DNA of 64,000 bases from a bacterium (GTDB lineage: Bacteria; Hinthialibacterota; Hinthialibacteria; OLB16). The stretch spans positions 62,001-126,000 of the forward strand of contig JAJVIK010000013.1 in NCBI GenBank assembly GCA_022072055.1, in the 5' to 3' direction. Below are positions 1-64,000 of this stretch, piece after piece (the first letter of the stretch is position 1; each line of letters opens with the position of its first letter). The notes below the pieces were generated by a model. The model searched no databases and was not told where the DNA came from. It worked only from the letters and a program-made list of their open reading frames with translations. The position numbers and the translations under genes are program-made.

Positions 1-854
1 TTCGCCAGATCGAGGTGGCGACTCGCTTCTCCGCTTGCTTCGGCTCTTAGAACCCGATTGCCCTTCGGCTCGCCCACCAGCGCCCGGACGACCAATCCTT
101 CTCCTTCAAGGCAAGCGTGCGCGGCAATCGGGCTATTGCAGTCCCCGCCCAGTTCGCGCACCAGAGCGCGCTCGGCTTCCGCGGCGATCCGCGTGACGGA
201 ATCCTCCAGGTGGGCCAAGACCTCTCGGAGTTCCTCTCGGTCCGCGAGGGTTTCGATCCCGACAATTCCCTGCCCGGCGGCTGGAAGCATCTGCTCAAGC
301 GTCAACGGATGAATCAGCTCCGGCTCCGAGATCCCAAGACGGTCGATCCCCGCCTTGGCAAGCAGGGTCGCGCCGATCACCCCCTCGCGGACCTTGTTCA
401 AACGGGTCTCCACATTCCCCCGCAAGAGGTCGATTCGGAGGGACCCGTTCTGTTCGAGTGCCTGGACGATCCGCCTCGGGCTGCACGAACCCAGGACTGT
501 TCCCGAGGGGAGATCTCCAAAGCAGGCGGCTCCTGAAGCGATCAGGCAGTCGCGCGGATCGGCGCGCGGCAGGAAGGCCGCGAGGGTGAATTTCGAGTCC
601 AGCGCGGAGGGGACATCCTTGAGGCTGTGGACCGCGAGGTCCACCTCGCAGGAAAGCAGCGCGGACTCGAGCTCCTTCACAAACAGCCCCTTGCCCCCCT
701 TATCGGCGAGCGGTCCGCGCTGGTTTCTATCCCCGCTGGTTTTGATGGGGCGAAGCCGCGCGTCGACGCCCAGCTCCCCCAGCATGTCGCGGACCCAATC
801 CGCCTGCCACATCGCCAGCGCGCTCCCTCGCGTTCCAATCCAAAGGGGTTTCAT
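1..854 (-). CDS. hemC: Hydroxymethylbilane synthase (porphobilinogen deaminase), 3' end outside window
   Basis: It polymerises four porphobilinogen molecules to hydroxymethylbilane in cytosolic tetrapyrrole synthesis. Reading leftward from the ATG at 854, 284 codons are visible and the frame runs off the window; the family is usually near 310 residues. The N-terminus IGTRGSALAMWQA, the GGKGLFVKELE stretch, AVHSLKDVPS and LPAAGQGIVGIE are all diagnostic. The substrate-binding arginine segment reads GSCSPRR instead of the common GTSSLRR. The Cys that carries the dipyrromethane cofactor is present in GGDCNSPIAAHA. The gene is divergent from the VWA gene, and no other haem gene is visible. The identification is firm; only the C-terminus is missing. 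Confidence 0.95.
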   Translation of the reverse strand, partial: MKPLWIGTRGSALAMWQADWVRDMLGELGVDARLRPIKTSGDRNQRGPLADKGGKGLFVKELESALLSCEVDLAVHSLKDVPSALDSKFTLAAFLPRADPRDCLIASGAACFGDLPSGTVLGSCSPRRIVQALEQNGSLRIDLLRGNVETRLNKVREGVIGATLLAKAGIDRLGISEPELIHPLTLEQMLPAAGQGIVGIETLADREELREVLAHLEDSVTRIAAEAERALVRELGGDCNSPIAAHACLEGEGLVVRALVGEPKGNRVLRAEASGEASRHLDLA

Positions 855-954
855 GAGGGCTATCATCCTCCACCTTCCCGACCCGATCCAAGGGGGAACC
901 GAACTCCCTGCTTCTCCTCGCACTCTTCGCCACGCGGTCTATGCACCCCCACCT

Positions 955-1045
955 AACCTCCCCCTTGCAAGGGGGAGGAGACCACTTGCTCCCCTCCCGC
1001 GCTCGGGAGGGGTCGGCGGGAGGGGTTGGGGGAGGGTCGGCGAGG
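955..1045. repeat. Intergenic palindromic repeat (G/C-rich hairpins)
   Basis: Positions 957-978 are a perfect 22-bp palindrome (cctcccccttg / caagggggagg). A second hairpin has 8-bp arms cccctccc (991-998) and gggagggg (1005-1012). Flanking C-rich and G-rich tracts (about 946-960 and 1016-1036) can pair less perfectly around both. The element lies between divergent hemC and the VWA gene. Its style matches dispersed intergenic palindromes found in many environmental bacterial genomes; that link is from memory, not a search. Confidence 0.7.
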
Positions 1046-1071
1046 GAGTAAACTGATTACCAATCACTCTC

Positions 1072-2169
1072 ATGGACTACCGCTTCACCAAATTCGACCC
1101 CAGCGCGCTCCGTGAGGCGCAGCTCGAGCAGCTCCGCAAACTGTTCAATCAGCTCCTGATGCAAACCGGCGGGGATGTGGAGGAGGCGCTGGCCTGGATG
1201 CAACGGCTGTGGGAATACTACGATTTCGAGGAGGGAGGGATCACCTTCGAGGAATTCCGCCAGTATCTGGAGGAAAAGGGGTATCTGCGGGAGGGGGAGG
1301 ACGGGGGCCTGGAGATCACGGTCAAAGGGGAGTATTCCATCCGCTCCGATGCCCTGCTCGAGATTTTTTCCTCGCTCCACAAGGACGCCCTTGGCGACCA
1401 CAGCACCCCCCACAGCGGAGTCGGATTCGACAACCTGCCGGAGACCCGTCCGTTCGAGTTCGGGGATCGGGTCAATGACATCCATTACACGGAGACCATC
1501 AAGAACGCCCTGGTGCGGACCGGCATCGACGACTTCCAGGTGAGCTCCGACGACCTGGTCGTGTATCAGAAAGAGCACCTCACCAATTGCGCCACCGCGC
1601 TGCTGATCGACATCAGCCATAGCATGACCCTCTATGGCGAGGACCGGATCACCCCCGCCAAGCAGGTGGCCATCGCGCTTCAGGAGCTGATTCGCTCGCG
1701 CTTTCCGCGCGACACGGTGGATGTGATTGTGTTCGGGGATGACGCGATGCTGATTGATCCCGCCGAGGTGCCCTTCATCAGCAATGGGCCCTACCACACC
1801 AACACGCACGCGGCGCTCCGGCTCGCGCAGCGCGTGCTTCTCACGCGCCGTCACGCCAACCGTCAGATCTTCATGATCACGGACGGCAAGCCGACTCAGA
1901 TTATCGAGGAGGATGGGGAGGTATACCGGAACACCTTTCACCTGGACCCACGGATTGTGAACCCGACCATCAACGAGGCGATCCGCTGCCGCCGTCACGA
2001 CATCACGATCACCACCTTCATGGTGGCGCGCGACCCCTACCTGCGGGAGTTCATCGACCAGCTCACCATCGCCAATGGGGGCAAGGCGTATTACGCCTCG
2101 CTCGATCAGCTCGGCGAGTTTGTGTTCGCGGACTTCGGGAGGAATCGGAGGAAGAGAGTGAGGGGGTAG
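1072..2169 (+). CDS. VWA (von Willebrand factor A) domain protein
   Basis: This is a 365-residue soluble protein of the VWA type often partnered with MoxR/Mg-chelatase-like AAA+ ATPases. The metal-ion-dependent adhesion site is visible: DISHSM has D180, S182 and S184, a Thr lies in the NTHAAL segment, and MITDGKP follows. The first ~170 residues are charged and helical, with a helical LEQLRKLFNQLL segment, and resemble no enzyme I recognise. No signal peptide or membrane segment is seen. No AAA+ partner lies next to it in the window, so the substrate or complex is unknown. It ends about 190 bp before the next gene. Confidence 0.8.
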   Translation: MDYRFTKFDPSALREAQLEQLRKLFNQLLMQTGGDVEEALAWMQRLWEYYDFEEGGITFEEFRQYLEEKGYLREGEDGGLEITVKGEYSIRSDALLEIFSSLHKDALGDHSTPHSGVGFDNLPETRPFEFGDRVNDIHYTETIKNALVRTGIDDFQVSSDDLVVYQKEHLTNCATALLIDISHSMTLYGEDRITPAKQVAIALQELIRSRFPRDTVDVIVFGDDAMLIDPAEVPFISNGPYHTNTHAALRLAQRVLLTRRHANRQIFMITDGKPTQIIEEDGEVYRNTFHLDPRIVNPTINEAIRCRRHDITITTFMVARDPYLREFIDQLTIANGGKAYYASLDQLGEFVFADFGRNRRKRVRG

Positions 2170-2355
2170 CTCCCAGGAGCGGCGCCGGTCGATCCTCGAA
2201 TGCCCGCTTCCCTTTAACTCTCATAGGCGGGGAGTCTCTAGGGACTCGGAATTATTGCCTCCTCCGTGATTTTCAATTGCCTAAACTGGCATTACCGTAC
2301 GATAATCATGTCTCCCTCCGCCTGGGCGAAGCACAATGGCACAGGAGGTGACAGG

Positions 2356-3591
2356 ATGAGATCTCGCGGGCGGTTTCTGACTCTCGGCCTCGGTTGGTTG
2401 TTTCTGTCGGTTCCCCACGGACCTGCTTTCGGTGTTTTTCCTGACGCGGATTTGGATGATGATGGGGATATCGATGTGCAGGATCTCCTTGTCTGTGTCG
2501 AAGGTGGACACGATGTGGATGGAGATGGGCTGGTAAACGATCGCGACTTGCTTGCGTTTTCCGCCTTGTGGAGCCGTAAGGACTCCCCCACTCCCACACC
2601 AACCGTGGATCCTTCCTTCAGCGAGGTCAGCGGAAGGACCTTCGTGATGGGAGCCCGCCCGGATGGGGATGACTACTCCGCGGGAGGCGGCGGGGAACTC
2701 CCTCGCCACAATGTCACCCTGAACCCGTACTCGATCGGGAGATTCGAGGTCACCAATCAGGCCTTCTGCGCTTTCCTGAACGCAGATGACCTCCCTTCCT
2801 CCATTCACAATGTCGGTCCCCTGGTCTACCTCGGCGACAAAGTGATCTTTCAAGGGGATGACCCGCTGTGTCCAATCGCTCTTGTGGAGGGGGTGTTCAC
2901 ACCAAAGACATTGGTCGCGGTGGTTGAGGGCGTCATCCAACAGGTCCCAATGCATGACCACCCGGCGGTGGATGTTACCTGGTACGGTGCCTTGGCGTAC
3001 TGCAATTGGCTCAGCAAACAGTCGGGTTTCCAGGAATGCTATGATCTTGAACTGTGGAGTCCCATCGATGTCGATCCACTGACCGAGACGATCGAGTTCA
3101 GAAGCGGTTTTCGACTTCCAACCGAGGCGGAGTGGGAGAACGCTGCGGCATGGGATGGACAGAAACACTGGATTTACGGAATGACTTCGGATGTTTTCAC
3201 GGGCGCCGGTCAGGGCAATGTCTACCTCAGCGGTTTCGGTTGGGTAAATCCTCTGAACCTGATCGACAAGCCGTACACCTCACCAGTGGGTTGGTTTGAT
3301 GGGGCCAACATCAGCCCAAACGGAGAAACACAGACTCTGCTTGGCCAGAGTCCGGCCGGTTGCTATGACATGAGCGGAAATGTTTGGGAGTGGGTTTATG
3401 ACATCTTTGGTTACTATAGTGCAGGTGACCAAGTGAACCCGACTGGGCCATTGACGGGCGACGGAAGAGTTCTCCGGGGGGGCAGCTGGGAATGGAACAA
3501 GATTCACTCTCGCACCGCCAAGCGACGGTCGGAACCCCCCGGCTACAGAAGCTACGATCTTGGGCTCCGTCTGGCTCGAAATGCGATATGA
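2356..3591 (+). CDS. Secreted FGE-sulfatase-like (SUMF1) domain protein with dockerin-type EF-hands
   Basis: The start at 2356 is chosen because AGGAGGTGA (2343-2351) is a strong ribosome-binding site seven bases before it, and a signal peptide (residues 1-25) follows. Residues 29-72 hold two Ca-binding loops of dockerin type (DADLDDDGDIDVQDLL and DVDGDGLVNDRDLL). Residues 90-411 form a formylglycine-generating-enzyme-like fold: FVMGARPDGD, FEVTNQAFCAFLN, GFRLPTEAEWENAA, DMSGNVWEWVYD, RVLRGGSWEW, LGLRLAR. I see no closely paired active-site cysteines like those of true sulfatase-activating enzymes, so it is more likely an extracytoplasmic binding protein of this fold than an active FGE. Its partner is unknown. 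Confidence 0.85.
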   Translation: MRSRGRFLTLGLGWLFLSVPHGPAFGVFPDADLDDDGDIDVQDLLVCVEGGHDVDGDGLVNDRDLLAFSALWSRKDSPTPTPTVDPSFSEVSGRTFVMGARPDGDDYSAGGGGELPRHNVTLNPYSIGRFEVTNQAFCAFLNADDLPSSIHNVGPLVYLGDKVIFQGDDPLCPIALVEGVFTPKTLVAVVEGVIQQVPMHDHPAVDVTWYGALAYCNWLSKQSGFQECYDLELWSPIDVDPLTETIEFRSGFRLPTEAEWENAAAWDGQKHWIYGMTSDVFTGAGQGNVYLSGFGWVNPLNLIDKPYTSPVGWFDGANISPNGETQTLLGQSPAGCYDMSGNVWEWVYDIFGYYSAGDQVNPTGPLTGDGRVLRGGSWEWNKIHSRTAKRRSEPPGYRSYDLGLRLARNAI

Positions 3592-3661
3592 GGACTGGAC
3601 AGAGGCTTCGAGGGGGATAGTCCATGATCACTTCCCTCCAGCTCGGTAGGGCTATCTGACC

Positions 3662-4900
3662 TCAAACGCTCGCCGCGGTCCCTTTCGCCAGCTCCCCTGA
3701 AAAGCGGGAGATCTTGCGGATCGCCTGGGCAATCTCCTCCACATGCCGAGTCGTGTCTCCAAGAAGAGCGTTCTGGCGGACCCAGACCGAGGTTTCCGAA
3801 CAGACTTTCTCGGTCACCGGGAGGCTCAGAGAGGCGTAGTCCGGCAAGGCCAGCCCGGCGAGGAAATTGCGGGAATCCTCGAGGAACCCTCTCTCCTGAT
3901 GCAGCGGGCGGTATCCCGCGCGGCACGGGACCCCCTCGCCGGAAAGCGCGCGCATGAACTCCTCCCGCGACAGCCCACGAAAGCCCTCCGGTTCGTAGCG
4001 GAAGATCAGCAGGTGGAGGGCATGACAATCCACGCGCGCATCGCGCTCTTGAAGCGCGATCCCGGGCACATCCGCGAGCGCCGACTTGAGATAGGCCCAG
4101 TTCCGCTCGCGCTGTTGAAACTGCTCCTCAAAGCGCTCTGCCTGCGCGAGCAGCACCGCGGCGGCGAACGCGCTCATCCTCGCGTTGGTTCCCAGCGTGT
4201 GATGTTCGTACTCCGCCCCGCCGGGAACGCGCCCACAATTCTTGAGGCTGGTGAAGATCTCCCAAAACTCCCTCGAATCGGTGACCAGCATGCCCCCCTC
4301 GCCCGCCGGAAGGTTCTTGCTGGATTGAAAACTGAAGCTCCCGATGTCCCCAATCGCGCCGATCCCTTTGCCGTTCCACATCGCCCCATGCGCCTGAGCG
4401 GCATCCTCGATCAGCGCGAGGTTGTGCTCGCGGGCGATCTCGACCATCGAGTCCATGTCGCACGGGCATCCCCCGATGTGAACCGGGATGATCGCCCGGG
4501 TGCGGGGTGTGAGATTGACGCGGATCGAAGCGGGATCGAGATTGAAGGTACCCGGATCGATGTCCGCGAAAACCGGAATGGCCTGAATCCAAAGCACAGC
4601 CGCGGCGGTGGCCATGAAGGTGTACGAGGGGACAATCACCTCATCCCCGCGCCCGATGCCGCGCGCCCGCAAGGCCAGCGACAGGCTGATGGTGCCGTTT
4701 GCGACCGAGGCCGCAAAGCGGGCTCCCTGTAGGCGCGCGAAGCGCTCCTCCCACTCCCGGATCAGGACCGAATCGAGTCCCCAATAGCCGCTCTCCAGCG
4801 CCTCCTTAAGGCGCTCCTCCTCCCGCGCGCCCCACTGGGGCCATCTGGGGAAAGACGTTGTGCATGCTGGGTCGCCTCCCAGCACCGCGAGTCGGCTCAT
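3662..4900 (-). CDS. DegT/DnrJ/EryC1/StrS family PLP aminotransferase (sugar or inosose type)
   Basis: This is a 412-residue cytosolic aminotransferase that would transfer an amino group to a keto-sugar or keto-cyclitol. Visible family marks are [11 protein letters not shown] (cofactor phosphate region), [15 protein letters not shown], the [10 protein letters not shown] aspartate (D166) that binds the pyridine nitrogen, and the Schiff-base lysine K195 in [14 protein letters not shown]. It is monocistronic on the minus strand and convergent with the preceding secreted gene. Two further DegT-type genes occur in this window (25217-26500 and 47438-48526), but they are clearly different in sequence. 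The exact sugar substrate cannot be read from the sequence. Confidence 0.9.
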
Positions 4901-5125
4901 CCGAGTCTCTCTCTTTCGATTCTTTTCAATTCAATTCGGGAGCAAATATCGATTATCCGTTCGTGCCGGGGGAATGTCTACCAAATCCGCCCACGATTCG
5001 CCCCAAACCTTCAACCTGTTTTTGTTGACAGCCACCTGAAAACCCGGGAAAACGTGCTAGCCTATGGGCCTTGGAGCCTGGAGGGGGCCGCCTCAAGGCC
5101 ATTCGGTCGTGGAAAGGAGCCGCAC

Positions 5126-5677
5126 ATGGAGTGGATCGTTGTCTTGGGAATCCTGGTTCTGATCGCCTTGTTTGTCGCCGGGCTATACAACTCGCTTGTC
5201 CGGTTGCGTCAGCAAGTCAAGAACGCCTGGTCACAGATCGATGTCCAGCTCAAACGTCGCTACGACCTGATCCCCAACCTGGTGGAAACCGCCAAGGGGT
5301 ATTTGAAGCACGAGCGTGAGACCTTGGAAGCGGTGGTCAAGGCGCGTCAGATGGCCATCGACGCCAGCACGGTCAAGGATCAGATCGCGGCGGAGAACAT
5401 GCTCACCTCGACCTTGCGCTCGCTTTTCGCGGTGGCCGAGGCCTACCCGGATCTCAAGGCCAACCAGAACATGATCGCGCTCCAGGAGGAGCTCGCCTCA
5501 ACCGAGAACAAGATCGGTTTCGCGCGCCAGTTCTATAACGATCAGGTGATGCACTACAACACCCGCCGGGAGACATTCCCGACAGTTCTGCTCGCGGGGA
5601 TGTTCGGATTCGGCCCGGAGGAGTTCTTCGAGATCGAACTGGAGGCGGAGCGCGCCGCGCCGAAGGTCCAGTTTTAG
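5126..5677 (+). CDS. lemA: LemA family protein
   Basis: It is 183 residues with an N-terminal membrane anchor (about residues 1-20, [18 protein letters not shown]) and a helical cytosolic-type domain. The family hallmark [21 protein letters not shown] is clear, followed by [21 protein letters not shown] and [16 protein letters not shown]. The start at 5126 is preferred over upstream codons because AAGGAG (5114-5119) lies six bases before it and the membrane segment then begins at once. The htpX-like protease follows 12 bp later. LemA next to HtpX is a recurrent pair thought to act in envelope protein quality control. The molecular role of LemA remains unclear. Confidence 0.95.
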
Positions 5678-5689
5678 GGCGTCCGTGGG

Positions 5690-6631
5690 ATGTACGACCT
5701 GATCCGCGCCAACAAGCGCAACTCCTGGCTCCTGATCTTCCTGTGCGCCCTGGTGTTGCTTGGACTCGCGGCCTCGATTGGCCTGGCCGCGAGCGAGGGG
5801 GATCCCGAGGCGGGAATCGCCTTCGCGATCCTCGCGATTCCTCTCTTCTTCGTTCTGTTCATGGCGAGCTGGTTCGGCGGGCGCCGCATGGTGCTCTCAA
5901 TGAGCGACGCTCGGAGGATTGAACACGCGGACCACCCCCAACTTTTCAACGTGGTGGAGGAAATGGCCATCGCCGCCGGGCTGCCGATGCCGGATGTTTA
6001 TATCATCGAGGATTCCGCGCCGAACGCCTTCGCCACGGGACGAGATCCAAACCACTCGGCGGTGGCGGTCACCACTGGCCTCCTTGAGAAACTCGACCGC
6101 AATGAGCTCCAAGGGGTGATCGCCCATGAAATGTCGCACATCCGCAATTACGACATCCGCTTCGCGCTTCTGATGGCGGTGATGGTGGGGACCATCGCGC
6201 TGATCAGCGACGCCTTCCTCCGAGGGGTTTTCCGCGGCTCCGGGCGACGGTCTTCGCGGAAGGAGGGCGGCGGTGGTCACATCATCTTACTCCTCATCGC
6301 CATCCTTTTCGCACTCCTCGCGCCGCTGATCGGGAAGCTGATCCAGCTCGCGGTCTCGCGCCAGCGCGAGTTCCTCGCGGACAGCTCCGCCGCCGAGCTC
6401 ACCCGCTATCCGGAGGGCTTGGCGAGCGCTCTGCTTAAGATCTCCCGTGACGAGGAGGTCCTGGAGGTCGCCAACCGCGCCACCCAGCACATGTATATCG
6501 TGAACCCGATCAAACCCTTCGAGGATCGCGCCAAGGCGCTCTTCTCCACCCACCCGCCGATTGAGGAGCGCGTGGCGCGGTTGCGCTCCATCGCGCAACA
6601 GGGGGAGATTCGGAATCCCACGCAAGAGTAA
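5690..6631 (+). CDS. htpX: M48 family membrane metalloprotease, HtpX-like
   Basis: This is a 313-residue membrane-embedded zinc protease of the HtpX/Ste24 family that degrades damaged membrane proteins. The zinc motif HEMSH is at residues 146-150, and the third ligand Glu lies in SRQREFLADSSAAELTR. Two hydrophobic N-terminal segments (about 12-34 and 43-62) and two after the active site (about 160-176 and 197-220) give the expected four-helix topology, with the catalytic side facing the cytoplasm in known members. A basic, Gly-rich loop (SGRRSSRKEGGGGH) precedes the last pair. It is cotranscribed with lemA and ends 7 bp from a convergent acyl-CoA ligase gene. Confidence 0.95.
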   Translation: MYDLIRANKRNSWLLIFLCALVLLGLAASIGLAASEGDPEAGIAFAILAIPLFFVLFMASWFGGRRMVLSMSDARRIEHADHPQLFNVVEEMAIAAGLPMPDVYIIEDSAPNAFATGRDPNHSAVAVTTGLLEKLDRNELQGVIAHEMSHIRNYDIRFALLMAVMVGTIALISDAFLRGVFRGSGRRSSRKEGGGGHIILLLIAILFALLAPLIGKLIQLAVSRQREFLADSSAAELTRYPEGLASALLKISRDEEVLEVANRATQHMYIVNPIKPFEDRAKALFSTHPPIEERVARLRSIAQQGEIRNPTQE

Positions 6632-6638
6632 CACCCCC

Positions 6639-8267
6639 TCAATTCACCCGCTTCTCCCTGCCGGCCCATTCGCGCTCGCGGAGTACAAATTTCTGCACCT
6701 TCCCGGTGGCGGTCTTGGGGAGCTCGCCGAACTCCACCTGTTTGGGGCATTTGAAGTGGGCAATGTGGGAGCGGCAGTGCGTCACAATCTCCTCCACGGT
6801 CGCCGTGGCGCCGGGCTTGAGCGTGACAAAGGCCTTGGGGACCTCGCCCCACTTGTCATCCGGGATCGCGATCACCGCGCATTCGAGCACCGCCGGATGG
6901 CGCACCACGGTCTTCTCGACCTCGATGGTGGAGATGTTTTCGCCACCGGAGATGATGATGTCTTTCTTCCGATCCCGGAGTTCGATGTACCCATCGGGAT
7001 GCATCACGCCCAAGTCGCCGGAGTGGAACCAACCGCCGCGAAAGGCCTCCTCGGTGGCCTCTGGGTTGTTGAAATACCCTTTCATGACATTGTTTCCGCG
7101 CATGCACACGTCGCCGAGGGTTTCCCCATCCCTCGGCACATCGTTCATGTCCGAGTCCACCACGCGCAGATGGAGCGCGTTGGCGTTGGCGACCCCTTGG
7201 CGCGCGAGAAGCAAGGCCTGTTCGTGCAACGGAAGGGTCTCCCACTCCGGCTCCATCCGGCAGGTGGTATGGGGACCGTAGGTTTCCGTGAGACCATACA
7301 GATGCTTGACCTCGATCCCAACCTTGCGGCAATTCTCGAGCAGTGTGGGACTGGGCGGCGCGCCCGCGGTGTTGGCGCGGACACAGTGAGGAAACCGTCT
7401 TCCGGACTCGGCGGCATATTGGCAAATCCCGAGCATGACCGTGGGCGCCCCGCAGAGATCGGTGACCCCCTCCTTCTCCACCAAGTCGAAGACAAGTTCG
7501 GGACGGAACTTGCGGAGACACACATGGGTTCCGCCGACCAGGGTTACGGAGTACGGAAAGACCCAGCCGTTGCAGTGGAACATGGGGACAGTCCAGAGGT
7601 AGACCGAATCGCGGTTGATTCCGGAGTAGATCGGGGTCCCGAAAGCGTTGAGCGCCGCGCCGCGATGAGTGTACATGACCCCCTTGGGACGACCGGTCGT
7701 TCCGGAGGTGTAGTTGATCGCCAGGGTGTGGTTCTCATCCTCAAGGCTGAAGCCGATTCCGCCGCCATCGGAGCAGGCGAGGGCGGCCTCATAGTCCCCT
7801 TCGGATTTCTTGAGGGGAACGGGATGGACCGGGGAAAGGGTCCTGTCGGTCACGGTTATGGTTTTCAGGTCTTTGGGGAGGCGATCCTCGATCCTCGCGA
7901 GGGGCTCGGCAAGCTCGGTGTCCACAATCAGCGCCTTGCAGCCGCTGTGTTCGAGGATGTACAGGATCTCCTCAGGCAGCAATCGAGTGTTAATGGCCAC
8001 GAGGATCGCTTCCAGCATGGGAACCGCGAAATGGGCCTCCAGCATCTCCGGGGTGTTCCACAAGAGGGCGGCCACTCGATCCCCCTTTTCGATTCCCAAG
8101 GCGCGCAGGACGGCGGCCAGGCGACTGGCCCGGTCCAGGAACTCGGCATAGGTCCGACGCTCCTGGCCGTACACCACGGCGGTCTTAGTCGGTCGGGTCG
8201 CGGCGGTGTGGAACAGGAACGGAACTGGAGACAGCGGGTCATGCCAGGGAGAGGGATGGGGTCCCAT
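6639..8267 (-). CDS. AMP-forming acyl-CoA synthetase (fatty-acyl-CoA ligase family)
   Basis: A 542-residue adenylate-forming ligase would activate a carboxylic acid to the acyl-AMP and then the CoA thioester. The phosphate-binding P-loop YTSGTTGRPKG is at about 187-197. LYGLTETYGP (A5), GWFHSGDLGVMHPDGY (A7), RKKDIIISGGENIS (A8 hinge) and the catalytic lysine in PKTATGKVQKF are all present. The start at 8267 is chosen for the GAGGAGG ribosome-binding site nine bases upstream on the minus strand. The overall sequence is closest in feel to medium/long-chain fatty-acyl-CoA ligases, but the acyl substrate cannot be fixed. It is convergent with htpX and divergent from the next membrane-protein gene. 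Confidence 0.92.
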   Translation of the reverse strand: MGPHPSPWHDPLSPVPFLFHTAATRPTKTAVVYGQERRTYAEFLDRASRLAAVLRALGIEKGDRVAALLWNTPEMLEAHFAVPMLEAILVAINTRLLPEEILYILEHSGCKALIVDTELAEPLARIEDRLPKDLKTITVTDRTLSPVHPVPLKKSEGDYEAALACSDGGGIGFSLEDENHTLAINYTSGTTGRPKGVMYTHRGAALNAFGTPIYSGINRDSVYLWTVPMFHCNGWVFPYSVTLVGGTHVCLRKFRPELVFDLVEKEGVTDLCGAPTVMLGICQYAAESGRRFPHCVRANTAGAPPSPTLLENCRKVGIEVKHLYGLTETYGPHTTCRMEPEWETLPLHEQALLLARQGVANANALHLRVVDSDMNDVPRDGETLGDVCMRGNNVMKGYFNNPEATEEAFRGGWFHSGDLGVMHPDGYIELRDRKKDIIISGGENISTIEVEKTVVRHPAVLECAVIAIPDDKWGEVPKAFVTLKPGATATVEEIVTHCRSHIAHFKCPKQVEFGELPKTATGKVQKFVLREREWAGREKRVN

Positions 8268-8356
8268 CGGGCGGCGCCTCCTCGGAAAGAATGAGGCGCC
8301 ATGATGCCCGTCTCCCGGTTCCAATCAAGGCCCGCTCTGGGGATGATACGCGCGCG

Positions 8357-10102
8357 ATGACTCCGGATGAAAACAGGTCGGCCAGGGACGCCGCACGGCT
8401 TGCGGGCGCTTTGGCGATTGTGGCCGCGGTGGCGTTTCTAGTCTCGTTCTTTCCGATTGAGGACAGCGACGACGATTGGTGGCACCTCAAGGCCGGGAAG
8501 CTCCTTTGGGATGGGGAGCTGGGGTGGTATTCCAACGATCCGTTCACGTTCTCCGCGCGAGACAAGCTCTGGGTGAATCACGAATGGCTGGCGCAATGGT
8601 TGTTCTATGGCTGTTACGCGCTGGGCGGACTCGCGGCGGCCAATCTCTTCAAGGCGCTCGTGGTCGCCGCCACCTTCCTGGTGGTCTATTCGAGCGGGTT
8701 CCGAGTGACCTTTGCGGAGGAATCCCGGCGGGATCGCGCCGTCGCCGCGCTCCTGGCCACTCTCCTCGCGATCCCCACCGCGCAGTTCACCCTGTATCTA
8801 CGTCCTCCGGTGTGGAGCTTCCTGTTCCTCGCGGTCTACCACGCCCTCCTGTTGAACAAGCCCAAGCCGGACGGGAAGCGGATTGCGCTCCTGGCCATGC
8901 TCATGGTCCTCTGGGCCAATCTGCATGGCGGAGCGATTCTCGGATGTGTGCTGCTGGTTTTCATGGCGGTTGGAAACGGGTGGAGCCGCTGGATACCCGC
9001 GGCGGGAGTGGTCCTGGGCGCAAGCCTCCTCAACCCCTACGGCTGGCATCTCCATGCCCTCACCTTCGAGGTGATGTCGCATCCCTGGGTGACCTCACGC
9101 ATCTCGGAACTGGAGCCGCCGCGCCTGGACCTGGTTTGGACCGTGCCGCTGCTGCTCTTGCCCGCCGCGGTGGGAGTCGTTCGCCATGGTGGTTGGGGGG
9201 AACGCTTGATGTCCCTTTTCCTGCTGTGGCAAGGGCTGAGCCATGTTCGCCACCTCCCGCTTCTCGCGATCTGGGCGGCCCCCTACGCCGCTGTGGTTTT
9301 GGTCAACTGTGTCCGGGAGCTGAGTCGGGGTACGCTCGCGGCCTCTGCCCTGGCTGGGTTTGGACTGATGGTTTTCCTATGTCTTCCCGAATGGTTTCCG
9401 TTGGGACTCCTGGAACCCAAGACCCTCTGGGCGATGCTGGGAATTGGAACGCTTGCCACGCTCGCGCTGCTCGTGGTGGGAACTCGTCTCTCGGTCAGCC
9501 TGTTCCTCTGGGCCTCGGTGATCGCCATCGCTTTTGTGATCGCGGTTCCCGGTCAGCGCCCGGTCCGCTTTGTGAACGCGGCCATGGGCCAGACCTGGGT
9601 GGGCCGAAACTTCCCGGACCGCTTGGCGGACTTCATCCTCGAACACAAACTCACCAGCCCGATCCTGCTCTCCCGCGAGGGGGGCGCGGGAATGTTGATC
9701 TGGAAACTCTCTCCCGAAACCATGCGCGTGTTCACTTGCAGCCGGTTTGACTTACAAGGGGGGATCCCGATCAAGGAGCTGGACAACCTGCTCTGGATGA
9801 GGGAGGAGCCTTGGACCGATCCCGACACGGGGGCCCGGATTGCCGGTTGGAGGGAGCTGTGGACGGAGAAATACCATTTTGACCTTGCGATCCTCCCCAA
9901 ATACGCCGATCCGCCGGAGGCGGGCATGCCCTTCCCGCTGTGGGAATACTTGAATGGCTCTTCCTCGGGCTTTGTTCAAGTCGCGGCGGAAGCCTGGCCG
10001 GGCCTTGGTCCCTCCGACCGCCAGTTCACGCTCTTTGTCCGCAAAGGGGATCCGCTTACACGCCTCATGGCGAAGATCGGATCCCCCAGGTGGTTCGATT
10101 GA
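8357..10102 (+). CDS. Polytopic membrane protein, glycosyltransferase C-like (unassigned)
   Basis: This is an integral membrane protein of about 581 residues with roughly ten hydrophobic segments. The first extracytoplasmic loop reads DSDDDWWHLKAGKLLW, then DPFTFSA and WVNHEWLAQWLFY. This acidic pair followed by a conserved WxxHEW loop is typical of a widespread family of GT-C-like membrane proteins of unknown donor specificity. The C-terminal ~150 residues (from VNAAMGQTWVGRNF) are soluble, probably periplasmic. The start at 8357 lacks a clear ribosome-binding site, and an upstream start would add 22 unconvincing residues. The Smr gene begins 7 bp later and a flippase follows, so envelope glycan assembly is the likely setting. 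Confidence 0.65.
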   Translation: MTPDENRSARDAARLAGALAIVAAVAFLVSFFPIEDSDDDWWHLKAGKLLWDGELGWYSNDPFTFSARDKLWVNHEWLAQWLFYGCYALGGLAAANLFKALVVAATFLVVYSSGFRVTFAEESRRDRAVAALLATLLAIPTAQFTLYLRPPVWSFLFLAVYHALLLNKPKPDGKRIALLAMLMVLWANLHGGAILGCVLLVFMAVGNGWSRWIPAAGVVLGASLLNPYGWHLHALTFEVMSHPWVTSRISELEPPRLDLVWTVPLLLLPAAVGVVRHGGWGERLMSLFLLWQGLSHVRHLPLLAIWAAPYAAVVLVNCVRELSRGTLAASALAGFGLMVFLCLPEWFPLGLLEPKTLWAMLGIGTLATLALLVVGTRLSVSLFLWASVIAIAFVIAVPGQRPVRFVNAAMGQTWVGRNFPDRLADFILEHKLTSPILLSREGGAGMLIWKLSPETMRVFTCSRFDLQGGIPIKELDNLLWMREEPWTDPDTGARIAGWRELWTEKYHFDLAILPKYADPPEAGMPFPLWEYLNGSSSGFVQVAAEAWPGLGPSDRQFTLFVRKGDPLTRLMAKIGSPRWFD

Positions 10103-10109
10103 GGCAGCC

Positions 10110-10460
10110 ATGAGGCGCGCTCGCAAGAAATCATCCGCGGCTTCCATCCCGGAGTATGACCTGCATGGGCTTACCGCGATCGAGGCGGAGCGCGAGATCC
10201 TGCGCGTTCTCAAATTGCATGAGGGGAAGAGCGGCCAGCAAGTCCTCTTTATCCACGGCAAAGGGGGAAGCGGGGTTATCGCGGAGGTGGTGGCTCGAGT
10301 GGGGCGCCGTGACCCGCGAGTTTCCCAGGTGGAGCCTGGATTCCTTAATCCGGGAGTCACCACCCTGGTGCTGAACGGCAAGCGCGGAGGAAGCCCACCG
10401 CCGGCGAAAGAGGATTACTTGAGCCTTCCACCTCCACGAATCAGGAAACGGAAGCGATGA
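10110..10460 (+). CDS. Smr domain protein (stand-alone)
   Basis: This is a 116-residue basic protein containing little more than an Smr domain, the small MutS-related nuclease or nucleic-acid-binding module. The markers are EYDLHGLTAIEAEREILRVL and VLFIHGKGGS, with a Lys/Arg-rich C-terminal tail (RIRKRKR). There is no MutS ATPase part. It sits between a membrane glycosyltransferase-like gene and a flippase: the gap upstream is 7 bp and its stop overlaps the next start by 4 bp (ATGA). Translational coupling is therefore likely, although an Smr role in glycan export is not obvious. Confidence 0.85.
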   Translation: MRRARKKSSAASIPEYDLHGLTAIEAEREILRVLKLHEGKSGQQVLFIHGKGGSGVIAEVVARVGRRDPRVSQVEPGFLNPGVTTLVLNGKRGGSPPPAKEDYLSLPPPRIRKRKR

Positions 10461-11971
10461 ATCCGGTCGGTCGTCATCGAGCGGTCCTCAAGGAGACTGT
10501 GGTCTATGGAGTCGGAACGTTCCTCTCGCAGACCCTTTCCGCGCTACGAGGGCTGGTTGTGGCCGGATGGCTCGGTCCGAGCGCCTACGGGTTCTGGAAG
10601 GTGATCCAGGTCGCCCTGGACTACCTGGGATACACTCATTTCGGGTTTCTTCATGGACTCGCCAAACAACTTCCGGTCTACCGCGCGCGCGCGGATGCGG
10701 AGTCCGGCTCACGAGCCAGGTCGCTGGTCCTTGGAATCACACTCCTCAGCGCTTTTCTCGCGGCGGGCCTGACCATCCTGGTCACCTCGGGGCTACCCGC
10801 AGCTGTATGGCTCGCCTGGGTGGCGCTGGCGGGGACCCTGATCCCCAATCAGCTCTTTCGGTACCTCCACATGACCTGCCTCGCGGATGGGCGCTTCGCG
10901 GTCCTCAGCATGGCCAACCTCATGCACGCGGTTTTGTCCTTCTTCGTGATGTGGCTCACGGTGCGGGCATGGGGCGTGGTCGGGGTGCTCGGCGGACTCG
11001 CGGCGGGGGCCTTGGCGGGCTGCGCGTTCGGTTGGGCGCGCGGAATCTTTCGAGAGCCACCCTCGCTGGGCTGGAGGGATTCGAGGAGCAAGCCGATTCT
11101 CCGTGACTTGTTCCGGGCCGGGCTGCCGTTCATGTGCGCGGATGGGTTGTTTGTGGTCTGGCAAGGTTCGGATCGTCTGATGCTGGCCTCGCTGTATGGC
11201 GCGGGCGCGGACCTCGGACACTATGGACTCGCGGTGATGATCGCCTCCTTCGCGATTCAGATTCCCCAGGTGGTGTCGCGGGTGCTCTTCAGGCGGACTG
11301 TTTCGGCCTTCGGACGCAAGGAGATGGAGGGATCGACCTCCCCATTGCGAAGGCACCTCGATCTACCGGCCGTGGTGGTCGCCGGATGGACCCCGCTGCT
11401 CTTCGGGACCTACCTGATCGGGAGCCGCTGGGTGGTTCACCTCTTCCTCCCAGCCTTCATGGAAGCCGAAATCTCCACGGCGCTTCTCCTTCTGGCCTGC
11501 TACTGGTCCGGAATTGGTCTGCTGATTCGGAACATCTACACCGCGACAGACCGCCAGTGGCGCCTGGGAGGCATCTATGCCCTTTGCCTTGCCGCCGGCG
11601 CGGGGGTCATCTATGGGGACCAGTGGCTTTCGGGGGGGGCATCGGGCCTGGGGATCGCCGCCGGAGGGGTGGGGATGTTGGTCGGCTCCTTCTTGTACGC
11701 GGGGTTCTCCCTGGTGGACAACGGGCTCTATTTGAAGCTTCCGGTCCACGAAATCGCTCGCTTGTTCATTCGCCTGCTGATCCCCTTTGGCTGCTATTCG
11801 ATGTGGACCTGGTGGGTGGTGTCGCGGGGGGGAGATTGGAGCGCGCTGAGCGGTTCGGTGGCGCTCGAGGCCGCCATCTCCCTGGGTGTATGCTTGGTCC
11901 TGTGCGGACCCACGGCAGCCTGGTCGCTCTGGTCGGTGTTGAAAGCCAGCGCGCCGAACAGAGGGAGGTGA
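10457..11971 (+). CDS. Polysaccharide/lipid-linked oligosaccharide flippase-like membrane protein
   Basis: This 504-residue protein has about 12-14 predicted hydrophobic helices and fits the MOP/Wzx-like exporter superfamily. The N-terminal segment VVYGVGTFLSQTLSALRGLVVAGWLGPSAYGFWK is typical of such flippases, with a helix, a basic turn and a WLGPxxYG motif. A second similar repeat starts near FMCADGLFVVWQGSDRLMLASLYG. It probably moves an undecaprenyl-linked glycan across the inner membrane. Its start overlaps the Smr stop by 4 bp. No polymerase or glycosyltransferase directly follows, as the operon ends at a long hairpin repeat. Confidence 0.8.
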   Translation: MNPVGRHRAVLKETVVYGVGTFLSQTLSALRGLVVAGWLGPSAYGFWKVIQVALDYLGYTHFGFLHGLAKQLPVYRARADAESGSRARSLVLGITLLSAFLAAGLTILVTSGLPAAVWLAWVALAGTLIPNQLFRYLHMTCLADGRFAVLSMANLMHAVLSFFVMWLTVRAWGVVGVLGGLAAGALAGCAFGWARGIFREPPSLGWRDSRSKPILRDLFRAGLPFMCADGLFVVWQGSDRLMLASLYGAGADLGHYGLAVMIASFAIQIPQVVSRVLFRRTVSAFGRKEMEGSTSPLRRHLDLPAVVVAGWTPLLFGTYLIGSRWVVHLFLPAFMEAEISTALLLLACYWSGIGLLIRNIYTATDRQWRLGGIYALCLAAGAGVIYGDQWLSGGASGLGIAAGGVGMLVGSFLYAGFSLVDNGLYLKLPVHEIARLFIRLLIPFGCYSMWTWWVVSRGGDWSALSGSVALEAAISLGVCLVLCGPTAAWSLWSVLKASAPNRGR

Positions 11972-11985
11972 CCCCCGCGCGGACC

Positions 11986-12097
11986 GTTGAACCACGGAGC
12001 GGACGGAAACCTCGGAAGGGTCGGAAAGGGGCGCCCCGCGCGGCGCTCCGATTTCCGACTCTTCCCCGCGCTCCGATTCCGTGCTCCGTGGTTCAAC
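11986..12097. repeat. Long inverted-repeat (hairpin) element
   Basis: A perfect 15-bp inverted repeat bounds the element: gttgaaccacggagc at 11986-12000 and gctccgtggttcaac at 12083-12097. The interior is itself nearly self-complementary (for example gtcggaaa near 12019 with tttccgac near 12052), so about 110 nt can fold into one long stem. It lies between the flippase stop and the convergent DUF4252-like gene. It has the shape of a small non-autonomous mobile element or extended intergenic palindrome. I see no flanking target duplication by eye. Confidence 0.7.
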
Positions 12098-12108
12098 GCA
12101 TCCGGACT

Positions 12109-12807
12109 CTAATTCTTAGCGCTCCCTTCGGCGCTGGAGCCGGCGGACGCGGATTCCGTGGAGGCCGCCGGGTCGGAGTCGGCGTCACTCTCATCCTTGT
12201 CCGCCTCCCCTGAGAACAGAAGGTCCTCGATGTCCACGTTCCCGGTCTTGATCGCATCCTTGAGCTTGCCGAGAGTGCCCCCAAGCGCCTTGGGATCGAG
12301 CTCGCCGGCGATGTTCACGAACACGACTTCATCCGAGGAGACCACCAGAACCACGACGCCGAGAATCTTGTCCTCGGAGATCTTGACCAGGATCTCGACC
12401 GATTCATCCTCCTCGGGAACGCTGACCGCCGGGGTCCAGCCCTGCCCCTTGAGGCCCTCCACCATTGGGGCCACCTTCTCGGTCACATCCTGCTTGGTGG
12501 CCGATTCCGGAAGCGATTCGTACACCTGCACTCGAACCAGCTTGAGCTGGTCGAGCAGCCCGCTGATGGGGGAGCCGGCGGCGGCGGCGGCGCTGGCCGC
12601 GATCTGGATCATCGGTCCCTCCAGCAGGACCGCCACGTTCGGCTTGGTCGGCCCAAGCAAGGTCTTCAGGTCGAGGTCCACATACCCCGCGAGCGCCCGG
12701 GATTGTTCGGAGGCCTCGCTTGCGGCGACCTTGGCCTCCGCGAATATCGGTTGCGCGAAGCAGACGGCGAGCGCCGTCGCGATGGTCACGATCATCCACT
12801 TCTTCAT
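12109..12807 (-). CDS. Secreted DUF4252-like protein
   Basis: A 232-residue exported protein with signal peptide MKKWMIVTIATALAVCFAQPIFA. The body alternates KLVRVQVYESLPES, VEILVKISEDKILGVVVLV and VVFVNIAGELDPKALGGTLGKL, the pattern of DUF4252-type proteins, which are often encoded beside ECF sigma/anti-sigma pairs. The last ~40 residues are Ser/Ala/Glu/Asp-rich and probably disordered. It is the third gene of a sigma, anti-sigma, DUF4252 operon, starting 2 bp after the anti-sigma stop. It may be part of the sensing circuit or a target of it; the biochemical role is unknown. Confidence 0.75.
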   Translation of the reverse strand: MKKWMIVTIATALAVCFAQPIFAEAKVAASEASEQSRALAGYVDLDLKTLLGPTKPNVAVLLEGPMIQIAASAAAAAGSPISGLLDQLKLVRVQVYESLPESATKQDVTEKVAPMVEGLKGQGWTPAVSVPEEDESVEILVKISEDKILGVVVLVVSSDEVVFVNIAGELDPKALGGTLGKLKDAIKTGNVDIEDLLFSGEADKDESDADSDPAASTESASAGSSAEGSAKN

Positions 12808-12809
12808 GG

Positions 12810-13391
12810 TTAACCCTCCTGGTTCTTTTCGGCCCTCCCAATGGAGGGCAATTTGATTTCCGACAGGGCGCGGGTGGTTTCACGGATCGGCGCCACAACC
12901 CCCGCCCGATAGACTTCCTGCCCGACCATTGCCCCGGTCAGCGCGCCGACCTGGGCCAGGTAGGCCAGGGTCGCCTCGATCTGACGCGCGGCGGCGGCGC
13001 TGGTGGGCGCGAGCGTCGCGGCCTCCTTGCGCCGCGGGCCGCTCACCAACACCAGGACCAACAGACTGACCGCCAAGGCGCCCGCCAACGTTGAGCGGAG
13101 GTTGAACCAAGCGAACAGCGGCGCTCGCTCCCGCGCTGGGACCTCTCTTCTCCCGGACGCTTCGACCCGGTTCAGAACCGCCCGGGTCACCCGCTCCGGG
13201 CAGGTCCGTGCGGGCAGCGCGCGCAGGTTCTCGCGCAGGCCGCGGGCGAGTTCGAGCTCCTCCCGCAGGGGGAGCGAGGCATCAAGCTCCTCCTCGAAGC
13301 GCGCCCGGTCGGGACCGCAAAGGTCGCCGTCCAGGAAGGCTTCCAGGTTTTCCCGCGCCCAATCCGCGCGACTTGTTCGTTCAGATGTCAT
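12810..13391 (-). CDS. Putative anti-sigma factor (membrane-anchored)
   Basis: A 193-residue protein with an N-terminal acidic/helical part typical of anti-sigma cytosolic domains: RENLEAFLDGDLCGPDRARFEEELDAS and LRENLRALPARTCPERV. One transmembrane helix follows at about 100-118 (STLAGALAVSLLVLVLVS), then a periplasmic tail of ~70 residues. No HxxxCxxC zinc motif is present, so it would be a zinc-free type. The start overlaps the ECF sigma stop by 11 bp, indicating coupled translation. Its assignment rests mostly on this context and topology. Confidence 0.7.
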   Translation of the reverse strand: MTSERTSRADWARENLEAFLDGDLCGPDRARFEEELDASLPLREELELARGLRENLRALPARTCPERVTRAVLNRVEASGRREVPARERAPLFAWFNLRSTLAGALAVSLLVLVLVSGPRRKEAATLAPTSAAAARQIEATLAYLAQVGALTGAMVGQEVYRAGVVAPIRETTRALSEIKLPSIGRAEKNQEG

Positions 13392-13914
13392 TGACGCTCA
13401 CCCGTTCCATCAGCATCTCCCGGAGCCTTTTCCGCGCTCGGTGCAAGGTCACTTTCACCTGGTCCATGGACATCTCCAACGCCTCGGCGATCTCGGTGTA
13501 GGACAGCTCCTCGATCTCCCGCAGGATCACGACCGCGCGGAAGGGGTCTTCCAGTTGGCGGATGGCCTCTTCCAGTTGGCCGCGGAGCTCGGCGGATTCG
13601 AGCACCTGATCCGGTCCGGGTTCGCGCTCCGGGGCCTGTTCGAGGACCGCGGGGTCCTCCAACTGGGCGAAGAGAGCGTGGCCGCGTTGCCGGTGACGGT
13701 GATGGTCAAGACAGAGGTTGCGCGCGACCCGGAGCAGCCAGGGGCGACAGGAGGGCCGGGCGCCCACCTCCCTCCAGTTCCCCCACAGCCGGACAAAGAC
13801 CTCCTGAGTCACATCCTCGGCCTCCTCCTCGCTTCCCAGGTGATAGCAAGCCAGGGTGTAGACCTGATGCCGATGCTCCTCGAGGGCTTGGCGGAAGCGG
13901 GCTGTCGAGTCCAT
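13381..13914 (-). CDS. ECF-type RNA polymerase sigma factor
   Basis: A 177-residue sigma-70 family factor with only regions 2 and 4. Region 2 is visible as YTLACYHLGSEEEAEDVTQEVFVRLWGNW and CRPWLLRVARNLCLDHHR. Region 4 is LEDPFRAVVILREIEELSYTEIAEALEMSMDQVKVTLHRARKRLREML, with the DNA-recognition helix at its end. The linker is acidic. It leads an operon with the anti-sigma factor (11-bp overlap) and the secreted DUF4252-like gene, so an envelope or stress signal is likely. No autoregulated ECF promoter could be identified in the ~280-bp upstream gap. Confidence 0.92.
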   Translation of the reverse strand: MDSTARFRQALEEHRHQVYTLACYHLGSEEEAEDVTQEVFVRLWGNWREVGARPSCRPWLLRVARNLCLDHHRHRQRGHALFAQLEDPAVLEQAPEREPGPDQVLESAELRGQLEEAIRQLEDPFRAVVILREIEELSYTEIAEALEMSMDQVKVTLHRARKRLREMLMERVSVNDI

Positions 13915-14198
13915 CTGCTTATTAGGACGTCCGAGACAGGGGAATGTTACAGGGGGGAGGGGAGAAGGTCAGGGAGGGAGTTGTTGTGGGTTGAATGCGG
14001 TCCCCCCCCTGCTACACTTGCATAGTGTATTGTCCTGCCTTACTTGAGGGTCCCGTAGTCCATTCTTCACAAGATCGTTCTTGGGAGGAAAATCCCTTGA
14101 CAGATGGTGGGCCGTCATTGGCGATTCAGAAAACAGGCTATCGACCTGCAGTTGGAGGATGTGCGGTCTGACTAGAAGATGTTGGAGGATGAACGGAA

Positions 14199-15662
14199 GT
14201 GGCTGGCTCCTTTCGTGAGCTCAAAGAAATTGTGGCCGAGGGCGAGTCGGAACGGCTTGAGTTCAAACGCTCCACGGGGCAGCGGACCGAGGCGGCGAAG
14301 TCCGTATGCGCCATGCTCAATGGCCTCGGCGGGTTTGTCTTGTTCGGCGTATCGGACAAGGGCGAGATCATCGGCCAGCAGGTCACCCCGAAGACGCTGG
14401 AGGATGTCGCGGCGGAGATTCGAAGGATCGAGCCGCCCGCGTTCCCCGATATAGAAACCATCAGCATCGGGAAAGGACGCTCCGTGACCTTGATCCGCGT
14501 GCCCGGCGGCAGCGGGCTGTACACCTTCGATAGCCGCCCCTTTCTGCGGCAAGGCCCCACCACTCGTGTCATGCCTCGTGATGAGTACGGGCGGCGTCTT
14601 ATGGAGCGCCTTCACTCCCATCGGCGTTGGGAAAACGAACCGGTCGCCAAGGGGGTCTCCGTCAAGGACCTCGATTTGGAGGAGATCCAGATCACTTTGG
14701 ACAACGCCATCCGATTGGGCAGGCTCGAAGCCACCGACCGGCGCGATCCCGCATCCGTGCTCCGTGGGTTGGAACTGATCCGCGACGGCGTTCTCCTGAA
14801 CGCGGCGGTGGCGCTCTATGGGAAAAGCGACCGGCTCAAGACTCTCTACCCGCAGATGGGTATTCGTCTGGCGCGTTTTCGCGGGAAGAACCGCTTGGCC
14901 AACTTCTCCGATAACCGGCAATACTGGGGGCACGCGTTCGCGCTCCTCCGGCGAGCCGAGTCCTTCCTGATGGACCATGTGCCCATCGCCGGGCGCGTGG
15001 TGTCAGGGAAGATGATCCGCGAGGACCAACCCTGGTACCCACCCCGCGCCACCCGCGAAGCCCTGGCCAACGCCCTCTGCCACCGCGATTACACCATCCC
15101 CGGCGGCGCGGTGGCCGTGGCGATGTACGACGACCACCTCGAGATCACCAATCCGGGCGCGCTCCAGTTTGGCATCACCCCCGAGAAGTTGGCTCAACCC
15201 CACGAGTCCCGCCCCTGGAACCCGATCATCGCCAATGTCTTCTACCGGGCGGGGGTCATCGAACGTTGGGGCAGCGGCACCCTCAACATCATCGACTGGT
15301 GTACGGAAAACGGCAATCCAAAGCCGACTTGGCGCGAGCAGGCTGGCTCGGTTTACGTCACCTTTCTCCCGGCCGCCTTGCCCGCCACCCCGGAAGTGCC
15401 CCCCCATGTTACCCCCCAAGTCACCCCCCAAGTTGAACGCCTTCTGGCTGCATGCGAAGGCGAACTGCTCAGGGAAGAACTGCAAGAGCGCACCGGGATT
15501 CTTGACCGGAAATACTTCCGGACCGAGTTCCTGCATCCTGCGCTTGAGGCGGGATTGATCGAGATGACGATTCCCGACAAACCGCGCAGTAGCAAGCAGA
15601 AGTACAGGCTGACGGAGAAGGGACGTCGCCTGCTGTCCATGGCGAAAGCGAGCGGAAGATGA
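14199..15662 (+). CDS. AlbA_2 (Schlafen-type) domain ATP-binding transcriptional regulator
   Basis: A 487-residue protein of the RecG-related regulator type. The N-terminal AlbA_2 domain shows ESERLEFKRSTG and SVCAMLNGLGGFVLFGVSDKG (about 15-55). A GHKL-like ATPase part follows (REALANALCHRDYTIPGG, MYDDHLEITNPGAL, NVFYRAGVIERWGSGT), and a C-terminal winged-helix region ends in KYRLTEKGRRLLSMA. Residues about 396-408 carry an odd VPPHVTPQVTPQV mini-repeat. A GTG start is used, with GGAGG about ten bases upstream. It opens the 14.2-18.8 kb accessory island. Such genes are common in defence and mobile regions, but the regulated target is unknown. Confidence 0.85.
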   Translation: MAGSFRELKEIVAEGESERLEFKRSTGQRTEAAKSVCAMLNGLGGFVLFGVSDKGEIIGQQVTPKTLEDVAAEIRRIEPPAFPDIETISIGKGRSVTLIRVPGGSGLYTFDSRPFLRQGPTTRVMPRDEYGRRLMERLHSHRRWENEPVAKGVSVKDLDLEEIQITLDNAIRLGRLEATDRRDPASVLRGLELIRDGVLLNAAVALYGKSDRLKTLYPQMGIRLARFRGKNRLANFSDNRQYWGHAFALLRRAESFLMDHVPIAGRVVSGKMIREDQPWYPPRATREALANALCHRDYTIPGGAVAVAMYDDHLEITNPGALQFGITPEKLAQPHESRPWNPIIANVFYRAGVIERWGSGTLNIIDWCTENGNPKPTWREQAGSVYVTFLPAALPATPEVPPHVTPQVTPQVERLLAACEGELLREELQERTGILDRKYFRTEFLHPALEAGLIEMTIPDKPRSSKQKYRLTEKGRRLLSMAKASGR

Positions 15663-15802
15663 CCATATCCCCCCAATTGTGGCATATCTCTGCGGCGACA
15701 CTGACCACCCCGCAGGAGATGATGAATTGATTCTAGGGACACCTTGATCAGCTCACCTGACGCACCGAGCATGGGAAGGTCTGGATTGATTAGGAGAGAA
15801 TC

Positions 15803-17893
15803 ATGGCGCAACTCCCACCGTTAGACGCATCGCAGGAGGCTTTCTGTAAATCCGGTTCTGGGAATATCCGTCTCCTCGCGCCCGCAGGCTGCGGAAAGAC
15901 GCACTCGCTCCTTTGGAGATGTCTCCACCTCGCGGATAGCGCCGACAACGAAAAGACCCGCTTCCTTATCTTCACCTTCACTCGTGCGGCGCGGGACGAG
16001 CTTCGCGACAGGATCAAGCGTGATAAGGCATTCGCAGGAATCGCCCCCATGACCTCAATCACTACACTGAATTCGTGGGGCTTCCGCAGGCTGAAGAGCA
16101 ATCTGCATAACCCAAAGCTTGCGGTCGAAGGCGCTCAAAGATACATGTGCCTCAACAACATCCTCCAGCCAGTGTGGATGAAGTACGACCGCATTCGAGA
16201 TTTGCTGGAGGACAGTCGTCGGAGAAATCAGGCCTCCCGGGTAATCATGGATTTAATCGACAAACTCAAGACCCTTGGATTCCGGCACGATCAGATTCGA
16301 GATACCGGGTATTTCACCACGCACACAGATTGGCTTGCTAAGGCCGGGATGGGGAACCATGTCAAGGCGCTCTTTCAGCAGCTTCTTGACCTCGAACTTC
16401 TCCGAGACGACAAGGATGTACTGAAGGCCGTCACGAGACACTTCCTTAATTTCTGGCGTGAGGCGTGTGATCACATGTACAGGTCGGCCTTCATCACGCT
16501 TGAAGATCAGAAATACTGGCCGTGGGTTGAGATCGACCAGCAAGTTGCTGAGGAGAAGTTCCATACAGGAACGGTCCGTTACCATCATGTTCTTGTGGAT
16601 GAGTTTCAGGACATTAACCCTCTCGATCTCAACCTCGTCAGGAGCATTGCGGCTGTCAACAAGGCGACAATCACGATCGTGGGTGATGACGATCAAGCCA
16701 TCTATGAATGGAGAGGCGCCACCCCGTCATTTATCCTGAAGCCGAAGGGATACCTTGAGGGTCCCTTCAAGACGTTCATCCTTGGAACCAACTACCGTTC
16801 CCCGAGGAACATCGTCGAACTCTCCCAAAAGCTGATCGCCCATAATCGGCGTCGCGAAGCTAAGGAAGTCCGGCCCGCTGGTGGGGGGAACGCGAAGGTT
16901 GACGTGGTGGGTGTTGCGAACATCAGCGAAAGCGTTGATTTCGTACTGAATACCGTTCGCAACTTGTTGAAGGGAGGCGATTGCCGAAACGTTGCTATTA
17001 TCGGTCGCAAACGTAGTCAGATCATCCCTTACCAGATCGTCTTTGCGGGAGAGAGCATTCCTTTCTATGCGGCCGAAGATCTCCAGGTGTTCTTGAGTGA
17101 TGCCTTCAATGAGCTGAAAGGAATGCTCGCCATTCGAGCGCGCCTTGATTCCAAATCAATCTACGGCGAAGATCCAATCCATGACCTACTGACGCTTTGC
17201 GACAAGGTCAAACGCTTCCCAATCAGCAAGAAGGACCGTGACACTCTGGCGAAACACCTGAGGCAGGCCAAGCCGAAGAACTTTCGAGAGGCAGCCGTCG
17301 CACTCTTCTCCTACAACGGGCCGCTGAAGGGCGAGAACCTCGGCGGAAGAATGAGCAGTTCCTTTGCGGATGCAATCGGCCACTTCATCAAGGCGGAAAC
17401 TGTTTCTGACTGTCTTCAGGCCATGAGCGAAAACCTTGAGGGTCTGAAGAAGGACTATGGGAAGTCAATTGATGATATTTTTTACACGGAACCGCCTTTC
17501 CTACATCTCAGCGAGTACGCCCAGAGATATAGGAAGGATTACGTGGCCTTTTATGAGGACATCGAGAAGGCCGCTCAGACTCTAGCTCTTGTTCCATCCG
17601 ATGACGAGGAAGAACAGCCTGAGGCAAGTTGGAAGCTCCCGCTCCACCTGATGACCGCATTGCGGGCGAAGGGCAAAGAATTTGATGCCGTGATTATTCT
17701 GGATGCAAACGATGGAATCTGGCCAAGCCGACTATCACAAACCGAGGAAGAGTTGGAACAGGAGCGTCGCGTATTCTATGTTGCCATGACCAGGGCAAGG
17801 AAGAGGCTGACCTTCTTGGTTAACGAGAGGATGTTGAAGGAAGCTGTAGTGCCGACGCCATATCTCGCGGAAATGGGGTTGCTGACGAGGTAG
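15803..17893 (+). CDS. UvrD/Rep-like ATP-dependent DNA helicase
   Basis: A 696-residue superfamily 1 helicase. All the main motifs can be read: Walker A APAGCGKTHS, Ia FTFTRAARDEL, motif II VDEFQDINP, motif III GDDDQAIYEWRGA, motif IV NYRSPRNIVELS, motif V AKGKEFDAVIILDAND, motif VI VFYVAMTRARKRL. It would unwind DNA 3'-5' using ATP. It is shorter and clearly diverged from housekeeping UvrD (for example ALRAKGKEFD in place of the usual TxHxAKGLEF), and its base composition looks lower in GC than its neighbours, hinting at transfer. It sits between the AlbA_2 gene and a small membrane protein, consistent with a defence or repair module. Confidence 0.9.
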   Translation: MAQLPPLDASQEAFCKSGSGNIRLLAPAGCGKTHSLLWRCLHLADSADNEKTRFLIFTFTRAARDELRDRIKRDKAFAGIAPMTSITTLNSWGFRRLKSNLHNPKLAVEGAQRYMCLNNILQPVWMKYDRIRDLLEDSRRRNQASRVIMDLIDKLKTLGFRHDQIRDTGYFTTHTDWLAKAGMGNHVKALFQQLLDLELLRDDKDVLKAVTRHFLNFWREACDHMYRSAFITLEDQKYWPWVEIDQQVAEEKFHTGTVRYHHVLVDEFQDINPLDLNLVRSIAAVNKATITIVGDDDQAIYEWRGATPSFILKPKGYLEGPFKTFILGTNYRSPRNIVELSQKLIAHNRRREAKEVRPAGGGNAKVDVVGVANISESVDFVLNTVRNLLKGGDCRNVAIIGRKRSQIIPYQIVFAGESIPFYAAEDLQVFLSDAFNELKGMLAIRARLDSKSIYGEDPIHDLLTLCDKVKRFPISKKDRDTLAKHLRQAKPKNFREAAVALFSYNGPLKGENLGGRMSSSFADAIGHFIKAETVSDCLQAMSENLEGLKKDYGKSIDDIFYTEPPFLHLSEYAQRYRKDYVAFYEDIEKAAQTLALVPSDDEEEQPEASWKLPLHLMTALRAKGKEFDAVIILDANDGIWPSRLSQTEEELEQERRVFYVAMTRARKRLTFLVNERMLKEAVVPTPYLAEMGLLTR

Positions 17894-17943
17894 AAATTAC
17901 ATCGGACACCAATCACATCATCCTTGACAGGGGGAACCGAAAG

Positions 17944-18195
17944 ATGGTCCATGCAACCAATTATACTCAGCTTCGCAACCTATCCAGGGAAGACCTCATC
18001 CGACTCTACGACGAGTCCGCTGAGCACACGCAGATCGGTCTCGATTTCTTGAGAAGCGAGATTGCCAGGCGTGACTCCGGGGAGCAAACGGAGTCCATAG
18101 TACTCATGACAAAACGGATGCTCTGCCTGACGTACGTGATTGCCTTTATGACTCTGGTCAATGTGATCTGTTCGGTGATTTGTGTGGTCAAGTAG
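17944..18195 (+). CDS. Small single-helix membrane protein
   Basis: An 83-residue protein: a charged N-terminal ~55 residues (TQLRNLSREDLIRLYDESAEHTQIGLDFLRSEIARRDS) and a hydrophobic helix (residues ~59-81, LCLTYVIAFMTLVNVICSVICVV) at the C-terminus. No ribosome-binding site stands out beyond a G/A-rich stretch (gggggaaccgaaag) before the ATG. From memory, small proteins of this build occur beside helicase, methylase and restriction genes, but I cannot check this. It lies 50 bp downstream of the helicase and 50 bp upstream of the methylase remnant, on the same strand. Confidence 0.6.
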   Translation: MVHATNYTQLRNLSREDLIRLYDESAEHTQIGLDFLRSEIARRDSGEQTESIVLMTKRMLCLTYVIAFMTLVNVICSVICVVK

Positions 18196-18245
18196 TGGTC
18201 GAATAGGATAAGAGGCAGGCTGAGAAGACAAGGAAGAATCACCCA

Positions 18246-18836
18246 GTGGACGAACGCACCCTTTTCCCCACCACCCCAGCCGCCACCCCCATCGGCCCCA
18301 TCCGTTGTCTCGGCCAAACCTTCCCCGACGACAACGCTCGGCGGGAGCACTTCCTCGGCGTGTTGCGTGAGAAGCTCAAGGACCCCGAGTTACGCAAGAT
18401 CGAGGGCTTCCCCATCGGGTCGGATGAGGACATCCTCGCGACGTCCGATCCGCCGTACTACACCGCCTGCCCGAACCCTTTTCTTGCGGATCTGGTCCGA
18501 GAGTGGAGCAAATCTCCCTCTCCCTCGATGGGAGAAGGCAGAGGTGAGGGGGGAGGGCAGCCTTACTCCCGTAATCCGCTGGCCATTGATGTCTCCGAAG
18601 GGAAGACCGATCCGCTTTACAAGGCCCACTCCTACCACACCAAGGTTCCGCACAAGGCGATTGCCCCGGCGATTCTCCATTACACCGATCCCGGCGACAT
18701 TGTTCTGGACGGGTTCTGCGGATCGGGGATGACCGGGGTGGCGGCTCAGGTGTGCGCCCACCCCAATCCTGAACTCAAGCAATCGCTGGAACAGGCGCGC
18801 GCGGCGGCTGGGCTGCCCCCCCGTTTTTTCGCTTGA
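18246..18836 (+). pseudogene. Truncated site-specific DNA methylase (beta-class) with embedded repeat
   Basis: Residues 1-95 and 115-185 match the start of a large DNA methylase family: motif IV DPPYYTACPNPFLADLV near 76 and motif I LDGFCGSGMTGVAAQ near 155. Motif IV before motif I is the beta-type order. The frame stops after 196 residues, while relatives I recall are several hundred residues long and continue with the target-recognition and remaining catalytic parts. In addition, about 15 codons near 18514-18558 encode SPSPSMGEGRGEGGG, the translation of an intergenic-type palindrome. The 3' end coincides with the promoter of the next gene. It is most likely a decayed fragment. Confidence 0.75.
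18514..18558. repeat. Palindromic repeat inserted in-frame in a methylase remnant
   Basis: The core tctccc (18521-18526) pairs with gggaga (18532-18537) around a 5-nt loop, with C/T-rich and G/A-rich flanks extending the stem imperfectly. The segment is a multiple of three and leaves the methylase frame open across it. The composition (runs of ctccct and gaggggg) resembles the 955-1045 repeat and dispersed palindromes known from many genomes. Confidence 0.65.
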
Positions 18837-18862
18837 CGACCCCTTTCCCTGGGCCTCATAAT
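18833..18862 (+). promoter_or_regulatory. Predicted sigma-70-type promoter of the giant secreted protein
   Basis: A -35 element TTGACG (18833-18838) and a -10 element CATAAT (18857-18862) are separated by 18 bp. Transcription would start near 18869, about 66 nt before the ATG at 18935. The -35 overlaps the stop region of the methylase remnant. The -10 sits in a perfect inverted repeat (18851-18869). Confidence 0.6.
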
Positions 18863-18869
18863 GAGGCCC
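18851..18869. promoter_or_regulatory. Candidate operator: perfect 9-bp inverted repeat over the -10 element
   Basis: gggcctcat (18851-18859), one central A, atgaggccc (18861-18869). The arms are perfectly complementary and the centre falls on the predicted -10 CATAAT. The position is ideal for a repressor that blocks RNA polymerase. No regulator gene is adjacent. Confidence 0.55.
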
Positions 18870-18934
18870 GCAAGAGGGGAAACCCCTTTCGTCACGCTCT
18901 TTCTTTCAGAACTCACCTCGGGAGGCGTAAACGC

Positions 18935-21900
18935 ATGTTTTTCACCGGGATGCCTGTGATTTCCTCGGACCTTGGGCTGCGGGGCGGCCACACAAACCAA
19001 GCGTCGGGATGGAGTCGCCGGAGGTGGTTTGCAGCCGCTCTCGCCCTGGCCCTGGCGCTCGCCGGAATTCCCGCCACCCATGCCGCGGACACCCCCGCTC
19101 CCCAAGCAGCGCCCAAGACTGAGGCGTGCTGCGAGTCGGGCGCCTGCTCGGCGGTCTGCGATCCCGGATGCCTGGCCAAGTCGGGGGAGTCGGTCCTGGT
19201 CTCCGCCGGAAGCAGCGCGCAAATGCCCCTCCCCGGCCTCTCCGCCGATGAATACTACGGGGTCACGATCTGGTTCCCCGAACTGCGCGGGCTAGCCGAG
19301 GCCGATTCGGTCACGGTCAAGGTCTCGGATGCCTCCGGCGAGGTGGTCTCCAAGGCGCTCCATGGCGGCGACCCGGACCTGTATGTCACCCTCAAACCCC
19401 GCAAGAACGGCGATGGGGTGATCGACTTCTCCGCCGGAATGGCCCTGGCCGGGAAGATTTACCAACTCCGGGCCTCCTGCGCGAAGATGAACCTCGATTC
19501 CGACTCCGGGGTTCTGGTTCAAGCCCACCCCAACTCGGACTGGCGTCACGCCCAAGCGATCGAGCTCGGCAAGCCGGTGTTCGCCACGAACGACGAGCGT
19601 CCCTACATCCCCGCCCTTGGTGGCCCCAAAGAGACCGTCCGCGACCTGTTCGCGGGGGCGCAGTGGTTCACCTTCACTCACGCCGGTCCCAAGCCGGTCC
19701 TGGTCCATTTCCTGATCGACATGCTTGACCGGGATGTCCCGGTGGATGTGGCTATCTTCAAACAGGAAGGGGACAAGCTCGTTCATTATTGGGAAGGCGA
19801 GCCGCGCCATATCCCGGAGCAGTCGACCCCGTTTCACGGTCTCTACAAGTTCGCCCCGCGCGTGATCCGTCCCGGGACCTATTTCGTGCGGACCATGGGG
19901 AACCATCCGGGGTACATCCTCCGCAGCGAAGTGTACCCCCTGCCGCCGTACTCCGATCCGCGCCTGGCGATCCGCGCGGGAATGGATTTCCTGGTGAAGA
20001 AAGGGGATAGCTGGCACGCCAACACCCCCCGTCGCGGGGGGGTGATCCTGCGCGCCAGCAACCCACTGGGCGAAACCCGCCAGTGCATTGCCTGCCACCC
20101 GACCCATTTCACCACGCGTGGGGAACTGATTGCCATCGAGAACGGCTACTCGGTCAAGGCGCGCCCCTCCTTCCAGTTCCTGGTGGAGCGCCTCTACAAC
20201 AACCCGCGCCCGATCTATGGCGACCCGGAGGCCGCCTGGGCGCGGATGATCAGCGCTCCGGGGAGCGTGTTCAGCCGCTTGGCTTACATGGTCAACACCT
20301 TCGAGAAGACCATCAGCCATGAGCAGCGGGTCGGGGCCATCGAACCGATTGGGAACTACCTCCAGATGTTCTGGAAAGGGGTCGAAGAGCCCTACACCGA
20401 CAGCAACGGCAACCTCCCCCGTGTGAGCGGGGTCCAGTACGCCATGCACAGCGCGCTGGTTTTCGAGGAGCTCCATAAGCGCACGGGCAACGAGAATTAC
20501 CTCGCGCTCCGCAAGCAGATGGAAGAGGGGATCATCCAGGTGGAGCCGATCGACCTGATCGACCTGTGTTGGAAGGCGGTCGCGCTGGCCACCTTCGACA
20601 AGGAGAAGCACTCGGAAGCCATCGGGAAGATGGTGGAGGAGATCTTTTCGCACCAAAAGGAGGATGGGACCTGGTCGATGGTTTTCGACACGGAGGTGAC
20701 CCATCACGACTACCACACCGGGACGAACAAGTTGGTGCAGGCCCCCAAGGGGCCCGATGGCAAGGCGCTTTACTCCGAGTTCCAAACCTTCCACGCCATC
20801 TACGCCTTGGCCAAGGCAGGGGTTTCCGCCGAGGACCCGCGTCTCGCCAAGTCCGTGCAGTGGTGCCTCTCCAGGCAATGGCCGCATGGGGGCTGGCAGG
20901 GCAACGCCGACTACAAGAACTTCGACACCCCCTTCCGCGACACCCAGTTCGCGGTGATGGCGCTTTCCGAGCTCTACAAGGGGCCGGGAGCGGATGGCTG
21001 GGAATCCGGGTTCCCCGCCCCACCCAAGGATTTTGACCTGAATGACACCGGGGCGGCCCTTGCGGCGCTGGATCAATACTGGAACGACCCCGGCGCGGAG
21101 GTTCGCCCACGAATCCGCAAGGCCCTAGGGCATCAACAACCGCTGGTTCGCTTCGCGGCCGCCTCGGCGGTCGGACGAATCGCCGACCCGGAGGCGGTCT
21201 CCGACCTGATCAAGCTGCTCGGCGACCCGAGCAAGATGGTCCAGAGGGGCGCGGCTTGGGCGCTGCGTCAGATCGCCACCCGCAGGCTGGTCGGAAACGA
21301 GGAAATCCTGGCCGGACTCAAGTCCACGGATGACCGCACGCGCTGGGGCGCGGCGCGTGTGTTCAACCAGCATTTCCGCTTCCTGGTTGAGAACCAGGCC
21401 ACCCAAGCTGCCTTGGTTGCTCAACTGACCGAGGATCCGGTTCCAAGTATCCGGATGAGCGCGGCGCAGGCCCTTTGGCAGTGGTGGTACTGGGTCAAGA
21501 GCGAGGACTCCAAGGCGGCCATCGAGGATGCTTTTGTCGCCCAAATGGCCAAGGCGGAGCACCCCTGGGTGCGGCGGAACCTGATCGAGGGCTTCCACAA
21601 CATGCAGGACGAAAACGAAGCCTATTTCTACAACAGCTGGACTCGCCAAGTCTATGACGAAACCGATAAGAAGAAGTTAACGGACGGCCATCATCGAGTT
21701 GTTAAGCAGCAGGCCGAGCGAATTGGGAAGATTCTTTCCGAGGGTAACGACCTCCAACGAGATGCCGTTTTGAGAAGCTACTATACCTTCCATTTGCGCG
21801 AGCCGGGTGCGGATCCCGCCCTTGTCGCGGATGTCCCCCTCCCCGAAACCTTCCTTCATCCCGAGCCGACCGACCGAGGTCAGAACACTTGGATCGACGG

Positions 21901-24900
21901 TTATCGGAAGTATGGCGCCTACGATCCGTTGATCATGGGAACCGGCGCCATGGCGGGCATCGGGAATGACCATGCACCCGCGCTCTATTATGAGGAGTCG
22001 GGCCCCGCGGTGGCGAATGGGTTGCTCGCGGTCCTGAACAACGGCTCCCCGATGCTTCAGGGCGCGGTGCTCAAGGCGCTGCGCCATTCGGTGGGAGTCC
22101 CCGCCGATGAGGCCTTCTCGGTCAAACTGATTTCCCTCGCTCTCGGTAACACCCCGGCCAAGGATCCGGCTGAGATTCGAGCGATGGTTCGAGAGCTGCT
22201 CCCGAGTCGAATCACGGATGGCCCGGAGACGCGCAAGGCGCTCGCCGAGGCGATTCGCGCGGGAGCGGATCCCGGACTTGAACTCGCCGAGGCGGTCCTT
22301 GTCGATTCCCGCAACTCGGGGATCGCGGATTCCGCCGAGGTGGCCGCCGCCCTCAAGGAGGGATTCCTTTCCAACCCCAAGGAGGACGCGAAGCTTGCCT
22401 ATTTCCTGGGGTCAATCCTGAATGCCCGCTCGCTTCACTCGGACCCCAAGGTCGCCGAGAGATTTGCTGAGATCGCGGTGTCTTCGCCGGCAGCCTTGCA
22501 AGAAAAGGCGATTCGAGTCCTCCTTCAGGCCCCCACGTTGCTTGCGGCTGGAGATGCGCGAGAAATCCTGGATGAAGGGCTTGCCAAGGCGGATTCCTCG
22601 ACGTTGGTCACGCTACTGAAAGCCTCGGCCTCGCTCGATCCCAAGAAGATCGAGGATGGCGCGGGTGTTTCACTCGCGCTTGGGCTTGTGACCAACGGGC
22701 TGCGTCACGCCAACCCGGCCGTGCGCGGGCAAGCGGTCGAGAGTGTGCGGACCCTCTCGAAGATCCAGAACAACCCCGCCGTGCTCGCCCTGGTGCGGGA
22801 ATTGGGCGCGGATACCGACCCGATGGTTCAACAATCCGCCACCGCTCTGCTCGCCTCCTTCGATTCGAGCGTGACCCTGGCGAAACAGGACATCACTCAA
22901 CTTCTGGACTACCGTTTTTTTGTCGAGAAGGTCCATCCGATCCTGGAGCGTGAAGGGGATGACAAGTCGGCCTGTATCAAGTGCCATTCGAACCACACGG
23001 TCTTCCGCCTGAATCGCCCTGGCCCGGATGGGAAGATCACCGAGGAGCAGCTCCGTCAGAACTATCTCGCCGCCCTCAAGGTGGTCGATCCGGCCTCTCC
23101 CGAGGCAAGCCTGATCCTGATCAAGCCGACCAAGCCCTTCGAGGGCATCGAGCTTCCAGGGTCCTACCTCAAGACCCACGGTGGAAATGTGCGCTGGGCG
23201 GCAAAGAAGGAATCCGAGGACTACCAAACCATCCTCCGTTGGATCCGTGGGGCGCGGGTTGAATCCTCGGAGCCGGTGTTGCTTGCCCTCGCCAAACCCG
23301 ATTCCCAGTCAACGCCCGCAGTTCAAACGACCGCCACAACGGGCGCGGCTCCATCCACGATCGAAGCGGTCGCGGCGGAACTGGTGAAAGGCCTTCCAAC
23401 CTGCCCGGTGATGGAAGGAGAACCGATTGATTTCACCATCCATGTGGCCACCGACGAGGGTCCTGTCTTCTTCTGCTGTGCTGGGTGCTGCAAGAAGTAT
23501 TCGGAGAATCCGGCCAAGTACGCTGAAAAGGTGAAAGCCCAGCGCGCGCAGCTGGCGGCGCTGCCCAAGGTGCAGGTGGCCTGCCCGGTCTCGAAGAAGC
23601 CGGTCGACCCGAATGTGACCTTTGATTGGAACGGGACCAAGGTGGCCTTCTGTTGCGGGGGATGTTGCGGCGAATTTGCCAAGGACCCGACCAAGTTCGC
23701 CTCGGCGCTGGCCAACAGTTACACCTGGCAGGTCTGCTGCCCGCTCACCGGCAAGCCGATTGACCCGAAGATCTTCACCGCGCTGGATGAGGACACGAAT
23801 GTGTACTTCTGTTGCGGCGGGTGTTGCGGCGAGTTCGCCAAGGACCCGGCCAAATTCGCCGACAAACTCCTCGCGCTCGGCCTGAAACTCCCCAAGGAGA
23901 AAGCCAAGGCCGAGAGCGCGGTGGCCGAGGCCCCGCCCGCCCCCGCCGAACCGGCCAAGCAAGAGCCGAAGACTGAGGCTCCCGCCGAGGCCCCAAAGAG
24001 CGAGCCTGAGACCGCCGTGGTCAAGGTGACCTGCCCGGTGAACAAGGGCGCGGCGGTGGACTACGCGATCCACTGCGAGACCGACAACGGCCCGGTCTTC
24101 TTCTGCTGCAAGGGGTGCAAGAAAGCCTTCGCGGAGACCCCGGAGAAGTTCGCCGCGGCGGTCGAGGAGCAGCGCAAGGCGCTGGCGGCGCTGCCCAAGG
24201 TGCAGGTGGCCTGCCCGGTCTCGAAGAAGCCGGTCGACCCGAATGTGACCTTCGATTGGAATGGGACCAAGGTGGCCTTCTGTTGCGGGGGATGTTGCGG
24301 CGAATTTGCCAAGGACCCGACCAAGTTCGCCTCGGCGCTGGCCAACAGTTACACCTGGCAGGTCTGCTGCCCGCTCACCGGCAAGCCGATTGACCCGAAG
24401 ATTTTCACCGCGCTGGATGAGGACACCAATGTCTACTTCTGTTGCGGCGGGTGTTGCGGCGAGTTCGCCAAGGACCCGGCCAAGTTCGCCGACAAGCTCC
24501 TCGCGCTCGGCCTGAAACTCCCCAAGGAGAAAGCCAGGGCCGAGAGCGCGGTGGCCGAGGCCCCGCCCGCCCCCGCCGAACCGGCCAAAGAGGAGCCGAA
24601 GGCTGAGGCTCCCGCCGAGGCCCCAAAGAGCGAGCCTGAGGCCACCATGGTCAAGGTGACCTGCCCGGTGAACAAGGGCGCGGCGGTGGACTACGCGATC
24701 CACTGCGAGACCGACAACGGCCCGGTTTTCTTCTGCTGCAAGGGGTGCAAGAAAGCCTTCGCGGAGAACCCCGGCAAATTCGTTGACTCAGTCTCGGAGC
24801 AGCGGCAACAACTCGGCGGCTTGGAGAAAGTCCAAGTCCTGTGCCCGGTCTCCCTGAAGCCCATCGACCCGGCGGTCACTTTCGAGGAGGATGGGCAACG

Positions 24901-25195
24901 TCTCTCGTTCTGCTGTGGCGGGTGTCTGGAGAAATACCGAAAATCGCCGGAGGATTTTGCTTCGGGACTGGCAAACAGTTTCACCTACCAGACCCTCTGC
25001 CCTGTTTCCGGCAAACCGATCAGCAGCGCGGCCTTCGTTCCCATTAACGAAAACACCCGGCTCTATTTCTGCTGCGAGAACTGCAAGAAGGCCTTCTCCG
25101 AGGACCCGGCGAAGTTTTCGGACAAGGTCAAGGGGCTTGGAATCAAATTGGAGGCGGATAAGGTAGTGGGCGGCCAGAAAGTCGCCGCGAATTGA
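18935..25195 (+). CDS. Giant secreted multidomain protein: heme-c motifs, toroid/HEAT region and nine TRASH/YHS-like domains
   Basis: 2086 residues from the ATG at 18935, which has GGAGG nine bases upstream. Residues ~1-50 form a signal peptide with an RRR-W-F basic stretch and an ALALALALAG core. A Cys-rich stretch (CCESGACSAVCDPGC) follows, then beta-rich domains. Heme-c type motif CIACH is at 384-388. An alpha/alpha toroid-like part (about 500-700, VQWCLSRQWPHGGWQGNADY) precedes HEAT repeats (about 725-1310, LVRFAAASAVGRIADPEAVSDL). A second CIKCH is at 1347-1351, after which residues 1490-2070 hold nine Cys-rich domains, each with CPV/CPL and FCCxGC or FCCxNC motifs. The domains resemble TRASH/YHS metal-binding modules. 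An envelope role in metal handling or electron transfer is inferred; I know no close precedent. Confidence 0.8.
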   Translation: MFFTGMPVISSDLGLRGGHTNQASGWSRRRWFAAALALALALAGIPATHAADTPAPQAAPKTEACCESGACSAVCDPGCLAKSGESVLVSAGSSAQMPLPGLSADEYYGVTIWFPELRGLAEADSVTVKVSDASGEVVSKALHGGDPDLYVTLKPRKNGDGVIDFSAGMALAGKIYQLRASCAKMNLDSDSGVLVQAHPNSDWRHAQAIELGKPVFATNDERPYIPALGGPKETVRDLFAGAQWFTFTHAGPKPVLVHFLIDMLDRDVPVDVAIFKQEGDKLVHYWEGEPRHIPEQSTPFHGLYKFAPRVIRPGTYFVRTMGNHPGYILRSEVYPLPPYSDPRLAIRAGMDFLVKKGDSWHANTPRRGGVILRASNPLGETRQCIACHPTHFTTRGELIAIENGYSVKARPSFQFLVERLYNNPRPIYGDPEAAWARMISAPGSVFSRLAYMVNTFEKTISHEQRVGAIEPIGNYLQMFWKGVEEPYTDSNGNLPRVSGVQYAMHSALVFEELHKRTGNENYLALRKQMEEGIIQVEPIDLIDLCWKAVALATFDKEKHSEAIGKMVEEIFSHQKEDGTWSMVFDTEVTHHDYHTGTNKLVQAPKGPDGKALYSEFQTFHAIYALAKAGVSAEDPRLAKSVQWCLSRQWPHGGWQGNADYKNFDTPFRDTQFAVMALSELYKGPGADGWESGFPAPPKDFDLNDTGAALAALDQYWNDPGAEVRPRIRKALGHQQPLVRFAAASAVGRIADPEAVSDLIKLLGDPSKMVQRGAAWALRQIATRRLVGNEEILAGLKSTDDRTRWGAARVFNQHFRFLVENQATQAALVAQLTEDPVPSIRMSAAQALWQWWYWVKSEDSKAAIEDAFVAQMAKAEHPWVRRNLIEGFHNMQDENEAYFYNSWTRQVYDETDKKKLTDGHHRVVKQQAERIGKILSEGNDLQRDAVLRSYYTFHLREPGADPALVADVPLPETFLHPEPTDRGQNTWIDGYRKYGAYDPLIMGTGAMAGIGNDHAPALYYEESGPAVANGLLAVLNNGSPMLQGAVLKALRHSVGVPADEAFSVKLISLALGNTPAKDPAEIRAMVRELLPSRITDGPETRKALAEAIRAGADPGLELAEAVLVDSRNSGIADSAEVAAALKEGFLSNPKEDAKLAYFLGSILNARSLHSDPKVAERFAEIAVSSPAALQEKAIRVLLQAPTLLAAGDAREILDEGLAKADSSTLVTLLKASASLDPKKIEDGAGVSLALGLVTNGLRHANPAVRGQAVESVRTLSKIQNNPAVLALVRELGADTDPMVQQSATALLASFDSSVTLAKQDITQLLDYRFFVEKVHPILEREGDDKSACIKCHSNHTVFRLNRPGPDGKITEEQLRQNYLAALKVVDPASPEASLILIKPTKPFEGIELPGSYLKTHGGNVRWAAKKESEDYQTILRWIRGARVESSEPVLLALAKPDSQSTPAVQTTATTGAAPSTIEAVAAELVKGLPTCPVMEGEPIDFTIHVATDEGPVFFCCAGCCKKYSENPAKYAEKVKAQRAQLAALPKVQVACPVSKKPVDPNVTFDWNGTKVAFCCGGCCGEFAKDPTKFASALANSYTWQVCCPLTGKPIDPKIFTALDEDTNVYFCCGGCCGEFAKDPAKFADKLLALGLKLPKEKAKAESAVAEAPPAPAEPAKQEPKTEAPAEAPKSEPETAVVKVTCPVNKGAAVDYAIHCETDNGPVFFCCKGCKKAFAETPEKFAAAVEEQRKALAALPKVQVACPVSKKPVDPNVTFDWNGTKVAFCCGGCCGEFAKDPTKFASALANSYTWQVCCPLTGKPIDPKIFTALDEDTNVYFCCGGCCGEFAKDPAKFADKLLALGLKLPKEKARAESAVAEAPPAPAEPAKEEPKAEAPAEAPKSEPEATMVKVTCPVNKGAAVDYAIHCETDNGPVFFCCKGCKKAFAENPGKFVDSVSEQRQQLGGLEKVQVLCPVSLKPIDPAVTFEEDGQRLSFCCGGCLEKYRKSPEDFASGLANSFTYQTLCPVSGKPISSAAFVPINENTRLYFCCENCKKAFSEDPAKFSDKVKGLGIKLEADKVVGGQKVAAN
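23551..24137 (+). repeat. Internal DNA repeat, copy 1 (TRASH domains 2-4)
   Basis: This segment and 24181-24767 are nearly identical at the DNA level with a constant offset of 630 bp (210 codons). It encodes TRASH domains 2 and 3, the Ala/Pro/Glu linker and the start of domain 4. Only scattered base differences separate the copies (for example aatgtgtacttc against aatgtctacttc), pointing to recent duplication or gene conversion. Confidence 0.9.
24181..24767 (+). repeat. Internal DNA repeat, copy 2 (TRASH domains 5-7)
   Basis: Second copy of the 23551-24137 segment, in frame. The first cysteines of domains 1, 4 and 7 lie at codons starting 23402, 24032 and 24662, an exact 630-bp period, so the protein is built from three triplets of domains. 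Confidence 0.9.
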
Positions 25196-25216
25196 CCTTG
25201 ATTGGATTCGCTCGGA

Positions 25217-26500
25217 ATGACGTCCACCCCCCTTGCCCTAACCGGCGGCGCGCCGGTTGCCTCCGAACCCTATCCCGCGCCTTGGCTTGGCCCCGCAGAG
25301 ATCGGGGACGAGGAAATCGAGGCGGTGTCCGCGGTCCTACGAAGCAAGAAGATCTTCCGCTTCCATGACCTCGCGGACTCCCAATGCGCGCGTCTTGAGA
25401 GGCTCTTCTCTGAAATGACCGGGTGCCCCTATTCACTCGCGGTGGGCGGGGGCACCGCCGCGCTGATCTGCGGTCTTGTGGGTCTCGGTATCGGCGATGG
25501 GGATGAGGTCATCATCCCCGGACACACCTATATCGCCTCGGCCTCGGCAACGCTGATCGTCGGGGCGATTCCGGTTCTGGCCGAGATTGATGAATCGCTG
25601 AATCTCGACCCGAACGATATCGAGGCCCGGATCACCTCGCGCACCCGCGCGATCATGCCGGTGCACATGCGCGGAGTCCCCTGTCGCATGGATGCCATCC
25701 TCGATGTGGCAAAGAGACGCAATCTCCTTGTGATCGAGGACTGTTCCCAAGCCTGCGGAGGGTCTTATCACGGAAAGCCTCTTGGCTCTTTCGGCGATGT
25801 GGGCTGTTTCAGCCTCCAGCAATACAAGGTCATCACCGCCGGCGAGGGCGGGATCCTGGTCACTCGAGACAAACAGGTCTTTGATCGCGCCGCCATCCGC
25901 CACGATTCGGCCATGTGCTATTGGCGCCCGGAGGAATCCAGCGTGCGCCCCTTCCCCGGCGAGAACTTCCGAATGAACGAGATGGAGGGAGCGCTGGGGG
26001 TGGTTCAATTCGGGCGGATGAAATCGATCCTGGCTCGCCTGCGGGCGATCAAACGTCGCATCCTGACCTCCCTTGCCGACTGTCGCGGAATCCGGTTTCA
26101 GGAGGTTCCCGACCCCGAGGGTGATTGCGCGGTCAATGTCGCCTTCTTCCTTGCGGATGCGGAAACCGCGATGTGGTTCGCCAAGGCGCTCCGCGCGGAG
26201 GGGCTTCCCGCCGGATCGGTGTATGACAAGGGAATCCCCGACCGTCATGTCTATCCCTACTGGGAATGTGTGATGGAAAAGCTCTCCTCGGACCGTCACG
26301 GCCGCCCCTGGACCTCGCCGCTCCATGATGGAACCCGCGCTTACGCCAAGGACATGCTTCCACGCACGCTGGAAATTCTCGGAAGATGCGTTGTGATTCC
26401 GCTCAGCCAGACATACAGCGAGCGTCATGTGGATTGGATCATCGAGGGGGTGCGCAAGGTGGCGGAGGCCGCTCCCCAAGCTGGCGGAGCAACCGGGTGA
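25217..26500 (+). CDS. DegT/DnrJ/EryC1/StrS family PLP aminotransferase
   Basis: 427 residues from the ATG at 25217; an upstream TTG at 25202 is possible. Family features are VGGGTAALICGL, EVIIPGHTYIASASA, IEDCSQACGGSYHGKPLG (D175 binding the pyridine nitrogen) and the Schiff-base lysine K204 in FSLQQYKVITAGEGG. It belongs to the amino-sugar/amino-cyclitol group. The gene lies 21 bp after the giant secreted protein and its stop overlaps a GTG start of an ABC permease by 4 bp, so the enzyme may act on the sugar or cyclitol imported through that permease. The substrate cannot be deduced. Confidence 0.9.
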   Translation: MTSTPLALTGGAPVASEPYPAPWLGPAEIGDEEIEAVSAVLRSKKIFRFHDLADSQCARLERLFSEMTGCPYSLAVGGGTAALICGLVGLGIGDGDEVIIPGHTYIASASATLIVGAIPVLAEIDESLNLDPNDIEARITSRTRAIMPVHMRGVPCRMDAILDVAKRRNLLVIEDCSQACGGSYHGKPLGSFGDVGCFSLQQYKVITAGEGGILVTRDKQVFDRAAIRHDSAMCYWRPEESSVRPFPGENFRMNEMEGALGVVQFGRMKSILARLRAIKRRILTSLADCRGIRFQEVPDPEGDCAVNVAFFLADAETAMWFAKALRAEGLPAGSVYDKGIPDRHVYPYWECVMEKLSSDRHGRPWTSPLHDGTRAYAKDMLPRTLEILGRCVVIPLSQTYSERHVDWIIEGVRKVAEAAPQAGGATG

Positions 26501-27471
26501 AACAAGTCTTTGCGGCCCCTTGGGCTCGCGCGTTGGTCGCGCTCCTCGCGGTGTTTTCAGTCGGCTGCCTGTTCAATGCGGGCGGGGCCTTCTTCTCCTG
26601 GGGCACTCATCGGGACATGCTGCGCCAGTCTTCCGAGTTTGGGATTCTGGCCTGCGGGATGACCGTGGTAATCCTCACCGCCGGGATTGACCTCTCGGTG
26701 GGGAGCGTGCTCGGCTTGGTGGCGGTCTGTTTCAGCATCTTTTCGATCCATTGGGGGTGGCCCGCCGCGCTTTCGATCGGCGCGGGGCTGATTGTCGGGA
26801 CCCTGTGTGGCCTTTCGGTCGGCGGATTGATTGCGTTCGCGGGGATGCAGCCCTTCATCGCCACGCTGGCGCTGATGACCTTTGCGCGGGGCCTCGCCAA
26901 GTATGTCTCCGGCGGGCAGAAAATCTCCCAGGCGGTGCAAGCCCCCGATGGCTCGTTTCAGTTTGTGGACCTGCCCGCGATCTTTGCTTCGATTGACAGC
27001 CGAATCCTTGGCGGGAATCTGTCGTTGATCACCATCTTGTTCCTGGTTGTTGTGCTGTTCCTGGCGCTTGCCCTTCGTTATCTCAAGGTGGGCCGTCACC
27101 TTTACGCGATCGGGGGGAACGAGCTCGCGGCCCGTCTTTCCGGAGTGCCGGTGAGACGGACCAAGATTCTGGCCTATGCCCTTTCCGGCTTCTGCGCGGC
27201 GGTGGCGGGGATCTGTCATGCCGCGCAGGAGCAGCAGGGCGACCCGGAGGCGGGTTCGACCTACGAACTCTCGGCCATCGCGATGGTGGTGATCGGCGGA
27301 ACCAACCTGATGGGGGGTCGCGGCGGCGTGGCCCTCACCCTTCTGGGGACCCTCACCATCGGGTACATGGACAAGATTCTGAGCATCAACAACATCGGTG
27401 AGCCGGGAAGGCTGATGCTCACCGGGCTGATCATTGTGGGGGCGGTGCTGGTGCAGAGGGGGAGGGGGTAG
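26497..27471 (+). CDS. Ribose/xylose-type ABC transporter permease
   Basis: 324 residues, GTG start overlapping the aminotransferase stop (GTGA). It has about ten hydrophobic helices and the signatures of the RbsC family: FGILACGMTVVILTAGIDLSVGSVLGL near the N-terminus, GMQPFIATLALMTFARGLA, RRTKILAYALSGFCAAVAGI (coupling region) and AIAMVVIGGTNLMGGRGGV. It forms the membrane channel of a sugar importer. Neither an ATPase nor a binding-protein gene is present nearby, so these subunits must be encoded elsewhere or the gene is an orphan. Confidence 0.9.
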   Translation: MKQVFAAPWARALVALLAVFSVGCLFNAGGAFFSWGTHRDMLRQSSEFGILACGMTVVILTAGIDLSVGSVLGLVAVCFSIFSIHWGWPAALSIGAGLIVGTLCGLSVGGLIAFAGMQPFIATLALMTFARGLAKYVSGGQKISQAVQAPDGSFQFVDLPAIFASIDSRILGGNLSLITILFLVVVLFLALALRYLKVGRHLYAIGGNELAARLSGVPVRRTKILAYALSGFCAAVAGICHAAQEQQGDPEAGSTYELSAIAMVVIGGTNLMGGRGGVALTLLGTLTIGYMDKILSINNIGEPGRLMLTGLIIVGAVLVQRGRG

Positions 27472-27620
27472 AGCCATCGTGGTGGTCCATGGCGTTGATT
27501 TTCTGTTAACATGGAACTGTCGCCATATCGCCAACGCGCATGTTCGGAAGTGACTGCATGAAATAAACATCCGCCTCGGGCTCTCCACGCCAACAATATG
27601 TACGCCGGAGGAGTTAATTT

Positions 27621-27917
27621 ATGAAATCCGACCTATGGGTTGATCCAATCGTGGAGGAAGTGAGGGCCGCGAGGCAGGAAATGCTGGGCGAAGTGGACTT
27701 TGACCTGAGAGCATTGTGCAAGAGATTAATGAAGAATCAGAAGAGACATGGAAGGAACGTTGTCCATCCCCCATCGGTGAAGGGTGAGACGACCCAATTC
27801 TCGAAAGAGGAGCCCGCAGCCGGGATCGATGAGATTCTCGAGCGCTCGCGTGAACGGCTTCGCAAAGAGGGTGGAATCCCCATCGAGGAAGTCCGGAAGC
27901 GGTTTGGACTGGGGTGA
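27621..27917 (+). CDS. Small charged protein, antitoxin-like in size (unassigned)
   Basis: 98 residues, with a strong GGAGGAG ribosome-binding site about eight bases before the ATG. The N-terminus LWVDPIVEEVRAARQEMLGEVDFDLRALCKRLMK resembles short conserved proteins commonly found beside toxin or other accessory genes, but I cannot assign a family with certainty. A second helical part (DEILERSRERLRKEGG) ends in a helical EEVRKRFGLG. No toxin-like partner follows. The locus is less GC-rich than its surroundings. Confidence 0.5.
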   Translation: MKSDLWVDPIVEEVRAARQEMLGEVDFDLRALCKRLMKNQKRHGRNVVHPPSVKGETTQFSKEEPAAGIDEILERSRERLRKEGGIPIEEVRKRFGLG

Positions 27918-27950
27918 CCCGGGAGAATTCTCCGACAGTCTTGCGGGACG

Positions 27951-28913
27951 ATGAGCAAAGTCTTTCAGATCTTTGAGCACCCCGAGCTGGGCCGCAGAGC
28001 GGTGAAGGTCGGCTTCTCTTGGCCCGCATGGTTCTTTCCCCCTTTTTGGCCTTTCATCAAGAAGCTCTGGTTCCTCGGGTTGGGTTGTGTCGCGGTGATG
28101 GTTCTTCTGGCAATTGGCGAGGAACTCGCAGGAGGTCCCTCAAATCTGTGGTGGTCGCTCTTCGACCTCGGAGCAATGGCCGCGATCTCCATCCTTTATG
28201 GAATGTGCGGCAACCGATGGATTGAGAACTCCCTGTTGGCGCGAGGTTTTTATCCCATCCGGATTGTCGCGACGAGAACGCGAGGAAAGGCCCTTGATGT
28301 CGCCTTAGGTCCGGTGCCGATAGAGGCTCCCAGATTGAGCCCGGTTCGTCGATACGGCCCACTCGCCACTGTCTTATCTTACACGCTGATCTTGTTGGGA
28401 CTCCGAGCCGCTTTCGTCGCCTACTACATTCCAAGCCCCGCGATGCTGGATACGCTTCAGATCAACGACCGGTTGTTCGTGAACCGATTTGCTTACGCTT
28501 TCGACAATCCGATGATCGGGGACATTGTTGTGTTTCGAGTCCCGGAGTCCATCCCGGGTTATGATCCGAATAAGCGAATCTGGATCAAGCGGGTGGTGGG
28601 CGTGGCGGGGGACCGGGTCGCCATTGAAAATGGTCGCCTGCTGGTTAACGGGAACCCGGTGGAGACCCCCGAGTTTCTGGCGCGGAACCGGTTCTTCTCC
28701 AAGCTCCAGGGCGGTGCTGTGTTCGAGGAAACCCTCGTTCCGGAAGGACATGTCCTTCTGTTCGGGGACAATTCAGGGAACAGCTATGACGGGCGCTATT
28801 GGGGGCCGATTGAGGACGACAGGATTATTGGGAAGGCGGTTTTCCGGTTCTGGCCACCCTTGAGGTTCGGTCGAATCGAAGGGGAAAGTGTCTTGCCTCT
28901 GGCGGAAGATTGA
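27951..28913 (+). CDS. Signal peptidase I-like protein with N-terminal membrane domain (nucleophile Ser replaced by Ala)
   Basis: 320 residues. The first ~120 (GFSWPAWFFPPFWPFIKKLWFLGL, two further helices) resemble a DUF2628-type membrane domain. The C-terminal part is a signal peptidase I (family S26): the active-site box reads YYIPSPAMLDTL where E. coli has IPSGSMMPTL, so Ala164 occupies the position of nucleophile Ser90 while Ser162 matches Ser88. The general-base lysine is kept (K213 in WIKRVVGVAGD) and the box E GDNSGNSYDGRYWGP is intact. Such Ala variants may exist in other bacteria, so activity cannot be excluded. It would act at the inner-membrane periplasmic face. Confidence 0.8.
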   Translation: MSKVFQIFEHPELGRRAVKVGFSWPAWFFPPFWPFIKKLWFLGLGCVAVMVLLAIGEELAGGPSNLWWSLFDLGAMAAISILYGMCGNRWIENSLLARGFYPIRIVATRTRGKALDVALGPVPIEAPRLSPVRRYGPLATVLSYTLILLGLRAAFVAYYIPSPAMLDTLQINDRLFVNRFAYAFDNPMIGDIVVFRVPESIPGYDPNKRIWIKRVVGVAGDRVAIENGRLLVNGNPVETPEFLARNRFFSKLQGGAVFEETLVPEGHVLLFGDNSGNSYDGRYWGPIEDDRIIGKAVFRFWPPLRFGRIEGESVLPLAED

Positions 28914-28925
28914 GATGACTGCCCC

Positions 28926-30170
28926 CTACTTCCCCTCCCCCATCGGCCCGATCAGTTGTTTGAGTTTGGCGTTGTTGGGCGCGATGAGCATCAGTTTGGC
29001 GATCAGTTCATCGGCCCTTTCGGTCATCCCCGCGCGAGCGTAAGCCCGCGCCAAATCCACCTCAAGAAAGAAATCATCCGGCGAGCTTGCCAGCGCCCCT
29101 TCCAGATACCCAATTGCCATCTGGTAATCCCCTTGATCCACCAGGCTCCGAGTATAGAGCGAGAGGAGGTAGGGATGCTTGAGACCGCTCAGCTCCACCA
29201 CCTTCTCCAAGAGCTTGGCCCCCTCCTCCCTTTTCCCTTCCGACTCCGCCTTGAGATGTAGAACGACCGCCTTGAGTTCGGGGTCCGGAAAAGAGGTCGC
29301 GAGCTGCTTCTTCTCGATTCGGTCGATTCGTTTCCGAGCCTCGGTGGAATAGGGGCTATCCGGTTCGCCGATCAGGACCTCCAGTTGGTACTCGTAATAG
29401 GCCTCCCGCGTTGCCGACTGAGCCTCCTTGTTGAGTCCCAGGTTGACATGCAAGCCCATCTCCGCGGGAAACCGTTTCACCGCCCGGCCGAGGATGTCGC
29501 CCGCCTTGGCCAGATGTCCCATGCGGTCCTCGGCCCAGGCATGGAAGACATAGTCACCCGGCGAGGCGAGTTGCGGGTCTTTTCGGAAGGCCTTTTCATA
29601 TGCGCGCGCGCAGAGGACCTCATCCTCCAGTTGACGGTGCGCCAGGCCGGCCAGGTAGTCCGGCAACGCGCCGTTCGGGTACGCCTTCCGAGCCTGCTCC
29701 AAGTACTCCAGCGCGCCCTTATAGTTCCCGAGTTGGATGAGAAACCCGCCCAGATTGGTCAATCCATCGGCGCGATGCACCCCCTCGGGATCAGGCAGGC
29801 GCGCGGCGTTCTCCACGATCGCCGCGCGCGTGGTCGAGATGGCAGTCTCCACTTCGGCGGACATCCCAAGCGCCCAACCGAGCAGCACCCCGCTTCGAAG
29901 CTCCGTGGGGAACAGTTCGCGACCCTTGCGAGCGAGCTTCAGCATGGTTTCGTAATCCTCCACCTTGGCCAGCGACCGAACCACCGACTCGAGTTCCTCG
30001 AACGACACCACGGCGTCCCGCTCGGACCGGATCGAATCCGCTGTCAGGGACAAAAGGCGGTCCACGGTGGCCTGAAAGCTCTCCCAGGGACGCGCGTCGC
30101 CGGACCACCCCATTTGAACGCTTAAGCACAAGGAAACGGCGGTGAGCAAGCAGCCATGTTGGAGATACAT
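28926..30170 (-). CDS. Secreted TPR-repeat protein
   Basis: 414 residues with a short signal peptide (residues ~1-23, MYLQHGCLLTAVSLCLSVQMGWS). At least six helix-turn-helix TPR-like units follow, for example LTNLGGFLIQLGNYKGALEYLEQARKAYPNG and DVLVDLARAYARAG-like segments near the end (FFLEVDLARAYARAGMTERADEL). It is likely a periplasmic scaffold. It is the last gene of the leftward galE-galK-acylphosphatase-radical SAM operon, starting 18 bp after the radical SAM stop. A specific partner is not visible. Confidence 0.75.
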   Translation of the reverse strand: MYLQHGCLLTAVSLCLSVQMGWSGDARPWESFQATVDRLLSLTADSIRSERDAVVSFEELESVVRSLAKVEDYETMLKLARKGRELFPTELRSGVLLGWALGMSAEVETAISTTRAAIVENAARLPDPEGVHRADGLTNLGGFLIQLGNYKGALEYLEQARKAYPNGALPDYLAGLAHRQLEDEVLCARAYEKAFRKDPQLASPGDYVFHAWAEDRMGHLAKAGDILGRAVKRFPAEMGLHVNLGLNKEAQSATREAYYEYQLEVLIGEPDSPYSTEARKRIDRIEKKQLATSFPDPELKAVVLHLKAESEGKREEGAKLLEKVVELSGLKHPYLLSLYTRSLVDQGDYQMAIGYLEGALASSPDDFFLEVDLARAYARAGMTERADELIAKLMLIAPNNAKLKQLIGPMGEGK

Positions 30171-30188
30171 GCGGACGACCTTTTTCCC

Positions 30189-31310
30189 TCAACTCGTGGC
30201 CGCGCGCGCGGGCCGAGCGGAGAGGGGATCGCGAGACAGGAGGTTCTGTTCCTCCATGCGAGCAAGCTGAACACAGCCATCACAGACTCCGGGCACTCTT
30301 CCCTCCATCCAATCGCGCTGAAATTGGATATAACGCTCGGTGTGGAGGATTTCATCCAGGCTATCGGTGTAAAGGTTCCCCATGATCCCCTGATCCTGCG
30401 GCGCGGGCTGGATGTAGGGCTTGGTGTTGAGCGCATTGAGGTAGCAGCACGGCGAAAGGTTCCCCCTGTAATCCACGAAAAGATTCGTGGTCGGCTTGAC
30501 CAGACACATCCCCGAATCGCTCATCGTGTAGGGATGGATCTGGAGCTCGATTCTCCCCTGGGCGATGCGACGGCACTCATCGAGGGTCCGTTCGAGGTCC
30601 TCAATCAGTTCCGGCTCGGGCGGAGGAACATACCCGGTGTCGAAGAGCGCTTCGTGGAAACCCTCCGCGGTAAGCGCGCATTCAAGATGCTTGGCGGCAA
30701 ACCGGCTGAACCCCAGCTCGATGGCCTTCTCCAGGGCCAGCGGGAGCTCCCGATAGTTGGAGCGCATCATGATGAAAACCCAACCGGTGAAGAGCTCGGG
30801 ACGGAGCTCCTCCTTGAGGACCTTGAACTTGGCCAGGGTCTCCATCAGGCGCTCGAAGGTCCCCTTGCCGCGAACTTCTTCGTAAGTCTTGGGGGTTCCG
30901 GCATCGATGGAGATGTTGATATGGACAATCTTCTCCTCAAGGAGCCTTCGCGCAACCTTGCCCTTGAGCAGCAACCCGTTGGTGGTGATCACCGAGTTGG
31001 CCCCGGATTTCCTCACCGCGATCAGAAAGTCCACAAGGTGCGGGGACATCAGCGGTTCGCCATATCCGGTCAGGTGGACATACTTGAAGCGCGAGAGATG
31101 TGGGATGAGCTTCTCGAAGAGCGCCGGTGGAAAGATGTCCTGAGGGACCCCCTCGAAGGTGCGCGGGCACATCATGCAATGGAGGTTGCAGGTGTAGGCC
31201 ACCTCGACTGTAAGAAACTCGGGCGCGAGGGGGTATTCCGGCGCGGCGTGAGGGCCGTTGCCGCCGAGATTCAAGAGGTTCTGAAGTCTTTCCTTGAGAT
31301 GAAGGATCAT
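30189..31310 (-). CDS. Radical SAM/SPASM domain protein
   Basis: 373 residues. The 4Fe-4S/SAM site is CNLHCMMC (C41, C45, C48), preceded by a YTCN strand and followed by the GYGEPLMSP loop. The second half carries extra cysteines in a SPASM-like region (LSPCCYLNALN, VPGVCDGCVQLARM) that would bind auxiliary clusters. It generates a 5'-deoxyadenosyl radical for an unknown substrate. The spacing from the acylphosphatase gene is 9 bp. No short precursor peptide of the RiPP type is visible nearby. The enzyme class is firm; the product is not. Confidence 0.9.
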   Translation of the reverse strand: MILHLKERLQNLLNLGGNGPHAAPEYPLAPEFLTVEVAYTCNLHCMMCPRTFEGVPQDIFPPALFEKLIPHLSRFKYVHLTGYGEPLMSPHLVDFLIAVRKSGANSVITTNGLLLKGKVARRLLEEKIVHINISIDAGTPKTYEEVRGKGTFERLMETLAKFKVLKEELRPELFTGWVFIMMRSNYRELPLALEKAIELGFSRFAAKHLECALTAEGFHEALFDTGYVPPPEPELIEDLERTLDECRRIAQGRIELQIHPYTMSDSGMCLVKPTTNLFVDYRGNLSPCCYLNALNTKPYIQPAPQDQGIMGNLYTDSLDEILHTERYIQFQRDWMEGRVPGVCDGCVQLARMEEQNLLSRDPLSARPARAATS

Positions 31311-31319
31311 ATTCGGCTG

Positions 31320-31616
31320 TCAGAAACGGTAAAACCCTCCGCCCTCCGCGGCGGACCTCAGGGAGTGATTGCTCCACTCCACAGCCACTTTCTCGACTCG
31401 CGCCAGGCTGGGGCCGCCTTTCACATCCGCAAGGAGCCTCTCCAAGTCCGCGCGATCCCCCTCGGCCTCCAGTTCCACCTGGCCGTCGGGAAGGTTGCGG
31501 ACCCAGCCGGTAACTCCATGCCGCCGTCCCTGGTCCATCACAAAGTAGCGGAAGCCCACCCCTTGGACCCTTCCACTGACCAGGCAATGCATCCAAGGCA
31601 TGGTTGAGTTTTGCAT
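31320..31616 (-). CDS. Acylphosphatase
   Basis: 98 residues from the ATG at 31616; internal Met codons at 31601 or 31592 would give a body of 93 or 90 residues, the usual family size. The motifs are [16 protein letters not shown] (phosphate loop with catalytic Arg) and [19 protein letters not shown] (catalytic Asn). It hydrolyses acyl phosphates in the cytosol. It follows galK by 26 bp and precedes the radical SAM gene by 9 bp. A sugar-phosphate-linked role is possible but unproven. Confidence 0.9.
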
Positions 31617-31642
31617 GGGGTTCCCCGTGGCGCAAGACAGGC

Positions 31643-32821
31643 TTAGATGAGCGTCACGGCGCCGGCCCCCGCACACGCCGGGGATCGGAGCGCCCAGGGT
31701 CGCTTTTCCCATTTTCGCTCGAACCGAACCGCGATTTGTGCCGCGATGGAGTCCGCGCCGTCGGGGCTCACCAGCGCCACTGCGCAGCCGCCAAACCCCG
31801 CGCCGGTCATGCGGCAACCATAGACCCCTGGGATCTCCTTGGCGATTTCATGAATGGAGTCGAGTTCGGGGCAGGACACCTCATAGTCATCGCGGAGACT
31901 TGCATGGGAAGCGTTGAGGAGCTCCCCGACCCGATCCATCCGCCCCCTTTCTAGGCATCCCATGCAATCCTCAACCCGCGCCTGTTCGGCAAGGACATGC
32001 CGGGCGCGGCGGAATTCAACCTCCGAGAGCGCAGACTTGTGACGTGAGAGCTGTTCGAGAGTGAAGTCCACCAAGTATGGGTGGACCGCCCCCACCGCTT
32101 GGTTCAGTTTCGAGAGCGCCGATTCACATTCCTCGCGCCGTTCGTTGTAAGCCGATTTCACCAGTTCGCGTGGGACAGTCGAATGAATGATGAGAATCGC
32201 CGCGAGAGATGGGTCAAGGGGCGCAAACCACGCGTTCAATTCGCCACAATTCAGGACAAGTGCGTGGTTCTTCACCGCGTTCGCGGAGATGAACTGGTCC
32301 ATGATCCCGCATCGGACCCCCACCCAGCGGCTGTGCTCGGCGGCCTGAGCGATAAGAGCCACTTGATTTCCGGGCAGCTCCTGTCCGATCGAGGCCAGCA
32401 GCAGCCGAACCGCGCAAACCTCAAAGGCCGCCGATGAGGAAAGACCCGCCCCAGGGGGGATGTCTCCCGCAATCAAGACCAAGAGCTGAGGAGGGTGAAG
32501 ACCCATCAAGCCGAGTTGCTCGACCACCGCCAGGAAGTAATTCGGCCAGCCCTGTGAAACCGGTCCCTTGGGCAGCCCATTGGCCGACCATTCAATGAAC
32601 TGATTGAAGGTTTCCGAATGAAGCTGGAGCGCGTTTGTGGGCGAAGGGGCGGCCAGCATTACGATCTCGCGGTTGATCGCCGCGGGCATCACCCAGCCGC
32701 CATTGTAGTCGATGTGCTCGCCGATCAGATTGACCCTTCCGGGGGCTCTCGAAACCCATGCCGGTTGTCGGCCAAAGACCTCGACGAAGCGCGCGACCAG
32801 CGGATCAAGGTCGAGGCTCAT
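31643..32821 (-). CDS. galK: Galactokinase
   Basis: 392 residues; phosphorylates galactose to galactose-1-phosphate in the cytosol (Leloir pathway), GHMP kinase family. Motif 1 is [17 protein letters not shown] (26-42), the ATP-binding Gly/Ser loop is [14 protein letters not shown], and the C-terminal [14 protein letters not shown] is the third GHMP motif. The start at 32821 overlaps the galE stop by 4 bp (ATGA), and it has the usual length. A galT (uridylyltransferase) gene is not present in the operon, so it must be elsewhere or the pathway is a variant. Confidence 0.96.
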
Positions 32822-33804
32822 CGGTCGTTGTAGCCGCGAGGGTGGGTCCGGCGCCAATCCCACGCGGAGGAGACAATGTCCTCCAAGGAAGGATGCTTCG
32901 GAGTCCAACCGAGAAGTTGTCGCGCCTTTTCGCTGGAAGCCACGAGCCGAGCCGGGTCGCCCGCGCGTCGCGGAGCGGCGATCTCCGGGATCGGATGTCC
33001 GGTCACCTTGCGGGCTGTCTCGATCACCTCACGCACCGAATGCCCTTCCCCGTTACCCAGGTTGAAGGCCCCGCCGGGATCTCCGCTGTTCAAGCGATCC
33101 ACCGCGAGCAGATGCGCCTCAGCCAGGTCGGCCACATGGATGTAGTCCCGGATGCAGGTCCCATCCGGGGTGTCCCAATCGGTCCCAAAGAGTTTGATCG
33201 CCTCGCGTCTTCCCTCCGCGACCTCGAGGATCACGGGGATCAGGTGCGACTCGGGGTGGTGGTCCTCGCCCAGACCAAAATCCGCTCCGGCGGCGTTGAA
33301 ATAGCGCAGGCAGGTTGACCGCAATCCATACGCCACCCGGTATGCGGCGAGGATCTCCTCCACGAAGAGTTTCGACCAACCATAGGGGTTGGTGGGCGAA
33401 CGGGGGTGGTCCTCGGTGATCGGGATGGCCACCGGCTCGCCATACACCGCCGCGGTGGAGGAGAAGACAAACTGCCGGACCCCGCTCGCGAGCAATGCAT
33501 CCAGAAGAGCCATCACCCGGAACGAATTGTTGTCGAAATACTTGGCGGGATTCTCAACCGATTCCCCCACTTCGGTGAAGGCCGCGAAATGAAGCGCGGC
33601 CTCGATTCCCTCATCCGCGCAGATCCGCCCCACCAAGATCGAATCCCCGAGGTCCCCCTCCACAAAGCGCGCGGATGGGTGGACCGCCGCCCGGTGGCCT
33701 TTGGAGAGGTTGTCGAGGACAGCCACTCGGTGGCCGGCCTCGATCAAACGGTGGCTGGTGGCGCTTCCGATAAAGCCCGCGCCTCCGACAACGAGAAGGT
33801 TCAT
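32818..33804 (-). CDS. galE: UDP-glucose 4-epimerase
   Basis: 328 residues, NAD-dependent short-chain dehydrogenase fold that interconverts UDP-glucose and UDP-galactose. The Rossmann motif GGAGFIGS is at 7-14, the catalytic YxxxK is in NPYGWSKLFVEE, and the C-terminus has the expected NLGNGEGHSVREV. The start at 33804 has GGGAG seven bases upstream; an upstream extension would add 35 residues with no homology pattern. It heads a leftward operon with galK, acylphosphatase, radical SAM and TPR genes. A divergent Cys-rich gene starts about 135 bp away. Confidence 0.96.
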   Translation of the reverse strand: MNLLVVGGAGFIGSATSHRLIEAGHRVAVLDNLSKGHRAAVHPSARFVEGDLGDSILVGRICADEGIEAALHFAAFTEVGESVENPAKYFDNNSFRVMALLDALLASGVRQFVFSSTAAVYGEPVAIPITEDHPRSPTNPYGWSKLFVEEILAAYRVAYGLRSTCLRYFNAAGADFGLGEDHHPESHLIPVILEVAEGRREAIKLFGTDWDTPDGTCIRDYIHVADLAEAHLLAVDRLNSGDPGGAFNLGNGEGHSVREVIETARKVTGHPIPEIAAPRRAGDPARLVASSEKARQLLGWTPKHPSLEDIVSSAWDWRRTHPRGYNDR

Positions 33805-33882
33805 AATGTGCTCCCCATTGAATCCGGTTTTGGGAGAATCTCCCCGGTCCCGCTCCCCTGGTGGGACTTCCGTGTGGAGCTC

Positions 33883-33888
33883 TATAAT
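33883..33888 (+). promoter_or_regulatory. -10 element candidate for the Cys/Trp-rich miniprotein
   Basis: A consensus TATAAT lies 51 bp before the ATG, giving a leader of about 45 nt. No matching -35 hexamer is found at 16-18 bp, so recognition may rely on an activator or an extended element. The ribosome-binding site AAAGGAGG is at 33919-33926. Confidence 0.45.
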
Positions 33889-33938
33889 AAGTTGTTTCTT
33901 GGGTTTCACCAGACAGAGAAAGGAGGAATCGAATCAAC

Positions 33939-34226
33939 ATGTCCAAGAAGTCGTTGCTCGTGTCCTTCGTTCTGATCGCCTTAATGGCTGGCGGCGTTGC
34001 ATGGGGGCAAGAAGGAGCCGCGCCCCCGGCGGATGAAGGTTCCGGCTGCTGCGCGCCGACGTGCTGCTGGACCCCGTGCTGCTGGGATCCCTGTCCGGCC
34101 CCAGCTTGCCCGGCCCCATGCTACACGTATTCACCGTGCTGCAATTGGGGCTGTGGCTGGGGTTGCGGCCCGACCATTTGGACCCCAATCTTTTCCATCG
34201 GGTTCGGGTGGGGCTGCTGCTGGTAA
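33939..34226 (+). CDS. Secreted Cys/Trp-rich miniprotein (unknown function)
   Basis: 95 residues: a signal peptide (residues 1-23, KKSLLVSFVLIALMAGGVAWG) and a mature part of about 71 residues with 15 Cys and 7 Trp. The cysteines occur as CC pairs spaced by Pro, Trp and Gly (for example GCCAPTCCWTPCCWDPC), ending in FGWGCCW. There is no domain I recognise. It could be a disulfide-dense or metal-binding coat-like protein. It is monocistronic, with a strong ribosome-binding site, a consensus -10 and a perfect terminator, so the transcript is probably abundant. It lies divergent to galE. Confidence 0.8.
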   Translation: MSKKSLLVSFVLIALMAGGVAWGQEGAAPPADEGSGCCAPTCCWTPCCWDPCPAPACPAPCYTYSPCCNWGCGWGCGPTIWTPIFSIGFGWGCCW

Positions 34227-34283
34227 TCCCAACTCGACATCGACCGAACCGCGCGACCCATTGAGCGGTTCCCGAACAGACCT

Positions 34284-34323
34284 AAAGCCCATCCCCCTCA
34301 GCCGCTGGGGGATGGGCTTTTTT
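34284..34323 (+). terminator. Rho-independent terminator after the Cys/Trp-rich gene
   Basis: A perfect 14-bp stem: aaagcccatccccc (34284-34297) with gggggatgggcttt (34307-34320) around a 9-nt loop, followed by ttt. The A-run on the 5' side would give U-run function on the other strand as well. Confidence 0.9.
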
Positions 34324-34417
34324 CATGCTTCCGCCGACCTGGATAACCCAGTCGCCACTAGCGGATGGTCCCGGCATCGGCGACAATGGATTCCACCATC
34401 GAGAGAGGAGCGACCTC

Positions 34418-35371
34418 ATGCGAATCCTCGCCGTTGTGATTGCCTGCCTCACGCTGGCTCCAGCCGAGTCCCACGAGCTGACCTTTAAGACCACCCCCCA
34501 GAAGGTGGCGGTTCTGGCGGAGGGAGAACCGCTGGCCATGTATGTCCACGAGGATGAGCGCATCCTCCGCCCATACTTTTGCGACCTTCGCGCTCTGGAT
34601 GGTTCCCCGGTCACCAGGAACCACCCGCCTGTCGAGGGGGTGGAGAGAACCGATCACGCTGAAATGCACCCGGGCGTGTGGATGGGCTTTGGCGATATCA
34701 GCGGGGCGGATTTCTGGCGCAACAAGGCGAGGGTGCGGCATGTCCGCTTCCTGATGGAACCGACAAGGGATCGCCAGGGAGGCCATTTTGAGGTCGAGAA
34801 CCTCTATGAGGCCGACGGGATGGCGCCATGCCGGGAGATCTGCCTTTGGCGCTTCGTGGTCCACCCCGAGGGCTACTTCCTGATCGCGGAATCCACGTTC
34901 ACACCGGAGGGTGATGAGTTCGCCTTCGGGGACCAGGAGGAGATGGGTTTCGGAATCCGAATGGCAACCCCGCTGGCGGTGGCGCAAGGGGGAGCGATCC
35001 TGAACAGCAATGGGGAACGGAACGAGAAGGAGGCTTGGGGCAAACAGGCGGAATGGTGTCATTACTCAGGGAGGATCGGGGAGAAACAGGTGGGGGTGAT
35101 CCTTATCCCGGACCCGCTGAACTTCCGGAAATCCTGGTTTCATGTCCGCGACTATGGCCTGCTTGTGGCCAATCCCTTCGGTCAAAACGCCTTCACCAAC
35201 GGGGAGAAAAGCAGCATGCCGGTCAAGCGTGGAGAGCGGTTCAAGCTCCGCTTCGCGCTGTATGTCCACTCCAACATGGCGAGCGAGCCACTTGTCCCAT
35301 CCGCGATTCTCCAGGAATTCAACGGGATCTCTGGTTACATTGACGGATTCTCCAGCTCCGAGGAGCGCTGA
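34418..35371 (+). CDS. Secreted PmoA-like (DUF6807-type) protein
   Basis: 317 residues with a signal peptide (MRILAVVIACLTLAPAES). GAGGAG lies seven bases before the ATG at 34418. The body reads HPGVWMGFGDISGADFW, GIRMATPLAV, GAILNSNGERNEKEAWGKQAEWCHYSG and ILIPDPLNFRKSWFHVRDYGLLVANPFG, the pattern of the PmoA/DUF6807 family, beta-rich proteins commonly encoded beside Gfo/Idh oxidoreductases or glycan-degrading enzymes. It probably binds or modifies a carbohydrate. It is followed 2 bp later by the CehA-like gene, so the two form an operon. Confidence 0.75.
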   Translation: MRILAVVIACLTLAPAESHELTFKTTPQKVAVLAEGEPLAMYVHEDERILRPYFCDLRALDGSPVTRNHPPVEGVERTDHAEMHPGVWMGFGDISGADFWRNKARVRHVRFLMEPTRDRQGGHFEVENLYEADGMAPCREICLWRFVVHPEGYFLIAESTFTPEGDEFAFGDQEEMGFGIRMATPLAVAQGGAILNSNGERNEKEAWGKQAEWCHYSGRIGEKQVGVILIPDPLNFRKSWFHVRDYGLLVANPFGQNAFTNGEKSSMPVKRGERFKLRFALYVHSNMASEPLVPSAILQEFNGISGYIDGFSSSEER

Positions 35372-35373
35372 GG

Positions 35374-36903
35374 ATGAGGGTTCCCGCTTCGCTGATCTTG
35401 GGGATGGGGAGCCTTCTCCCCCTTGTCGGCGCGGTTCCGGTGGATTTCCGGATCCTCGATGAGACCACCAAGGAGCCGATTCCCGCGCGGACTTACCTCT
35501 CGCGCGATGGGAGTCCGGTTCTCCCCGAGGGCCGCTACACATACAAACGACAACAGGAAATCCATTTCCTCGCGCCCGGCGAGTTCACCCTCGAACTCGA
35601 GCCGGGGACCTATCAGCTTCAGGTGGAGCGCGGCCTGGAATACAGACCCCATCAAGCGAGCCTGGACATCCGGGAGCCAACCACAGCGATTATCCCCATG
35701 CGTCGCTGGATCGACCTCGCCTCCGAGGGGTGGTGGTCCGGCGACACCCATGTCCATGTCGATCCGAAGGACATGGAGCTGATCCTCCGCGCCGAGGACC
35801 TCCATTTCGCGCCAACCATCACCCATCACGTTTGGGACACACTCCTGAAGGCCCCCTTCGGAGAGGCCATCGCGGGTGAAGTGCACATCGACGAAACCCA
35901 TGCCTACACCGCCAACGCCCAGGAGATCGAGCGAATCATGGGCGGACCGGGTTCCATCATCCTCTTCGGACCGGGGCTACCCCTCCCCTTCTCCGGGTAT
36001 CAACACTACCCCCCCGCGATCCACTACACCCGTGAGGTTCATGCCCGCGGCGGGTATGTGGAGGAGGATAAACCCTTCTGGTTGGACACCTTTGTGAATG
36101 CCGCACTGGGTGAAATCGATTTCGTGGAGATCAACTGCAATCATTTCTTCCGGTACGGAACCGACACCGACCTCGCGCGGCTCTCAGGCTGGCCGCAAGA
36201 GATGGGATATATGGGCGGCAAGGGGATGGCGCTGTGGTTCATGAACCTCTACTACCGCATGCTCGGCTGCGGGTTCCCGCTTAAGCTCACCGCCGGCTCG
36301 GCGTACGGCATCCGCCCCTCCCCCGCCGGGTTCAACCGAGTGTATGTGAAGATGGACAAGTTCTCGGTCAAGAGCTTTTGGGCAGGTCTCAAGGCCGGGC
36401 GGAGCTTCACCACCAATGGCCCAGTCCTCGACCTTAAGGTGAACGGGGAACACGGTCCCGGATCCATCCTCTCCCTCGATCCCGGTCAAAAGGTGAGGGT
36501 GTCCTGCAAGGTTCGGAGTCGGATCGAACTGGAGGAAGTGGAACTCCTGGTCAATGGTCGCGTGGCCCATCGCGTTTCCGGCGAGGGTCGCTCGGAGATA
36601 ACGTTTGAGCTCGACCTCGACCTTGGCGAGAGCTCCTGGATCGCCTTGCGCGCCTTCGAGAGAGCTCATCCGGCGGTCTTGTTTGGTCACACAAACCCCA
36701 TTTATGTCCTCAAGGATGGAAGGAACGTGGCCATCAGCGAGGATGCGCGCCGGCTGCTGGAAAGGGTGGACCGCCTGATCGACCACACCGAGAAACTGGA
36801 AGGCTTTAAGCAGGAGAGCCACCGCGAGGAGACCCTCAAGGCGTACCGTCAAGCGCGCGAGGTCTACTCGCGGATTGCTGGGGAACGCGCCAGGGCGCCC
36901 TGA
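35374..36903 (+). CDS. CehA/McbA-family metallohydrolase-like protein (secreted)
   Basis: 509 residues with a signal peptide (MRVPASLILGMGSLLPLVGA). An N-terminal beta domain (about 20-115) is followed by the PHP-like metal site: GWWSGDTHVHVDPKD, APTITHHVW, a late DFVEINCNHFF and LTAGSAYG. In related enzymes the last motif usually reads GSDAH or GSDYH-like; here Asp and His are absent (GSAYGIRP), so metal binding may be altered. The C-terminal region is Ig-like with a final helical tail. Its last 40 bp overlap the convergent homocysteine methyltransferase gene. Confidence 0.75.
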   Translation: MRVPASLILGMGSLLPLVGAVPVDFRILDETTKEPIPARTYLSRDGSPVLPEGRYTYKRQQEIHFLAPGEFTLELEPGTYQLQVERGLEYRPHQASLDIREPTTAIIPMRRWIDLASEGWWSGDTHVHVDPKDMELILRAEDLHFAPTITHHVWDTLLKAPFGEAIAGEVHIDETHAYTANAQEIERIMGGPGSIILFGPGLPLPFSGYQHYPPAIHYTREVHARGGYVEEDKPFWLDTFVNAALGEIDFVEINCNHFFRYGTDTDLARLSGWPQEMGYMGGKGMALWFMNLYYRMLGCGFPLKLTAGSAYGIRPSPAGFNRVYVKMDKFSVKSFWAGLKAGRSFTTNGPVLDLKVNGEHGPGSILSLDPGQKVRVSCKVRSRIELEEVELLVNGRVAHRVSGEGRSEITFELDLDLGESSWIALRAFERAHPAVLFGHTNPIYVLKDGRNVAISEDARRLLERVDRLIDHTEKLEGFKQESHREETLKAYRQAREVYSRIAGERARAP

Positions 36904-37754
36904 ATCGCGCGGATGAAATTCGGGTCGGTCCCGCAGCACCCGCCGATGAAACGAGCCCCCGCCTCAAGGAGCGCCGGAATGGTCCCGGCGAACTCCTCAG
37001 GGGTGGTGCGATACACCGCCTTATCCCCCACCATTTCCGGAAGCCCCGCGTTGGGTTTGATCCAGAGGGGAAGCGGGGTGGCCGCGCGAAGCCGGGCGCA
37101 GATCGACACAAACCCCTCGATCCCTTGTCCACAGTTGGCCCCAATCACATCCGCGCCCGCCTCGGTGAGCGCCTTGGCCGCCTCCTCGGGTGTCACCCCA
37201 GTCATGGTGCGGTCCTTCTTGGACCCGCAGTCGTAGACCATGCAGGCCACCACCGACAGCCCGGTCTCCTTGGCGGCTTGGACCGCGAGCTTGGCCTCGG
37301 TGAGCTCGCTCATGGTTTCGATCACGATCGCGTCGGCTCCGCCTTCGGCAAGCGCGGTGGCTTGCTCCACAAAGGCCTTGAGGAGCTCCCCTTCGGTGAC
37401 TTCCTCGGCCAATAGCATCTTTCCGCTCGGCCCCATGGAAGCAAACACCAGAGCCTCAGCGCCAGCCGCGCGCTTGGAGACCTCCGCTCCGATCCGATTG
37501 ATTTCGGCCACTTGCTCTCCAAGCCCCGAGCGTTCGAGGATCAGCCGATTGGAGCCGAAGGTGTTGGTCAGAATCACTTGGCTCCCCGCTTGAACATAGG
37601 CCCGCGCCACTTCCTCGACCCGTTCCGGGTGCAGAAGGTTCCAGGAGTCCGGACATTCTCCGACCTCCAGACCCCGCGCCTGGAGCTGGGTCCCCCACGC
37701 GCCATCAGTGACGATGGGACCTCCGGACAACAATTCATCGATGAATCGTGACAA
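36864..37754 (-). CDS. Homocysteine S-methyltransferase family protein
   Basis: 296 residues forming the zinc TIM barrel of the MmuM/MetH N-terminal type: DGAWGTQLQARGL at the start, LTNTFGSNR, the zinc cysteine in IGANCGQG and the pair in IGGCCGT near the end. It would move a methyl group to homocysteine or another thiol to make methionine; the methyl donor is unknown. It is a single gene on the minus strand, overlapping the CehA-like gene by 40 bp at the 3' ends, with a 141-bp divergent gap to a phosphoesterase gene. Confidence 0.9.
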   Translation of the reverse strand: MSRFIDELLSGGPIVTDGAWGTQLQARGLEVGECPDSWNLLHPERVEEVARAYVQAGSQVILTNTFGSNRLILERSGLGEQVAEINRIGAEVSKRAAGAEALVFASMGPSGKMLLAEEVTEGELLKAFVEQATALAEGGADAIVIETMSELTEAKLAVQAAKETGLSVVACMVYDCGSKKDRTMTGVTPEEAAKALTEAGADVIGANCGQGIEGFVSICARLRAATPLPLWIKPNAGLPEMVGDKAVYRTTPEEFAGTIPALLEAGARFIGGCCGTDPNFIRAIQGALARSPAIRE

Positions 37755-37895
37755 GGCTGCCTCCCGGCGTGAGGAATTATTGTCAATATCTTACCACAAT
37801 GACACTTCAACAGGCAAAGCCTCTTTCAGTCTCGGGTCGGGAAATGAGATGGGTCTGGGAATCCACCCGAGGCCGGTTAGAATTCCCTTCAATCC

Positions 37896-38789
37896 ATGCC
37901 TTCCTCCACGCCTCCACTTGAGACCTCCTACCGCGTGGTTCACATCTCCGACCTCCACATCTGGCGGATTCCAGCCAATCCACTCCTCTGGCGCGGGAAG
38001 CGTCTGCTGGGTTTGTCCAACCTGGTTTTGCGTCGTGGACGGCGATTCCGGCGGGAGGCGCTTCCGGAGCTGCTCGCTGAGATCGAACGGGACTCCGCCG
38101 ATCATCTGGTTGTGTCCGGGGACCTGACCACGACCTCCCTGGACTTGGAGTTCGAGGATTTTGGAAAGGCATTCGATGGCTGGTTGGGGGATCCCTCCCG
38201 GGCCACCTTGGTCCCCGGAAATCATGACCGCTACACCCGTCCCGCGGTCCGTGAAAGAGTCTTCGAGCGTCACTTCTCCCCGCATTGCGGGGAGGGAGAC
38301 TTCCCCTTTCGGAAGGAACTGGCTCCCGGATTGGCTCTGATTGGGTTTGACCCCTGCCGACCGAACCCCTTCAGCGCACGGGGAGAGGCGCCCGGGGAGG
38401 CGCTTGCGTCCCTGACACGCCTGCTTGGAGAGGAGCGCTCCCGTGGGACACAAGCCCTCTTGTTTGTCTGCCATTACCCCGCTGAGGCGCCCGCGAAGCA
38501 CCGGAGGCATCTCAAGGGGCATGATCTCGTCAATGGGGAGGAGCTCTTGGCTCTGTTTCAGGGCTTCCCGATCCCCACTTGGTGGTTGCATGGTCATATC
38601 CACCATCCTTGGAGCCACCGCAGCCGGCTCGCCCCTAACCTCACCTATCTCAATCCCGGCTCCCCGATCCTCCGTCGAGAGGGGAAGATCTCCCTGGGTC
38701 GCTGGGTCCTGGACTGGGATGGGCGGGAGCTGCGCGCGGAATGGCGCTCGCTTCCTCACTCGGCATCCGAACTTGAGTCCGAGGGCTAG
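37896..38789 (+). CDS. Calcineurin-like metallophosphoesterase
   Basis: 297 residues with all metal-binding motifs: HISDLHIW, VVSGDLTTTS, VPGNHDRYT, CHYP and HGHIHH. It hydrolyses phosphomonoesters or -diesters with two metals; cytosolic, no signal peptide seen. A basic stretch (residues 49-53, RGRRF) lies after the first motif. The closest group looks like the LpxH/icc-like sub-branch, but the substrate cannot be assigned. It is monocistronic and faces a terminator that belongs to the convergent sigma gene. Confidence 0.9.
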   Translation: MPSSTPPLETSYRVVHISDLHIWRIPANPLLWRGKRLLGLSNLVLRRGRRFRREALPELLAEIERDSADHLVVSGDLTTTSLDLEFEDFGKAFDGWLGDPSRATLVPGNHDRYTRPAVRERVFERHFSPHCGEGDFPFRKELAPGLALIGFDPCRPNPFSARGEAPGEALASLTRLLGEERSRGTQALLFVCHYPAEAPAKHRRHLKGHDLVNGEELLALFQGFPIPTWWLHGHIHHPWSHRSRLAPNLTYLNPGSPILRREGKISLGRWVLDWDGRELRAEWRSLPHSASELESEG

Positions 38790-38791
38790 AC

Positions 38792-38827
38792 AAAAAAAAG
38801 AGGCAGACCCGGCTCCGTGGTCTGCCT
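38792..38827 (-). terminator. Rho-independent terminator of the sigma-70-like gene
   Basis: Read on the minus strand, a 9-bp stem aggcagacc/ggtctgcct (arms at 38819-38827 and 38801-38809) is followed by a tract of eight T (38792-38799). It also lies directly after the phosphoesterase gene on the opposite strand, but without a T-run in that direction. Confidence 0.85.
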
Positions 38828-38928
38828 TGAGTGGGTTTGAACCGAAGGTTGCATGAGGTGGGACAACCTTCGGGTCGGCTGTGCGAAGGATCGGCGGAGG
38901 CGGATTTCCCGCTCCACCGTGTTGTTCC

Positions 38929-39759
38929 TCAGATAAAACCCTCCACATACGAGCGCACCATCGGACGGCGCAGCTTGCGCAAGGCTTGCTCTTCGATGCG
39001 CCGAACTCCCTCGGCGGAAAGCCCGATCAGCCTTCCGATCTGGCGCAGCGAAAGACCGCGCTGCTCGCCGCGCAAGCCGAAGCGGTGATTCAGCACATCG
39101 CGCTCTTTCTTCGAGAGCACGCGCATGGCCATGTTGAGCTGCCGTTTCATCTCGGTCTGGGCGATGTGGTTCTGTGGATGATCGGACTTCTCGTCCTGGA
39201 GAACCTGAAGCAGATTCGGGGTGTCCTCCTCGGCGGACTGGTCAAGCGAGAGGAACGTGGCATCCACGGTCTGCATATCCTCAATCGCCTTGGCCTTGAT
39301 CTTGAGGCCCTTGGCGATTTCGGACACCTTGGGGGAACGTCCGTTCTTGGACTCGAACTGCATTCGGAAAATCTTGATCTTTCGAATCAGCTCCTGCTTG
39401 TTGGCCGGAACACGGATCGGCTGGCTCTTCTGCTCAATGGCGCGTTGGATCGCAAGCCGAATCCACCATGAGACATAGGTGGTGAGACGGAACCCCTTTT
39501 CGGGGTCGAACCGCTCAATCCCCTCCAGGAGTCCCAGATTGCCCTCCTGGATCAGGTCTTCAAGCGAAAGCCCCTGGCTCGAATAGGGGATGGCCATTTT
39601 CACAACAAATCGGAGGTTCGCCTCCACCAACCTGCGTTTGGCCTCTGCGTTGCCCTGTTTCACCTGGCGGGAAAGTTCCCGCTCCTCGGCCGCTGTCAAA
39701 AGAGGGGTCTGGGAGATTTCGTGGTAGTACCTCTTCAAGCAGAACCCTTCGGAGTTCAT
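38929..39759 (-). CDS. Alternative sigma-70 family RNA polymerase sigma factor (group 2-like)
   Basis: 276 residues containing regions 1.2 to 4.2 without the long 1.1 part. Region 2 is FVVKMAIPYSSQGLSLEDLIQEGNLGLLEGIERFDPEKGFRLTTYVSWWIRLAIQRAIEQK. Region 3 is PIRVPANKQELIRKI, and region 4 is LSKKERDVLNHRFGLRGEQRGLSLRQIGRLIGLSAEGVRRIEEQALRKLR. This matches RpoS/SigB-like non-essential factors. A hairpin lies over its ribosome-binding site and a strong terminator follows. The gene is monocistronic and divergent from engB. Confidence 0.92.
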   Translation of the reverse strand: MNSEGFCLKRYYHEISQTPLLTAAEERELSRQVKQGNAEAKRRLVEANLRFVVKMAIPYSSQGLSLEDLIQEGNLGLLEGIERFDPEKGFRLTTYVSWWIRLAIQRAIEQKSQPIRVPANKQELIRKIKIFRMQFESKNGRSPKVSEIAKGLKIKAKAIEDMQTVDATFLSLDQSAEEDTPNLLQVLQDEKSDHPQNHIAQTEMKRQLNMAMRVLSKKERDVLNHRFGLRGEQRGLSLRQIGRLIGLSAEGVRRIEEQALRKLRRPMVRSYVEGFI

Positions 39760-39760
39760 C

Positions 39761-39801
39761 GGTTGCTCCTCCTGTCCCTGGTGACCGGAAGTTGAGCAAC
39801 C
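39761..39801 (-). promoter_or_regulatory. 5' leader hairpin next to the ribosome-binding site of the sigma gene
   Basis: Arms ggttgctc (39761-39768) and gagcaacc (39794-39801) are perfect 8-bp complements with a 25-nt loop. On the minus-strand mRNA the downstream arm runs from inside the Shine-Dalgarno region (AGGAGGA at 39767-39773) almost to the ATG at 39759. The structure could limit translation initiation. Confidence 0.5.
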
Positions 39802-39962
39802 GCTATACCAACTTGTCTGTCAACTTTTTGTTGGTTCTGGGATGATTTGGAAGGGCTTGAAAAGACTTAGGTTAGGAGGGGTCTCCGAGAAATTCGAGGG
39901 GAAAAGCATGGGTAAGGTCTGTCCCATCCCGGTATCTTTTCGTGATATGGCGGGGCGTTCAG

Positions 39963-39980
39963 TGTGAGATATCTCTCACA
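39963..39980. promoter_or_regulatory. Perfect 7-bp inverted repeat upstream of engB
   Basis: tgtgaga (39963-39969), spacer tatc, tctcaca (39974-39980). It lies 74 bp before the engB ATG in the 294-bp sigma/engB gap, with no other clear element in the gap. It could be an operator or a leader hairpin; no regulator is adjacent. Confidence 0.4.
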
Positions 39981-40053
39981 GCGAGTGCGGGAAACCCGGC
40001 ACCCCTCGACCCTCAGGCGGACTTTCGGGTAGGGTTCCGGAACGGAGCCGCTC

Positions 40054-40656
40054 ATGAAAGACCCGAAGGACTCGTGCGTCTACATCCTATCCGCGATGAA
40101 GGTGTCTCAATTCCCCACGGACTGCCTTCCGGAGGTGGCTTTTTCGGGGCGCTCGAATGTGGGGAAGTCGAGCCTGCTCAACCTGCTCACTCAGCAGAAC
40201 GGCTTGGCGAAGGTCTCAAAGACGCCCGGAAAGACCCGTGCGGTGAATTTCTTCGATGTGGGCGGGGAGTGGCGCCTGGTGGATCTTCCCGGGTATGGGT
40301 ATGCCAAGCGCTCCAAGGCGGAGAGCGAAAGCTGGCGAAACACGATCGATGCCTATCTGACCGAACGTCCCAACCTGGTCGCGGTGATCCAACTGATCGA
40401 CTCCCGACATGATCCGACAGCGTTGGACCTTCAGATGATGGAGTGGCTCGCTTCGAGCGGAAAGCCGACCATCATCGCCCTCACCAAGGTCGACAAACTC
40501 GGAAAGAACCCCCGACGGACCCTCCCGGCAACCTTCAAGAAGACTTGGCTGGAAGGGCTCCCCTGGGCCGTGATTGCGACTTCGGCAACCGAGCGAACCG
40601 GCAGGGGCGAGCTCCTGGCCGCGATTCAGGCCGCGCTATCCACCCACGCGGCCTGA
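40054..40656 (+). CDS. engB: Ribosome biogenesis GTPase EngB (YsxC/YihA)
   Basis: 200 residues. G1 GRSNVGKSS at 32-40, G3 DLPGYGYAKR, G4 TKVDKL and G5 AVIATSATERTG are all in order, and the small G-domain is the complete protein. It is needed for maturation of the large ribosomal subunit. It starts with no obvious partner gene and runs toward two pseudopilin genes on the other strand (46-bp gap). The divergent 294-bp upstream gap contains an inverted repeat but no strong -35/-10 pair. Confidence 0.95.
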   Translation: MKDPKDSCVYILSAMKVSQFPTDCLPEVAFSGRSNVGKSSLLNLLTQQNGLAKVSKTPGKTRAVNFFDVGGEWRLVDLPGYGYAKRSKAESESWRNTIDAYLTERPNLVAVIQLIDSRHDPTALDLQMMEWLASSGKPTIIALTKVDKLGKNPRRTLPATFKKTWLEGLPWAVIATSATERTGRGELLAAIQAALSTHAA

Positions 40657-40702
40657 ACAAACACACGACGGGCACCCCGCCCATATTCGCGGGACCAGCC
40701 GA

Positions 40703-41380
40703 TCAGGTCGGTCCTCTGTAGTACCCCCGAACCCGCTCATACCCGTTCACGCAGTAATTCCCGGTGCGAATCTCCCCGCCGAGTTGCATGATGTCTCCGT
40801 TGGAGCTGGTCCCATTGGTGGGGGTGTAGTCCGTCCAGGCCCATTTCGAGCTATCCAAACAGGGGTCTGCTCCTTCATCCGCACAGAGCGTCCAGTAATC
40901 CCCGCATGGGAAGTCATCATTAACATCCGGACCGAAACTGGCCAATCCAAAGGCGTGGATCTTGGGTCTGGGTAACAAGACCGAGAAAATGCGCCCGGGT
41001 CCCGTCGATGCCATCTCCCACCCAATCTCGTCTCCGTTGGGGTCGAGAAGTCCACCCGCCAAGGCAAACGGCTCTTCAGGAACAGAGGGGAGATACTTCA
41101 AGGGCGTGGTGAGTTGATAGAGCCCCTTTTGAGAGTTGTCATCGGGATCATGGTCCTCAGGGTACACCCCGAAGTCAGTCCGATAGGACTCCATCGCGGT
41201 GGCGATGGTCCTCGCGTTCCCCTTGGCCTTGGCCACCTTGGCGCGCACCTGGGCCTCCAAGAAATTCGGCAAGGCGATGGCGATGAGAATCAAGATGATG
41301 GCGATAACGATTAAGAGCTCGATTAGAGTGAAACCTCGCCGCTTGGTTCCAGACTGCTCCGTCAATCCATTCTTTTGCAT
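40703..41380 (-). CDS. Type II secretion/type IV pseudopilin-like protein
   Basis: 225 residues. The prepilin peptidase site is KRRGFTLIELLIVIAI, with cleavage after Gly and the glutamate at +5 (GFTLIE), then a long hydrophobic helix. After it comes LPNFLEAQVRAKVAKAKGNARTIATAMESYRTDFGVYPED, a pattern shared with the neighbouring pseudopilin. The C-terminal globular part (SVPEEPFALAGG, DPNGDEIGWEMASTGPGRIFSVLL) is specific to this protein. The preferred start is the ATG at 41380. It and the next gene are probably an operon. Confidence 0.85.
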   Translation of the reverse strand: MQKNGLTEQSGTKRRGFTLIELLIVIAIILILIAIALPNFLEAQVRAKVAKAKGNARTIATAMESYRTDFGVYPEDHDPDDNSQKGLYQLTTPLKYLPSVPEEPFALAGGLLDPNGDEIGWEMASTGPGRIFSVLLPRPKIHAFGLASFGPDVNDDFPCGDYWTLCADEGADPCLDSSKWAWTDYTPTNGTSSNGDIMQLGGEIRTGNYCVNGYERVRGYYRGPT

Positions 41381-41434
41381 GGCCGTCGTTTTCTCCCGGG
41401 GCGTGATCAAGCCCCTATCCAAAGAGGAGAAGGA

Positions 41435-42166
41435 TCACTCTCCTTCTCCAGAATATGGCAGCACAGTTGTGCCCGTCTCCCAGCGCACGCCCGGGTAAGT
41501 GGCGCCTCCCCCGGGGGTTATGGGAGTGCTCCGAGCCCGCTTGTATTCCCCAACCGACCGATAGATGTCGCCCCGGCTACTCGTTCCGTTGGTCGGATTG
41601 TAAATCCCCAAAACCGTGTCGTATGGAAAATCATCGTTTCCGTTTGTGCTGTCGTTGTGGTCCGGTCCAATGCTGAAGGTCAGGTAGGCGTGAATGCACT
41701 GGGCCACCTTCCACTTCCTGAGCGCAGGGTTGCTGTAAACCCCACAGGCCGCGGCATCCGTTCCGGACCCACCCTCGTAGTAGAGCGCCCGGTTACGATA
41801 GACCCCGCCCCCTTCGACGTTTCCGGTGTCCACGTTCTCCCCAAACGGGTCGGTTGGGAGGGCCGTGAGGTACTTGATCGGGCTGGTGAGCTGGGTGTAA
41901 CCGTTCTGGTTTCCCGCCGTCGGATGCGGCCAGATGGAATCGTGATCCCTGGGATACCCGCCCCAATCCAGCCTGTAGGACTCCAGGGCCGTCGCGTAGG
42001 TGCGGATTTCACCCTTCGCCTTGGTGACCCGAGCTCGAACCTGAGCCTCCAGGAAGTTTGGTAGGGCGATCGCAATGAGGATCAAAACGATGGCTATAAC
42101 GATTAAGAGCTCGATGAGAGTGAAACCTTGGCGCCGGGCCGCGGCGCCCTTCCTGAACTGATGCAT
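41435..42166 (-). CDS. Type II secretion/type IV pseudopilin-like protein (second copy)
   Basis: 243 residues with the prepilin signature RRQGFTLIELLIVIAIVLILIAIALPNF. The segment after it (EAQVRARVTKAKGEIRTYATALESYRLDWGGYPRDHDSIW) matches the downstream pseudopilin closely, but the globular region differs, with a Gly/Asn-rich loop (SGTDAAACGVYSNPA) and a Cys pair. Both lack the classic short GspG Ca-site ending. Such multiplied pseudopilins with variable C-domains are a common pattern in several candidate phyla, which is from memory. It probably becomes part of a fibre, exported and cleaved at the membrane. Confidence 0.85.
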   Translation of the reverse strand: MHQFRKGAAARRQGFTLIELLIVIAIVLILIAIALPNFLEAQVRARVTKAKGEIRTYATALESYRLDWGGYPRDHDSIWPHPTAGNQNGYTQLTSPIKYLTALPTDPFGENVDTGNVEGGGVYRNRALYYEGGSGTDAAACGVYSNPALRKWKVAQCIHAYLTFSIGPDHNDSTNGNDDFPYDTVLGIYNPTNGTSSRGDIYRSVGEYKRARSTPITPGGGATYPGVRWETGTTVLPYSGEGE

Positions 42167-42293
42167 GACTTTTCCTGCCTCCGGTAAATGAATGAAGACG
42201 ACTTTTTCCCGCCACCCCTAGGCTAAGTCGCGGGACACTCCTTGAACCGTCTCCATGTTAAGATCATGTTGGGCGCATCCGCAAGGTGCGTGT

Positions 42294-43169
42294 TCATTTT
42301 TTTTGGGAGCTCCCCTTCCTGAGGGACTCGCAAATCCGCTCCCCCATCGCTTTCATGTTTTCCAGATACCCCTCGGCCAGGGGATCCAGGGTGACCACCG
42401 AAAGCCCGACCTCTTCAGCGATCTTCCCCGCGGTCCGCGAGGAGAACTGCGGCTGAATGAAAAGCGCGCGTGCCTGTTCGCGGCGCATGGCCGTAAGGGT
42501 CGCGGCCAATTGGCGGGGTCCCGGCTCCTTCCCCTCCACCTCAATGGCGACCTGGCGAATTCCCCGCTCCTCCAGGAGGTAGCCGAAGGCCGGATGAAAC
42601 ACATACACCTTCTGTCCACGAAACGGTGCAAGGAGTTCGTCGAGCTGTCTCCCAACCTCCTCCAGCTCCGCCTGATAGTCGGCCCCGTTCCGCTTAAACT
42701 CCTCGGCATGCGCCGGGTCCTTCAGACAAAGCGTCCGGACGATGCTCTCCAACATCCGAGAGACCCGTCTCGGGTCCAACCACAGGTGCGGATCCGGCTT
42801 CCCTTTCCCTGGCTCTCCCCCGGTCCACAACACCGGGAGCCCCTCTTGGGTGTTGACCACATCCAGCCCCTCAATGGTGAAAGCAAGACGTGTAGAGAGA
42901 GCCTCCTCGAACGGAACGCCGATCCGAAAGTAAAGATCGGCCACTGCAAGCCGGGCCATCTGTTTCGGCGTCGGATCATAGGTGTGATGGGAGCGCCCCG
43001 GCCCCACCAGAGCCTCGACCTCCACATGGGATCCGCCCACACGTGTCACAAATTCAATCTGGGGAGGGATGCTGACGATGACCCGCGACGGACGGTCGGG
43101 ATTGGGCTCTCCATGCGCCGACTGGAACCCTGCCAGAAAAGAAAAAAGGAGTGCGAGGAAACCACGCAT
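42294..43169 (-). CDS. Zinc/manganese ABC transporter substrate-binding protein (ZnuA/TroA family)
   Basis: 291 residues with a signal peptide (residues ~1-20). Metal ligands of the cluster A-I family are visible: SHHTYDPTP (His61/62), PDPHLWLDP (His128), FHPAFGY (His192) and VVTLDPLAEGY (Asp near 268). The acidic/His-rich loop of ZnuA is absent, so Mn is as likely as Zn. No permease or ATPase gene adjoins it; these must lie elsewhere. A palindrome of the Fur/Zur type lies about 40 bp upstream (43209-43224), suggesting metal-dependent control. Confidence 0.88.
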   Translation of the reverse strand: MRGFLALLFSFLAGFQSAHGEPNPDRPSRVIVSIPPQIEFVTRVGGSHVEVEALVGPGRSHHTYDPTPKQMARLAVADLYFRIGVPFEEALSTRLAFTIEGLDVVNTQEGLPVLWTGGEPGKGKPDPHLWLDPRRVSRMLESIVRTLCLKDPAHAEEFKRNGADYQAELEEVGRQLDELLAPFRGQKVYVFHPAFGYLLEERGIRQVAIEVEGKEPGPRQLAATLTAMRREQARALFIQPQFSSRTAGKIAEEVGLSVVTLDPLAEGYLENMKAMGERICESLRKGSSQKK

Positions 43170-43208
43170 GCGTGCCGGCGGGCCTGAACCTTGCCTTGCC
43201 GCCTTTAT

Positions 43209-43224
43209 TGATAATTGGTTATCA
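43209..43224. promoter_or_regulatory. Fur-family-like palindrome upstream of the zinc/manganese-binding protein gene
   Basis: TGATAA TTGG TTATCA is a perfect inverted repeat. It resembles half-sites of Fur-family boxes (TGATAATnATTATCA-like) and ends 40 bp upstream of the start codon at 43169, a position that fits repression. It also lies between the aroE stop and this gene, so only the metal gene is controlled. Confidence 0.5.
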
Positions 43225-43258
43225 GAAAGAAATCAACCGGCTTGGGCGCGGAGATTCG

Positions 43259-44113
43259 TCAGGTCTTGAGGTTCTGAAGGACCACCTTGCGCATCACCGC
43301 CTCGGGCGCGGACTGTCCGGTGAAGAGCTCGAATTGGGCCACCGCCTGGTGGATGAACATCTCGACCCCGGAGATCACCCGGCACTTCTTCTCCTTGGCC
43401 TCACGGAGCAAGCGGGTCTCCTTGGGGTTATAGACAATGTCGAAAACCACCAGAGGGGAGGAAAGGAATTTCTGCGGAACCACCGTTTCATCCACCCTTG
43501 GGTGCATCCCGATCGGGGTGCAGTGAATCAGCAGAAGTGTGGTGTCGAGCGCCTTCTTCAACGTCTCCTCGGTGAGCATCGCGCCGTTCACGCGCGCGGA
43601 GGACTGCTTGGAGACATGCGCAGCCAGAGCCTTCATCTCATCCTCAACCACGCCGAGGATGTTCATCTTGGAGAGGTCCGATTTCACGGCCAGGGTGCAG
43701 GCGATGGCTCGCGCGCCGCCCCCGCTTCCAAGCAGAGTCACCTCGGCCCCCGAGAGCTTGACTCCGGCGGATTCGATCGCGCGCAAGGCTCCGATCCCAT
43801 CCGTGTTGTATCCCCGCAGGACCCCCTCGTTGTTCACCAGCGTGTTGATCGAGCCGATGCTGGCGGCAACCGGGTCGAGCTCATCCACATGCGCGATGGC
43901 GCTGACCTTGTGTGGGATGGTGATGCTGTAACCCCGAATCCCAAGCCCCCGCATCCCCAGAATGGCGTGCTCGATGTTGTCCACCTCAAAGGCGGTGTAC
44001 ACAAAGTTCAGGTTCTTGGCCTGGAAAGCCGCATTATGGATGGCGGGTGAGAGCGAGTGACGGATGGGTTTCCCCAACACCGCGCAAAGCTGTGTGTGCG
44101 CGTCGATTTGCAT
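43259..44113 (-). CDS. aroE: Shikimate dehydrogenase
   Basis: 284 residues; NADPH-dependent reduction of 3-dehydroshikimate in aromatic amino-acid synthesis, cytosolic. HSLSPAIHN (19-27) is the substrate loop, the catalytic lysine is K69 in ITIPHKV, NTDGIGALRA binds the substrate, and GSGGGARA is the NADP phosphate loop. The C-terminus GVEMFIHQAVAQFELFTG is also as expected. It is upstream of and in the same direction as the ABC binding protein gene, with a Fur-type palindrome in between. Confidence 0.95.
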   Translation of the reverse strand: MQIDAHTQLCAVLGKPIRHSLSPAIHNAAFQAKNLNFVYTAFEVDNIEHAILGMRGLGIRGYSITIPHKVSAIAHVDELDPVAASIGSINTLVNNEGVLRGYNTDGIGALRAIESAGVKLSGAEVTLLGSGGGARAIACTLAVKSDLSKMNILGVVEDEMKALAAHVSKQSSARVNGAMLTEETLKKALDTTLLLIHCTPIGMHPRVDETVVPQKFLSSPLVVFDIVYNPKETRLLREAKEKKCRVISGVEMFIHQAVAQFELFTGQSAPEAVMRKVVLQNLKT

Positions 44114-44321
44114 CGGGGGTCTCCTTCTACGAATTTAGCCAATCAATCGGGATGGCGAAGGACTTCACTTGGGCCCTTCACCCTATGGAGCCTATTGCCG
44201 AAACAATGTACCAGCTCAAGACTGGATTGGCGATATCCCGCGGATGGGTCGACTCAGGGGAACCCCGAGGTCCCGTCCTAGGGGATGTCAGCCTTTCAGA
44301 AAAGAGCGATAAGATAGTTTA

Positions 44322-44348
44322 TTGACTTTCTTTATTTTGTCCGATAAT
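44322..44348 (+). promoter_or_regulatory. Weak promoter candidate for the pilB-like gene
   Basis: TTGACT (44322-44327) and GATAAT (44343-44348) are 15 bp apart, shorter than the 17 bp optimum. It is the best pair found in the 294-bp gap 44114-44407, whose remainder shows no gene or repeat. Confidence 0.35.
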
Positions 44349-44407
44349 CTCTTTCGGGGATTGCTGAGAAAGGGGGCTCCAACCGGGGAGTCAAACCACA
44401 TCGAGCC

Positions 44408-46153
44408 ATGGTGCGCCAAGTCAGCCGGGCAATGGTCCAAACCAGACCAGCCTTTTCAAGGTCCTTTCAGCGCTACCTGATCGCCAAGGGTTACCTGACG
44501 GTGGACCAGGCGGTCGAGGTGGAAAAGGCCCTCAACACGGGGGATGGCTCTCACACGCTTTCTTCATACCTCGTGGAAAACGGTTACATGTCCGAGGAGG
44601 ACCTGGCCAAGGCGCTGTCGGACCATCATCAGATCCCTTACATCTCAATCTCGGATTACGAAATCGACCGAGAGATCCTCGATTCGGTCAGCGAGGACAT
44701 GGCGCGGCGCTACAAGATCATTCCGCTCGACCGGACCGACCGGGTCCTGACCGTGGCGGTGGTCGATCCGGACAACATTCATCACCTCGACGAGATCAAG
44801 CTTCGGACCAAGATGGATGTCATGCCGGTGATCTCGCTTCCCAAGGAGATCGAGGCGGCCATCAACAAATACTACGGCTCGCCGGAGCCGCAGGCCGACG
44901 AGACCTATGCGAGCCTCTTGGGGGACATGGACGAGGACATCGAGGTGGTCCATGAGCACGAGGAGGATCTGGACGCCGAGGGGATCGAGTCGGCTCCGAT
45001 CATCCGGCTGGTGAACATGCTGATCTCCGAGGCGATCCGGAGTCGCGCGAGCGACATCCACTTGGAGCCGGAGGAGAAAAGTTTCCGAGTGCGGTATCGG
45101 ATCGATGGCTCGCTGAAAGAGATGCCTGGAATTCCGAAGAAGATGCAGAACGCGGTGATCAGCCGCCTCAAGATCATCTCCGAGCTCGACATCGCGGAAC
45201 GTCGCAAGCCGCAGGATGGCCGCTTCAAGATGAAGCTCGACAATCGGGTGGTCGATTTTCGCGTGTCCACGGTCCCGACGGTCCACGGCGAAAAGGTGGT
45301 CATGCGGTTGCTCGACAAGCGCAACCTGCAGCTCGACCTCACCAAGCTTGGCTTCGAGCCGGAGGCGCTCGAGAAATTCGAGCGCGCGATCCGCCGCCCC
45401 TACGGGATGATCATCGTGACCGGCCCCACCGGGAGCGGGAAATCCACTACGCTGTACTCAGCCCTGTCGCGCATCAACGACCCGGCCAAGAACATCATGA
45501 CCGCCGAGGACCCGGTGGAATACCAGCTCGGGGGGATCAACCAGGTGCACGCCCGCCCGGACATCGGGATGGGCTTTGCCGAGGTGTTGCGCTCGTTCCT
45601 TCGTCAGGATCCCGACATCATCATGGTGGGGGAGATCCGCGACCACGAGACCGCCTCGATTTCAATCAAGGCCGCGCTCACCGGCCACCTGGTGCTATCC
45701 ACGCTTCACACCAACGACGCCCCCAGCAGCCTGAATCGCCTTGTGGACATGGGCATCGAACCGTTCCTGGTGGGCGCCAGCCTGATCCTGGTGGTGGCGC
45801 AACGTCTGGCCCGGAAGATTTGCCCGATGTGCAAGGAGGCCTACAAGCCCAGCCGCGAGCTCCTGGAGCAGCTCGGCGTGGACCCCTCCCTAGCGGGGAC
45901 CCTGACATTTTACGAGGGTAGAGGTTGCGCCAACTGCAGCGACACCGGATACCGCGGGCGGCTGGCGCTGTATGAGGTCATGGAGATGGACGAGGAGCTC
46001 TCGGATGCCGCGATCAAGCGACTCTCCAACTACGAGATCAAGCAGATCGCCAGGAAAAACGGCATGAAATCGCTCCGGGATAGTGGGATTGTGAAGGTTA
46101 TCGAGGGACTGACCACGGTGAGCGAGGTCTTGAGCGTGACCTTTGAGAACTGA
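44408..46153 (+). CDS. PilB/GspE-like secretion or pilus assembly ATPase
   Basis: 581 residues. The N-terminal MshEN-type part (FQRYLIAKGYLTVDQAVEVEKAL, LSSYLVENGYMSEEDLAKAL) is followed by the AAA ATPase: Walker A GPTGSGKST (339-347), an Asp box FRVRYRIDGSLKEMP, LRQDPDIIMVGEIRD (Walker B) and a His box. A tetracysteine zinc site is formed by CPMC (472-475) and CANC (507-510). It drives pseudopilin assembly at the cytoplasmic face. It is followed 31 bp later by the PilC/GspF gene. An ATG at 44432 is an alternative start. Confidence 0.93.
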   Translation: MVRQVSRAMVQTRPAFSRSFQRYLIAKGYLTVDQAVEVEKALNTGDGSHTLSSYLVENGYMSEEDLAKALSDHHQIPYISISDYEIDREILDSVSEDMARRYKIIPLDRTDRVLTVAVVDPDNIHHLDEIKLRTKMDVMPVISLPKEIEAAINKYYGSPEPQADETYASLLGDMDEDIEVVHEHEEDLDAEGIESAPIIRLVNMLISEAIRSRASDIHLEPEEKSFRVRYRIDGSLKEMPGIPKKMQNAVISRLKIISELDIAERRKPQDGRFKMKLDNRVVDFRVSTVPTVHGEKVVMRLLDKRNLQLDLTKLGFEPEALEKFERAIRRPYGMIIVTGPTGSGKSTTLYSALSRINDPAKNIMTAEDPVEYQLGGINQVHARPDIGMGFAEVLRSFLRQDPDIIMVGEIRDHETASISIKAALTGHLVLSTLHTNDAPSSLNRLVDMGIEPFLVGASLILVVAQRLARKICPMCKEAYKPSRELLEQLGVDPSLAGTLTFYEGRGCANCSDTGYRGRLALYEVMEMDEELSDAAIKRLSNYEIKQIARKNGMKSLRDSGIVKVIEGLTTVSEVLSVTFEN

Positions 46154-46184
46154 TTCGAGAGACTGAGATCGGGAGGGATCCAGG

Positions 46185-47414
46185 ATGGCTTCCTTTGTAT
46201 ACACCGCGAGAGACCGTTCTTCAGGTCAGACAGTCGAGGGGGCGATTGAGGCCGCCAATCAGATCGAGGGAATGGGGTTGCTGCGCGAGCGGGGACTCTT
46301 GGTCACCTCGATCAAGGAGGGCAAGGCCAAGGCCGCCGCGGCCGCGGCCAAGAAGGCGCGCTCGCGGCGCAAGAAGAAGATCACTATCGACGACAAAGTC
46401 ATCTTCAGCCGTCAAATGGCCACGATGATCAACGCGGGGTTGCCGCTGATCGAGGGTCTCTCGATTCTCGGCGAGAACGTGGAAAACGCCTCCTTCGCGG
46501 AGATCATCAAGCAGATCGAAAAGGACGTGGAGGGGGGGGACACGCTCACCGACGCGATGGCCAAGCACCCCAAGGTGTTCGACACCCTGTATGTCAGCCT
46601 CATCCGAGCGGGCGAAGCGGCGGGCATGTTGGATCAGATACTCCTTCAGCTCTCGACTTACCTGGAGAAGGCCGCGACCCTCCAGCGAAAGGTCAAGTCG
46701 GCCATGATCTATCCCTCGGTGATTGTGAGCGTTGCCTTCGCGGTGGTGGCGCTTCTCATGATCAAGGTGATCCCGGTCTTCGCGGATATCTTCGAATCCT
46801 TCGACGCCGAGCTCCCGGGACCGACCAAGTTCATGATCGGGGTGAGTTTCTTCTGCCAGAAATGGGCGCTGGCCATCGCCCTGGGCGGAATTGTGTTCGT
46901 GTTCCTCTTCAGGCGGTACATTTCCACCAAGAAGGGACGCTACCAGTTCGACTCCTCCCTCCTCAAGATGCCGGTGCTGGGCGAGCTTTTTCAGAAGGTC
47001 GCCATCGCGAAATTCACTCGGACCTTCAGCACGCTGCTGCGCTCCGGGGTGAACATCATCCTGTCGCTGGAGATTGTGGCCAAAAGCTCCGGCAACTCGG
47101 TGGTCGAGGAGGCGGTCCTCCGGGTTCGGAACAGCATCAAGGAGGGGGAGTCCATCGCGGGTCCCCTTAAACAGTGTTCGGTGTTCCCGGCGATGGTGGT
47201 GCGCATGATCGACATCGGGGAGCGGACTGGGGCTTTGGACGACATGCTGATCAAGATCGCGGACTACTATGAGGAGCAGGTGGACATCGCGGTCCAGGGA
47301 CTCACCTCGCTGATGGAGCCTCTCATCATCTGCTTCCTCGGCGTGGTGGTCGGCGGGATCGTGATCTGCATGTTCCTGCCGATGTTCCAGCTCGGGAGCA
47401 TCGTGGGACACTGA
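46185..47414 (+). CDS. PilC/GspF-like inner-membrane secretion platform protein
   Basis: 409 residues with two homologous halves. The first (SRQMATMINAGLPLIEGLSIL, SGAGEAAGMLDQILLQL-type pattern around residues 80-155) is repeated after a membrane helix as ARTFSTLLRSGVNIILSLEIV and MVVRMIDIGERTGALDDMLIKIADYYEEQVD. Hydrophobic helices are at about 175-200, 220-245 and 378-400. A lysine/arginine-rich, Ala-rich linker (AKAAAAAAKKARSRRKKK) lies at residues ~46-64. With the upstream ATPase it forms the engine of a type II secretion or type IV pilus machine; the pseudopilins are 3 kb away. Confidence 0.93.
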   Translation: MASFVYTARDRSSGQTVEGAIEAANQIEGMGLLRERGLLVTSIKEGKAKAAAAAAKKARSRRKKKITIDDKVIFSRQMATMINAGLPLIEGLSILGENVENASFAEIIKQIEKDVEGGDTLTDAMAKHPKVFDTLYVSLIRAGEAAGMLDQILLQLSTYLEKAATLQRKVKSAMIYPSVIVSVAFAVVALLMIKVIPVFADIFESFDAELPGPTKFMIGVSFFCQKWALAIALGGIVFVFLFRRYISTKKGRYQFDSSLLKMPVLGELFQKVAIAKFTRTFSTLLRSGVNIILSLEIVAKSSGNSVVEEAVLRVRNSIKEGESIAGPLKQCSVFPAMVVRMIDIGERTGALDDMLIKIADYYEEQVDIAVQGLTSLMEPLIICFLGVVVGGIVICMFLPMFQLGSIVGH

Positions 47415-47437
47415 GGCGCGCCGAGTTCGCGGGCGAG

Positions 47438-48526
47438 ATGATTCCCCACTCCAGGCCGACTCTGGACGATTTCGATCTGTCCGTTGCGGGGGAGCTCCTG
47501 ACAAGCGGACGACTCGCGCGGGGGCAAGTCTGCGAGCGGCTCGAAAGTCTCTTCTGCGGCCGTTTTCTGGACTCCGAGGATCGTGGCCCCTGGAGGGCGC
47601 GAGCGGTGTCTTCCGGGACCACCGCGCTGCATGTCGGGCTCTGGGCGCTGTCGAACCTGCGATCCGCTCCGAGCGGAACATGTCCCGGCGAGGTTGTGAC
47701 CACGGCCCTGGGCTGCAACGCCCTTATCCACGCCATCCACGCCGTGGGGGCGCGCCCAGTCCTGGTGGACACTCTCCCGGACGGGAATCCGGATGCCGAG
47801 AAGGCGGCGGAGCGGGTCACGAGTGAAACCCTGGCCGTGCTTGCGCCTCACCTGTACGGGAATCCGGTCGATCTTTCACCTCTGCTCTCTCTTGACGCAC
47901 CCATCTTTGAAGATTGCGCGCAATGCTTCGGAACCGATGGACCGAATGGTCGAGTCGGCGCCCGCGGGGCATTGATGATGACTTCCTTCTACGCCACTAA
48001 ACTGATTTGCACCGGCCAAGGGGGCTTGGTGGCAACCGACGACTCGGAGCTGATCGAGGAGATCCGGGATCTGTGCGAGTACGACCACAGGGAGGACGCG
48101 AAGGCTCGCTGGAACATGAACCTCTCAGACTGGTGCGCTCAGCTCGCCCTCCCCCAGCTGCAATCCCATGCCGAGAACCTCCAACAACGGAGACAGATCG
48201 CCGGCCGTTACACCGAAGCCTTTGCGGACCTTCGCGAGAAACTCGAGGTCCCTGAACCTTGTCCCGGTCATGTCTGGTATCGGTATGTCCTGCTCACCCC
48301 CGAGGCTTCCGAGGCGTGGATCGAGGATTTGGTCTCTCAGGGGATCGAGACCAAACGCCCGGTGTATGCGCCCCTTCAGCGGACCTTTGGCTTGTCCGGT
48401 AGGTTTCCGGTCGCGGAGGACCACTGGCGACGGAGCCTTTCCCTTCCCATCTACCCAACACTGACAGAAGGGGAACAGGAACAGGTCATTGAGGCGGTGA
48501 AACGCGCCGCCGGGAGGCTCCTATAG
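47438..48526 (+). CDS. DegT/DnrJ/EryC1/StrS family PLP aminotransferase (third copy)
   Basis: 362 residues. Family marks are SSGTTALHVGLWAL, VVTTALGCNALIHAIHA, IFEDCAQCFGTDGPNG (D159) and the Schiff-base lysine K188 in TSFYATKLICTGQGG. It is shorter than the other two copies and lacks their N-terminal GGxP lead sequence. It probably works in synthesis of an amino-sugar for surface glycans. It lies 23 bp downstream of the PilC-like gene but is likely a separate function. No promoter pair is convincing in the following 190-bp gap. Confidence 0.88.
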   Translation: MIPHSRPTLDDFDLSVAGELLTSGRLARGQVCERLESLFCGRFLDSEDRGPWRARAVSSGTTALHVGLWALSNLRSAPSGTCPGEVVTTALGCNALIHAIHAVGARPVLVDTLPDGNPDAEKAAERVTSETLAVLAPHLYGNPVDLSPLLSLDAPIFEDCAQCFGTDGPNGRVGARGALMMTSFYATKLICTGQGGLVATDDSELIEEIRDLCEYDHREDAKARWNMNLSDWCAQLALPQLQSHAENLQQRRQIAGRYTEAFADLREKLEVPEPCPGHVWYRYVLLTPEASEAWIEDLVSQGIETKRPVYAPLQRTFGLSGRFPVAEDHWRRSLSLPIYPTLTEGEQEQVIEAVKRAAGRLL

Positions 48527-48719
48527 GTACGGACCGCGAGCCACGTCTGTCATTGTCGAGGCGGCAGTAATTTGATAAATTGTTGTTTTGCACGGTCAGC
48601 CCCGGATGAGGTCCATGGGGACTCGGTGTGAACCTTTCCGCCGAGGGGACCGCTCAAAGGGGTTTGTGAATCGGTGAGGTGGTCTGGGATGCATCCTTTC
48701 GCTCGGACGGGGGAGCCGG

Positions 48720-49496
48720 GTGGACGAGAGTCCCGCGATAAAAGGCTGTCGGACGAGCATCCGGAGGTTCACCTCTCTTCGGACGGGGATCCTTCTGTTT
48801 CTTGCGTTCATGAACATCTGGGTCTTGTTCGCTGGGTGCGGCCTGGGCGAACGGCGTCGGTCTGGGGTTTACCACACAGTCCGCCCGGGTGAGACCCTCT
48901 CTGGAATTGCCTCAGCCTATGGGACGGGAACGGCCGAATTGGCGAGGGCCAACGGCATCATCGATCCCAATGTGCTCCGGGCCGGGCAGCGATTGTGGAT
49001 CCCGGGTGGACAGGCTCCACAGTGCAGCTCGCTCGATCCAATCGGCCTCGGCTCGAAGGGGATTCCCTTGGGCCTGGGGAGCGGCAAGGGGCGAGCGGCC
49101 AAAGGGTATATGAATTGGCCGATCCAGGGCGAAAGAGTGCTGACAAGCCGCTTCGGGCCGCGGTGGGGAAGGCTCCATAAGGGAGTTGATTTCGCCGCTC
49201 CCCCGGGAACCCCTGTGACCGCCGCGCGGCGGGGGCAGGTGGCTCATGTCGGAAGAGCCGGCGAGGGACCGGGAAGGTCCTATGGGAATTATCTGGTCCT
49301 ACACCACGGGGATGGGCTGTACACCCTCTACGCCCATCTGAAATCGGTGAAGGCGCGGAAGGGACAGTGGGTCTCCACCGGGGATAGAATTGGAGAGGTT
49401 GGGTCCACGGGACGCTCCACGGGACCGCACCTCCACTTTGAAGTGATTGAAGGGATTGTTGAGGTTGACCCGCTCGCCTACCTCCCGGCGGCGTGA
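48720..49496 (+). CDS. Lipoprotein with LysM and M23 peptidase domains
   Basis: 258 residues from a GTG start. A hydrophobic segment (23-39) ends in LFAGC (Cys40), a lipobox-like site, so the mature protein is probably lipid-anchored. LysM is YHTVRPGETLSGIASAYG to AGQRLWIPGG (about 51-95). The M23/LytM part has SRFGPRWGRLHKGVDFAAPPGTPV, an active His/Asp pair, and STGPHLHFEV (zinc His). It cuts or activates peptidoglycan remodelling. It lies 43 bp before dnaG, but the function is unrelated. Confidence 0.85.
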   Translation: MDESPAIKGCRTSIRRFTSLRTGILLFLAFMNIWVLFAGCGLGERRRSGVYHTVRPGETLSGIASAYGTGTAELARANGIIDPNVLRAGQRLWIPGGQAPQCSSLDPIGLGSKGIPLGLGSGKGRAAKGYMNWPIQGERVLTSRFGPRWGRLHKGVDFAAPPGTPVTAARRGQVAHVGRAGEGPGRSYGNYLVLHHGDGLYTLYAHLKSVKARKGQWVSTGDRIGEVGSTGRSTGPHLHFEVIEGIVEVDPLAYLPAA

Positions 49497-49539
49497 GGGC
49501 CTCCGCGACTCCCCTTTTGGCCACGGCAAGAGAACGGGA

Positions 49540-51405
49540 ATGGCTCGAGATCCGCAAATTCAGGAACTCCTTCTGCGCGTGGACTTGGTGGATTTGATCG
49601 GCGGATATCTCAAACTGACCAGGTCCGGGCGGAGCTTCAAGGGGTTGTGCCCTTTTCACGCGGAAAAGACCCCCTCGTTCCATGTGTATCCCACCGATGG
49701 CGCCAAGCCGGGCTTCTACCACTGCTTCGGCTGCAAGAAGGGTGGGGACGCCCTTTCGTTCCTGGTGGAACGAGATGGCTTGAGCTTTCAGGAGGCGCTT
49801 GAACAGCTCGCCAGACGGGTGGGATTCGAGATCCGCCACACCTCAAGCGAGGGACGGCGAAAGTCTCAGAACCGGTTTGAGCTGCTGAATCAGTGCCAGT
49901 CCCATTTTCGCGCCAACCTCCGGCATTCGGAGCGGGGGCGAGCGGCGCGTGAGTACCTGGAACGGCGCCGGGTGGGTTCCGAGCTCTCGGACCGCTTCGG
50001 AATCGGGTTCGCCACCGATGCCTGGGAGGGGCTTGCTCAGCTGCTGTCCTCCTCGAGGGAGTCGCTTGCGCTCGCGGTGGATCAGGGCTTGGTCAGGAAA
50101 AGGGACAACGCTCCGGGGTACTATGACTTCTTCAGGAATCGGCTCATGTTCCCGATCCACAACGCGGCGGGGCAGATCATCGCCTTCGCCGGAAGGGACC
50201 TTTCGGGGGAAACCGGCGCCAAGTACATCAACACCCCGGAAACCGACCTGTTCAAGAAAGGGCGGGTTCTTTACGGCCTCCACCAGGCGCGCGCGCGGAT
50301 CAAGGAAAACCACCGCGCCATCCTGGTGGAGGGGTATTTCGACGCCATCCGGATGCACGCCGCCGGGTTCGAGGAGACAGTCGCTCCCATGGGGACCGCG
50401 GTGACGCGGGAGCATTTCGAGGCCCTGGAGCGAATCGCGGATGAGGTGATCCTGCTCTTTGATGGCGATCCCGCGGGGCGAGCCGCGGCGGCTCGGAGCC
50501 TCCATCAGGCGTGGGACCTGAACGTGAGGACTTTGGTAGCCTTACTTCCGCCAGGGGTGGATCCGGATGAGTTCCTGCTCGCTCATCCGAAGGAGGAAAT
50601 GGAGTCCATTCTGGACTTGTCCCAACCCGCTTTCGCCTATTTTGTCGATAGCGTGGTTGAGCAGCATGGGCCCGACTCGCCGGAAGCGGTGCGCAAGACC
50701 ATCGCCACAGTCTTCGAATCGCTTTCGGAGGTGCGCTCAATGAGCGCTCTGGAGTACCGTCTACGGGAGCTCGCGGAACGCCTCGACATCTCCCTTGAGG
50801 CGCTCCGTCAAGATTGGACTCAGTTCGCTCGGTCCCGGACGAAAAGGAAGGTCGGGAACGAGCCGACGGAGGGGCCGATAGGAGCTGTTTCGGCGGGGGA
50901 GGGGGCGGTCGCGGACTCCCGGCTGCGCGAGGCGCGCCGCGGACTTCATACCCTTCTCCTCCAGGATGAGGGTAAAATGGAGGAGAAATCGGGGGTCAAC
51001 CTCGGAAGCCACCCCCGCGCGCGGGAGAGACTCAAGGAAATGCTGGAGATTCTTCCCCAGGATGCCGAGGATGGCTTGGCGCTCTTTCTGAAGGCCTACC
51101 TGGAGGAGGGTCAGCCCTCGGCCCGACGTGTCTGGGATGAGCGCGGGGCGGATGAGCTGGTTTGGGAGGTTGAGGCCATCCTGCGTGAGGAGCGGATTCC
51201 GGAAAACCCGCTGAGAACCCTCGAGGATTACGCCGACACCTTGCGTGTCGCTCACCTGGACGCCCAGATACGGAGTCACACGGTGGAGCTCAGGGCCGCG
51301 GAGCGTTCCTCGCGGTGGGATGATGTGGGGCGACTGGCTTCAAGGTTGGACGAGCTGGTCAAGGAAAAGAAATCGATTTTGTCCAAGTGCAGGGAGGTCC
51401 GGTAA
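49540..51405 (+). CDS. dnaG: DNA primase
   Basis: 621 residues. The zinc-binding CHC2 domain is at residues 34-66 (CPFH, then HCFGC: C37, H40, C62, C65). The TOPRIM core shows [11 protein letters not shown] and DGDPAGRAA with the conserved acidic residues, and the C-terminal helicase-interacting part is charged and helical. It synthesises RNA primers in the replisome. The start at 49540 is the first Met of the usual N-terminus ([23 protein letters not shown]). Its stop is 5 bp upstream of the rpoD start, the standard macromolecular-synthesis operon. Confidence 0.96.
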
Positions 51406-51410
51406 AGGCA

Positions 51411-53513
51411 ATGCCCACGGCAAAGAAGAAGACGGTGAAGAAAGCGGCGGCCAAGAAGAAGGTCGCCCCGAAAAAGGCGGCGGCCAAGGCGCCCTCAAAG
51501 CAGAGTTCGCCAAAGCGGGCCAAGGTCGACAAGCCGGTCAAGGCCTTGGCTCCCGCGAAGAAGCAGGTCGCCAAACCCAAGGCTTCCGCCCCTGCCTCCA
51601 AGGCCCAGCCAGTCCGTGAGCGACAGGACTCCAAGCCCCCATCCGCCAAGGTGCGTGAGTCGCTCACCGGCGACATGGAGAAGCTGCTGGAGATCTTCAA
51701 GACCCAAGGGCACCTGACCTACGACGATGTCAACCGGGTGCTCACCGAGGAAATGGTCACGGTGGATGAGCTCGACCGGATCCACAAATTCCTCGAGGAC
51801 CGGAAGATCCCGATCCACGACACCTACACGGATGAGAAACGCGCCAAGGCATCCGCCCGCCAGGTCCTGCCGGAGAAGGACGCCCTGGTTCCCCGCACGG
51901 TCACCGAGCGAACTCGCGTGGATGATCCCGTGCGCCTGTATCTGCGCGAGATGGGGCGGGTCCAGCTCCTCAATCGCGAGGAAGAGGTGCTGCTCGCCAA
52001 GAAGATCGAGGATGGCCGCTTCAAGGTCTGCCGCGCCATCGCCTGGTCCAAGCTCACCATCGATAAGATGGAGGAGATCATCCAGGGAATCGAGAATTTC
52101 CTGACTCAGAGCCAGCTTCCCGAGCCGGAGGGGACGGAACCCGATCCCGAGGCCGCCCAGGAGGAGAGCGCGCCGGTTGAGGAGCCGCAGGAAATCCTCC
52201 CCAAGGTCAAGATCGAGGATGTCCTTCAGAACTATGTCACCCACCAGGATGACCAGGAGATCGACCGGGATGAAATCCTCGCCGACCTCAAGGTGAAGCT
52301 CAAGCAGCTCAAACGAACCGCCGCCGAGCTCACCAAGCTCAATGACGGTGTCCGGCTTGGGAAGCTTTCAACCTCCGAGCGCAATAAGCTCCTCCGCGAG
52401 GCCCGTAAGAAAGAGGAGCGCGCGGGTCACATCCTGATCAACATGCGCTTCGACCACGAGCTCCTGGGCCGGGTGGCCGAGCAGATTCGGATCGAGCATG
52501 GCAAGGCGCGCCGCCTCCAGGATGAAATCGACGCGATCGACCGTCGTCTCAAACCCCATGACCTGAACGCCGCCAAGCTGGTGGCGGAGGTGAACAAGCT
52601 CGCCCCGGAGGGCGGCCGGAAGACCCAGATGGAGGAGCGACTGCGCAAGGACCGCTCCCAGCTCTTCCGCGAGCGCGACCGGATTCTGGAACTTCAGGTC
52701 GGGATCCGCGAGGTCGAGGACCGCACCGGCATGAGCATGGAGGACCTCAAGCGGGTCGATCAGGAAATCGCCCTTGGCGAGGAAGTGGCCCGTTCCGCGA
52801 AGAATGAGGTGGTGGAGGCCAATCTTCGCCTGGTGGTCAGCATCGCCAAGAATTACACCAACCGCGGGCTACAGTTTCTGGACCTGATCCAAGAGGGCAA
52901 CATCGGCCTGATGCGCGCGGTGGACAAGTTCGAGTACCGTCGCGGCTACAAATTCTCAACCTACGCCACCTGGTGGATTCGTCAGGCGGTGACTCGCGCC
53001 ATCGCGGACCAGGCGCGCACCATCCGGATCCCGGTCCACATGATCGAGACCATCAACAAGATGACCCGGGTGAGCCGTCGATTGGTTCAGGAGCTGGGGC
53101 GCGAACCGACCCCCGAGGAGATCGCGGAGCGGATGGACATGCCCGCGGACAAGGTCCGCGCGGTGTTCAAGATCAGCCAGCAGCCGGTGGCGTTGGAGAC
53201 TCCCATCGGGGATGAGGGCGACACGAGCTTCGGGGATTTCATCCCGGACACTCGGGTCATTTCGCCCTCAACCGCCACGACCGACAATATCATGCAGTCG
53301 CAGTTGGAAGACATCCTCTCGACCCTCACCGAGCGCGAGGAAACGGTCATTCGCCTGCGTTTCGGGATCGGGGATGGGTATCCGCGCACGCTGGAGGAGG
53401 TCGGCAACAAATTCGGCGTCACCCGCGAGCGCGTGCGGCAGATCGAAACCAAGGCGCTCCGCAAGCTGCGCCACCCGACCCGGAGCCGGAAGCTGCGGGA
53501 GTATTTGGATTGA
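51411..53513 (+). CDS. rpoD: Primary RNA polymerase sigma-70 factor RpoD
   Basis: 700 residues. The first ~75 residues are Lys/Ala/Pro-rich, a histone-H1-like tail ([21 protein letters not shown]), before region 1.1 ([21 protein letters not shown]). Regions 1.2 ([22 protein letters not shown]), 2 ([60 protein letters not shown]), 3 and 4.2 ([23 protein letters not shown]) are all canonical. A long acidic insert between 1.2 and 2 is present as in most primary sigmas. It recognises -35/-10 promoters as the housekeeping factor. Confidence 0.96.
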
Positions 53514-53653
53514 GGGGAGCGTACCGGTTCTTCCCTCTGTTTCCGACCACCGCGTGGCTCCAACCATGTCCGAAGCGTTCCCTCATGGTCGCGGCGCGGT
53601 AGGGAGGCCGCGCTCCAAGCTAGCGGGAGGTCCGTTTTCTGGGCTGACTGAGC

Positions 53654-54487
53654 CTACATCCACCTCCGCAGCGCCTCGGCGGTCCTGGCGACCGCCTCTT
53701 CATCCGGGAGCGCGTTGAGCTCTTCATTGAACGGCTCGACCGTCACCGGGCCGTCGTACCCGATGCCGCGAAGGCCATCGAAAAAGGAAACCAAATCGAT
53801 CACCCCGGTGTTCCCGGGAAGACAGCGGCGGTTGTCGGGGAGCTCGTCGGTGGGAGTCCCCTCGGGACTGTCATTGACATGGACATCGACCACAAGGCTG
53901 TTGTCCAGCAGATCAAAGAGCGCTGGCGTGCCATGCGAGGTATGCCAGTGCCAGGCGTCCAGCAACAGCCCGGTGCCCGGTATTCCAATCGCTTCCGCAA
54001 GTTCGAGCATCCGTTCCGCCGTGAAGATCCCATCGCTCTCCAGCCCAAGGTCACGCCGGATTGTCTTCGGCCCCAAGAACTCCAGCCCCAGGCGAATCCC
54101 ATTCTCCACCAGGACTTGAGCGCACTTTCCCAGACGGTCCCTGAGGAGCTCGAAATATTCGGCCTCGCTCATCCCTTTCCTTCCAGGCAGAACCCAAGTC
54201 GAGCAACGCTGGACCCCGACCGCGGCCATCGCGCGGGCCTGGGCGGGGAATCCCAGGATGTCCCGCTCAAACGCGGCGTCCTCATTGCGGTAATCCACGG
54301 GCAGTCCGAACACCGAGGGCTGGATCGAATACGATTGCAGCAGAGCGGAAGTCCTCTCGGGGCCGTTCAAGATGACCTCTTGGAGCGGAACGGAGACCCC
54401 CTCGAATCCATACTTCGCGGCCCATGCGACCACCTGCTCAAAAGAGGCGCTGACTCCAATCGCGCCGCCATCCAGGGAACGAAACAT
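53654..54487 (-). CDS. Sugar phosphate isomerase/epimerase-like TIM-barrel protein
   Basis: 277 residues of the AP-endonuclease-2-like family. Metal ligands can be seen as LGLEFLGPKT, GLLLDAWHWHTS, VDVHVNDSPEGTP and VTVEPFN. It would isomerise or epimerise a sugar or sugar phosphate, substrate unknown. It lies downstream of a DUF1015 gene (18 bp gap) and probably in the same operon. No signal peptide is visible, so it is cytosolic. Confidence 0.82.
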   Translation of the reverse strand: MFRSLDGGAIGVSASFEQVVAWAAKYGFEGVSVPLQEVILNGPERTSALLQSYSIQPSVFGLPVDYRNEDAAFERDILGFPAQARAMAAVGVQRCSTWVLPGRKGMSEAEYFELLRDRLGKCAQVLVENGIRLGLEFLGPKTIRRDLGLESDGIFTAERMLELAEAIGIPGTGLLLDAWHWHTSHGTPALFDLLDNSLVVDVHVNDSPEGTPTDELPDNRRCLPGNTGVIDLVSFFDGLRGIGYDGPVTVEPFNEELNALPDEEAVARTAEALRRWM

Positions 54488-54505
54488 GTTGGGGCCTCCT
54501 CTTGG

Positions 54506-55801
54506 TTATGGGTGCAGATAAGCCGCCACTCCCGACAGGACCTTGGGGAAGAAGTCGGTGGATTTCTGCGGCATGCGGTGTCCGCTCTCGGCCACTCGCT
54601 TGACTTCCTCGGGTAATGTCCCGCGCAGCAGGAAGGCCACATCGTATCCCCCCTCTGAAAGCCCGCCGGCCACTTCCTCGCCCGTGCGGACATAAGCGAT
54701 CCGATCGGGCGCGCCCTCTTCCTGGCGAATTCCGAGGAGCTTGCCGAGAAGGACCTGGTGGAGCCACACCACGGGAAGGTCACGGAGCGGCTCAGCCACT
54801 TCCGGGGGGAGTAGCGATTTCAGCTTTTCCCGGTCCCGCAGATGGAGCAACCGGATGGAATGGCGCGTGACAAAGGCCAGTGCTTCCCTGCCCTCCTTGG
54901 CCCCCGCTAGGGCCATCGCCCCCTCGGTCAGGGTATCGGGAGTCACCATACCTGGAAACTCTTCCACCTCGAAGAAATCCTTGGCGCGCGACAGGAAAGA
55001 CTCAATGTCGGATTGGGTCACCCCTTTCACGAGGCGATGCGTGGGGAGGATAACCAGTCCCGGATCCTCGATGGCTGTGAAGTAGACCAGGATGTAATCG
55101 GATGCCTGTGGGGTGGGATCGCCCGGATTTGCCGCCCGGCATTCATCGCGATAGTTCTGCCCGGTCTCAAAGCGATGATGCCCATCGGCGATCAGGAGCT
55201 TCTGGCTTTCGACAACCTCCTTCAGGACTCGGACGGCCTCCGGGGAATCGAGGAGGGCAAGTTCGTTTCGATGCTCATGAAGGTCGGTGAACTCAACCTG
55301 CGTCGGGGTCTGCTCAAGTTCCTGAAGGACCTTCCCGCTTGGATCGGAGTAGAGGACAAAGATCGGTTCGGGGGTCCCACGCACCGCGCGGTAAAGGAGC
55401 AGACGGTCCGCCTTGTGCTCCGAGAAAGTCCTTTCGTGAGGGAGGACCTCCTCTTCGTCTCTCTCGGGAAGCCGGAGCAGCGCGAAGAACCCGCTTCGCC
55501 GGCGGTTTTGGCCGGTGAGGGGGCAAGTGTAGCGCTGACGATAGACCAGGACCTTTTCCCTTTCTTCCTCCTTCAGAACACCCTCGGCCAGCCAGCCGCG
55601 AAGGGTCGATGCGGCCTTATCGTGGTATTTGTGGTCGGCGAGACTCGTTCCGATCACGGCGCGGACGAAGTTCTGGGGATGCCTGGCGCGCAGCTCGGCA
55701 ATCAACTCATCCGTGACCTTATCGTAAGGCGGGCAAACCACCTGAGAAAGAAGCGCGGACTCAAAGGGATAGTGAATGACTTGAAACGGCCTGATTTCCA
55801 T
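54506..55801 (-). CDS. DUF1015 domain protein
   Basis: 431 residues; the signature VVCPPYDKVTDELIAELRARHPQNFVRAVIG and ADGHHRFETGQNYRDE are typical of DUF1015. Family members are sometimes described as HTH-like or SpoU-associated, but no activity is established. The protein is soluble and acidic in its C-terminal half. It is the middle gene of a DUF72, DUF1015, isomerase-like series on the minus strand, 92 bp after DUF72 and 18 bp before the isomerase-like gene. Confidence 0.8.
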   Translation of the reverse strand: MEIRPFQVIHYPFESALLSQVVCPPYDKVTDELIAELRARHPQNFVRAVIGTSLADHKYHDKAASTLRGWLAEGVLKEEEREKVLVYRQRYTCPLTGQNRRRSGFFALLRLPERDEEEVLPHERTFSEHKADRLLLYRAVRGTPEPIFVLYSDPSGKVLQELEQTPTQVEFTDLHEHRNELALLDSPEAVRVLKEVVESQKLLIADGHHRFETGQNYRDECRAANPGDPTPQASDYILVYFTAIEDPGLVILPTHRLVKGVTQSDIESFLSRAKDFFEVEEFPGMVTPDTLTEGAMALAGAKEGREALAFVTRHSIRLLHLRDREKLKSLLPPEVAEPLRDLPVVWLHQVLLGKLLGIRQEEGAPDRIAYVRTGEEVAGGLSEGGYDVAFLLRGTLPEEVKRVAESGHRMPQKSTDFFPKVLSGVAAYLHP

Positions 55802-55893
55802 GAACTGACCTCAATTGTGGCGGCGATCAAAGGAATGCGCGGCAAGGGGAAAGGCTACCACAGGGTCGGTTGGTTCCAAGAGGTGAGTGGCCT

Positions 55894-56871
55894 TCAGGCG
55901 CGGGGGAGCGGCGCGAGGGTCAGCGCCTCCTCAATGGCCTGGATAGTGATGGGCGCGCACCCCTCGGAGCGATTGTTGACCAGAATGTATCCGGGAAGTC
56001 GCAGCCGGATGGCCTCGTGACACATGGCGACGACATCGCCGCGCATTTCGGGAAGGACATTCTCGGGAAGGAGTCGGTTATAGGGGCTGAACTTCTTCTT
56101 GGCCGCTTCATAACGCATTCCGAGGGGGGTGAGGATGCGCGAGATGACGCGGTCCCCGGCGAATCCCCCTCGCCTCATCTGCTCCGCGAGCGACGGCATC
56201 CGGTCCCAATGGTTAAAGACATGGCTCACCCCCGCGGAGCGCAGAATCGAAAAGTAGGGATCTGCCAGGAGTTTGGGTTCCCGAATCTCCACCGCATAGG
56301 GGAAGCCTTTCGGAAGGGTGTGCAGGAAGCCCTCCAAGCGTGTGAGAAACCGGCCTGGATTTCGGGCATTCGAGGCTCTGAACTCAAACAGAAAGGCGGC
56401 CACGCGCTTCTCGAAACCGGCTTCGAGAAACGGGTTGAGGAACTGTTCGCGGAACAGTTCCACGCTCAGGAAGTTGGGGTTCTCCCTGCCCGCCTCCCGA
56501 CGCGGATTCCGACTCTGGTCGGTCTTCTCGAAGCGCTCAACGGTAAGCTCATCCCAGACTTTGAAGACCATCGCAAATCGGGGTGGGAGGAATTCAAGCC
56601 AGGAGACCAGGGTTCGCGCCTCCGGGGGGGAGTAGAAGGTGAAGTCCGCGCCGACTGTCGAGAATCGTGGGTCGCGAACATACTCGCGAAGGTAATCCGT
56701 GGAGTTCCTGTGCTTCTTTGAGTACACGATCCCCACCCACCCGGGATAGGCCCAGGTGCTGGTTCCGAAGTGGATTCTCGAAAGAGGTTCGGCACGGTCT
56801 CGCCAAGGGTCCCTGACCGAGTCCTCATCCCAAAGGAGCTCCTGAGGCGCGGGGGTGTGTCTCTTGGGCAT
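55894..56871 (-). CDS. DUF72 domain protein
   Basis: 325 residues from the ATG at 56871 (a TTG start at 56913 is possible). FGTSTWAYPGWVGIVYSKKH, the first beta strand with GTS and W residues, marks the DUF72 TIM-barrel-like family, and YAVEIREPKLLAD and YILVNNRSEGCAP follow. Function is unknown. It is divergent from the FecR-GspG hybrid gene. Confidence 0.82.
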   Translation of the reverse strand: MPKRHTPAPQELLWDEDSVRDPWRDRAEPLSRIHFGTSTWAYPGWVGIVYSKKHRNSTDYLREYVRDPRFSTVGADFTFYSPPEARTLVSWLEFLPPRFAMVFKVWDELTVERFEKTDQSRNPRREAGRENPNFLSVELFREQFLNPFLEAGFEKRVAAFLFEFRASNARNPGRFLTRLEGFLHTLPKGFPYAVEIREPKLLADPYFSILRSAGVSHVFNHWDRMPSLAEQMRRGGFAGDRVISRILTPLGMRYEAAKKKFSPYNRLLPENVLPEMRGDVVAMCHEAIRLRLPGYILVNNRSEGCAPITIQAIEEALTLAPLPRA

Positions 56872-56961
56872 GTGCGGGTCCAGGCCATTCTCCTGACAGC
56901 GCGGGAGCCCCAAACTCGTCTTGTTGATTAAGGGGCTTAGGCCTATTATTGCGGTGATCCG

Positions 56962-58326
56962 GTGAAAAGATTAACCCCACTCCTGTGCCTTCTGCTTTCA
57001 GCCTCGGCCTCCCTGGCTCAAGAGCCCGCCGGCCCGAAGGTCGCGGACGCCTCCAGCGTGGACAAGATTGTTTTCAAGAACGGCACGGTCTTCGAGGGGC
57101 AGATTGTCCAAGGCGCGAAGACTCTGATTGATGATCCGAACCGGTATGAGATCATTCTATCCACGGGGCAGACCGTTTCGATTGAGGACACCGGTCAGAT
57201 CGATTCGGTGGTGATGGACGGTCAACGACTCGATGATCCGCTCCGCCGAGGCGGACGCGGGAAGCTGCTTGAAATGTTGGAAGCCTATCAGAGCAGGACT
57301 TCGGCCATGACCGAGGAGGAAAAGAAGAAGGCCCTGAGCGCCGTCATGGATTGGTTCGTGGGAGATGTGGCCAAGGTGGAGAAGGGACAGACCGAGCCGG
57401 TCCCCCTGACCGGCGGGGGTCGGGTGTACGCTGAGGAAGAGGTGCGCCTCAGCCCGGCGGCGCGCGCGCGTTTCCTGGTCGCCGGGCGGCTCAGGCTGGG
57501 TCTTGAGGAAGGAACAAGCCTGCAGATCCGGGACCTCCAGGCCGACCCGGCCTCGGGGAGGCTTGCCCTTGAGGTCGAGCTGCTTTCGGGTATTGCCTGG
57601 CTTGAATCCGTTTCCACCCAACAGGCGGGAGGGCGGATCGAGGTCCGCGCCGAAGGCCTCCGGATACAAATGGCCGAGGGGCTTTTCCGCGTGGAGCAAG
57701 CCGAGGATTCAAGCATTGTCTTGTCCCACTTCCGCGGTCCGGAGGTGGTTGTCGAGCGCATCATGGATGGGCAGCAGATCAATTCGCCCTCCGAAACCCG
57801 TTTCACTTTCAGTCCGGACATCCTCCAAGGAAAGGCGCCCTTCAATCCGCTAAGGGAGCGGATCTCGGATTCCAATTCGTGGCTCGAATTCACCTCATGG
57901 AAGCCGATGGAAAGCAAGGTGCCGGTACGCTTCACCCTGGTGGGCAAACCCAAGATGGCCCCACAGCCGCCCGCCCCGATCCTCGGGTTGTCCACGGAGC
58001 GGTTTGTTTTCCAGGACTTGCAGCCGATCGCGATTTCCGCCTTCGCCCCGCTCATCCAGGCGTACCGCGCGGGCCTGCAGAAATTCATCGCGGACGTGGG
58101 CCGTCCCCCCACCGAGGAGGAGGGCCTGGCGGCGCTCCGGACAGCTCCCGCCGGGGTGGACACCTGGAAGGGCCCGTATCTCTCGGCGGACATCCCGGAA
58201 ACGGACCCGTGGAACCGACCGCTGCGCTATTCCGTGATCCAGACCGCCAACAGCCGCTTGTTCAACCTTTATAGTGTCGGGGAAAACGGCATCGACGAGC
58301 AGGGGCTGGGGGACGATCTGCGGTAG
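56962..58326 (+). CDS. Secreted FecR-domain protein with a GspG-like C-terminus
   Basis: 454 residues with a signal peptide (MKRLTPLLCLLLSASASLAQ). A FecR-like beta domain spans about 150-275 (VYAEEEVRLSPAARARFLVAGRLRLGLEEGTSLQIRD, VEVELLSGIAWLES). Residues ~370-454 end with YRAGLQKFIADVGRPPTEEEGLAALRT, WKGPYLSADIPETDPWNRPLRYSVI and LFNLYSVGENGIDEQGLGDD, which closely follow the globular calcium-binding part of the major pseudopilin GspG but without the N-terminal pilin helix. It may bind the secretion pseudopilus in the periplasm. It precedes the STAS-PAS gene by 9 bp. Confidence 0.75.
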   Translation: MKRLTPLLCLLLSASASLAQEPAGPKVADASSVDKIVFKNGTVFEGQIVQGAKTLIDDPNRYEIILSTGQTVSIEDTGQIDSVVMDGQRLDDPLRRGGRGKLLEMLEAYQSRTSAMTEEEKKKALSAVMDWFVGDVAKVEKGQTEPVPLTGGGRVYAEEEVRLSPAARARFLVAGRLRLGLEEGTSLQIRDLQADPASGRLALEVELLSGIAWLESVSTQQAGGRIEVRAEGLRIQMAEGLFRVEQAEDSSIVLSHFRGPEVVVERIMDGQQINSPSETRFTFSPDILQGKAPFNPLRERISDSNSWLEFTSWKPMESKVPVRFTLVGKPKMAPQPPAPILGLSTERFVFQDLQPIAISAFAPLIQAYRAGLQKFIADVGRPPTEEEGLAALRTAPAGVDTWKGPYLSADIPETDPWNRPLRYSVIQTANSRLFNLYSVGENGIDEQGLGDDLR

Positions 58327-58335
58327 GCCCGGCCC

Positions 58336-60261
58336 ATGCCTTCCAGGAAGAACAGTCCGTCACGGGAAGTCGTTTTCGAGCTGACCGGTTATCTGAACCG
58401 GGGCGTTCTCACAGAGCTTTCCTCACGACTCGTGAAGGCCGATAGCTCCGCCCCTCCGATCCTTACGCTCAATTGCGCCAATTTGTATTACATGGACAGC
58501 TCGGTCATCGGGCTGCTTGTGGAAACCCATCAGCGCCTTGCCGGCGAGGGAAGGACACTCAATCTTCGATGGGTTCCCGACAGCATCGTGAGGGTGATAC
58601 AGAGCGCCAAGCTGGACAAGATCCTCCATCTTGAGCCGGACCGGCGGAAGGATCGCCTCAATTCCCCCTTCGATTCTCCGCCCGAGCCTGTTCTCGGATC
58701 CCTGAAGCGCTGTTGGGAGCTATATGATTGTGGAGCGGAGTCTTGCCGCAATTATTCAAAGCAGGTCTATGATTGTTGGCTCACTCCGAATGTCCCCTGT
58801 AAGTCGGTCATCAGCGAGGACCTTCAGCGTGAGATCTCATCCTGTGTCCGCTGCGAGGTTTTCAAGGCCAACATCAACCAATTCGGCCAAATCCATGAGC
58901 ACATCGAGACCTATGTCCGCCAAGCCGAACAGGCTTACCACAGGGTCTTGGGGGACCGAGAGGGGATTGAGGATAGTCTGCGTCGCATGCGGGCTTACGC
59001 GGAAAGCCTGTTTGAGAAGGCCACCGACGCGATCCTGGTGTTCGACGAGAAGAGCGGTGAGATTTGGTCGGCCAACGCCCCGGCTCGTCAACTGCTCGAA
59101 ATCGATGAACGGGAGCCGACCGGAAAGAGTCTGTTCGCCTATTGTCCCTCGCTTGAGACCGGACCCCGCCCCTGGGTGGAGCCGCCGCTCACCGAAGATT
59201 CCCACCACCGCCGCTGGGACCAAGAGTGGATCACTCCCTCCGGCTCAAGGCGCATGATGGAGGTCACGTATTCCCCGGTTTCGCTTCCGCGACGAGGCTC
59301 GATCCTGGCCGTCGCGCGGGATGTTTCGCGCCAGCGCAAAACCGATTCCACGCGGGAGGGGGTCCTTGCCGATCTGATGGAATCTCAACGCGCGGTCTCG
59401 GGATACATCAGCTGGTCCCTTCAGTTCTCCGAGGCCGAGTCCATTCACTCCCTTGCGCCCAGAATACTGAACGCGTGGCTTGAGGCCCTTCCGATGGCGG
59501 ACGCCTGCCTCTTGCTGGTTCATGACCGAAAGACGCATCAATTGGTGGTTCGGGGGTCCAAGGGGTATGCCCACCCGGGTCGTCTCTCCATGCTTCGCTT
59601 GCTGCCGGGCGAGAGCCTTCCGGGAATCGACGGGAGAATGTTATGGGGGGAATCCGGACACCTCCAGTTTCGCGGCGTGACTCCGGTCATCGACGCCCTC
59701 TGGAGGGACAGCCTGGGCGATCGCGCCGGGAAGTCTCAGTCTCTTGTCGAACTCCGGCACGCGGAGACCCTGGTGGGGTTCGCGTTGCTTCACTCCTTTC
59801 GGAAGGAAGACGCCTTTCCGGAGGCTGAGTCTCCGCTTACTCGCGCCTTGGCTGAAATGTCCGCGCTGGCGCTTGGTCGCGTGTCGACCCTTGAGGAGCT
59901 TCGACATCACGAAACAGGTCTGCTCGAACAGTGGAACTCCCTGCCCGGCGCGGCGATGGTCCTCGAGGAGAGCGGGGCGATTTCCTCCTGGAATCGAGTC
60001 GCGGAGACCTGGTTCGGATGGAGTGAAAGCGACGCCAGGGGAAAACCTCTTGGGTTCTTGTTCGGCGACATGGGTCCCATCCTGTGGGCCGGCATCCTCC
60101 ACGGAATCCAGGAGAATTCCGCCTGGCGCGGTGATGGAGTGGGGATCACTCGGGTCGGAAACCGGGTTCCGCTCCGGATGGAGGCGCGCCGGATCGGCTC
60201 CTTGGTGCGTCTTTCCGGGAGGATCCTCGTGTGGATGACCAGGGACGCCACAGTGGAATAG
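58336..60261 (+). CDS. Sensor protein: STAS, Cys-rich (two-CW-like), PAS, GAF and PAS domains
   Basis: 641 residues. STAS at about 1-105 (TLNCANLYYMDSSVIGLLVE). A Cys-rich part at about 120-185 (KRCWELYDCG, CRNYSKQVYDCW, CVRCEVFK) resembles the two-CW sensory motif. PAS at about 215-330 (EKATDAILVFDEKSGEIWSANAPARQLLE), GAF at about 340-520, and a final PAS at about 530-640 (SLPGAAMVLEESGAISSWNRVAETWFG). No kinase, GGDEF or DNA-binding output follows, so it must signal through STAS or protein contacts. It starts 9 bp after the FecR-GspG gene. Confidence 0.75.
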   Translation: MPSRKNSPSREVVFELTGYLNRGVLTELSSRLVKADSSAPPILTLNCANLYYMDSSVIGLLVETHQRLAGEGRTLNLRWVPDSIVRVIQSAKLDKILHLEPDRRKDRLNSPFDSPPEPVLGSLKRCWELYDCGAESCRNYSKQVYDCWLTPNVPCKSVISEDLQREISSCVRCEVFKANINQFGQIHEHIETYVRQAEQAYHRVLGDREGIEDSLRRMRAYAESLFEKATDAILVFDEKSGEIWSANAPARQLLEIDEREPTGKSLFAYCPSLETGPRPWVEPPLTEDSHHRRWDQEWITPSGSRRMMEVTYSPVSLPRRGSILAVARDVSRQRKTDSTREGVLADLMESQRAVSGYISWSLQFSEAESIHSLAPRILNAWLEALPMADACLLLVHDRKTHQLVVRGSKGYAHPGRLSMLRLLPGESLPGIDGRMLWGESGHLQFRGVTPVIDALWRDSLGDRAGKSQSLVELRHAETLVGFALLHSFRKEDAFPEAESPLTRALAEMSALALGRVSTLEELRHHETGLLEQWNSLPGAAMVLEESGAISSWNRVAETWFGWSESDARGKPLGFLFGDMGPILWAGILHGIQENSAWRGDGVGITRVGNRVPLRMEARRIGSLVRLSGRILVWMTRDATVE

Positions 60262-60268
60262 GAGAAAC

Positions 60269-61360
60269 ATGGCCATGCAAAAGGTGAAGGTCGGCATTGT
60301 CGGCACAGGATTCATCGCGGATATCCACGCCGCCTCGATTCGCATGGTTCCGGAGGCGGAGCTGGTCGCGGTATCCTCCCCCACTCCGGGGAAGGCGCGG
60401 AAGTTCGCGGAGGAGCGCGGAATTCCCAAGTGGTTTGAAAATCATCATGACCTGCTTGCCCTGACGGAGATTGACATGGTTCTTGTTTGCGCGCCCAATG
60501 ACCTGCACGCCCAAGTCACCGTTGACGCCGCGCGCGCCAAGAAGCATGTGGTATGCGAGAAACCGCTGTGCCTGAACCTCGACGAGGCGGACCGCATGAT
60601 CGCGGCCTGCAAGGACGCGGGAGCGCTGCTGATGTACGCCGAGGAGCTCTGTTTCGCCCCCAAGTATGTCCGCGCGAAGACCCTGGCGGATGAGGGGGCC
60701 TTGGGACGGGTCTTCCTGGTCAAGCAGAGCGAGGAGCATTTCGGGCCGCACATGCCTTGGTTTTGGGATGTCAAACGTTCGGGCGGCGGGGTGCTGCTTG
60801 ACATGGGCTGCCACTCGATTGAGTTCGCGCGCTGGATCTTCGGCAAGCCCGAAGTGAAAACCGTTTCGGCGGTGATGGGGGTCTATGTCCACGCCGACAA
60901 AACCCAAGGCGAGGACCACAGCCTGTGCACGATCGAATTCGAGGGAGATCGCGTGGGGCTGGCCGAGAATAGTTGGGCCAAGCAGGGTGGAGTGGATGAC
61001 CGCTGTGAGATCTACGGTTCGGGTGGGTTCACCCGCGCGGATCTCTTGCGCGGGAGCTCGCTTCTCACCTATAGCGAGAGCGGATACGGCTACGCGGTGG
61101 AAAAGGCGGCCACCACTTCCGGCTACACTTTCACGATGTTCGAGGAGATCTGGAACTACGGATTCCCCCAGGAGATGGGGCATTTCTGTCGCTGTGTTCA
61201 AGGGGTCGAGAAGCCGCTTGAGACCGGCGAGGATGGACGCGAGGTCCTCAAGATCATTCTCGCCGCGTACCATTCCGCAGGAACGGAGCGCAAGATTGCA
61301 TGGCCCTACGACCCACCCAAGGTCGCGCGACCGATTGATTTGTGGAAGAAGACGGGTTGA
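60269..61360 (+). CDS. Gfo/Idh/MocA family oxidoreductase
   Basis: 363 residues; NAD(P)-dependent sugar or cyclitol dehydrogenase. The Rossmann motif is VGIVGTGFIADIH, the catalytic lysine is in CEKPLCLNLDE, and GGGVLLDMGCHSIEFARWIFG holds the usual aspartate and histidine. The substrate is unknown. It lies 7 bp after the STAS-PAS sensor and is convergent with a GT-like gene. A separate ABC permease/DegT pair at 25-27 kb and the isomerase-like gene at 54 kb could belong to a related sugar pathway, but they are not linked here. Confidence 0.9.
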   Translation: MAMQKVKVGIVGTGFIADIHAASIRMVPEAELVAVSSPTPGKARKFAEERGIPKWFENHHDLLALTEIDMVLVCAPNDLHAQVTVDAARAKKHVVCEKPLCLNLDEADRMIAACKDAGALLMYAEELCFAPKYVRAKTLADEGALGRVFLVKQSEEHFGPHMPWFWDVKRSGGGVLLDMGCHSIEFARWIFGKPEVKTVSAVMGVYVHADKTQGEDHSLCTIEFEGDRVGLAENSWAKQGGVDDRCEIYGSGGFTRADLLRGSSLLTYSESGYGYAVEKAATTSGYTFTMFEEIWNYGFPQEMGHFCRCVQGVEKPLETGEDGREVLKIILAAYHSAGTERKIAWPYDPPKVARPIDLWKKTG

Positions 61361-61376
61361 ACCCTAACGGGTGGGA

Positions 61377-63221
61377 TTAACCGTTGAAGAGCGCGGCGAG
61401 AGCTTCCGGATCGCGGCACTTGCTGTAACCAAGGAACTCCTCCAAATAAGCCTCGGCCTTGGCGCGGTCCGCCGGGCCCGCGAAGGTCCCCTCGCAGGCC
61501 GCGCGGATGGCTGCACGGTATTCCTCCAGCGTTCGGACGATCCGGAGGATTCCCGCCTCGATCTGCCAGTCGGCTGGGGTTTCTCCGGAAATCTGGACGG
61601 AAATCGCCGGGACCTTTTTCCAGATGGACTCAAGGAGCGCGGTGGAATGGCCTGAAATGGTCGCCGACAAGAGCGGCAGCGCTTCTTGAAGCGGCCCCTC
61701 ATAGTAGTGGCTGTTGGCGATTGTCCCACACACTCGGCGCAACTCCGGGATCCGCTTTCGATCCCGCGGGTGGGGTTTGATCACAAACTGAATCTCAGGG
61801 AACTCGCGAAAGAGCCGGAACGACCAATCGTAGATCCTCTCCATGTCTTGGTGCATTTGGCCCGCGAGCAGGATGATCGGAGCGCGTTTCACCGCGAGCC
61901 GGGCCAGATCTCGGTGGGGGGTCGCCTGGTCCAAAAGACGGAACCGTCGCGCGCCGACAACCGACACGATTTCCTCCGGCACCCCATGCCAATCCACGAG
62001 CATCCGCTTGACGTTGTCGCCGTAGACACCAAGTGCATCCGGCAACGTAGGGCGCGAAAGGGCCGCCGCGCGCGGATCCATGAGATAGCACCAATGCGAG
62101 GGATAGATCGTTCCGTGTTGAAGGGAAACAGTCCGGATGCCCGCCGCCCGCGCGGCGGCGCAGAGAATTCGTCCGTCGGTGTAAACCTCGTCCTTGAGCA
62201 AGATTCCCCCGGGGCGGAGCTTCCGGAGCGCGCTCTTGAGGGCCTCATAGCGGAGGACACCACGCATGGCTTCGCGCGGGGCGCGATGGACTGCCGGGAG
62301 CGCGATCGGCCCGAAGTCCCAACCTCGATAGCAAAAGGGGGTGGAGGCGGACCCGCGCAACCAGCTCGCGAGTCGCCTAGCGACTCCCCGACACCATCCC
62401 TGAGCGCGAAGGGCAGTCCGTAGGCTGATATACGCGAGAGAATGGACTCCTCCCTTTTCCGAGAGGGTTAAGCGAAGGAACTCGGTCCACTCCGCCTCGC
62501 GAGCCCGCGAAGGGGGTGAGGCCACCACAAGCGGACGAGCATCCCGGAAGACCTGCTTCTCCAACAGCTCCTCAATAGCATCCGCAAGGTACCGGTGCCT
62601 CCCATCCCCAGGAATCTGCCATTCGCTGGGGGCCACCGTGTAGAGCAGTGTCTCCGGGCCAGTGTCTTGGGAACCCCAACTCTTTTCGTTTCGCGCGTAA
62701 GGCGCATGAACGAACCATGCGAGAAAGGAGTCCATTCCTTTAATCATTCGCTCAAACAACCCGGCGCTCGGGCGTGGACGGGAGACCATCCGCGCCTCAA
62801 GCCCGTTAGCCCTGAGCACGCCCGCAAGCCCCGGTTCATGTCCGAGAATTCGTACCGCGCTGATCTTCCCGGATTGCGCCATCTCCAATGTTCTCTCGGC
62901 AAGGAGAAGTCGCGGGAAGGTCCAGAAGTCGGGATACATGACAAGGATATCGGTGAACCAAAGGGCGCTCGCCCCATCCCACTCGAACAGTTCATGCAGA
63001 CAGAGTCCGGAGGCGTTCGGCGTCGAAAAAAGCGATTGCCACCAGAGACAGGCCTCTTTCCCATCTTTCACATAATTCTCGCCGAAAAACTCGCGCCGGG
63101 AGATGCTTGCCGGTATCTCCCCCTCCCCTGAGTCGTTGCACCGGACCCGCAACGTGCTGGGTTCGGACACCCCATTTACAATGTCGGGATCGAAGATCAG
63201 TTCAAGCGCTTTGACGGACAT
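61377..63221 (-). CDS. GT-B-like polysaccharide/capsule biosynthesis protein
   Basis: 614 residues, no signal peptide. The second half reads GIRTVSLQHGTIYPSHW, LGVYGDNVKRML, IIILLAGQMHQDMERIY-like FVIKPHPRDRKRIPE and ISGHSTALLESIWKKVPAISV. This is the nucleotide-sugar-binding part of GT-B enzymes such as capsular or teichoic-acid transferases and SurCB-type proteins. The N-terminal ~280 residues are less conserved. It is the second gene after the kelch protein (24-bp gap), suggesting surface glycan work. The acceptor is unknown. Confidence 0.7.
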   Translation of the reverse strand: MSVKALELIFDPDIVNGVSEPSTLRVRCNDSGEGEIPASISRREFFGENYVKDGKEACLWWQSLFSTPNASGLCLHELFEWDGASALWFTDILVMYPDFWTFPRLLLAERTLEMAQSGKISAVRILGHEPGLAGVLRANGLEARMVSRPRPSAGLFERMIKGMDSFLAWFVHAPYARNEKSWGSQDTGPETLLYTVAPSEWQIPGDGRHRYLADAIEELLEKQVFRDARPLVVASPPSRAREAEWTEFLRLTLSEKGGVHSLAYISLRTALRAQGWCRGVARRLASWLRGSASTPFCYRGWDFGPIALPAVHRAPREAMRGVLRYEALKSALRKLRPGGILLKDEVYTDGRILCAAARAAGIRTVSLQHGTIYPSHWCYLMDPRAAALSRPTLPDALGVYGDNVKRMLVDWHGVPEEIVSVVGARRFRLLDQATPHRDLARLAVKRAPIILLAGQMHQDMERIYDWSFRLFREFPEIQFVIKPHPRDRKRIPELRRVCGTIANSHYYEGPLQEALPLLSATISGHSTALLESIWKKVPAISVQISGETPADWQIEAGILRIVRTLEEYRAAIRAACEGTFAGPADRAKAEAYLEEFLGYSKCRDPEALAALFNG

Positions 63222-63245
63222 GGAGGCGATCAGGGAGAACCAAGG

Positions 63246-64000
63246 TCAGCGCGCGCGCCAGGCCGAGGCGCAGCCCGCCGGGCAGAAGGAGTCATGATGA
63301 GCGGTGGCGCCGAAACCTTCCACCGGCCCGCCGCCGGGGATATGGATTCTGCCGCCGAAAACCGCCGAGCCGATGCCATGACGTGGGAACGGCATCGGAG
63401 TTTCGGCGCGCCAGGCGTTTGTTGACGGATTGTAGGCCTCGACCTGGTGGAAGACCCCATTGGGATCAGCGGGGTTCCCTTCCCCACCGAAGACATAGAT
63501 TTCTCCCCCGAGTTCCGCCGCCGCGATCCCGCCGCGAGGGGTGGGGATCGGCGCGCGCGCGCTCCACATCCCGGCGATGGGGTCAAACATTTCGTTGGCG
63601 GAGCGCAATGCGAAACCCGATCTGCCGCTGATCGCGTGGAATTTGCCCTCAAGGGAGGCCGCCGCAAGGTGGTCTCGGGAGGTCGGCATCAATGGGAGCA
63701 CGGTCCACTCATCTGATTCCGGATCATACTTCGCGAAATCCCTGCCGCGCGCGGTGGGGTACCCGCCCGCCGCGTAGATCAGGCCCTCGATCACCGCCAC
63801 CCCCATCGCCCCACGCTCGGTCGGCATGTCCGCCTTGTTTGACCAAGAGTTTGAATCGGGGTCATAACAAAAGACCCAGTTCACTCCCGTGAAGTTCTGG
63901 CGCAATCCCCCCACGACATACAGTTTCCCGTTGACCGAGGCCGCGCCCACATGATTGATCGGATTCGTGGCCGGGATGGGCAGGACCGCCTCCCATTGAT
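63246..64000 (-). CDS. Kelch-repeat protein, 5' end outside window
   Basis: About 251 codons are visible and the frame stays open to the right edge, continuing upstream past the GTG at 63950. Kelch blades repeat every ~48 residues: GAASVNGKLYVVGGL, GVAVIEGLIYAAGGYPT, AAASLEGKFHAISG, AAAELGGEIYVFGGEG, GSAVFGGRIHIPGGG. Each blade ends with the YDPESDEWTVLP-type motif. A beta-propeller for protein or glycan binding is likely. It is upstream of the GT-B-like gene in the same direction. The signal peptide, if any, lies beyond the window. Confidence 0.85.
   Translation of the reverse strand, partial: QWEAVLPIPATNPINHVGAASVNGKLYVVGGLRQNFTGVNWVFCYDPDSNSWSNKADMPTERGAMGVAVIEGLIYAAGGYPTARGRDFAKYDPESDEWTVLPLMPTSRDHLAAASLEGKFHAISGRSGFALRSANEMFDPIAGMWSARAPIPTPRGGIAAAELGGEIYVFGGEGNPADPNGVFHQVEAYNPSTNAWRAETPMPFPRHGIGSAVFGGRIHIPGGGPVEGFGATAHHDSFCPAGCASAWRAR

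Follow-up and report, generated by a model that had tools for sequence, protein, structure and literature searches.

A single gene in the stretch of bacterial DNA analysed here (64,000 nt, hereafter the window) appears to place two heme-c motifs, an α/α toroid, a HEAT array and nine cysteine-rich YHS domains on one polypeptide. This raises the question of whether the protein is a single undescribed device, as the initial annotation assumed, or a composite of parts that occur elsewhere, and of what its cysteine-rich region may be doing. A literature search found no published account of a diheme/toroid/HEAT/nine-YHS architecture, in agreement with the annotation, which knew of no described protein built in this way.

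The locus encodes one long, probably exported protein

The gene and its N-terminal signal are positioned as follows.

18935..25195, + strand: whole gene, predicted to encode an exported diheme/toroid/HEAT/nine-YHS fusion protein (2086 aa from the ATG at 18935; GGGAGG before the ATG)
18935..19084, + strand: probable signal peptide (hydrophobic core aa 65-82; cleavage probably near THA/AD)

The open frame extends from 18833 to 25195 (2120 aa counted from the first TTG), and the ATG at 18935, with GGGAGG just upstream, is a better start than this TTG. The proposal of one long gene, rather than a frameshift artefact, was borne out, as the frame is intact, GC3 is similar across the parts (0.79 in the core and 0.83 in the tail), and ahead of the YHS part there is neither a second signal nor a second start, the linker being devoid of Met or signal. 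A frameshift is thus ruled out by a frame that is open throughout and by uniform GC3. An assembly artefact is similarly ruled out, as the two 630-nt copies within the array (see below) differ in 17 of ~195 codons, which would not be expected of an assembly duplicate. Rfam gave no match in the window.

The sole strongly hydrophobic segment of the protein is aa 65-82, FAAALALALALAGIPAT, which is preceded by an Arg-rich stretch. The N-terminus therefore fits a signal peptide, supporting the earlier claim, and the protein would be exported.

The core is a predicted diheme toroid-HEAT protein

Downstream of the signal, the core comprises the following regions.

19181..19939, + strand: two β-sandwich domains (AlphaFold strands at model residues 2-253; the nearest PDB folds are β-sandwich ectodomains)
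19958..20980, + strand: α/α toroid of the squalene-hopene-cyclase type, without DxDD (Foldseek and SHC profile)
20084..20098, + strand: heme-c motif 1, CIACH, aa 418-422 (CXXCH invariant in 17/17 aligned sequences)
21053..22867, + strand: HEAT-repeat region (PF13646, E 3.3e-20; PF02985, E 2.6e-16; Adaptin_N match to aa 1344)
22910..23257, + strand: second heme module, with CIKCH at 22973-22987 and His1449, a candidate distal ligand, at 23177-23179

AlphaFold modelled aa 117-905 (pLDDT 72, pTM 0.76) as two β-sandwiches followed by the α/α toroid, for which Foldseek identified 8paj_B (TMt 0.56) and also 1sqc as fold neighbours. The SHC profile matches the core sequence with an E value of 6e-20, and the Pfam squalene-hopene-cyclase match, at aa 652-690, is sub-threshold. 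In the whole protein Pfam identifies four stretches of HEAT_2 (E 3.3e-20), and thus both the toroid-like part and the HEAT array that had been proposed were recovered. Similar to squalene-hopene cyclases (PF13243, TIGR01507), the protein has an α/α toroid with QxxxGGW-like repeats; it differs from them, however, in lacking DxDD and in having a heme-c site before the toroid and HEAT repeats after it. Indeed DxDD is absent from the window core and from 14 of 16 relatives, with two isolated occurrences among the 17 sequences, and a role as a squalene cyclase enzyme was rejected because the motif is missing.

The two CXXCH motifs reported in the initial annotation are present at aa 418 and aa 1381 (nt 22973), and both are conserved in relatives. 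The second CXXCH, together with His1449, is invariant in all 13 sequences that keep the second heme module. With respect to heme 1, no second His or Met is invariant among the aligned sequences. The same genome encodes a c-heme assembly protein (PF01578, E 4.4e-34), and c-type heme is probably attached at both CXXCH sites, as judged from the motifs, the signal-like N-terminus and this PF01578 protein. Screening against cytochrome c models, as the annotation had suggested, revealed no profile match to a named cytochrome family in Pfam or NCBIfam, and the second heme module matched no Pfam model above cut-off. The HEAT-repeat cytochromes c known from Planctomycetes-type bacteria presumably resemble the protein in having HEAT repeats and a CXXCH motif with HGG(G) further along the chain, although the window protein matches none of the named Pfam/NCBIfam cytochrome models.

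Full-length relatives of aa 117-1488 are present, among the matches listed, in Acidobacteriota, Armatimonadota and Planctomycetota, and also in the sister genus and in the window genome itself, which encodes a 1562-aa paralog. The core was found in 4/396 sampled genomes of Acidobacteriota, 2/392 of Planctomycetota, 7/291 of Armatimonadota and 2/14 of its own phylum, rates that are inexact as sampling centred on genomes already known as holders. No family name for the core exists in Pfam or NCBIfam, and no copy was found on plasmids. These comparisons bring to light what, on sequence grounds, is a rare, unnamed and probably exported diheme toroid-HEAT family that spans at least four phyla. Some Armatimonadota core proteins end before the second heme module, and close to the genes for two such short proteins (L131 and L132) is a separate two-heme gene.

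The C-terminal region contains nine YHS domains in three triplets

The remainder of the protein is organized as a regular array.

23258..23392, + strand: Ser/Thr/Ala/Pro linker, the core-YHS fusion site (type-A relatives stop here)
23402..23551, + strand: YHS domain 1 (triplet 1, type a; CPV...FCCxGC; PF04945)
23582..23731, + strand: YHS domain 2 (triplet 1, type b)
23738..23887, + strand: YHS domain 3 (triplet 1, type c)
23888..24025, + strand: Pro/Glu/Ala-rich linker 1
24032..24181, + strand: YHS domain 4 (triplet 2, type a)
24212..24361, + strand: YHS domain 5 (triplet 2, type b; amino acids identical to domain 2)
24368..24517, + strand: YHS domain 6 (triplet 2, type c; amino acids identical to domain 3)
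24518..24655, + strand: Pro/Glu/Ala-rich linker 2
24662..24811, + strand: YHS domain 7 (triplet 3, type a)
24842..24991, + strand: YHS domain 8 (triplet 3, type b)
24998..25147, + strand: YHS domain 9 (triplet 3, type c)

Pfam identifies nine stretches of PF04945 (E 4.7e-23), with the whole protein scoring 81.4 bits against a cut-off of 30.3, below which the single domains fall. C-P and F-C-C-x-x-C occur in 9/9 domains and make up a four-ligand set (Cys/Asp, Cys, Cys, Cys), in accord with the nine YHS/TRASH-like domains with CPV/CPL and FCCxGC motifs described previously. Adjacent Cys pairs (FCC, CCxxCC) provide thiols beyond this set, and in total the last 601 residues contain 45 Cys, compared with 12 in the first 1488. 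The first Cys codons of the triplets are located at 23402, 23582 and 23738, at 24032, 24212 and 24368, and at 24662, 24842 and 24998. Thus, the exact 630-bp period noted for domains 1, 4 and 7 holds for all three triplet positions.

AlphaFold modelling of one triplet (mean pLDDT 55), a check that the annotation had proposed, gave domain 1 a pLDDT of 72-93 and a strand-strand-helix-helix order, and the other two domains a pLDDT of 36-60. The nearest solved folds of the triplet model are phenol/toluene hydroxylases (with a YHS part) and a TRASH domain, matches that are weak (E ≥ 0.7), with none passing E 0.001. By sequence, the only PDB relatives of the array were weak matches to phenol hydroxylase, and phmmer detected none. 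As the triplet is modelled poorly, assignment of the YHS fold is based mainly on the sequence profile. The array resembles the YHS (PF04945)/TRASH domains of Cu P-type ATPases, phenol/toluene hydroxylases and Mycobacterium phlei adenylyl cyclase in its CP...FCCxxC pattern, its Pfam score above cut-off and its structural neighbours. In contrast with these described examples, which are single copy and cytosolic, the window protein has nine domains in triplets, is predicted to be exported and contains FCC pairs.

The protein arose by fusion and a recent duplication

The sister genus (G002) encodes G002:C65, a distinct protein with its own signal peptide and at least two YHS triplets. The spacing within triplets, 60/52 residues, is identical in this protein and the window protein, the inter-triplet distance in G002 being 13 residues shorter, and its triplets are 51% and 46% identical to those of the window. 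Across genera YHS domains in the same position tend to cluster, types a and b more so than c, in a small tree with modest support. The common spacing and this clustering suggest that the triplet probably predates the split between the two genera. Given the free-standing exported triplet protein in G002, these comparisons show the window gene to be a fusion between the unnamed diheme core (the first 1488 residues) and the YHS array (the last ~600). Thus, what had been regarded as one device is instead the union of two parts, both with relatives of their own in other proteins. No YHS domains were found on the other core relatives (0/18 inspected), and the core-YHS fusion is known, among the matches listed, from one genome. 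One lineage appears to join the core to a putative metal-binding array that elsewhere exists as an exported protein in its own right, and the fusion is a clue that the core and the YHS array work together, providing a first testable functional hint for the core.

The exact period of the array has a more recent component, as follows.

23545..24130, + strand: block from which a recent tandem duplication of 630 nt arose (duplicate at 24175-24760, ~97% identical)

Self-comparison at an offset of 630 gave ~97% identity only at ~23545-24130, and ~50-65% on either side within the array. Such a block is the hallmark of a single recent unequal crossover in which neighbouring triplets recombined at homologous positions, an event that generates an exact 630-nt period automatically. 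The period thus reflects old triplets plus one recent crossover, and is in large part a by-product rather than a special structural constraint; the 60/52 intra-triplet spacing is nevertheless conserved in the sister genus. Since the duplication, 8/8 changes in YHS domains have been synonymous, whereas 6/7 in the linker changed the amino acid (Fisher p 0.0014, excluding two more amino-acid changes at the block edge, where the crossover limit is uncertain). The restriction of YHS domains to synonymous change, compared with free change in the linkers, indicates that the domains are under purifying selection and the Pro/Glu linkers much less so.

A putative metal-binding array in the cell envelope

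The nine YHS domains, as putative metal-binding modules, would probably trap thiophilic metals (copper or zinc, for example) on the outer side of the cell membrane, and we put at about even the prospect that the protein is an envelope metal-binding array, for Cu(I) or a Zn-like metal, tethered to a diheme scaffold. In this model, in which we infer metal binding, the identity and stoichiometry of the metal, heme-metal coupling, the export route and heme attachment, four cysteines of each YHS domain would bind a single thiophilic ion, with Cu(I) and Zn(II) the most plausible candidates, and the Pro/Glu spacers would keep the triplets apart. With one ion per domain the scaffold-tethered array could serve in the envelope as a buffer or donor for at most ~nine ions, while the hemes may keep bound metal or thiols reduced. 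Against this model, in an oxidising periplasm the YHS cysteines could be present as disulfides. The metal-trap reading is suggested by the genes that neighbour exported YHS proteins elsewhere and by the background of the family, as the YHS domain of M. phlei adenylyl cyclase mediates specific activation by Cu2+, while in L24e a related domain, TRASH, uses four cysteines to bind Cd2+ (PMC4626032).

The flanking genes in the window encode, by Pfam, a helicase, a methylase, an aminotransferase, a branched-chain/sugar-type permease, a signal peptidase and TPR proteins. Among them are no metal transport or regulator genes and no copper or mercury operon, as the initial annotation had remarked. The sole heavy-metal P-ATPase match in the window genome contains SPC and HEGST motifs, which we take to be typical of P1B-4 (Co/Zn/Fe) pumps and not of copper pumps. 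Copper pumps have a CPC motif, and a search of the window genome revealed no copper ATPase of this type. The SPC/HEGST pump and the lack of a nearby metal gene make Zn, or another metal, a serious alternative to Cu.

Elsewhere, in diverse bacteria, unnamed exported proteins with two or three YHS domains (for example L144, L147 and L151) share with the window protein a signal peptide and three YHS domains ~55-63 residues apart, but possess one triplet, no heme core and, in two cases, a His-rich C-terminal tail. In G1198 an exported three-YHS protein follows an outer-membrane efflux gene, and a CusB-type adaptor gene and the beginning of a CusA-type pump gene lie less than 7 kb away. The three-YHS protein of G1245, an unrelated bacterium, belongs to an island that also encodes a cupredoxin, a CopA-type ATPase and a CsoR-type repressor. 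Exported YHS triplets thus appear to be a recurrent module, and in two cases, from a small number of genomes chosen among the hits, they adjoin genes for metal efflux or copper resistance. Inspection by eye of protein starts revealed no obvious metal genes near the exported YHS proteins of G003, G005, G010, G1241 and G1389, and the link between YHS and metal is therefore suggestive, not general. A core gene of G002 also precedes, in the same orientation, a gene encoding a Cu-type P-ATPase that has a YHS domain of its own. The sequestration of metal proposed at the outset gains indirect support from the exported YHS-triplet relatives and none from the surroundings of the window gene. With CusF/CopZ-type copper chaperones the protein has in common its proposed role only, no relation in sequence or fold having been found.

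It could be argued that the protein scavenges metal for cuproenzymes or a heme-copper oxidase rather than detoxifying it. Such a role would likewise be compatible with a modular array located in the envelope, and with the failure to find a CPC-type exporter in the genome. The lack of a cuproenzyme gene nearby, and the fact that the YHS relatives beside metal genes adjoin efflux and resistance genes, make metal delivery quite improbable. The YHS cysteines could, alternatively, serve in thiol-disulfide redox chemistry, with the hemes or a DsbD-type pathway feeding the array, and not as a metal store. The FCC and CCxxCC pairs, with their additional thiols, are consistent with this proposal, as is a YHS-pair protein in G004 that adjoins a DsbD/thioredoxin gene. 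Such adjacency was seen once, however, and the Cys conserved in every domain coincide with the ligands of TRASH domains that bind metal (PMC4626032), rendering a redox array improbable.

The C-terminal tails of the core family bear on a further explanation. In the paralog from the same genome an F5/8 type C (lectin-like) tail occupies the position of the YHS array, and L027, which is cut by a contig end, resembles this paralog, a pattern suggesting that the C-terminus is a docking module that can be exchanged. The YHS array may thus be a structural or protein-binding tether, zinc-finger-like with structural Zn, while the diheme toroid would be an envelope enzyme or electron carrier. The absence of metal genes near the window gene is compatible with this proposal, and the lack of a second invariant His or Met for heme 1 would be more in keeping with a reactive heme than with one that only carries electrons. 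Nine near-identical modules, however, exceed the needs of a tether, and exported YHS proteins of this type also exist without a core, in two cases with copper or Cus-type genes as neighbours; a tether is thus conceivable but rather doubtful. We see a slim chance for a further reading, in which electrons would travel through the two hemes of the single chain to reduce Cu(II) or another oxidised metal in the envelope and the adjacent nine-YHS array would catch the product.

The sole heavy-metal P-ATPase detected in the genome that carries the window (L165:1219-3183) bears the motifs SPC and HEGST; a copper ATPase of the CPC type was not found in this genome, which is 96.6% complete. On C4 the same genome also encodes a paralogue of the diheme, toroid and HEAT core (L138:7971-12659) whose tail is of F5/8 type C; a gene for a multiheme cytochrome with eight CXXCH motifs (L138:15839-17764) lies about 3 kb from it. 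Just upstream of the window gene, window:18246-18836 matched an N6/N4 DNA methylase profile at the C-terminal part only (160-200 of 221) and is probably a gene fragment.

In the sister genus (G002:C626) a Cu-type P-ATPase containing one YHS and two heavy-metal-binding domains (L139:1995-4487) is encoded immediately 3' of a gene from the core family. An Armatimonadaceae relative of the core (L028:7854-11172) is split into two overlapping frames and lacks the region of the first CXXCH motif, features that may reflect either a natural deletion or an assembly error.

Among YHS proteins at other loci, one that joins three YHS domains to a YtkA-like domain (L163:5941-7623) is located in a copper-resistance island, and the gene for an exported YHS-pair protein (L164:5528-6052) adjoins a DsbD/thioredoxin fusion gene.
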